Below, piece after piece: positions 1 through 26,111 of a DNA stretch of 26,111 nt. The notes beneath the pieces are model-generated. The model searched no databases and was not told the origin of the DNA. It saw only the letters and a list, made by a program, of their open reading frames with translations. The DNA lies in IMG/VR virus record IMGVR_UViG_3300043313_001143, positions 1 to 26,111 of that record; one strand, given 5' to 3'. The translations under genes were made by a program, and so were the position numbers. The first letter of the stretch is position 1. The number at the start of each line of letters is the position of its first letter. This DNA is from a virus.

Positions 1-1
1 C

Positions 2-175
2 GTTCTCCCGTCTCCGAACGACATCCACGCGGAGAGCGCGTCGCCCTTGCCGGTGGAATTGCAGCAGCAGCCGACGGTGTCCTTCGCCAAGGTCTCCGGC
101 GCCGACCTGCTAGAGTTCGTCGACTATTGGCGACGCGAGTACTCGGGCATGGGCACCAAGGCGGAGGACGAATGA
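2..175 (+). CDS. C-terminal end of an unidentified upstream gene (5' partial)
   Basis: An open frame enters from the left edge and reads 57 residues to a TGA at 173-175. The visible part has a Pro/Ser/Gln-rich stretch followed by a short helical tail (ADLLEFVDYWRREYSGMG) with an acidic end. The stop overlaps the ATG of the next gene (ATGA), the same coupling used through the whole window, which supports it as a real gene end. No family can be assigned from this fragment. Confidence 0.6.
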   Translation, partial: VLPSPNDIHAESASPLPVELQQQPTVSFAKVSGADLLEFVDYWRREYSGMGTKAEDE

Positions 176-861
176 AGACCCTCGAACGATTCTGGCAGTG
201 GCACGACACCGAGAAGCCCGAGACGGCCCGCGCGCTGAAGCTCGGTAACCAAGAGCTGAGCCCGACCGCGCGCTACGCGCTCGATCTGGCCGCCACGGTC
301 ATCGACTGCCACCAGGACACCCGGCAAGCGCTCGGGTGCCGCTTCTGCACCGGGGACATCTTGGAGAAGTTCCCTGGGGCCCTCCGGACCCTGTCGCTGG
401 CGGTCTGCGCCGCGCTGGAAGTCATGGAGGCGGCGGTGCCGCGGGGAGAGCCAACGCCTCTCGGGGTGGAGCCAGCGAACACGTGGGCGCCTTGGTGGTC
501 ACCGCCGCAACATCTCGCGGCCACGGAATTCCTCATCGAGCACAACCGGACCCTCGCCGAGATCGACCGCTCGGAGCGGTTGACCCCCAAGGGGATCATC
601 TTCTACGACCCCGACAAGGTCCCGGAGGGTCTCGGCGACATCCCGGACTATCGGGTCCTCGCCGGCGCTCCGCCCACTCCACCCGAGCGCCTGCATTGGG
701 TAAGCCTCTCGGGTTGCCCAGGGTGCGGAAGCGGCTCCGATTTGTATTGCATGGACGAGTGCCCGCTGCGCCTTGCGAGCCCGGAGCGCCGAGCGCGTGC
801 CAAGGCCATCCAAGCCGAGCAACGGCTTCTCGCCGCGTGCGACCAGCCCCGCGCGATTTGA
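172..861 (+). CDS. Cys-rich accessory protein carrying a portal-derived peptide
   Basis: 229 residues. The ATG at 172 overlaps the previous stop and is preferred to the in-frame TTG at 127. Function is not recognised. Cysteines are clustered: C46, a CxxC at 56-59, and a CxxC with a CxxxC at 182-197 (CPGCG then CMDECP), which could bind metal. Residues 131-147 read IDRSERLTPKGIIFYDP, identical to residues 329-345 of the portal protein encoded at 2065-4068. N125 and L128 also match the portal at the corresponding positions, but the rest of the two proteins does not align. The C-terminus is a basic, probably helical tail. It heads a run of small coupled genes. It may be an accessory (moron-like) gene; the portal peptide could be a decoy, an interaction motif or a recombination scar. 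Confidence 0.8.
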   Translation: MKTLERFWQWHDTEKPETARALKLGNQELSPTARYALDLAATVIDCHQDTRQALGCRFCTGDILEKFPGALRTLSLAVCAALEVMEAAVPRGEPTPLGVEPANTWAPWWSPPQHLAATEFLIEHNRTLAEIDRSERLTPKGIIFYDPDKVPEGLGDIPDYRVLAGAPPTPPERLHWVSLSGCPGCGSGSDLYCMDECPLRLASPERRARAKAIQAEQRLLAACDQPRAI

Positions 862-895
862 CAGTCCCGCCTACCGGCCGCATCATACCCGAGTG

Positions 896-1069
896 ATGGC
901 CCGCCTCCCTCCCCCCAAGGCCTGCGCGTGCTCGAGCACGGCGTGGTGCGCGGAGTGCTATCGCCTTCTCGAAAGGTCGAGCACGGAGAGCCAGCTTCGG
1001 GACTGGCTCCGGATGTGGGACAGCAACGGCTCGGGTCCGAAGGGGCAGAGCCAGCTGGAGGCGGAGTGA
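896..1069 (+). CDS. Small four-Cys protein
   Basis: 57 residues starting at ATG 896, 34 nt after the preceding gene. The N-terminal half has CAC then CAEC (positions 10-21), a compact four-cysteine arrangement typical of small zinc-binding knuckles; the C-terminal half is helical and polar. The stop overlaps the next gene's GTG (GTGA). Function unknown. Its reality rests on the coupled junction and the ordered cysteines; it is short enough that chance cannot be excluded. Confidence 0.55.
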   Translation: MARLPPPKACACSSTAWCAECYRLLERSSTESQLRDWLRMWDSNGSGPKGQSQLEAE

Positions 1070-1251
1070 GCGCGGAGATTCGTGCGCGCCTTCGGTTGCA
1101 CGACTGGCTCCCGCCTTCGGTCGTGGACGAGCTGGAGGGCGGCTACCCGCCGGGCTACGACGGTCCGCTCGACGAGAGGACCCCGGGCTTCATCCGCATC
1201 CCCAACGTCGCCGCCGACCGCGAGCGCCTCATCGACGAGGCTCGGGATTGA
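1066..1251 (+). CDS. Small hypothetical protein
   Basis: 61 residues from a GTG at 1066 that overlaps the previous stop by four bases; its own stop overlaps the TTG of the following gene (TTGA). The sequence is acidic with a Gly/Pro/Tyr-rich centre (GGYPPGYDGP) and no membrane segment or recognisable motif. The start is chosen by coupling; the upstream open frame from 928 is judged to be the shadow of the preceding gene. Confidence 0.55.
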   Translation: MSAEIRARLRLHDWLPPSVVDELEGGYPPGYDGPLDERTPGFIRIPNVAADRERLIDEARD

Positions 1252-1595
1252 CCGGCGAGCGCTTCACGGCCACGGCCACCGCAGTCGCCGCCGAGATCAT
1301 CCGCGCGAGGATGGAGGACTCTGTCGCGGTCATTACTCCGGAGATGGCCTTCCGGGACTGCATCGCCGAGTGGAGGGCGAGCCAGCCTCCGGAGGAGAGG
1401 CGCTCCTTCGCCGAGCGCGCCTGGCCCGACGGACCCCCGTTCACGGTCACCGTCGAGGTGGAGGAGCTCCGCGCTACTCCCGCGCGCGCACTACGCCTGA
1501 GGCTCTACCATGACGCCCTGGAGGGCCCCCACTGGCTGACCTTGCTCTGTCAGTGTGCGTGGTTGCGGGGAGTTGTGGGCGATGCCGCTACCTGA
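1248..1595 (+). CDS. Hypothetical protein, TTG start
   Basis: 115 residues. The TTG at 1248 overlaps the preceding stop (TTGA) with GAGG about seven bases upstream; an ATG at 1311 would give a shorter product. The sequence mixes helix (AFRDCIAEWRASQPPEERRSF) and strand-like segments (FTVTVEVEEL) like a small globular alpha/beta protein. No family is recognised. It overlaps the next gene by 14 bases. Confidence 0.55.
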   Translation: MTGERFTATATAVAAEIIRARMEDSVAVITPEMAFRDCIAEWRASQPPEERRSFAERAWPDGPPFTVTVEVEELRATPARALRLRLYHDALEGPHWLTLLCQCAWLRGVVGDAAT

Positions 1596-1812
1596 GCCCG
1601 AGGCATGCGACTGTCCCCGGTGTGGGGCGCTGGCTCACTGCATCACCATCGAGACGGCACACGGCACCACGAGGGTCATTGGGTGCGCGTGTGTGCCCAA
1701 GAGCGGCACGCCTCAGCTGGTGGACGACGCGGACGTAGCCTGGGCGAAGCTGACCGAGGAAGAACGCGACCGTCTCCGGGACTTCGCGGACCGTCGCCTA
1801 CGTCAAGCCTGA
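1582..1812 (+). CDS. Small zinc-ribbon-like protein
   Basis: 76 residues from ATG 1582, with GGGGAG about ten bases upstream inside the end of the previous gene. Residues 8-36 hold CDCPRCG, a further Cys, a short strand region and GCAC. This is a Cys-knuckle arrangement like a small zinc ribbon. The C-terminal part is a charged helix (LTEEERDRLRDFADRRL). Zinc ribbons in phage early regions often bind nucleic acid or protein partners, but the role here is unknown. It is the last gene before the control region at 1796-1862. Confidence 0.6.
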   Translation: MPLPEPEACDCPRCGALAHCITIETAHGTTRVIGCACVPKSGTPQLVDDADVAWAKLTEEERDRLRDFADRRLRQA

Positions 1813-1834
1813 CGCCGTCTGATTTGACGTAGGC
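1796..1834 (+). promoter_or_regulatory. 11-bp perfect inverted repeat (operator or hairpin)
   Basis: GCCTACGTCAA (1796-1806) and TTGACGTAGGC (1824-1834) are perfect reverse complements separated by 17 nt. The left arm lies in the end of the zinc-ribbon gene and the right arm contains the TTGACG of the candidate promoter. No U-tract follows, so a dyad operator or an mRNA hairpin is more likely than an intrinsic terminator. Confidence 0.55.
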
Positions 1835-1852
1835 CGGCCAGTAACGTAGGGT
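1824..1852 (+). promoter_or_regulatory. Candidate sigma70-like promoter for the structural operon
   Basis: TTGACG (1824-1829, five of six to the -35 consensus) and TAGGGT (1847-1852, poor -10) are spaced by 17 bp just before the portal block. A second dyad, GGGTCT then AGACCC (1849-1862), overlaps the -10 and reaches almost to the ATG at 1865. The -35 lies in the arm of the 11-bp inverted repeat, so repression or autoregulation is plausible. The -10 is weak and the host sigma factor unknown. Confidence 0.35.
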
Positions 1853-1864
1853 CTGAAGACCCCA

Positions 1865-2065
1865 ATGCCGGAACCGCTGACGCTCGAGCAGGTGCAGGCC
1901 CGGGTCGCGGAGATCGCGATCCTGGGCAAGCGCGACGACGAGGGGGCCCACGCGGAAGAGGACAAGCTCCACCAGGACGTGCTCCGGGCCCTGGCTGACC
2001 GTGAGCCGATGGCAGCGGCCGCGCTCGAGACGCTGAAGCTCGACCACGCAAGGCACTGCGCCTGA
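1865..2065 (+). CDS. Small helical protein preceding portal
   Basis: 66 residues from ATG 1865. The sequence is charged and predicted mostly helical (LTLEQVQARVAEIAILGKRD), with no cysteine pair or membrane segment. Its stop and the portal ATG share one base (TGATG), so translation is probably coupled to portal. No clear Shine-Dalgarno precedes the ATG; instead there is the short dyad at 1849-1862. Small helical proteins before portal are sometimes assembly or connector helpers, but there is no direct evidence here. Confidence 0.6.
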   Translation: MPEPLTLEQVQARVAEIAILGKRDDEGAHAEEDKLHQDVLRALADREPMAAAALETLKLDHARHCA

Positions 2066-4068
2066 TGGCAGACCTCGCCCGTAATCGCGTCTGGTATCGG
2101 CAACAGCCCGGCGAAGGCCACATTACTCTCGCTGACCTGTCCAAGGGCTACGAGGGCCAGCAGCAGAAGCGGAAACACGAAGCCGTCAAGCTCATGCGGC
2201 TCTACGACGGGGACACCGTCACCTCGTTCGATCGCGGAGTGGGCACGGCAGAGAACACCCAAGACGACGCCCGTCTATCTGGTGAGGCCGTCGACATCAC
2301 GCTGAACATCGCCCAGAGCCTGGTCGACACCCTCGATGCGAAAGTGGCGGGCTTGGAGAACACCAAGCCGCAGATCGTCACGGTCGAGGCCTCCTACGAC
2401 GTCCGGAGACAAGCGCGGCTCGCGGACAGATTCATCGAGGGCCAATACTACGAGCGGCAGGGCAGGTTTTTCGACCTGTGGGACATGTTCCGCTTTGCGC
2501 TCCGCTTGGCGCTCGCTTCAACCCGCACTGCCGCGGTGAAGTTCTTCGCCGACACCAAGGTGGGGAAGATTCAGGCGGAGGTCCACGACACCTTGAGCAT
2601 GTGGGTCGACTCCCCGGGAGCGGTCTACGACTACCCGACGGGGATGGGGCATGTCCAATGGTGGGACCCGGAGAGGCTTCTGGACGTCCACGGGGAGTAT
2701 TACCCGGGCACCAAGATCTCCATGGCGGACGACGTCATGAAGGCCGCGAGTCATCCGCGCAAGAGCCTGGGCCTGGAAGCGCTCTGCGACGACCGCGACT
2801 ACAACAAAGACGAGATCAGCCGAGTCCCCGTGACCGAGGGCTGGCGCTTCAAGCTCAGCAACAAGCCGGGCCTGTACTGTAAGACGTTCCCCGGGGCGAA
2901 GCATCCTCTGGCGTGGGACCCGTACGACTACGAGGATCCACCGTTCGTGTTTGTGGGCGGCCAGCGCAGCCTGACCTCGTTCTGGCACCGGACGCTCACC
3001 AAGCCCATCGTGGCTCCGATTCTGCGGGTGAACGAGATCCTCTCGTCCATCGACCGCTCAGAGAGGCTCACCCCCAAGGGGATCATCTTCTACGACCCGG
3101 AGGAGATCAGCAAAGAGCTCCTCTCGGTCGGCGACGACCACGAGCTCATCCCCATCACCGGGCTGTCGAGCATGAAGGGCAAGCCCATCTACGAGGCGCC
3201 GGCGCCGTTCCACCCTCTGGCGCTGGACCTGGTCCGGTTCTACCTCGAGCAGTGCTACAACCTGCCCGGCATCTCGGAGCTTCATGCTTCGGGGGACACC
3301 TCGGGGGAGTGGTCGGGGGCGGCTCTTCGCATCCGCAAGCAGCTCATCAACGAGCGCTTCAGCACCCTCCAGCGCGCCTACGTGCAGGCCTCCACCGTCG
3401 AGGCCAGTAAGCAGATCATCCGGTGCGCCAAGGAACTGCAGAAAGTCAAACCGGACTTCGCCTCCACCTGGAAGGGGTCGGGATTCCTGAAGCAGATCGA
3501 TGCCAAGGTGCTGAGCATCCTGGACGACAACAAGTACGACGTCGGCTGTTACCCGGTCTCGGAGAACAAGAACACTCCAGAGTCCGAGATCGCTCTCTCC
3601 CAGGAGCTCCGCTCGGTCGGGCTCATCACCGGCGACTCGTATCTCAACACGCTCAAGTACTTCAACACGCTCCAGGAGGCCAAGAGCAACAACGAGGCCC
3701 AGGAGCGACTCATCGGCATCCAGATCGACAAGTGGCTGACTGCAGAGCCCGAAGAGATGGACCAGAAGCGGCGCTTCTACCGGGGTCCGGTCCGAACCAT
3801 GGACATCTACGGGGCCATCATTCAGGTCAATAAAGCCTACATGAACGCTCAGGCGGACGACGTGGAGGACCGCCGGCTCCAGCTCTTCGCGCGGTACCTG
3901 AAGCAGTTGAAGAAGTTCGCAGATGCCGACGCGCAAGAGCAAGCGGCGCTAGCGAACTCGGCAGGCTCGAGCAACGCGGCAACCCAGGTCTTGGGAACAG
4001 CAGCGGCGGCAGGCGGGGCCATGGGAGCGGCCGCGCCGGCGGCCATGCCTAGTCCCATGGCGGCGTAA
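2065..4068 (+). CDS. Phage portal protein
   Basis: 667 residues. The portal forms the dodecameric ring at one capsid vertex through which DNA is packaged and ejected, and it docks terminase and the connector. The call rests on the size usual for short-tailed phage portals, long alternating helical and strand segments, a conserved-looking core (residues about 300-420, with Pro/Gly-rich turns such as YNLPGISELHASGDTSG), and an Ala/Gly/Pro-rich C-terminus (residues 635-667). Its position directly before scaffold also fits. Residues 329-345 are duplicated in the gene at 172-861. The gene is coupled to its small upstream neighbour through TGATG. No frameshift or truncation is visible. Confidence 0.85.
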   Translation: MADLARNRVWYRQQPGEGHITLADLSKGYEGQQQKRKHEAVKLMRLYDGDTVTSFDRGVGTAENTQDDARLSGEAVDITLNIAQSLVDTLDAKVAGLENTKPQIVTVEASYDVRRQARLADRFIEGQYYERQGRFFDLWDMFRFALRLALASTRTAAVKFFADTKVGKIQAEVHDTLSMWVDSPGAVYDYPTGMGHVQWWDPERLLDVHGEYYPGTKISMADDVMKAASHPRKSLGLEALCDDRDYNKDEISRVPVTEGWRFKLSNKPGLYCKTFPGAKHPLAWDPYDYEDPPFVFVGGQRSLTSFWHRTLTKPIVAPILRVNEILSSIDRSERLTPKGIIFYDPEEISKELLSVGDDHELIPITGLSSMKGKPIYEAPAPFHPLALDLVRFYLEQCYNLPGISELHASGDTSGEWSGAALRIRKQLINERFSTLQRAYVQASTVEASKQIIRCAKELQKVKPDFASTWKGSGFLKQIDAKVLSILDDNKYDVGCYPVSENKNTPESEIALSQELRSVGLITGDSYLNTLKYFNTLQEAKSNNEAQERLIGIQIDKWLTAEPEEMDQKRRFYRGPVRTMDIYGAIIQVNKAYMNAQADDVEDRRLQLFARYLKQLKKFADADAQEQAALANSAGSSNAATQVLGTAAAAGGAMGAAAPAAMPSPMAA

Positions 4069-4080
4069 CGATTTCGACAG

Positions 4081-4091
4081 GAGACAGCAAC
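4081..4091 (+). repeat. GAGACAGCAAC motif, copy 1
   Basis: This 11-mer ends three bases before the ATG at 4095. The same 11-mer recurs at 4449-4459 and 13213-13223, and its exact reverse complement is at 13177-13187. Here it occupies the ribosome-binding region of the hairpin-protein gene. Confidence 0.6.
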
Positions 4092-4094
4092 GAC

Positions 4095-4433
4095 ATGCGA
4101 ATCTACACCAGCCCCGACGGGGCACTGTACGTCAACGCTATCAGCGAGAAGAACGGCGCCAAGGTGGACGGCCACCTCTACCAACTCACCGCCGGTGCGA
4201 CTCAGCAGGAGTTGAGCTTCCAGCTGGGTCCGGTGAAGGAGGCCGGCGTCAACGGGCTGCAGAACGAGCAGCTGCTCTCCGTCTTGGTGCATCGCCTGGG
4301 CGTGCTCAACAAGGCGTTCCCGTGCCGCGAGAACAGCATTGCCATCACGAAGCTAGAGGAGGCGCTCCTCTGGCTCGAGAAACGCACCGCCGACCGCGTG
4401 AAGCGTGGCGTCGAGGGCGTGAACGCGCTGTAA
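4095..4433 (+). CDS. Acb2/Tad1-type helical-hairpin domain protein (tentative)
   Basis: 112 residues. The C-terminal part (about 43-108) reads GPVKEAGVNGLQNEQLL, then CRENSIAITKLEEALLWL, then RTADRVKRGVEG. That is two helices around a CREN turn, resembling from memory the Acb2/Tad1 hairpin domain common in tailed-phage proteins. Acb2 and Tad1 sequester cyclic nucleotides made by CBASS and Thoeris defence, but most phage proteins with this hairpin are uncharacterised. The N-terminal 40 residues look strand-rich (MRIYTSPDGALYVNAI). The gene sits between portal and scaffold and is bracketed by two copies of the GAGACAGCAAC motif. It may be a nucleotide sponge or a small structural/assembly protein that shares the fold. 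Nucleotide binding cannot be judged from sequence alone. Confidence 0.55.
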   Translation: MRIYTSPDGALYVNAISEKNGAKVDGHLYQLTAGATQQELSFQLGPVKEAGVNGLQNEQLLSVLVHRLGVLNKAFPCRENSIAITKLEEALLWLEKRTADRVKRGVEGVNAL

Positions 4434-4436
4434 CCT

Positions 4437-5762
4437 ATGCCACCAGACGAGACAGCAACCCCAGCGACCGAGACGAGCGAAGGCAGTCGAGGGAGCGAGT
4501 TTTCCAAGCCCACCGGGGCGGGAGATGATGCGTTATGGGCGAAACACTTCGGAGCGGACGCGAAGGAATCGACGTCGAGCAAGTCATCGTCAAAATCAGA
4601 GAGCGATGGCAAGCCCGCGGCGGGCAAGTCGAAGACCTCCGAGAGTGGGAAGGCTGCCTCCGGGAAATCGCCCGAGCCGACCAAGAGCAAAGCCGAGCCC
4701 TCATCGTCTTCGCCGAAGGAGTCGAAGTCACCGAAGAAGGACGACGCATCGGCGGCCACTGGGCAGAAGACTGCTGACAAAGACCCCGACCCCGAGGCCC
4801 CCAGTCGCAAGGCCCGCGATCTCTACGAGCAAGCGGAGAAGACCGAGGACCGGAAGGAAGCCCGCAAGCTGTATAAGAAGGCTCTAGTCGAGGCCTTCGG
4901 CAAGGTGCCGCCGGAGTTCGACGACAAGCGCTACGTCGCCGTCCGCACAGAACGAGCCGCGGCCCAGAAGGTCATCGACGAGAAGGCGGCCAAGGTCGAG
5001 TCCAGAATCGTCGAGGCCAAGACCAAGCTCCAGCCCGCGATCTACGTGATGCGCAAGCTGGAGGACTCGGGGCTGGCCGACAAGCTCAGTGTCCCGTTCG
5101 TGGAGCAGGCCGTCCGCGTGATGAAGGCGATCAAGGCCATCGAGGGCGGGGACTTTACCCAACTGGCGGAGGCCATATCCCTTGCCAGTGGCGTCGACCA
5201 CGACGAGGCCATGAAGCGCTTCGTGCGCGGCGTAAAGGTCTCCCCCGAGGGCAAGGCGTCCCGGGAAGCTGCAGCCCGCGCGGAGGCCAGGGCAGCAGCA
5301 GCAGAGGCCCGCATCCAGGAGATGGAACGCCGGCTGAGCGAAGAGAAGACGACCCAGACTGCCGAGCAGACCAAGGCCGAGCAGGCCCGCAAGGCCGAAG
5401 CCCACCGGGCGCAATACCTCGAGGACATGACGGCCGAGCTCGACGGGCACCCCGTTCTGCAGCTGCCCAACGGGGCCAAGCGCGTCTTGGCCTACCTCAT
5501 CCGCACGGCCACACCCAATAAATCCGCCCGCTACTCCTTCGAAGAAGCCGCCAATCGCGTGGTAGCCCACGAGAAGAAGCGGGTGGAATCGGCTCGGTTC
5601 CTGGTGGAGGGCGACCCGCCTCCTGCTCGTTCGGAGCCCCGGCAGATCCGGAGCGTGTCCCGGACGGAGACGGCGGACGCCTCGGTGAGGAGCGCGGATC
5701 CGATCGAGCGCTTCAACGACATCTTTGACAAGCACGCGCCCAAACAGCGGAGGGCACGGTGA
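4437..5762 (+). CDS. Capsid scaffolding protein
   Basis: 441 residues. Scaffolds template procapsid assembly and then leave the shell. The features seen fit: a disordered Lys/Ser/Glu-rich N-terminus (residues 1-115), helical middle, a long Ala/Glu/Arg coiled coil (about 272-330) and a basic C-terminal tail (FNDIFDKHAPKQRRAR), the type of end that contacts coat protein. It lies between portal and the capsid-related genes, as in many short-tailed phages. Its start is three bases after the preceding stop, and its stop overlaps the next GTG. The GAGACAGCAAC motif lies in codons 5-8. The low-complexity region coincides with a nested open frame (4535-4777). Confidence 0.75.
   Translation: MPPDETATPATETSEGSRGSEFSKPTGAGDDALWAKHFGADAKESTSSKSSSKSESDGKPAAGKSKTSESGKAASGKSPEPTKSKAEPSSSSPKESKSPKKDDASAATGQKTADKDPDPEAPSRKARDLYEQAEKTEDRKEARKLYKKALVEAFGKVPPEFDDKRYVAVRTERAAAQKVIDEKAAKVESRIVEAKTKLQPAIYVMRKLEDSGLADKLSVPFVEQAVRVMKAIKAIEGGDFTQLAEAISLASGVDHDEAMKRFVRGVKVSPEGKASREAAARAEARAAAAEARIQEMERRLSEEKTTQTAEQTKAEQARKAEAHRAQYLEDMTAELDGHPVLQLPNGAKRVLAYLIRTATPNKSARYSFEEAANRVVAHEKKRVESARFLVEGDPPPARSEPRQIRSVSRTETADASVRSADPIERFNDIFDKHAPKQRRAR
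4449..4459 (+). repeat. GAGACAGCAAC motif, copy 2
   Basis: Second exact copy of the 11-mer, inside the first codons of the scaffold gene. With copy 1 it forms a direct repeat around the 4095-4433 gene, spaced 368 bp. Confidence 0.6.
4535..4777 (+). CDS. Possible nested (overprinted) ORF inside scaffold
   Basis: 80 codons in the +2 frame relative to scaffold, from ATG 4535 with GGGAG about ten bases upstream. The product is compositionally ordinary, with a helix/strand character (GIDVEQVIVKIRERWQARGG, then ALIVFAEGVEVTEEG), while the scaffold frame over exactly this stretch is low-complexity Lys/Ser/Glu. That asymmetry is what overprinting would produce. Open shadow frames are common in this GC-rich window, so this is only a candidate. 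Confidence 0.2.
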   Translation: MGETLRSGREGIDVEQVIVKIRERWQARGGQVEDLREWEGCLREIARADQEQSRALIVFAEGVEVTEEGRRIGGHWAEDC

Positions 5763-5950
5763 GCTGGCCAGCGTCGATTGCGGAGGCGCGCGCGCGCGAG
5801 CCGGGGCGCTGGGCGGGGTTGCCGGACGTAGCCGTCGAGGCGCATCTGCGCGGCTTCACGAGCGCGGATTGTGACCCCATGGTGCTCGTCTGGGCTCTCC
5901 GCCAACGCGCGAGCGAGCACAGTCTCCGCGTGGAGGTGACGTTCACATGA
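5759..5950 (+). CDS. Small hypothetical protein between scaffold and co-chaperonin
   Basis: 63 residues from GTG 5759 (GTGA overlap with scaffold), ending in an ATGA overlap with the co-chaperonin gene. Both junctions support translation. The sequence has an Ala/Arg-rich N-terminal helix and a Trp-containing segment (MVLVWALRQRASEHSLRVEV). No family is recognised. Confidence 0.6.
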   Translation: MSWPASIAEARAREPGRWAGLPDVAVEAHLRGFTSADCDPMVLVWALRQRASEHSLRVEVTFT

Positions 5951-6723
5951 CCCAAGCCCAAGACATCGACTGGTCGATCAAGCCCGCGATCCAGACCGAT
6001 CCCGACCAGCACTTCTGCAGTGTCATCGAGCGCCCCGACATCGAGGCGAGGATCCACTCCAGCCACATCTCGGTCTACGACGCCGGGATCAAGCTCGACG
6101 GACGGAGGAACCGCCCAAGGTTGGTGGAGGTCATCGCGGTCGGTCCGGGCAGATGGGTCGACGGCGGCAGGCAGCCCCGGGAGGTGGAGACGGGCGCGGT
6201 CGTCTACGTGAAGGAGCGCACCATCCCGCTCCGCATCCACCTTCGCAGGCAAAACCATTTCTTCGTACCCATGGACGGCATCATGGCAGAACTCGACCGC
6301 GTGAACATCCGGCTCATCCCCCTCGGCAACTACGTGATGACCCGAGAGGTAGAAGAGCGCCATCGCCTCGCCGTGATGGGCGACATGCCCTTTCACATCG
6401 CCAAGACCATGGGGGTCGAGAAGAAGGGCGACGAGGCGGACGACATCGGGTGCAACAAGACCCGGATTGAAGAAGTCGTTGCCGTTGGCCCCGGAGAGTT
6501 CGGCGGCTTCAAACAGAAGCTCCGCAAGGGCATCCCTGCCTTGGGTGAAGACGAGTGGGTGCTCGAGGACACGCCCTGGTACAAGGCCCCTGCCGTCAAG
6601 CAAGGCGACCTCATCGCGTTTACAGACATGGCCCGGCCGTGTGAGATCACTCTCGCTGGCCGGAAGTACACCTTCTTCACCATGGACTTCAACGTGTGCC
6701 GGGTGCTGGACGAGGCGATATGA
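5947..6723 (+). CDS. Tandem GroES-like co-chaperonin (two Cpn10 domains)
   Basis: 258 residues with two GroES-fold repeats. Domain 1 (about 24-117) contains VEVIAVGPGRW at 60-70, an acidic turn, VYVKERTIPLRIHL and a closing strand (VPMDGIMAELD). Domain 2 (about 121-256) starts RLIPLGNYVMTRE, has EEVVAVGPGEFG at 175-186, GDLIAFTDMARP and ends DFNVCRVLDEA. The order strand / mobile-loop region / VxAVGPG / GDxVxF / closing strand is that of Cpn10. Phage co-chaperonins such as T4 gp31 cap host GroEL so the capsid protein can fold, and the gene sits in the capsid-assembly operon. A fused two-domain form is unusual and recalls chloroplast Cpn20. Start by ATGA overlap. Confidence 0.75.
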   Translation: MTQAQDIDWSIKPAIQTDPDQHFCSVIERPDIEARIHSSHISVYDAGIKLDGRRNRPRLVEVIAVGPGRWVDGGRQPREVETGAVVYVKERTIPLRIHLRRQNHFFVPMDGIMAELDRVNIRLIPLGNYVMTREVEERHRLAVMGDMPFHIAKTMGVEKKGDEADDIGCNKTRIEEVVAVGPGEFGGFKQKLRKGIPALGEDEWVLEDTPWYKAPAVKQGDLIAFTDMARPCEITLAGRKYTFFTMDFNVCRVLDEAI

Positions 6724-6962
6724 GCGGGCCGTTTGCCGCGCTCGTGGTGCTTGGCGTCGTCGTGGCGCTCGGTGTCTCTCTGATGATCTCCAGCGGCAAG
6801 CGCTGCACCCCAGGCACGCACTTCATCGGAAGTCGCGATTGCCTCCAGTTCTGTCTGCCCGACGGCAAGAGCGTCTACCCGCGCTGCCTGGTCCCGGCCC
6901 CGATGCAGAGCGAGTACGCGCTGACGATCCCGGTGCCGCCGGCCGCGGAGAGCCAGCACTGA
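6720..6962 (+). CDS. Small membrane-anchored Cys-containing protein
   Basis: 80 residues from ATG 6720 (ATGA overlap). Residues 4-24 (PFAALVVLGVVVALGVSLMIS) form one hydrophobic segment, followed by SSGKR and a four-cysteine tail (CTPGT, CLQFC, RCLVP). The likely arrangement is an N-terminal anchor with a disulfide-bonded periplasmic tail. The stop shares a base with the TerS start (TGATG). Function unknown; a lysis or superinfection role is possible, but nothing specific supports either. Confidence 0.6.
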   Translation: MSGPFAALVVLGVVVALGVSLMISSGKRCTPGTHFIGSRDCLQFCLPDGKSVYPRCLVPAPMQSEYALTIPVPPAAESQH

Positions 6963-7585
6963 TGCCCTCCAAGAAGCCCCCCAAGACCCCGAAGCGCCAG
7001 AAGACGGACGCGGTCACCCACCGCTTCCAGAGCATCCTCACGCCGGATCTCGTCGAAGAACTGTGCAAGGTCCACACCGAGGGCCAGGACTTCCGCAACG
7101 TGACCGCGGTCCGCTGTGGAGTGCATCCGACGCTCCTCACCCGCTGGCTCAAGCAGGGCTCCGAGTCGGCCGAGGGCGGGCTCCATACGGAACTCTTCAT
7201 GAGGTTCGGCAAGATCGAAGGCGACATCCGAGCCGGCTACATCGCAGAGGTCTCCGACCCCGTAGCCTCGACGGAAGAGAGCCAATACGACGACGGCAAG
7301 GTGGTGGGGAAGATCGTCACCACCCGCAAGACCTCCGGCATCCAGTGGCTCATGGAGCGACGGTTCCGGCAGTTCCGCGTGGAGCACATCCAGAAGCCCG
7401 ACGAGCTGGCCATCAGTGAGATGCTGGAGCCCGCGGCCACGGTCTACACGGCAGACATGGTGCTCGGGATCATGCAACAGATGGCCGCCTACCCCGAGCG
7501 CCTCCCAGTGGCGATCCGGCTACTGCTCGCCAACACCGACTGGCGCGTGAAGGATTCGATCGATGCCCAAGCCTCAACGCACTGA
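6962..7585 (+). CDS. Terminase small subunit-like protein
   Basis: 207 residues from ATG 6962; the longer open frame upstream is the shadow of the co-chaperonin gene. After a Lys/Pro-rich N-terminus, residues 29-66 form a helix-turn-helix (TAVRCGVHPTLLTRWLKQG), followed by a helix (LFMRFGKIEGDIRAGYIAEV) as in many small terminases that bind the packaging site. The middle and C-terminal region is probably the oligomerisation and TerL-contact part. It precedes the large terminase with one coiled-coil gene between. TerS families diverge strongly, so the call rests on the HTH plus location. Confidence 0.65.
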   Translation: MPSKKPPKTPKRQKTDAVTHRFQSILTPDLVEELCKVHTEGQDFRNVTAVRCGVHPTLLTRWLKQGSESAEGGLHTELFMRFGKIEGDIRAGYIAEVSDPVASTEESQYDDGKVVGKIVTTRKTSGIQWLMERRFRQFRVEHIQKPDELAISEMLEPAATVYTADMVLGIMQQMAAYPERLPVAIRLLLANTDWRVKDSIDAQASTH

Positions 7586-8174
7586 AGCCCCCAAGCCCGA
7601 CTTGGCCCCTGCTCCCGACGAGCAGCCTTCTGCCCAGCCATCAGTCCAGCAAGACGAGCACCGTGGCCTAGCCGGTCGCCTGCTGGATCTGCGCACCCTG
7701 GTAGAAGAGAACCGCCGTCTTGCCGTGCGGGACTTCTCCCACCTGGGCCAGCGGATGGCCTCCCTCGAGCAGCTGGTCTCCGCGATGCAGAGCCAGCTGG
7801 ACAAGGCCGTGGAGAGCATCCAAGCCCAGCAGCGCGATCTAGGCGTAGCCCTCCGAGAGGGCGGCGAGCAGATCCGCAAAGCAGGGGAGATCGGCCGGAA
7901 GATGACCGACCAAGTGAAAGTCCTGGAGCAGCTCCGAGAGGACGCCTCCGACCCTCACGAGGTGATCAAACCCCTGCAGCGCGGACTGGCGCACCTGAAG
8001 GGGGACGTGGAGGCCCTGGCCAAGACCATCGATCTCCGCTTCGAGCAGTACCCGAGGCCCCGGGGAGAGCCGGTGGAGACCCGGGACGCGTCCGAGGATC
8101 CGATCGTGAAGATGGGCAACCTCGTCCGGGACCTGAAGAACCGGATCGTCAAGCTCGAGGCCGAGGCCGACTGA
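7563..8174 (+). CDS. Coiled-coil protein between terminase genes
   Basis: 203 residues from ATG 7563, overlapping the end of TerS by 23 nt. A Pro/Gln-rich N-terminus (1-35) is followed by almost continuous heptad-like helix (about 38-160), then a second short helix at the C-terminus (VRDLKNRIVKLEAEAD). There is no membrane segment. It could be a packaging accessory or a core/assembly protein; no specific family is recognised. Confidence 0.65.
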   Translation: MPKPQRTEAPKPDLAPAPDEQPSAQPSVQQDEHRGLAGRLLDLRTLVEENRRLAVRDFSHLGQRMASLEQLVSAMQSQLDKAVESIQAQQRDLGVALREGGEQIRKAGEIGRKMTDQVKVLEQLREDASDPHEVIKPLQRGLAHLKGDVEALAKTIDLRFEQYPRPRGEPVETRDASEDPIVKMGNLVRDLKNRIVKLEAEAD

Positions 8175-8189
8175 GGGCTGAGAGCCCTC
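8173..8189 (+). promoter_or_regulatory. Hairpin over the terminase ribosome-binding site
   Basis: GAGGGCT and AGCCCTC form a perfect 7-bp stem with loop GAG in the 19-nt gap before the large terminase. The purine-rich sequences that could act as Shine-Dalgarno (GAGGG and GAGAG) lie in the stem and loop. The left arm begins within the preceding stop codon. A start-stop pair ATGTGA at 8192-8197 overlaps the GTG start. Confidence 0.5.
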
Positions 8190-8193
8190 GCAT

Positions 8194-9738
8194 GTGAACG
8201 CGCTCGACCTGCTCGACCCGTGCGAAGCCCTCGCTCAGGTCGGGCTGCTCTTCGGCTTCAAGCCCCTCGATCCGGAGTGGGCCACCTGGTGCACGTTCCT
8301 CCACGAGCACCAGGGCAAGGTCGCCAACGACACCGCGACCAACATCGCGGTTCTGGCAGGGCGTCGTGCCGGCAAGACCGAGGGGTGCATCTATTGGCTC
8401 TGCCGGGACTGGAGGAGTCACCCGGGCAAGAAGAGCCTCTACGTTGCCAGCACCATCGGCTCGGCGCGAGAGATCATCTGGGACCGCCTCCACGACTTCG
8501 ACGAGAAGTACCAGATCGGCATCGAGTTCAACGAGTCCCGCTTAGAAGCCCGTTTCCCCAACGGCTACACCATCCTCGTCACGGGGTGTGAGAACAAGAA
8601 ACAAGCCAACCGGGTCGCCCGCGGCAAGCGGTTCGTGAAGGTGGTCATCGACGAGCTCGAGCTCTTCGAAGACGCGCTGATCCGCTACTTCATCCGCTCT
8701 GCCCTGAAGCCCACACTGATGGACTTCGGCGGCAAGATCATGCTGATGGGCACCCCGGGCCAAGCCCTCCAAGGGCTCTGGTATGAGATCACCGGGGCTC
8801 ATGCGCTCACTGCTGCGAACGACAACGAGGAAGAGCCCGACAGCAAGGTCCAGAAGCTCCGGGCTCGGTGGAGCGTCCACCACTTCAACGCGCTCGATAA
8901 TCCCTACATCGAGTACCCCGGAGGGGCTGCTCAATACTTCAGGGATCAGCTCGAGGAGAACGGCTGGAGCGAGGACGATCCGGAGTTCGTCGCCGAGTAC
9001 CGGGGGTTGTGGGCGAAGGACGGCAACGCCTTCATCTACAGCTTCTCGGCAGGGAAGAACCTCTACGACGAGGAAGACGAATGGGACCGGGAGGGAGCTC
9101 TACGGGTCGTCATTGGCGTCGACATCGGAGACCGGGACGGGTGTGGCTTTGCGGTCTGGGCCAAGCGGTGGGACTCGGACGAGCTCCGGTGCCTCGAGAG
9201 TTACTCGACCATCAACCTCGACGACGACGAGCTGGCCGCCGAGATCCGCAAGCTCATGAAGGCCTACCGGTCCCACAACGTCTTCATGGACAGCAAGGGC
9301 CACGGAGCGACGACCATTTGCAAGAGCATGCTCAACTACGGCATCCCCGCCCAGCCCGCGGAGAACAACCATAAGAAGCTCCCTCTCATCCGGGCCCTGA
9401 AGGCAGTCCTTCGGAACGGCAAGGCCAAGCTCCACCCCACGCGATGCCGGCACCTCATCGGACAGCTCCGGGCGATGGTGTGGAACGAGGACCGCGACTC
9501 GCACATGGAGGGCATCCCGGACGAGTCGATCGATGCGTCGTTGTGGGCGGTGTTTGAGCTGCGCAAGCTCGCCCTGGTGAAGCCCGAGAAGAAGCCGAGG
9601 CTCAATGCGGAGGAGTGGGAGGCGCTCCAGGAGAAGCTGGAGAACCTGGCCTCTCAACGGAGGGCGGAGCGGCTTCAGCGCCTGAGCAACCCGACGCACC
9701 GGGCCAGGCCGGCGAAGGGGCGGAGGGTCAAGCTGTAG
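8194..9738 (+). CDS. Terminase large subunit (packaging ATPase/nuclease)
   Basis: 514 residues from GTG 8194. TerL powers DNA translocation through the portal and cuts the concatemer. The N-terminal ATPase has a Walker A-type GRRAGKT (56-62), a Walker B VVIDELE with D153/E154 and the coupling motif MGTPG (185-189). The C-terminal RNase H-like nuclease has acidic residues at D310 (IGVDIGDRDG), D366 (FMDSKGHG) and D443/D447 (PDESIDAS). Length and domain order match the family. A basic C-terminal tail (residues about 480-514) may contact portal or DNA. Unusually it lies downstream of portal and scaffold and directly before the capsid gene. Confidence 0.9.
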   Translation: MNALDLLDPCEALAQVGLLFGFKPLDPEWATWCTFLHEHQGKVANDTATNIAVLAGRRAGKTEGCIYWLCRDWRSHPGKKSLYVASTIGSAREIIWDRLHDFDEKYQIGIEFNESRLEARFPNGYTILVTGCENKKQANRVARGKRFVKVVIDELELFEDALIRYFIRSALKPTLMDFGGKIMLMGTPGQALQGLWYEITGAHALTAANDNEEEPDSKVQKLRARWSVHHFNALDNPYIEYPGGAAQYFRDQLEENGWSEDDPEFVAEYRGLWAKDGNAFIYSFSAGKNLYDEEDEWDREGALRVVIGVDIGDRDGCGFAVWAKRWDSDELRCLESYSTINLDDDELAAEIRKLMKAYRSHNVFMDSKGHGATTICKSMLNYGIPAQPAENNHKKLPLIRALKAVLRNGKAKLHPTRCRHLIGQLRAMVWNEDRDSHMEGIPDESIDASLWAVFELRKLALVKPEKKPRLNAEEWEALQEKLENLASQRRAERLQRLSNPTHRARPAKGRRVKL

Positions 9739-9739
9739 C

Positions 9740-9776
9740 GCCCGTCTCTCCGGGCTGTCACTCCGGCATTCGGAGT
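9740..9776 (+). terminator. Two small hairpins after large terminase
   Basis: GCCCG (9740-9744) pairs with CGGGC (9751-9755), and ACTCCG (9760-9765) pairs with CGGAGT (9771-9776). The first begins two bases after the TerL stop. There is no U-tract, so termination efficiency is doubtful; they may instead cap the 3' end of a processed message. Confidence 0.3.
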
Positions 9777-9858
9777 CTGCTACGGATTGGCCCGGGTCGG
9801 CTTCCGCTTCCCAGTCGGGCGGAGGCTCCGCATGGCCCCGCACACTCTACCAGAGGAG

Positions 9859-9888
9859 GACCCCGCCCGGGTTGCGCCGAGCGGGGTC
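9859..9888 (+). promoter_or_regulatory. 8-bp stem in the capsid leader
   Basis: GACCCCGC (9859-9866) and GCGGGGTC (9881-9888) are perfect reverse complements with a 14-nt loop, inside the 400-nt gap 9739-10138. Downstream, GCAATCAC occurs twice (9935-9942 region and again 16 nt later), possibly a binding site. No confident promoter could be placed in this gap. Confidence 0.4.
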
Positions 9889-9956
9889 GAGGTATGGATC
9901 AGCGTTCACTGTGGATTGTGCTTGCAATCACAACGAAACGCAATCACGATCCCGGT

Positions 9957-9970
9957 ACGGCTTCGGCCGT
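9957..9970 (+). promoter_or_regulatory. UUCG-tetraloop hairpin in the capsid leader
   Basis: ACGGC and GCCGT pair around the stable C(UUCG)G tetraloop (loop 9962-9965). It abuts the tandem pseudoknot units. Another C(UUCG)G hairpin, CCTC with GAGG, lies at 10071-10082 on their other side. Confidence 0.55.
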
Positions 9971-10061
9971 TCCCCGGCAACGGGAGTGACCGCGGCGAGG
10001 TCTAAAACCGCCGTCCTCTGGCAACAGAGAGTGATCCACTGCTGGATCTAAAAGCGAGCAG
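9966..10061 (+). ncRNA. Tandem GNRA-hairpin plus pseudoknot units in the capsid mRNA leader
   Basis: Unit 1 (9966-10013) has a CCCG/CGGG stem closed by GCAA (9973-9984). Then come AGT and a pseudoknot: GACC 9988-9991 with GGTC 9999-10002, and loop CGGCG 9993-9997 with CGCCG 10009-10013, bridged by TAAAAC. Unit 2 (10010-10061) has CTCTG/CAGAG closed by GCAA (10016-10029). Then come AGT and GATCC 10033-10037 with GGATC 10044-10048, and loop CTGCT 10039-10043 with AGCAG 10057-10061, bridged by TAAAAGCG. Both units open with GCCGT; the opening of unit 2 is also the 3' strand of unit 1's second pseudoknot helix. The helices differ in sequence but keep pairing, which is covariation between copies. 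A third GCCGTCC at 10063-10069 starts a degenerate unit. It lies 78 nt before the capsid start, suggesting a cis-acting leader. Confidence 0.65.
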
Positions 10062-10138
10062 CGCCGTCCACCTCTTCGGAGGGGCGAGAGAACCGAAAAC
10101 ACCGATCGCGCTCAGTCGCGGATGAGGCGTTTCTTCTC

Positions 10139-11512
10139 ATGGCTGCACTCACAATCCTCAACGAATGGTTGAAGGACCAGTTCGAACAACCCGGCCGCAT
10201 CGAGGCCATGTCTGACCGTGCGACGGTCTTCAAGTCGAAGATCAGTTCCCGTCAAGACTCCGGCGAAAACTTCCGCCAGCCCGCGTTGCTCCACGGTGGG
10301 CGAGGCTGGGCAGGCTCCCGATCTGCCGCGCAGAGCATCTCCAACGACAACGAGAGCAACCTGGCTCCGTTCGACTGGGTCTCCTACGTCGGCAAGATCA
10401 AGGGCAATCTCAAGATCCTCCACGACGAGATCGCGGCCACCGGCAACGACAAGGCCAAGATGGGGGCCTACGCCAAGACCCTCCAGGCCAAGGTCGACAA
10501 CATGCTCCAGGCGCACGGCACGCGGGTCAACCGCGGAGTCTTGGGCCCGGCAGGGATGTGGCTGTTCCGCGGCACCATCCTCAACGGGGTCATCACTCTC
10601 GACACCCGGGACGCCAAGGCCATCGCCTACATCGAGGCCCGCGCCGACCAGCTCCACGCCTCGGCCAACGACGGCAGCTCCAGCGCTCACACTCTGCTCG
10701 GCGGCGCCTCCGCCATCGGCTACGTCGTGAGCCTCACGGGTCGCTACGGCGCAGCCCCCACGGTGACGGTCTCCACCAGCTTCGGCGGGTCGGCGGCGAC
10801 TCCCGCGGGCTGGACCGAGTCCACCTCGATCTTCTTCTACTTCCGCGACGACTTTAAGGGCGGCATCGATACGGGGGCCAAGTTTGGCCACCGCTTCGAT
10901 TCGATCCAGGCCTGGGTCACCGCGACCGACGCGACGGACACGTACAAGAGCGTTGACCGCTCGCGTGACCCTCGGATGTCGGGCGTCAAGCTCATCACCA
11001 CGGACGTGGCGACCCTGGGCGTCGAGGAAGTCTTCGAAGAGCTGTTCGATATTGGCCGCGAGCGCGCCAACTGGAAGGGCGGGCAGGAGATCTTCGTCTC
11101 CACCAAGCGCTTCCGGCAGGTCTCCCGGCACCTCGAGTCCAACCGCATGCGGACGGACTCGGGGAAGAAGGCCAAGACCTCCGAGAAGAAGGGCGGCGAC
11201 GAGCGCTACGCTTCATCGGGTGCGACCTTCAGCTACAACACCATCTGCCTCGAGCACATGTCCGGGTCCTTCGAGATCATCGACGAGATCGACATGCCCA
11301 ACGACTATATGCTGGCGACCAGGACCGAGGACTGGGAGTTCGTCCACTACGACGGCATGCCGCACCTCATCGACGACGATGGGACGGACATGCTCCGGCA
11401 GACCAACGAGGACGACTACGAGATGCGCTGGACGGCCAACATCAGCTTCAAGCCGAAGAAGGACGCGCTCATCACGGGGACCGGTCGAGCGCCCTTCCCG
11501 GTGGACCTCTAA
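10139..11512 (+). CDS. Major capsid protein (probable HK97 fold)
   Basis: 457 residues from ATG 10139, the first gene after the structured leader. The call rests on size, position after TerL and near scaffold and co-chaperonin, and architecture. The N-terminal helical arm (1-60) is followed by a long spine-like helix (KAKMGAYAKTLQAKVDNML), a mixed domain, and a C-terminal region of strands ending in an antiparallel pair (DYEMRWTANISFKPKKDALI). Capsid proteins of short-tailed phages are usually 330-470 residues. The likely Shine-Dalgarno GAGG is 11 bases from the ATG, which is long, and a weak 5-bp pairing (10122-10126 with 10136-10140) covers the start codon. High dosage would be expected, which may explain the leader. 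Confidence 0.75.
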   Translation: MAALTILNEWLKDQFEQPGRIEAMSDRATVFKSKISSRQDSGENFRQPALLHGGRGWAGSRSAAQSISNDNESNLAPFDWVSYVGKIKGNLKILHDEIAATGNDKAKMGAYAKTLQAKVDNMLQAHGTRVNRGVLGPAGMWLFRGTILNGVITLDTRDAKAIAYIEARADQLHASANDGSSSAHTLLGGASAIGYVVSLTGRYGAAPTVTVSTSFGGSAATPAGWTESTSIFFYFRDDFKGGIDTGAKFGHRFDSIQAWVTATDATDTYKSVDRSRDPRMSGVKLITTDVATLGVEEVFEELFDIGRERANWKGGQEIFVSTKRFRQVSRHLESNRMRTDSGKKAKTSEKKGGDERYASSGATFSYNTICLEHMSGSFEIIDEIDMPNDYMLATRTEDWEFVHYDGMPHLIDDDGTDMLRQTNEDDYEMRWTANISFKPKKDALITGTGRAPFPVDL

Positions 11513-11515
11513 GCC

Positions 11516-11905
11516 ATGTCCCGCACCATCGGAGCCAGGCCCGCCTCCGGCGCGGGTGCATGCCGGAAGGACTGCCAGATCGTCGGCATCACGGGCACCT
11601 TCACCACCTCCACCGGGGTCTTCGCGGCCACCGGGGAGCCGAACCGGGAGTACTCTCTCGGGAGCTTCACCGCCGGCGTGGCCCCCCTCACGTTTCCCAA
11701 GCACCTCACGTTCCTGTCGGGCTTCGGCTACCACAACACCGACTCGGCGACAGAGGCCGCTCGGCACCGTCTCACGGTGCGGAACGTGAACCTCGCCGCG
11801 GGGACCGCCGTGGTGCGCCTCACCCAAGAGGACGACGACTCGGAGGACGCTGATCACTCGGCGGCCACCGGCACGCTCTTCCTCACGCTCTTCACGGGAG
11901 ACTGA
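11516..11905 (+). CDS. Possible capsid decoration (cement) protein
   Basis: 129 residues, starting three bases after the capsid stop. The sequence is rich in Thr, Gly, Val and Phe with strand-like alternation (IVGITGTFTTSTGVFAATG; RLTVRNVNLAAGTAVVRL), with no coiled coil or membrane segment, and it ends in a hydrophobic strand (LFLTLFTGD). Small beta proteins right after the capsid gene are often decoration proteins. Family not identified by motif. Confidence 0.5.
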   Translation: MSRTIGARPASGAGACRKDCQIVGITGTFTTSTGVFAATGEPNREYSLGSFTAGVAPLTFPKHLTFLSGFGYHNTDSATEAARHRLTVRNVNLAAGTAVVRLTQEDDDSEDADHSAATGTLFLTLFTGD

Positions 11906-12255
11906 TGGCGCCTCCCCCCAAACGGAAGAAGGCCGATCTGGCTCTGCTCATGGAAGCGGAGCCAGAGGAGACCGATCCGCTCGAGGACGAGGGCTTCGAA
12001 GAGGAGGACGACCTCCTGGGAGAAGAACTGCCTCTCGACGACGAGGAAGAAGCCGACCCGCTCGATCCTCTCGCGGACCCTCTCGCCGCGGAGTCGAGCA
12101 TCGATCCTGAGCAAGCCGATCTCTGTGTGACGCTCGGCTTCACCGACCCCGAGCAGCAGCAAGCTCTGATTGATCTCATCGGGCTCGTGAACGCCCCCAA
12201 GACCGACATGGGCATGGAGAGCGAACTGCCTCCCCTGCCAGAAAGCACCTACTAG
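11905..12255 (+). CDS. Acidic hypothetical protein
   Basis: 116 residues, coupled by TGATG. A basic N-terminus (PPPKRKKADL) is followed by a very acidic, low-complexity segment (about 18-60) and a short helical domain (about 68-95) reading LCVTLGFTDPEQQQALIDLI. Such an acidic protein could be a capsid-bound or scaffold-like factor, or a DNA mimic. None of these is established. Confidence 0.6.
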   Translation: MAPPPKRKKADLALLMEAEPEETDPLEDEGFEEEDDLLGEELPLDDEEEADPLDPLADPLAAESSIDPEQADLCVTLGFTDPEQQQALIDLIGLVNAPKTDMGMESELPPLPESTY

Positions 12256-12256
12256 G

Positions 12257-13153
12257 ATGGCCCTCACCGTACCCGGACCCGCGTTTGCTCCTGGCTTTGA
12301 CGCCACCCTCATCGATGCCGATGACTGGACGCTCACCTCCGCGGCCCAGTCGGGCAGCGCGGCGGCTTGGAGCATGCTCCGCGGTCCCTTCGAGGGAACG
12401 CCACAGTTTGCTTGCACGGCCAAGACGACCGACGCTACCGCGGCATCGAGCTGCATGGACCTAACAGTCCTCGGCCTGACCTTCCCCGCCAAGAGCTTCC
12501 GAACCATCTTCTTCCGGTCCACGGCCGTGAACGGCGCGGACACCTGGCGCCAGGACTGGGAGCAGGAGGTCTGGGGCAACGACGGCACGACCCCCAAGCT
12601 GATGGGCTCTCCGCGGCTCATCAGCGCCCGAGGTCAGATCAATGGCACGGTGGTCCAGTACGGGGTCTGCCACGCGGTGGCGAACTTCGATTCCTCCGAC
12701 ACAGCGATCGTGACCGTGGTGGGAACGAGCGACGCCACGGGCAGCACGGCGGGCTCCTCCATTGGCAGCATCTCCACCAACACGGCCACGCTCACCCACC
12801 CGATCGCGCGCAACAATAGCACCACCAACACCGTCGGTCGGCGCGTGCTGGGGGTGAACGCTTCGGCGGACGTCGCAACCGCGACCGAGCAAATCCTGGC
12901 CACGGTGTTCCCGGTCAACGCGACCACGATGAGCATCTTCACCGCCGACACCGCGACGCCCACGGCGGACGGCTTCGACGACGACGGCCGCCTGGAGGTG
13001 AGCTTCTTCATTCTCCCTCCGCCCTCCATCGCGCTCGTGATGTCGAGCAACGCGGTCCAGGTCCACGTGGGCTACGACGCGACCGACAACGTCTACCACC
13101 GCGTAGAGGTCTGGGCGAAGCGCGCGGACATTCACCTGCTCGCGATCGACTGA
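12257..13153 (+). CDS. Beta-rich structural protein, possible head fibre or outer appendage
   Basis: 298 residues, start two bases after the preceding stop. Composition is high in Thr, Ala, Ser, Val and Asn with repeated strand patterns (TAIVTVVGTSDATGSTAG; ISTNTATLTHPIARNNSTTN). There are four cysteines and no coiled coil. It looks like an extended or jelly-roll beta protein on the virion surface. It lies between the decoration candidate and the connector. No family recognised. Confidence 0.6.
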   Translation: MALTVPGPAFAPGFDATLIDADDWTLTSAAQSGSAAAWSMLRGPFEGTPQFACTAKTTDATAASSCMDLTVLGLTFPAKSFRTIFFRSTAVNGADTWRQDWEQEVWGNDGTTPKLMGSPRLISARGQINGTVVQYGVCHAVANFDSSDTAIVTVVGTSDATGSTAGSSIGSISTNTATLTHPIARNNSTTNTVGRRVLGVNASADVATATEQILATVFPVNATTMSIFTADTATPTADGFDDDGRLEVSFFILPPPSIALVMSSNAVQVHVGYDATDNVYHRVEVWAKRADIHLLAID

Positions 13154-13160
13154 AAACTTC

Positions 13161-13223
13161 GGGGCCCCGCGGGTTCGTTGCTGTCTCCTGCGCGGGCCCC
13201 CGGAGCCTACCTGAGACAGCAAC
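13161..13223 (+). promoter_or_regulatory. Predicted pseudoknot leader abutting the connector start codon
   Basis: Helix 1 pairs 13161-13171 with 13191-13200 (ten GC-rich pairs, one bulged C). Helix 2 pairs GTTGCTGTCTC 13177-13187, in the loop of helix 1, with GAGACAGCAAC 13213-13223 outside it, 11 perfect pairs. The order a-b-a'-b' is a pseudoknot. The right strand of helix 2 ends at the base before the ATG and includes the ribosome-binding purines, so folding would block initiation. The loop sizes (5, 3 and 12 nt) are sterically plausible but have not been modelled. Confidence 0.5.
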
Positions 13224-13961
13224 ATGGCCAATAGTCGCACGCTCACCGTCATGCTCGCGGACATCCGCGAAGTCGGGGACATCGAGGGTCTGACCGACAG
13301 GCATCCCGATGCGACGCTGATCAAGTGGATCAATCGCGCCTGGCGCAGACTTCGGACCAAGCTCGCTCAGGCGGGGATGCCGGGGATGACCATCCCCACG
13401 ACCATCGCGGCGCTCCCCACCACGCCTCCGGTCACCACCGAGCAATACCTCGAGGTGAACTGGCCCGACGGGGCAACGGGCGTCTACGGGGTGGATGTGC
13501 TTCTCGGCTCAAAATGGGAGCCGCTGCACCCCATGTCCTTCGCCCAGCGAAGAGACTTCCAAGACCGGGGCTCGACGGAGAACGCCCCCACCCACTGGAT
13601 CCCGCTCACGCTCCCGAGTGAGAGCACAACCACGATCACCGCCGGCAAGATCGGTCTGTTCCCCCTCACCACCGGCGGGGTCAATTACCGCATCTGGTAT
13701 CTCCCGGTGTGGGTCGACATCACCACTCCGGCGAATGTCTTCTACGGCCACGACGAGCTCTGGTTCGAGTGGGTGACCCAGACGGTGGTGCGAAAAGTCG
13801 CCCAGAAGGACGACGACGCCAACGCCACCCTTGCCGAGGCCGTGCAGGTCCAGGACGAGGTCTGGAAGGAGATCAAGCGGTCCATCCAAATGATGAACGC
13901 CGCCGAGCCCATCCAGCGGGTGAGGCGCAACCGGCGCTCCCGCGGCCGCTGGGGTAGCTAA
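13224..13961 (+). CDS. Head-tail connector/adaptor-like protein
   Basis: 245 residues. It starts with a helical region (DATLIKWINRAWRRLRTKLAQAG), has a central beta section ending in YLPVWVDITTP, then long helices (HDELWFEWVTQTVVRKVA; VQVQDEVWKEIKRSI) and an Arg-rich tail. Helical bundles flanking a small beta insert are typical of adaptors that sit under the portal in short-tailed phages, and the gene lies between capsid and tail genes. The family match is by pattern only. It is preceded by the pseudoknot and coupled to the fibre gene by TAATG. Confidence 0.55.
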   Translation: MANSRTLTVMLADIREVGDIEGLTDRHPDATLIKWINRAWRRLRTKLAQAGMPGMTIPTTIAALPTTPPVTTEQYLEVNWPDGATGVYGVDVLLGSKWEPLHPMSFAQRRDFQDRGSTENAPTHWIPLTLPSESTTTITAGKIGLFPLTTGGVNYRIWYLPVWVDITTPANVFYGHDELWFEWVTQTVVRKVAQKDDDANATLAEAVQVQDEVWKEIKRSIQMMNAAEPIQRVRRNRRSRGRWGS

Positions 13962-15073
13962 TGGCGTTCCGCGCGCGCGAGCTCCGGGAGGGGACCCCGC
14001 TCGACGAGCTCCGCCGGGAGATCAACGCGATCCAGAAGGAACTCGAGCGGGAGCTGGTGACGCTCCGGGTGTCCTCCCCGGTCACGTCCCTGGTCACCGA
14101 CGCGACCTACTCGGCCAACTACGGGCAGATCGTCCGGCTGGCTCCGCCGTCCACGGGGCAGCGGCTCATCCTGCCGGCGCCGAACCTCTCCGTTCCCAAC
14201 GGCAAGGTGGTCGCGGTGGTCGAGGCCGCTTCTGGGGTCCTATCAGTGGAGGCGGTGGACTCGACCGTCAACGGGTCCACGACGCTCACCTACCTCGCCG
14301 GGATCGGCACGGTGGAGTTCGTCCTGACCCCTACCGGTTGGTACGGCTGGAGCGTCACCCTCGTCGACATGGCCGCGCTCGCCGGCGCGGGTCTGTCCTT
14401 CGCCGCGGGGGCCTTTGCGGTCAACGGCTCGACCAGCATCACCGTCACGAGCGACGAGGTGCGGAGAGCGGCACTCACGGGCTTTGTGGACGCCGCGGCC
14501 AACGCCAACGCCACCACCAGCGCCGAGCCCCTCGTCACCTATTCGGCCTCGGGCAACATGAGTGCCGAGCGGGTCACGACCAGCTCCACCAGCGTCACCG
14601 TCTCGACCGCAACGCCCAGCCAGATCGAATTCCAACGGGCCGCGCTCACCGGAGAGGCCACGGCCAGCGCCAACGCCAACGCCGTCACGGTGACTCGCTC
14701 GACCGACTACCAGGCGAGCCCCTGGACGGGAAACCACCAGTTCAATGGGGAGGTGCGGCTCGGTACGCTGCACACCCAGAGCAATGTCTCCGGGGCCTTC
14801 AACATCACGCTCGCGGCCGGTGCCTCTCGCATCGTCATCACCAGCACGGGGGCGGCCACGCTCGGCACCATCAGTGGGGCGGCCGACGGGCGCCTGGTCG
14901 TGCTCGAGCACGTGCGGGCTTCGGGCGCGGGAGATCTCACCCTCTCTCATGCGGTCACAGCCGACGGCATTGCCTGCCCCGGGAGCGTCAACCTCGTCTT
15001 GACCGGTGACCGATCGGGGTGCGTGCTCGTGAGCCGCGGGACGACCTGGCGAGTGCACGCCCACACCAACTGA
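13961..15073 (+). CDS. Tail fibre or spike-like protein with internal repeats
   Basis: 370 residues. The N-terminus has a short helix (LDELRREINAIQKELERELVTL) that could trimerise. The body is Thr/Ser/Ala/Val-rich beta. Residues about 166-187 and 223-244 are repeats, both with RAALTG followed by an Ala/Asn alternation (ANANA). The C-terminal part contains a regular strand pattern (GRLVVLEHVRASGAGDLTLSH; NLVLTGDRSGCVLVSRG) like phage fibre tips. Receptor binding would be its role if correct. It could also be a head fibre. Confidence 0.55.
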   Translation: MAFRARELREGTPLDELRREINAIQKELERELVTLRVSSPVTSLVTDATYSANYGQIVRLAPPSTGQRLILPAPNLSVPNGKVVAVVEAASGVLSVEAVDSTVNGSTTLTYLAGIGTVEFVLTPTGWYGWSVTLVDMAALAGAGLSFAAGAFAVNGSTSITVTSDEVRRAALTGFVDAAANANATTSAEPLVTYSASGNMSAERVTTSSTSVTVSTATPSQIEFQRAALTGEATASANANAVTVTRSTDYQASPWTGNHQFNGEVRLGTLHTQSNVSGAFNITLAAGASRIVITSTGAATLGTISGAADGRLVVLEHVRASGAGDLTLSHAVTADGIACPGSVNLVLTGDRSGCVLVSRGTTWRVHAHTN

Positions 15074-15090
15074 AGGACAGCAAGACCACC

Positions 15091-15120
15091 ATGGGAGAGA
15101 ACAGCGATGCCAACGCATGA
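15091..15120 (+). CDS. Nine-codon micro-ORF coupled to the membrane-protein gene
   Basis: ATG 15091 reads nine codons (MGENSDANA) to a TGA at 15118-15120, which overlaps the ATG of the next gene as ATGA, exactly the coupling used elsewhere. AAGGAC lies about 12 bases upstream. It may be a leader peptide that delivers ribosomes to the next start; it could also be coincidental. Confidence 0.3.
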   Translation: MGENSDANA

Positions 15121-15416
15121 ACGAACCGCGCAGCCTCAAAGATCTACTCTACGCCGCGCTCTTGGTTGGCTCCTGGTGGATGAAGCTCACCTGCGCGCTC
15201 TATCGACGGAACAGGTACTTGGAAGAGCTCTGCCGCCGACTGCAGCAGCAAGGTTCCGAGAGAGAGCGCGTGCTCTTGAAGGAGAGCTTGGAGAGGCAAA
15301 ACGAGCTGTTGAGGATTGTGGCGACGGCCTACGCCAGCGGGGAGCCCACCACGTTAGACGACTTGCTGAGTCACGCCGAGCGCGACTGGAGTCTGAGATC
15401 GTCCAAGAAACCGTGA
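15117..15416 (+). CDS. Small membrane protein with coiled coil
   Basis: 99 residues from ATG 15117. Residues 9-28 (DLLYAALLVGSWWMKLTCAL) form a hydrophobic segment, then basic residues, then a polar helix (about 36-75) rich in Arg, Glu and Gln. The topology resembles an i-spanin or a small holin-like protein, but no family is recognised. A competing frame (15107-15484) overlaps it completely; this one is preferred for its clear membrane segment and the ATGA junction with the micro-ORF. Confidence 0.5.
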   Translation: MNEPRSLKDLLYAALLVGSWWMKLTCALYRRNRYLEELCRRLQQQGSERERVLLKESLERQNELLRIVATAYASGEPTTLDDLLSHAERDWSLRSSKKP

Positions 15417-15486
15417 GGGAGAGCGCCCGGGAGAGCGCGTTCACCATCGCGCTCGACCAGTCCCGAGCCCTCGGCGGGGAGTAGAA

Positions 15487-15565
15487 CTGCCATCGCACCA
15501 GCAGCGCTTACGTACTCGGCGCCGAGCCGTTCCCGCAATCTCCGGTGCGATGGCAGCGCGCCGAG
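15487..15565 (+). promoter_or_regulatory. Predicted pseudoknot with 13-bp stem, 3' of the late block
   Basis: CTGCCATCGCACC (15487-15499) and GGTGCGATGGCAG (15544-15556) are perfect reverse complements around 44 nt. CTCGGCGC in the loop (15515-15522) is complementary to GCGCCGAG at 15558-15565, giving pseudoknot order. Alternatively the loop folds on itself, as CTCGGCGCCGAG is a 12-bp palindrome. It lies in the 15417-15696 gap between converging genes, where an RNA 3'-end or termination role is plausible. No U-tract is present. Confidence 0.5.
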
Positions 15566-15599
15566 ACTACCAGAAAGGGCAAGGCCCGGCACACCATCA

Positions 15600-15682
15600 C
15601 CGTGAGGGGGGATCACGGGTCGACGGGGCCAGGCCCTACAGTTACTGAAGATACCACGGTGCAACAACGCCCATTGTGGCGT
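15600..15682 (+). promoter_or_regulatory. Two further hairpins in the convergent gap
   Basis: CCGTGA (15600-15605) pairs with TCACGG (15613-15618) over a G-rich 7-nt loop. ACGCC (15667-15671) pairs with GGCGT (15678-15682) over six nt. With the 13-bp stem and the hairpin at 15697 they make the gap almost continuously foldable. No open frame with coding character was seen in it. Confidence 0.35.
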
Positions 15683-15696
15683 CTTGGCGCGGCGTA

Positions 15697-15713
15697 TCAC
15701 CCCTCGGGGGTGA
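15697..15713. terminator. Hairpin over the stop codon of the minus-strand gene
   Basis: TCACCCC and GGGGTGA form a perfect 7-bp stem with loop TCG. It covers the stop codon of the minus-strand lipoprotein gene (15697-15699) and could stop transcription from either direction, although neither side has a run of T. Confidence 0.35.
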
Positions 15714-16227
15714 AGACCGAGCAGTCGAGCACCGCGCACACCAGCACCAGGTCCGCCGCGGTGATGGCACCATTGCCGCCGGTGTGGGCCATCAGCGAGC
15801 AGTCGTCGTCCACGTGAGCGAAAGACGCCTCGAGGGCGTGGCCCATCTCGTGGGCGATGGTCATCTCGGCGTGGTCCCGAGCGACTTCGATGACCAGCGC
15901 CGAGCGCCGGCAGGAGTCGGCGGGGCAGAAGGTGCGACCGTGGGCCTCGGTGCCCTGGGGGGTAATCATGCGGTCCTCGACGAGGCGGACGGCAATCCCA
16001 CCTTCGCCCACCGTGATGGTGCAACCGGTAGCGGCGCTCCAGCGCTCCGCGGCGTCCCGGGTCTCCGCGGCTAGCTCCGGGTCGGGGGTGAAGGTCACGG
16101 CACACACGGGCTCCGGGGTGGTCGCGAGAGGGGCCAGGGTCTCACCCGCGGTCGCCTCGTCGAGGCTGGGCGCCGAACCAGCACACGCGGTCAGGAGCAG
16201 GGCGACGAGGGCGAGCAACCGGGTCAT
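15697..16227 (-). CDS. Lipoprotein metallopeptidase, matrixin/metzincin-like
   Basis: 176 residues on the minus strand. The Met at 16227 is chosen because it opens a lipoprotein signal: Met-Thr-Arg, a hydrophobic core and the lipobox LTAC (Cys15). A Thr/Pro/Ala linker leads to a catalytic domain with HEMGH at 126-130, a third His at 138 and a Met in CSLMAH (146). That is a metzincin-type zinc site and Met-turn, except that the third His is two residues further along than in the classic HExxHxxGxxH. Seven further cysteines suggest disulfides outside the cytoplasm. The C-terminal segment AITAADLVLVCAVLDC resembles matrixin ends. The product should be membrane-anchored in the host envelope; possible roles are lysogenic conversion, superinfection exclusion or envelope processing. 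It is opposite in strand to the virion genes. Confidence 0.75.
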   Translation of the reverse strand: MTRLLALVALLLTACAGSAPSLDEATAGETLAPLATTPEPVCAVTFTPDPELAAETRDAAERWSAATGCTITVGEGGIAVRLVEDRMITPQGTEAHGRTFCPADSCRRSALVIEVARDHAEMTIAHEMGHALEASFAHVDDDCSLMAHTGGNGAITAADLVLVCAVLDCSVFTPEG

Positions 16228-16424
16228 GTAGATTTGAACGGCAGAGCGCGGGGGGCCTTGAGACAAAGCAGCCGAGCCCCGGTCACCTCTAGGAGGGCCA
16301 GGGCCGCGGTGGAGACTGTCCAGCTAGGTTCGGAGGTCCGGTGTCGGTCGCAGCGCTCCCCGTGCAATCCTTGCGGGGGTCTGGGCGCCTGGCATCGGAC
16401 TCGCTCTGCGTCGCGTCTCGTTTC
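16228..16424. other. Gap upstream of the lipoprotein gene; no feature supported
   Basis: About 200 bases between the two minus-strand genes. No convincing open frame, promoter or strong hairpin was found. The overlapping plus-strand frame 16234-16458 is Arg/Ser-rich and looks like a shadow. No clear Shine-Dalgarno precedes the lipoprotein ATG. Confidence 0.4.
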
Positions 16425-16622
16425 TCAGAGCGGTTCGGCGCGACTGGACTTGAGGTAGATTACCCCCTTAGCCATCAATTCCGGATCGTCCCGGAACGCG
16501 CCTAGGCCACGGTTGCAGCGTCCGCACAGCAAGCCCCGAACCGCCCCGGTGGCGTGACAGTGATCCAGTCGACCCTGAAACGAAATCGACCGAGGCTCGG
16601 CGGGATTTCCCGGGAGCGCCAT
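16425..16622 (-). pseudogene. Endonuclease VII-like HNH domain, N-terminally short
   Basis: 65 residues on the minus strand. The core LDHCHATGAVRGLLCGRC, then NRGLGAFRDDPELM, is the hallmark of recombination endonuclease VII-type ββα-metal nucleases (DHCHxTGxVRGLLCxxCN). These resolve branched DNA before packaging in T4, and related HNH enzymes act as homing or nicking nucleases. The usual N-terminal CxxC that completes the zinc site is absent. The frame upstream is closed by a TGA about ten codons before the ATG, and no Shine-Dalgarno is seen. It is either a decayed remnant or a minimal form. Confidence 0.55.
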
Positions 16623-16647
16623 ATAGGAGCGGGCAGCCCTAAAACAC

Positions 16648-16665
16648 CGTCACCGAAAGGTAACG
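16648..16665 (+). promoter_or_regulatory. GAAA-tetraloop hairpin before the lysis cassette
   Basis: CGT, one mismatch, ACC, loop GAAA (16655-16658), GGT, one mismatch, ACG. The sequence just before it (CCTAAAAC, then ACCGTC) resembles the joint between the two capsid-leader units (TCTAAAAC, then CGCCGTC, then a GNRA hairpin). It lies in the divergent gap between the nuclease fragment and the plus-strand gene at 16708. Confidence 0.35.
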
Positions 16666-16707
16666 TCCCGGGTGGCCCCTCCCGCCTGAGCAGTGCTATT
16701 CTGGGCC

Positions 16708-16905
16708 ATGTCGCGAAAGACCCTGTTGCTAAGTGCAACCGCGGTCCTCGGGCTGGCGTGTGGGACGGGGGCCTCTCTTCAGTGCCGATTGGACGCGGTT
16801 CGGTTCCTGCCCTCCGATCCGGGACAGGTGACCCCGTATGACGTCGTGGATCTCGTCGGGAGGCTGAAGGCGTGTCCGGGGTCTACCGGAGATGCCGGAC
16901 GGTGA
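16708..16905 (+). CDS. Small exported protein, first gene of the lysis cassette
   Basis: 65 residues from ATG 16708. The N-terminus MSRKTLLLSATAVLGLAC is a signal-peptide-like segment ending in a Cys, but the lipobox is imperfect (GLAC). The mature part is short with three further cysteines. Its position before a holin-like gene and an amidase suggests a lysis or spanin-related role. TATTCT with an upstream TG (16694-16702) resembles an extended -10, but it lies too close to the ATG to be convincing. Confidence 0.5.
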   Translation: MSRKTLLLSATAVLGLACGTGASLQCRLDAVRFLPSDPGQVTPYDVVDLVGRLKACPGSTGDAGR

Positions 16906-17270
16906 CGCTGCCTCCGCCGAACTTCCCTCCGCCGTTCCCCCGAGCGGTCGACATCGACACCGAGCCCGGTATTGGGCTGCTCCAGGTGAAGGCTGACCTC
17001 CTTGCGGAGAAGCAGCGGAGCGAGCGCTACCGGAGAGAGCGGAACGTGGCCAGGCAAGAGCGCGACGAGCTCCAGGCGGCCCAGGCCGGTAGCATCCCCC
17101 CTCCGCGCTCGGCGATGCAGAAGGTCGCCGGGGGCACGGTGGGCGTCACCAAGTGGGTGGGCGTGGCCACGCTCCTGCTGACCGCGGCCGCGCAGATCGC
17201 CAGCACATTCAAGCCAGGCGCCGTGGGCCCGATCGAATCGCTCCTGGAGTTTATCAAGGGCTTCCAGTGA
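16902..17270 (+). CDS. Holin-like protein with C-terminal membrane segment
   Basis: 122 residues from GTG 16902, chosen because it overlaps the previous stop (GTGA). A Pro-rich N-terminus is followed by a charged helix (about 31-62) reading LLAEKQRSERYRRERNVARQ, and by one hydrophobic segment (about 88-107, GVTKWVGVATLLLTAAAQIA). The stop overlaps the amidase start. Position immediately before the endolysin favours a holin or holin-associated protein; a single segment at the C-terminus is also compatible with a core or spanin protein. Confidence 0.55.
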   Translation: MTLPPPNFPPPFPRAVDIDTEPGIGLLQVKADLLAEKQRSERYRRERNVARQERDELQAAQAGSIPPPRSAMQKVAGGTVGVTKWVGVATLLLTAAAQIASTFKPGAVGPIESLLEFIKGFQ

Positions 17271-17791
17271 ACCTGGCCCGCGTGGACTGGCTCGTGGTGC
17301 ACACCGCCGGCTCCTACGACTGGAGGAAGAAGCGTGTGGTCCACCAGCTCGCCGCAACGGTGCGCGCCTACCACATGATGCCCGTCGCTCGGCACGACGT
17401 GGAGGGCAACCTGGTGAAGGGAACCGGCGGCAACGGCTGGAGCGACATCGGCTACCATGCCTACATCGAGCACGACGGGACGATCATCCCCGGGCGCAGC
17501 GAGCAGACCGCGGGCGACCACGTGAAGGGCTTCAATCGGCACTCCAAGGGCATCTGCGTCTCGGGCCACGGAGACTTTGAGGCCTTCAACCCCGAGCAGC
17601 TGTCCTCCCTGGTGCTGCGTCTGACCCGCTGGTGCCGCCAACACCAGCTCCCCGCGTCCCGGGTCATCGGGCACCGGGAGGCCGACGACCACGGCGCCCC
17701 GAAGGTCATGAAGACCTGCCCGGGGCTCCTGGTGGACATGGACGCGATCCGGGATCTCGTGGGAGCCAAGCTCATCGAGGCCAGCGCGTGA
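17267..17791 (+). CDS. N-acetylmuramoyl-L-alanine amidase (endolysin, type 2/PGRP fold)
   Basis: 174 residues from GTG 17267 (GTGA overlap); the longer frame from 17153 is a shadow upstream of this point. The enzyme would cut the bond between muramic acid and L-Ala in peptidoglycan. The zinc site is readable by analogy with T7 lysozyme: H12 in WLVVHTAGS, H142 and C151 in DDHGAPKVMKTCPG, with catalytic K149 two residues before the Cys; Y63 in GYHAYI is a candidate for the catalytic tyrosine. GHRE at 135-138 is also typical of the family. No signal peptide or separate wall-binding domain is seen, so a holin should be needed for release. Confidence 0.85.
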   Translation: MNLARVDWLVVHTAGSYDWRKKRVVHQLAATVRAYHMMPVARHDVEGNLVKGTGGNGWSDIGYHAYIEHDGTIIPGRSEQTAGDHVKGFNRHSKGICVSGHGDFEAFNPEQLSSLVLRLTRWCRQHQLPASRVIGHREADDHGAPKVMKTCPGLLVDMDAIRDLVGAKLIEASA

Positions 17792-17988
17792 GCTTCCGCA
17801 CCCGAGCGGTGGATGTGGTTTTTGACCTCGTCGAGGGGGCTGCCTCCCTCTACGACTTCGTCCGGGGTCTGCAGAAGTCCGCGGCGCCTCCCGCGCCCAA
17901 GCCCCTCACGTATCGCGACATCGTCCACCAGCAGGGCCAGATTCGGGCCGCGACGCGTCCGAAGCAGGGTGGGGGCTGGCGCCCCTAG
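17788..17988 (+). CDS. Small hypothetical protein after the amidase
   Basis: 66 residues from GTG 17788, overlapping the amidase stop (GTGA). The N-terminal half is an amphipathic helix (VDVVFDLVEGAASLYDFVRG), followed by an Ala/Pro linker and a basic tail. It is not recognised. It could be a lysis regulator or a small virion protein. Confidence 0.55.
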   Translation: MSFRTRAVDVVFDLVEGAASLYDFVRGLQKSAAPPAPKPLTYRDIVHQQGQIRAATRPKQGGGWRP

Positions 17989-18021
17989 CTTACGGGCCGG
18001 TTCCGGGTAGAATGGGACCCA

Positions 18022-20961
18022 GTGCCGCGCCGTACCACCGTCAAGCAGTTCCCGTTCCTCGAGGGGCAGCACCAGGAGATCGACAGCAAGATCCTCCCCG
18101 ACGGGTACCTCTCGGCCTGTAAGAACGTCCGCCTTCGGAAGGACGGGCGCTTCGGGGTCCGGGCGGACTTCGATGCCATTGGGAACGATACCAACACCTC
18201 CATCGATGTGGTGCCGCGGGACGTCGTGGGCTTCGGGGATGCGCTCTGCGCCTTCATCGCGCCGACCAGTGTGAGCGGGGAGACGGCCACTTGGGACATC
18301 GCCGACTACACCCGGCAGACCCAAGCCGAGTGGAAGCCGTCGTCCTTCGATGTTTTCTACAACCTCGACACCCGCCTGCCCATGGCCGTCAACGTGCGGA
18401 CGCTCCCGGCGGTCTCGGGTGTCCTGGCCGGGACTCTCTCGCTCACGCGGATCGACTGTGCCGCGGCGGGCGGCATCGTCGGGATCGTCTACGAGGACGG
18501 CACGAACTCGAGCGCGGCGCACTTTTTCCGCGCGTCCGACGGAGCAGCGGTGCTTCGGACGTTCCTCAGTGGGGGCAGACCGAGAATCTGCAGCGTCGGG
18601 ACCACGTTCTTCTTCACCGCGTTTGACGGCGTCAACACGATCCTTCTGGCCAAGTACGATCCGACGACCGACATCGACAAGACCGATCTCACCAACATCA
18701 CCGCGAGCAGCAACGGCATTTACGATCTGGTCACCACCCTGGCCGGCACGGGCTTCTGGGTCGCGTTCAACACGTCGGCGCCGACCACGAGCATTCGACG
18801 GTACAATTCCTCCGGCGCTCTCAATGCGACGTTCGTGGGACCAGCGGTGCTCTACGATTACTTGTCGATTCGAGAGACGCTCACTCGTGTCCACCTCGTG
18901 TCGGTGTTGGCCGCCGGGACGTGCCAGCTCCGGAGCTACACCCTACTGGGAGCGCTATCGACGGGCCCGACCACCATCGTGGCAACGAGCGATCGCCAGC
19001 CGGGGATCTCCGATGCGACCACCGGAGGCGTCGAGGCCGTGCTCATCGCGGCAGAACAGACGGCGTCTCCCAACAGTGTGGCCTGGGCCATCGTCAACGC
19101 TTTGACCCATGTGGTGATCCTTGGTCCCATTACCCTTGAGGATTCCTTTCTCGGGGCCAAGCCCGTGAGCGGCGGGACCCCCAACTACCATCACCTCTTC
19201 GGTGCCGTCGTGCCGGACGGGAGCTTCTTCTCCACGCTATTGATGGGCGCAAGCAGAGCCTCGGTGAGCGAGGCCGCCGCGTACACGAACAAGTTTTCAG
19301 CGACCAAGCCCGCGATCGACCACACCCCGCAGATCGCCAAAGACTCATCGACGGGCAAATTCTACTGGCCCACCCTCACGGTCGCCGATGCCGGGATCGC
19401 GCGCCCATCGGTGATGGAGTTCGAATTCCCCGCAACGACGAGGCGGCAGACCGCGCAAATGGCCGGCGTGCTCTACATCGGCGGAGGGGCCATCGAGGCC
19501 TACGACACCCGAGCCGTGGTGAGCGCGGGCTTCTTCGAGAAACCGAGGATCATCTCCGCCACCCCGAGCAACGGCGCCGGGGCTCTACCGAGCTCGACGA
19601 GCCTGCTCGTGGCCATCACCTGGGAGGAGCGGGACAGTCTCGGCAACCTCATCCAGAGCGACATCTCGGACGTCGTGACCGTCACCATGGGCGCCGCGGA
19701 CGACACCATTACCCTGGTGACATCCCCACCTCACGGGCAGCGCTCGTTCTCCGGAGCGATCTGCGTCGCCTACCGGAGCGTCTCCGGCATCAGCCAGCTT
19801 CGCAGAGCAGAGAGCGGGAGTGTCGGCGGAACCATCGTGCTCCTAGCATCGGACACCACCGTTCGGGCCAACGGAGTCATCTACACCCAAGCCGGAAGGG
19901 CGGCCCTTGGCGCGATCCTGCCCCATGAAGCGCCGCTGCCCGCCGACTTCCTCTGGAAGATGGGCAGCCGCCTCTTGGCGGCCAGCGCGGACGGCGCTCA
20001 GGTCAGTAAGGAAATCTTCCCGGGGGCACAAGTCGAGTGGTCTGGAGCTACGGGCTTCACCATCCCGAAGATCTCAGAGCGCATCACCGGTGTCGCCGCG
20101 CTCGATCAACGAGGCTTCCTCTGCACCGCGGAGCGCTTCTACCAATTCTCCGGTGAGGGCCCCAACGACGCGGGAGAGGGCCGCTACTCGGAGCCCCTCC
20201 CCGTCCCGGGCTCCACGGGATTGCTGGCCTGGCAATCCTTGGTGGAGACGCCCCTGGGGCTGTTCTTCCAAGGCAGCAACGGCCAGCTCTGGGTCCTGCC
20301 GAGAGATGGTTCCCCTCCCAACTGGATAGGCCAACCCGTCCGGGATGTCCTCGTGAGCTTCCCCACGGTCACCGCCGCGGTGCTCTTGGTCAAAGAGCAG
20401 CTGGTCAGCTTTACGTGCAACAACACCGGTGGAACAGACTCCCGGATCGTCTCCTATGACCTCCGGGCCAAGACCTGGATCGTGGACGAGTTCACGAGTG
20501 CAACTCCGATCCTCTCGGCCTGCAGCTACCAGGGCCGCTTGGCGTATCTCTCCAGTGGCGTCGTCTACACCGAGAAGACTTCGCTCACCCCGGGGACCTT
20601 CATCGAGCACGGCGTGACCACCGGGACGATCAAGCCCTTTGACTGGGGCAAGTTCTGCCGCCATGGCCTCATCGGGGAATACCGCGGGGACTGCGACATC
20701 TACGCCCGCATCAGTCACGACGACGGCAAGACCTTCACCACCGCGACGAAGATCCAACAGCTCCGCGCAGCCAACTATGCCGTCGGGGACACGGTGGATC
20801 TCGAGTGGACCCCTGCCCGCTGGAAGACCGACGGCTTCCGCATCGACTACTCGGCGAGGACACCGGGATATGCCTCGGAGGGCTTCGTCTTCAACGAGTT
20901 CTGGATCGAATACATGCCCCAACGGGGCGGCTCGAGACGCGCCCAGGCGCAGAGAGGATAG
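18022..20961 (+). CDS. Large tail hub/nozzle-like protein (beta-propeller type)
   Basis: 979 residues from GTG 18022. The opening (FPFLEGQHQEIDSKILPDGY, then a CKNVRLRKDGRFGVR segment) resembles tail-tube or nozzle proteins of short-tailed phages such as T7 gp12 and P22 gp10, whose N-termini list gene-product rows around a central channel. The rest is a long array of four-stranded beta sheets with recurrent hydrophobic/Gly patterns, in line with a propeller. The sequence from about 640 onward (LWKMGSRLLAASADG; GVAALDQRGFLCTAERFYQF) contains blade-like repeats. GGGA lies about eight bases upstream. A TAGAAT hexamer at 18008-18013 is present without a matching -35. The family is assigned by pattern; a fibre-associated propeller is the alternative. 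Confidence 0.55.
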   Translation: MPRRTTVKQFPFLEGQHQEIDSKILPDGYLSACKNVRLRKDGRFGVRADFDAIGNDTNTSIDVVPRDVVGFGDALCAFIAPTSVSGETATWDIADYTRQTQAEWKPSSFDVFYNLDTRLPMAVNVRTLPAVSGVLAGTLSLTRIDCAAAGGIVGIVYEDGTNSSAAHFFRASDGAAVLRTFLSGGRPRICSVGTTFFFTAFDGVNTILLAKYDPTTDIDKTDLTNITASSNGIYDLVTTLAGTGFWVAFNTSAPTTSIRRYNSSGALNATFVGPAVLYDYLSIRETLTRVHLVSVLAAGTCQLRSYTLLGALSTGPTTIVATSDRQPGISDATTGGVEAVLIAAEQTASPNSVAWAIVNALTHVVILGPITLEDSFLGAKPVSGGTPNYHHLFGAVVPDGSFFSTLLMGASRASVSEAAAYTNKFSATKPAIDHTPQIAKDSSTGKFYWPTLTVADAGIARPSVMEFEFPATTRRQTAQMAGVLYIGGGAIEAYDTRAVVSAGFFEKPRIISATPSNGAGALPSSTSLLVAITWEERDSLGNLIQSDISDVVTVTMGAADDTITLVTSPPHGQRSFSGAICVAYRSVSGISQLRRAESGSVGGTIVLLASDTTVRANGVIYTQAGRAALGAILPHEAPLPADFLWKMGSRLLAASADGAQVSKEIFPGAQVEWSGATGFTIPKISERITGVAALDQRGFLCTAERFYQFSGEGPNDAGEGRYSEPLPVPGSTGLLAWQSLVETPLGLFFQGSNGQLWVLPRDGSPPNWIGQPVRDVLVSFPTVTAAVLLVKEQLVSFTCNNTGGTDSRIVSYDLRAKTWIVDEFTSATPILSACSYQGRLAYLSSGVVYTEKTSLTPGTFIEHGVTTGTIKPFDWGKFCRHGLIGEYRGDCDIYARISHDDGKTFTTATKIQQLRAANYAVGDTVDLEWTPARWKTDGFRIDYSARTPGYASEGFVFNEFWIEYMPQRGGSRRAQAQRG

Positions 20962-20963
20962 TC

Positions 20964-22442
20964 ATGGCCAACGCGAACGAGCTGGATTTCTTCGGCGGGG
21001 GATCGGCGGACGGGTCCCTGGATCCGTGGGGAGGCGGCATGGTGGCCCCGGATGCTCCCGCGGGCTTCGTCCCGGGGCAGGCCGCCAACCGGGCGGCCTT
21101 GGACGCCAATTCAACGCGCACCGCCAACACCAATCGCCTGGTAGATCCCAACGCTTCCCAGGCCAGCGGCGCAACCCAAGCCGGCAACATCGGCGGGGCC
21201 TCGGGGGCCTACAACACCACGAGCGACAGTGGCCGGGCCCAGTACGACTACATGCACGATCTCGGGGACAGCGACATCCTGCAGAGCCCCGGGAGCTTCC
21301 TCAACCGCATCGGGGAGCAAGCGGGGATCTCTCACGTCGGGGACGTGGCGAACCCCCTGAACTCCTTCGATCTCATCAACCCCACGGATCCCCTGGGCGT
21401 CGTGAAGAACATCGGGGACCGCGCGATCGATCCGGACATGGGCATGGGTCAGACCATCGTGCCGGGAGCCGGAGGGGCCATGGGGGGCAAGCCCATCAGC
21501 AACCTCTCTCCGGGGACGAGGGCAGCAGCCGACGCCTACCAGGGCATGGACACTTCCATCGGGGCCATCGCGCGCGGAGACACCAGCATCGGCGGCATGC
21601 CTGGCGGTGGCGGACAGAGCCCCTTTGACACCACCGGTGGCGACCGCGGCGGGATGGGCGTGGGCGGCCTCGGTGGCTACCAGGGGTACCTCGAGAACGC
21701 GTCTCAGAACGCCGCCGGGTCCCGCCAGCAGGGAGCCGACGTGATGAGCGGAGCGACTCTGCCGGGCGGAGCGGGCGCCGGCGGGCAGACCACGGCCCTG
21801 AATGCCGCCAGCAAGTTTGCCAAGGGCCCCAAGGCAGCGACGGGGGCGCTCACCGGGATCGACCAGTTCCTGGGGGCTCCGGAAGGTCCGAGCGCGGCCC
21901 AGTTGACCCTCCAGGAGGGAGCCCAGGGGTCGATGGCTGACGCTCTGTCGATGGCTCGCTCCGGTCGAGCTCGGGACGCGGGGAGCCAAGCGCGCATGAT
22001 GAACGTGGCCCTGGCAGAGAACGCCGCCACGGGAGTCGACACCGCCCGCAACGCCGGTCTCCTCCGGGCCAAGGAAGCCGCCGACGCCAAGGCCCAGCAG
22101 CTCCAGGGGCTCGGTCTGAAGGCGTCCACGGCCCAAGGCATCGACCAGTCCACTCTCGGGGCTCTGGGGCTCCAAGGGGACCTCGCTTCGGCCCTTCGGA
22201 GCGGCAACGTCCAGGAGCGCGGGCAGACCCTCAACTACGCCCAAGGCCAGGACCAGTTGGGAGTCCAGCAGCAGGGGGACGTCCTCGATACGATCCCGAA
22301 GCTCGAGCAGATCCGCCACCAGGACCAGTTCAGCCTGACCCCTCAGCAGCAATTGGAAGCCGCCCGGATGGGCCAGGGCAAAGACAAGACGACCGCCGAC
22401 TACGTGACCGCCCTGCTCGGTGATGTCCTGGGGACCCTCTGA
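20964..22442 (+). CDS. Putative ejection (internal virion) protein 1
   Basis: 492 residues from ATG 20964 with GAGGA upstream; the longer frame from 20805 is a shadow. It is rich in Gly, Ala, Gln, Asn and Ser, with a flexible N-terminus and an Ala-rich helical C-terminal half (about 310-430), ending DYVTALLGDVLGTL. Composition and location after the tail hub resemble the DNA-ejection proteins of P22-like phages (gp7, gp16, gp20), which leave the capsid with the DNA. No enzymatic motif is seen. Coupled to the next gene by TGATG. Confidence 0.55.
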   Translation: MANANELDFFGGGSADGSLDPWGGGMVAPDAPAGFVPGQAANRAALDANSTRTANTNRLVDPNASQASGATQAGNIGGASGAYNTTSDSGRAQYDYMHDLGDSDILQSPGSFLNRIGEQAGISHVGDVANPLNSFDLINPTDPLGVVKNIGDRAIDPDMGMGQTIVPGAGGAMGGKPISNLSPGTRAAADAYQGMDTSIGAIARGDTSIGGMPGGGGQSPFDTTGGDRGGMGVGGLGGYQGYLENASQNAAGSRQQGADVMSGATLPGGAGAGGQTTALNAASKFAKGPKAATGALTGIDQFLGAPEGPSAAQLTLQEGAQGSMADALSMARSGRARDAGSQARMMNVALAENAATGVDTARNAGLLRAKEAADAKAQQLQGLGLKASTAQGIDQSTLGALGLQGDLASALRSGNVQERGQTLNYAQGQDQLGVQQQGDVLDTIPKLEQIRHQDQFSLTPQQQLEAARMGQGKDKTTADYVTALLGDVLGTL

Positions 22443-24283
22443 TGGCCGTCTACGACGACGACGAAGAGAATCCCCCCGTAGGATTCGAGCAGGACCCGGA
22501 GAGCGACGACATCGGGGACGGGTATTGGACGTACGCGGACGGCTCGAGGAAGTACGCCTCGGGGGACCCGGGCGACGCGAAAAAGCTCATGAAGGCGGCT
22601 CCGCCTCCGCCCCCTGGACCCGAGGAGCAGAAGGGTCTCGGCAGTCAGGGCCCCTACAGCGCCAGTGCCGCGGCGGCCATCCCGGCTCCCTCTCCGCTCC
22701 AGGGCACATCTCCCATCGGGCCCTCCGCGGACCAGGAGTTCCTCAACTCCACCACGGGGGCAGAGGCGGACGAAGAGCGCGACCTGTCCGCTCCGGCTCC
22801 GTCGATGGGAGAGGCGAGCGAACGACCCAAGCCCCTCCAGGCGCTCACGGCCCCCCGAATGCCCGGAGCCGGCGGCCCCGCGCGCTACACCGACTCCACC
22901 GGGTCCTCTGCCAGCCAGAGCGCCTCCCAGAGCGACCAGCAGAGCGTCCAGCACACCGGATCGGCTCAGGACCGGGGTGAGTTCGAGCAGGGCCAGCGCG
23001 ACATCGACGCGAGCTACGGGCAACAGAAGACCGCGATCGACCAGGGCACCCAAGGGGTCGTGGGCGCTCTGCAGCGCCGGCAACAGGCCATCGCGCAGAT
23101 GGGCGCGGACAAGGAAGCGGCCACGACCGGAGCCATGGCCTCGGCGGCCCTCCGACAGAAACAGGTCACCGACAAGATCGTGGAGGTGGGGTCGCGCAAG
23201 ACCGACCACAACAAGATGTGGAAGGACAAGGGCATCCTCGGGACGACCTTGGGTCTCTTGGGGGTCGCTCTGCGCTCGCTCACGGCAACGAAGTTCGGCG
23301 GGCCCAACACCGCCATGCAGTCGCTCCAGGAGCAGCGAAAACAGAACCTCCAGGCCCAGATGGAAGACCGGGATTCGGAACTCCGGGGGCTGGAGAAGGA
23401 GTTGGGTAGCATCGAGGCCGCGGCTCCCATGCTGGAGGCCCGAATGAACGACGCTCTGTCCAAGCGCATCGACGCCATGATGGTCGACGAGAAGAGCGCG
23501 ACCGTGCTGGCCAACGCCCAGCAGATGAAGGCGCAGCTCGACACCGAGTCCGCGCAGAAGAAGGCCGAAGCGGCCAAGGCCTACGCCGGCACCATCGCCA
23601 AGCAGCAATCCCAGTCGAGCCAGCTGTCCCAACAGCAAGGCACCGAGCAGAGCCGACAGAGACTGTCGGGCGCGGGAGTGGGCGGAGAGGGTGGGCCGAA
23701 GCGCATGACGCCCCGGGAGATCGCGGAGGCTGACCAGGCCTGGGAAGAGCAGGGCGTGCCCCAAGAGCAGCGGGCCCGGCTCTGGACGGAGAACGGCTAC
23801 GAGGCTCCCGGCGGCAAGACCGCGGCCGAGTACAAGCGCGACAAGGAACTCTCCGAGGCCGGCGACAAGCGCAACGAGCAGGAGGGCAAGGCGCAAGCCG
23901 CGGCCGATAGCGTCAACAGCTTCGGGCAGAAGGCAGGGCTCACCCGCGACCCGAAGACGGGCGAGTGGGTGGTGGGCGACGGCATCGCGCCTCCGGGCTT
24001 CTGGGAGAGCGTGGACCCCTTCAGCGACAACGCCGTGAGCGCGGAGGCGGAAAACGCGGTCGAGGCCTACGGGCGCTTGCAATCGGGCGGGGTCATCGGC
24101 CCCGAAGAGCGCAAGGCCTTCCGGGACCAGTTGGGGCTCAACACCGGCAACCGCAAGCAGCTCGCCGCGCGCCTCAACGCCGCCGAGCGGAGCATCCGGG
24201 CGAGGCAGCCCACCGACGAGCGGAAGAAGGGCTCCGCCGTGCCAGGCAACTGGAAGTCCAAGCCGCCCGAGGCGACCCCCTAG
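22442..24283 (+). CDS. Putative ejection (internal virion) protein 2
   Basis: 613 residues. An acidic, Pro-rich N-terminus (1-70), an Ser/Gln-rich stretch, a long coiled-coil middle (about 175-400) with a glycine-rich hydrophobic patch (GILGTTLGLLGVALRSL at about 263-279), and a charged C-terminus ending in a Lys/Pro tail. The hydrophobic patch could insert in a membrane during DNA entry. Its stop and the next GTG share one base (TAGTG). It is not an exact family match. Confidence 0.55.
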   Translation: MAVYDDDEENPPVGFEQDPESDDIGDGYWTYADGSRKYASGDPGDAKKLMKAAPPPPPGPEEQKGLGSQGPYSASAAAAIPAPSPLQGTSPIGPSADQEFLNSTTGAEADEERDLSAPAPSMGEASERPKPLQALTAPRMPGAGGPARYTDSTGSSASQSASQSDQQSVQHTGSAQDRGEFEQGQRDIDASYGQQKTAIDQGTQGVVGALQRRQQAIAQMGADKEAATTGAMASAALRQKQVTDKIVEVGSRKTDHNKMWKDKGILGTTLGLLGVALRSLTATKFGGPNTAMQSLQEQRKQNLQAQMEDRDSELRGLEKELGSIEAAAPMLEARMNDALSKRIDAMMVDEKSATVLANAQQMKAQLDTESAQKKAEAAKAYAGTIAKQQSQSSQLSQQQGTEQSRQRLSGAGVGGEGGPKRMTPREIAEADQAWEEQGVPQEQRARLWTENGYEAPGGKTAAEYKRDKELSEAGDKRNEQEGKAQAAADSVNSFGQKAGLTRDPKTGEWVVGDGIAPPGFWESVDPFSDNAVSAEAENAVEAYGRLQSGGVIGPEERKAFRDQLGLNTGNRKQLAARLNAAERSIRARQPTDERKKGSAVPGNWKSKPPEATP

Positions 24284-26111
24284 TGCCGGTCTTCGTCGAT
24301 CCAAAGACGGGCGAGGTCTACGACAACGTCCCGGAGGAAGAGGCCGAGCGAGCTCAGAAGGAGTTCGGTCTCATCAGCCAGGGCGAGCACCAGGCGCGCC
24401 AAGCCTGGGAAGAGAAGAGCTTTGGGGAGAAGGCCGAAGAGGCCGCGCTCGCCGGCGCCAAGGGTCTGATCCGCGGAGGGGCGTCCCTCGGGGAGATGGC
24501 CCAGCGGGCCGCCACGGGCACCTCTCCTGCCGCAGAGTTCGAGCAGAATTTCCCGGGCCAAGAGGATCCGATCTACGGCAAGGGAGCCAACGAGCTCGCC
24601 GAGCGGCACCCGTTCGTCACGGCGGGCGCGCAGTCGCTGCCCTTCATGATGGCGGGCGGAGCGGGGGGCCTCGGCTGGGGCATGGTCGCTGGAGCGGGAG
24701 TCGAGGGTGTCTCCCAAGAGGCCGTCGACTCGGTGATGCAGAAGCGGGACTTCTCGGCGAAGTCCGCTCTGATGAACGGCGGGATCAATCTCGCCATGGG
24801 AGCCATTGGTCACGCCGGCGGCAAGGTGCTCGGCTCCGTCTTTGGAGCGGGGGAAGACGCGGCCGCGGCGGGAGCCCGGGAAGCCGCCCCCTCCCGCAAC
24901 TGGGTCGCCGAGATCGACCCGGGAGAGGTCCCCGAAGCCATTGGGGGTCGTCGCCCGGCCCAGAGTGCCGGAGCTGCAGCAGCGGCCAACCGAGAATACG
25001 GGAGCGCCGCGCGCCAAGCGGTCCCCGAGGCCCCCGTCCACCTCGAGGGCAAGACCCTGGAGGACTTGGGAGCCCTGCCGATCGAGGACGCCGCCGATCG
25101 GGCGAGAGTCGAGGCCCTGAAGGCAGACCCGACCTTTGCCGAGACCGGACGCGTTGCCTCCAACGACGGGGCCCAAGGCATCACTCTGGTCGACGACGAC
25201 GGGGACCTGATCCTCCAGGACGGTCGCCACCGGCTCACTGCCGCTCAGGAGCTCGAGCGCGACACCGTGTACGGTCGGTTGAAGGACGGCAAGACCGGGA
25301 AAATCATCTACGAGGGAGAGATCCCTCTGACCGGCAAGGCAGCGAACGACGTCGCCCAGCCCTTTACCGACGACCTTTACGAGGCGGCCACCAAGAGCAT
25401 CGATGATCACGTAGGTCCCAATGGGGTCAAGGGTCTAGACAAGGAAGCGCAATTCCTCGCCGACCCGAAGACCTCCGAGAAGCTGACCGAGCTCTCGGCG
25501 GCCAACGTGGCCGACACCCTCGACGACGCGCGGAAGATCATCCGGGACGATCTCTCGGTCGCGGTGAAGAACGAGGACGCCCGGAGGCTGGCGAAGAAGT
25601 GGACCCCCGAGCACGTAGAGGCCCAGCGGGCCTGGCTCGGAGACACGGTCGAGACCGAGGCCAAGCAGATCGCCGAGCAGGTCGCCGCCTCCCGCGCTGC
25701 AGCGGCCGACGTCCGGGCGGGTCGGCAAGGCGCGCGCGCGGCGGGAGCCGAGGCCATGGACGCCGGCGGGGTGGACGCGGCGATCCAGCGGACCCTGGCG
25801 ACCGGCATGGACCGCGTCCGAAGGGCCACCGGAGCCCAACAGGCCATCGCGGTCGACGGCCTGAAGCGCGAAGTCGGCAAGCTCGTCCGGGACATCGGCA
25901 AGAGCACCAGCATCGATCTGCCCACCCGAAACGCCCGCCAAGCCCTGCTCGAGGACTTCTACGGGACCCTCCAGAAGGGCCTCGAGGACGAGGGCAAGTA
26001 CGGGAGCTTTGCCGGTCTGCAGAAGGCCACCAACGAAGCCCAGACCCGCACCATTGAGCCGTTGGGTCGAGTGGAGGACATCCTCTCCAAGCGTCTCGGG
26101 GACACCTGGGG
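24283..26111 (+). CDS. Large ejection-type protein with ParB/sulfiredoxin-like motif (3' partial)
   Basis: At least 609 residues from GTG 24283; the frame is still open at the window edge. The N-terminal 20 residues (MPVFVDPKTGEVYDNVPEEE) resemble virion-protein starts that bind neighbouring subunits. Residues about 113-180 are Gly/Ala-rich and hydrophobic (SLPFMMAGGAGGLGWGMVAG; GGINLAMGAIGHAGG), compatible with membrane insertion. Around 300-335 the sequence reads GITLVDDDGDLILQDGRHRL, then TAAQEL. This is the DGRHRLxAA signature of ParB/sulfiredoxin-fold domains, which bind nucleotides. The rest is long helices. A catalytic role in the injected complex is possible but unproven. Confidence 0.6.
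   Translation, partial: MPVFVDPKTGEVYDNVPEEEAERAQKEFGLISQGEHQARQAWEEKSFGEKAEEAALAGAKGLIRGGASLGEMAQRAATGTSPAAEFEQNFPGQEDPIYGKGANELAERHPFVTAGAQSLPFMMAGGAGGLGWGMVAGAGVEGVSQEAVDSVMQKRDFSAKSALMNGGINLAMGAIGHAGGKVLGSVFGAGEDAAAAGAREAAPSRNWVAEIDPGEVPEAIGGRRPAQSAGAAAAANREYGSAARQAVPEAPVHLEGKTLEDLGALPIEDAADRARVEALKADPTFAETGRVASNDGAQGITLVDDDGDLILQDGRHRLTAAQELERDTVYGRLKDGKTGKIIYEGEIPLTGKAANDVAQPFTDDLYEAATKSIDDHVGPNGVKGLDKEAQFLADPKTSEKLTELSAANVADTLDDARKIIRDDLSVAVKNEDARRLAKKWTPEHVEAQRAWLGDTVETEAKQIAEQVAASRAAAADVRAGRQGARAAGAEAMDAGGVDAAIQRTLATGMDRVRRATGAQQAIAVDGLKREVGKLVRDIGKSTSIDLPTRNARQALLEDFYGTLQKGLEDEGKYGSFAGLQKATNEAQTRTIEPLGRVEDILSKRLGDTW

Follow-up and report, generated by a model that had tools for sequence, protein, structure and literature searches.

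The locus between the terminase large subunit gene (terL) and the probable capsid gene of this phage raises the question of whether the 400-nt gap separating them carries an RNA structure under selection and, if so, what that structure does for capsid synthesis. The DNA analysed, here termed the window, is the whole of IMG/VR virus record IMGVR_UViG_3300043313_001143 (26,111 bases). The initial annotation had described two neighbouring units at 9966-10061, each consisting of a hairpin, the trinucleotide AGT and a compact H-type pseudoknot, with C(UUCG)G hairpins on both flanks. A check of the sequence confirms both units, which sit inside the gap, and locates the flanking hairpins at 9957-9970 and 10071-10082 (Table 1); the structured region extends past 9966-10061. 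The motif GCCGTYC, proposed to open each unit, belongs in part to the upstream hairpin: the first GCCGT (9966-9970) is not part of unit 1, since the UUCG hairpin takes it as its 3' arm. The placement of the units in the leader of a probable capsid gene agrees with the position of that gene after terL and with its match to a podovirus major capsid model, a weak one under the curated cut-off (E 2.9e-6, 26.7 bits; cut-off 80), and the gene probably encodes the capsid protein. Its AlphaFold2 model was unusable (pLDDT 29), a PDB profile search gave no match, and TBLASTN with the capsid protein gave none among named phages.

Table 1. Position of genes, putative signals and RNA elements in the window.
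Feature	Position	Strand	Basis or remark
Terminase large subunit gene (terL)	8194..9738	+	phrog_2 E 2.2e-32; Terminase_6C/6N
Putative sigma-70-type promoter	9922..9950	+	TTGCAA 9922-9927, 17-nt spacer, CACGAT 9945-9950
HP0, predicted 5'-terminal hairpin ACGGC-UUCG-GCCGU	9957..9970	+	Begins 7 nt past the -10, at the predicted +1
HP1, unit 1 hairpin CCCG-GCAA-CGGG	9973..9984	+	Sequence; counterparts in L002 and L057
Unit 1 AGT linker	9985-9987	+	Sequence
PK1, H-type pseudoknot of unit 1	9988..10013	+	Bases differ but still pair in L002, L057 and L059
PK1 helix S1 GACC/GGTC	9988-9991 / 9999-10002	+	Sequence
PK1 helix S2 CGGCG/CGCCG	9993-9997 / 10009-10013	+	Sequence
PK1 A-rich crossing loop L3 TAAAAC	10003-10008	+	Sequence
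HP2, unit 2 hairpin CUCUG-GCAA-CAGAG	10016..10029	+	Sequence; counterparts in L002 and L057
Unit 2 AGT linker	10030-10032	+	Sequence
PK2, H-type pseudoknot of unit 2	10033..10061	+	Descriptor scan; L002 counterpart
PK2 helix S1 GATCC/GGATC	10033-10037 / 10044-10048	+	Sequence
PK2 helix S2 CTGCT/AGCAG	10039-10043 / 10057-10061	+	Sequence
PK2 A-rich crossing loop L3 TAAAAGCG	10049-10056	+	Sequence
HP3 hairpin CCUC-UUCG-GAGG	10071..10082	+	Paired counterparts in relatives
Start-site domain	10088..10138	+	GAGAA 10088-10092 pairs with UUCUC 10134-10138 adjoining AUG
Probable major capsid protein gene, 457 aa	10139..11512	+	NCBIfam NF033394 capsid_maj_Podo; 3' of terL

Searches with the capsid and terminase proteins against viral contigs and 84,980 species genomes yielded three relatives: L002 (IMGVR 3300044983_000249; capsid 94% identical), L057 (contig JAEUAF010000022.1 of a Sorangium sp. 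MAG; 81%) and L059 (IMGVR 3300048896_000254; 76%). With the window the comparison comprises four genomes, two of them close, and gene order in the terL/capsid neighbourhood is identical in all three relatives. Much of the L057 contig has a viral appearance, so its assignment to Sorangium is at most a hint of the host. A terminase profile run across the viral contigs added no relatives, and a capsid profile run against the phylum (379 genomes) and class (318) of L057 matched the L057 genome alone. By BLASTN, the leader had no significant match in named phages and the units had none in plasmids. Two pattern searches were discarded: the exact pattern CCGGCAACGGGAGTGA occurs at 12 viral loci, all without the element, and AGTGACCN{5,12}GGTCNAAAAC at 36 loci, of which only L030, the L002 contig, carries the same element. 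Most of the large proteins encoded at 2065-24283 (667, 441, 979, 545 and 613 aa) lack a convincing Pfam, PHROG or NCBIfam match, which places the phage group far from described ones. A gene at 5947-6723 contains a GroES/Cpn10-like stretch (Pfam Cpn10 E 3.1e-5; NCBIfam GroES E 6.5e-7) and is conserved in L030 and L057. The tRNA-Gly(CCC) called by ARAGORN at 11763-11834 (- strand) lies antisense inside an ORF conserved in the relatives, at whose loci no such tRNA is called, and is probably a false positive.

A hairpin-pseudoknot module sits at the homologous place before the capsid gene in all four genomes; further copies before the capsid genes of related phages, which the initial annotation had suggested looking for, were thereby found in L002, L057 and L059. 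There are two units in the window and in L002, one and a partial second in L057, and one in L059. The first pseudoknot of L002 combines S1 GACCU/GGGUC and S2 CGGC/GCCG with the loop GAAAACC, and the second S1 GUCCC/GGGGC and S2 CUGC/GCAG with the loop GUAAAACAG. Unit 1 of L057 has the hairpin CUCGC-UUCG-GCGAG, followed by S1 GACUC/GGGUC, S2 CUACC/GGUAG and the loop CCAAAACUA; its second hairpin, CCCGG-GCAA-CCGGG, retains GCAA, and no compact A-looped pseudoknot was found after it. In L059 a compound hairpin precedes S1 GGACC/GGUCC, S2 CUACC/GGUAG and the loop CUAAAU. The unit hairpins of L002 have the stems CUCG/UGGG (counterpart of HP1) and CUCCG/CGGAG (HP2), HP0 corresponds to GUAGC-CUCG-GCUAC in L002 and GCAAGGC-CUCG-GUCUUGC in L057, and the counterparts of HP3 (GCCC-CAC-GGGC, GCUCG-AAA-CGAGC and GUCGA-N7-UCGAC) are all paired, none being interchangeable. 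The helices thus differ between genomes, often on both strands, while pairing and the A-rich crossing loop are retained. Compensatory change had been read from the two units of the window as a mark of RNA selection; the three relatives, which were new to that reading, bear it out, S1 and S2 keeping their pairing with changed bases and the helices being conserved. The claim of a constant GCAA loop did not survive the comparison, as it holds only for the window and one L057 hairpin, the other unit-hairpin loops of the relatives being UUCG, a hexaloop, a 14-nt loop or part of a compound hairpin. Constancy of AGT and UAAAA is true of the window, but in the relatives all that is kept of them is a short linker and a loop containing AAA.

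MAFFT misaligned the units, and instead of building a covariance model, pairs were counted on a hand alignment of the four genomes. Every helix strand pairs with its own partner, whereas swapped partners pair in only 4/28 cases for S1, 4/24 for S2, 7/40 for the unit hairpins, 0/6 for HP0 and 0/12 for HP3, a count that is partly circular in that the helices had been chosen for pairing. A descriptor scan is for this reason the fairer control. The descriptor (stems of 4-5, L1 of 0-2, L2 of 0-1 and L3 of 5-10 holding AAA) was written after the motif had been seen, which makes the chance figures somewhat optimistic. It finds an AAA-looped compact pseudoknot in all four leaders, with two each in the window and L002. 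At least two occur in 0.27% of 1500 dinucleotide shuffles of the window leader (0.0027), and two or more at a frequency of 0.0007 in shuffles of the L002 leader; one or more occur at 0.081 for the L057 leader and 0.025 for that of L059. The product of these frequencies, with L002 omitted as too close, is about 5e-6 under this post hoc descriptor. Among 180-nt tiles from the four genomes, leaders included, 17 of 736 contain at least one such pseudoknot, and the matches away from the leader are scattered. Without the demand for an A-rich loop, isolated H-type pseudoknots turn up often by chance in DNA as GC-rich as this.

The minimum folding energy of the whole leader, taken as a single sequence, is ordinary (z -0.27), and the case is consequently built on comparison and not on energy. 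Nested folding gives PK1 S1 a pair probability of 0.00 in the window, and in L002 and L057 HP0, HP1 and PK1 S1 stay at or below 0.07, with alternative folds scoring better. This result is neither fatal nor supportive, since the folding program cannot score pseudoknots. HP1 and helix S1 of the relatives contain G-U pairs, for which the opposite strand would give A-C mismatches, which points to a structure of + strand RNA, in the sense of the capsid transcript. Comparison of the four sequences leads us to conclude with high confidence that the hairpins and pseudoknots are conserved as RNA structure in the capsid leader.

Upstream of all four leaders lies a promoter-like element (TTGCAA or TTGACA, exactly 17 nt, CAnnnT; that is, TTGnnA-17-CAnnnT). 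In a generic promoter scan 9922-9950 fails, and its -10 is weak. The first hairpin starts 7-8 nt past the -10-like element in the window, L002 and L057, and at the predicted +2 in L059. We infer from this arrangement that the capsid transcript has its 5' end at about 9957 and is driven by a promoter located in the terL-capsid gap. All four leaders share one order: putative promoter, hairpin at the predicted +1 or +2, module, further hairpin and start-site stem. The stem closing the start-site domain (GAGA/UCUC) is predicted in all four, with a maximum pair probability of 0.89-1.0, and encloses a Shine-Dalgarno GAGG (10124-10127, 10-11 nt from AUG) that is partly paired, its last two G being paired in most of the ensemble. 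The domain has energy z-scores of 0.1, -1.5, -2.8 and -2.0 in the four leaders, ordinary against shuffles in the window and better than the mean in the three relatives. A local Shine-Dalgarno hairpin (AUGAG/CUCAU) was rejected because it loses to the longer closing stem in each of the four leaders, and a 22-nt long-range inverted repeat (9905-9926/10144-10165) was set aside because one of its arms precedes the predicted transcription start. Two further features were seen in the gap. One, GGCCCGGGTCGGCTTCCGCTTYCCAGTCGGG (9789-9816), is a stretch of about 30 nt that the window and L057 (~4629-4662) share almost letter for letter amid an otherwise diverged gap. Neither L002 and L059 nor any other viral contig contains its core, and it may be a DNA or RNA site in its own right. 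The other, a strong hairpin GACCCCGCCCGG/CCGAGCGGGGTC (9859-9888) located 3' of terL and 5' of the putative promoter, weakly resembles the 3' end of the Pseudomonas sRNA P6 and is terminator-like, without a T run.

The window and L002 are 87% identical at the DNA level in the capsid gene and 82% in terL, compared to 75% in the leader (aligned positions, with large gaps). Shape, order, the A-rich L3, the predicted 5'-terminal position and the covered start site are kept among the leaders, while hairpin loop sequence, helix sequence and unit number are not, which indicates a structural role; a ligand recognizing sequence is disfavoured because the hairpin loops vary freely around a conserved shape. 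The leader is thus very probably a functional cis-acting RNA, even if the comparison spans no more than four genomes, of which two are close, and several helices give way to alternative partners in nested folding. The reported stretch would form the core of a structured 5' UTR of about 180 nt on the capsid mRNA, running from a 5' hairpin through one or two hairpin-pseudoknot modules and a third hairpin to a stem partly over the Shine-Dalgarno sequence, and would act after transcription on capsid synthesis. The 5' pseudoknots may offer a landing platform for ribosomal protein S1 and the 30S subunit (standby-type initiation), from which ribosomes would load onto the start-site domain and open it. 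Decay that depends on the 5' end would be slowed by this same structure as well. Such a standby or translation-activating leader is the likeliest mechanism for post-transcriptional control of the capsid gene, although only tentatively so: a clear, long single-stranded standby segment such as that of tisB is not apparent, pairing covers just part of the Shine-Dalgarno, and the start domain of the window is no stabler than its shuffles. Confidence in the mechanism overall is moderate to low, with standby initiation ranked first, 5'-end stabilization second and a protein operator third. That the tandem modules represent a new class of phage RNA, acting as ribosome-loading platforms in series whose copy number tunes capsid output, is an unlikely extension.

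The closest parallel to standby loading is the tisB mRNA of E. coli, in which a 5'-end pseudoknot is needed for binding of ribosomal protein S1 and 30S, the RBS being sequestered about 100 nt downstream; an H-type pseudoknot selected by SELEX was likewise bound by ribosomal protein S1, at nanomolar affinity (PMC7708055). The capsid leaders may be arranged similarly: a 5'-terminal pseudoknot with a sequestered RBS downstream is predicted in all four, from a 5' end that is itself predicted and with Shine-Dalgarno pairing that is partial. Unlike them, tisB is a chromosomal toxin mRNA activated by processing; it has a single-stranded standby stretch, not seen in the capsid leaders, and its pseudoknot has different dimensions (helix S1 9, S2 5 and L3 3 nt). 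The E. coli rpsO leader also has a pseudoknot that makes initiation depend on ribosomal protein S1, but there it is the S15 operator on its own mRNA, whereas here the gene that follows is a probable capsid gene, its AUG ~75-150 nt downstream of the pseudoknots. The STAXI motif (Weinberg et al. 2010) resembles the leader in its tandem pseudoknots and frequent UUCG loops but is found near genes for DNA-handling proteins (PMC2864571); its covariance model had no match in the window leader (E up to 10) or, in Rfam scans, in the relatives. Indeed, no Rfam 15 family reached its gathering cut-off in any of the four genomes, consistent with the initial annotation, to which no named family with this order was known, and open-access papers yielded, as weak evidence, no RNA of this order, only the comparison systems named here. 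The element is a phage leader RNA built on H-type pseudoknots, and no described RNA is known to share its order of parts.

A possible but less likely role is that of an mRNA stabilizer, in which the 5' stack of hairpin and pseudoknot would block pyrophosphate removal, RNase E or a 5'-to-3' exonuclease, with no direct part in initiation. The hairpin that each leader has at the predicted +1 or +2 speaks for it, as do the retention of shape with free helix and loop sequences and a copy number of one to two, and T4 gene 32 mRNA, with its leader pseudoknot, is a precedent, being reported as the most stable T4 mRNA (PMC3014915). A plain 5' hairpin would, however, suffice for this purpose, leaving the pseudoknot and the conserved start-site stem unexplained, and the +1 is itself a prediction.

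Gene 32 also provides the model for a translational operator, bound by the capsid or another phage protein that represses or activates capsid translation in the manner of gp32. A 2010 review considered the T4-type gene 32 pseudoknot possibly the sole viral case of translational autoregulation (PMC3014915). The capsid leaders resemble that of gene 32 in T4, T2 and RB69 (PMC3014915): in all four, an H-type pseudoknot precedes the start codon of a phage gene for an abundant protein, and start-site structure and a dose-sensitive gene product also fit an operator. In the gene 32 leader, however, just one pseudoknot is present, 67 nt upstream, and an A+U-rich gp32 track without structure comes after it (PMC3014915), whereas the present leaders have one or two hairpin-pseudoknot modules at the predicted 5' end and a folded start site, and the gene downstream matches a podovirus capsid model, not a single-stranded DNA binding protein. 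No UUAA(A) repeats were found over the start region, where the closing stem is predicted instead, so that the unstructured track required by the gp32 model is replaced by predicted structure. Hairpin loops and helices vary widely at 76-94% capsid identity, which leaves a specific protein little constant sequence to recognize, and an operator is decidedly unlikely.

Nascent leader RNAs may also modify RNA polymerase, as the put RNA of HK022 does. A processive antitermination or other transcription-regulating leader of this kind, serving the structural operon, would fit an element at the predicted 5' end of a probable structural-gene transcript, but with no downstream terminator identified as its target and no conserved loop sequence it is very improbable. 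Least probable is chance, or a DNA-level packaging or recombination site without RNA function: isolated H-type pseudoknots do arise readily here when the A-rich loop is disregarded, but the recurrence of one composite at an equivalent position in four genomes, the two-sided changes, the wobbles compatible with the + strand only and the small shuffle frequencies all argue against it.

Apart from gene 32 of the T4-type phages, there are hardly any descriptions of phage genes controlled by a leader pseudoknot. The probable capsid gene of an uncharted phage group is here preceded by a modular and repeatable leader pseudoknot with compensatory changes, alongside a folded start site. The leader offers a testable case of phages that may adjust how much of their most abundant protein is made through the shape of an RNA.
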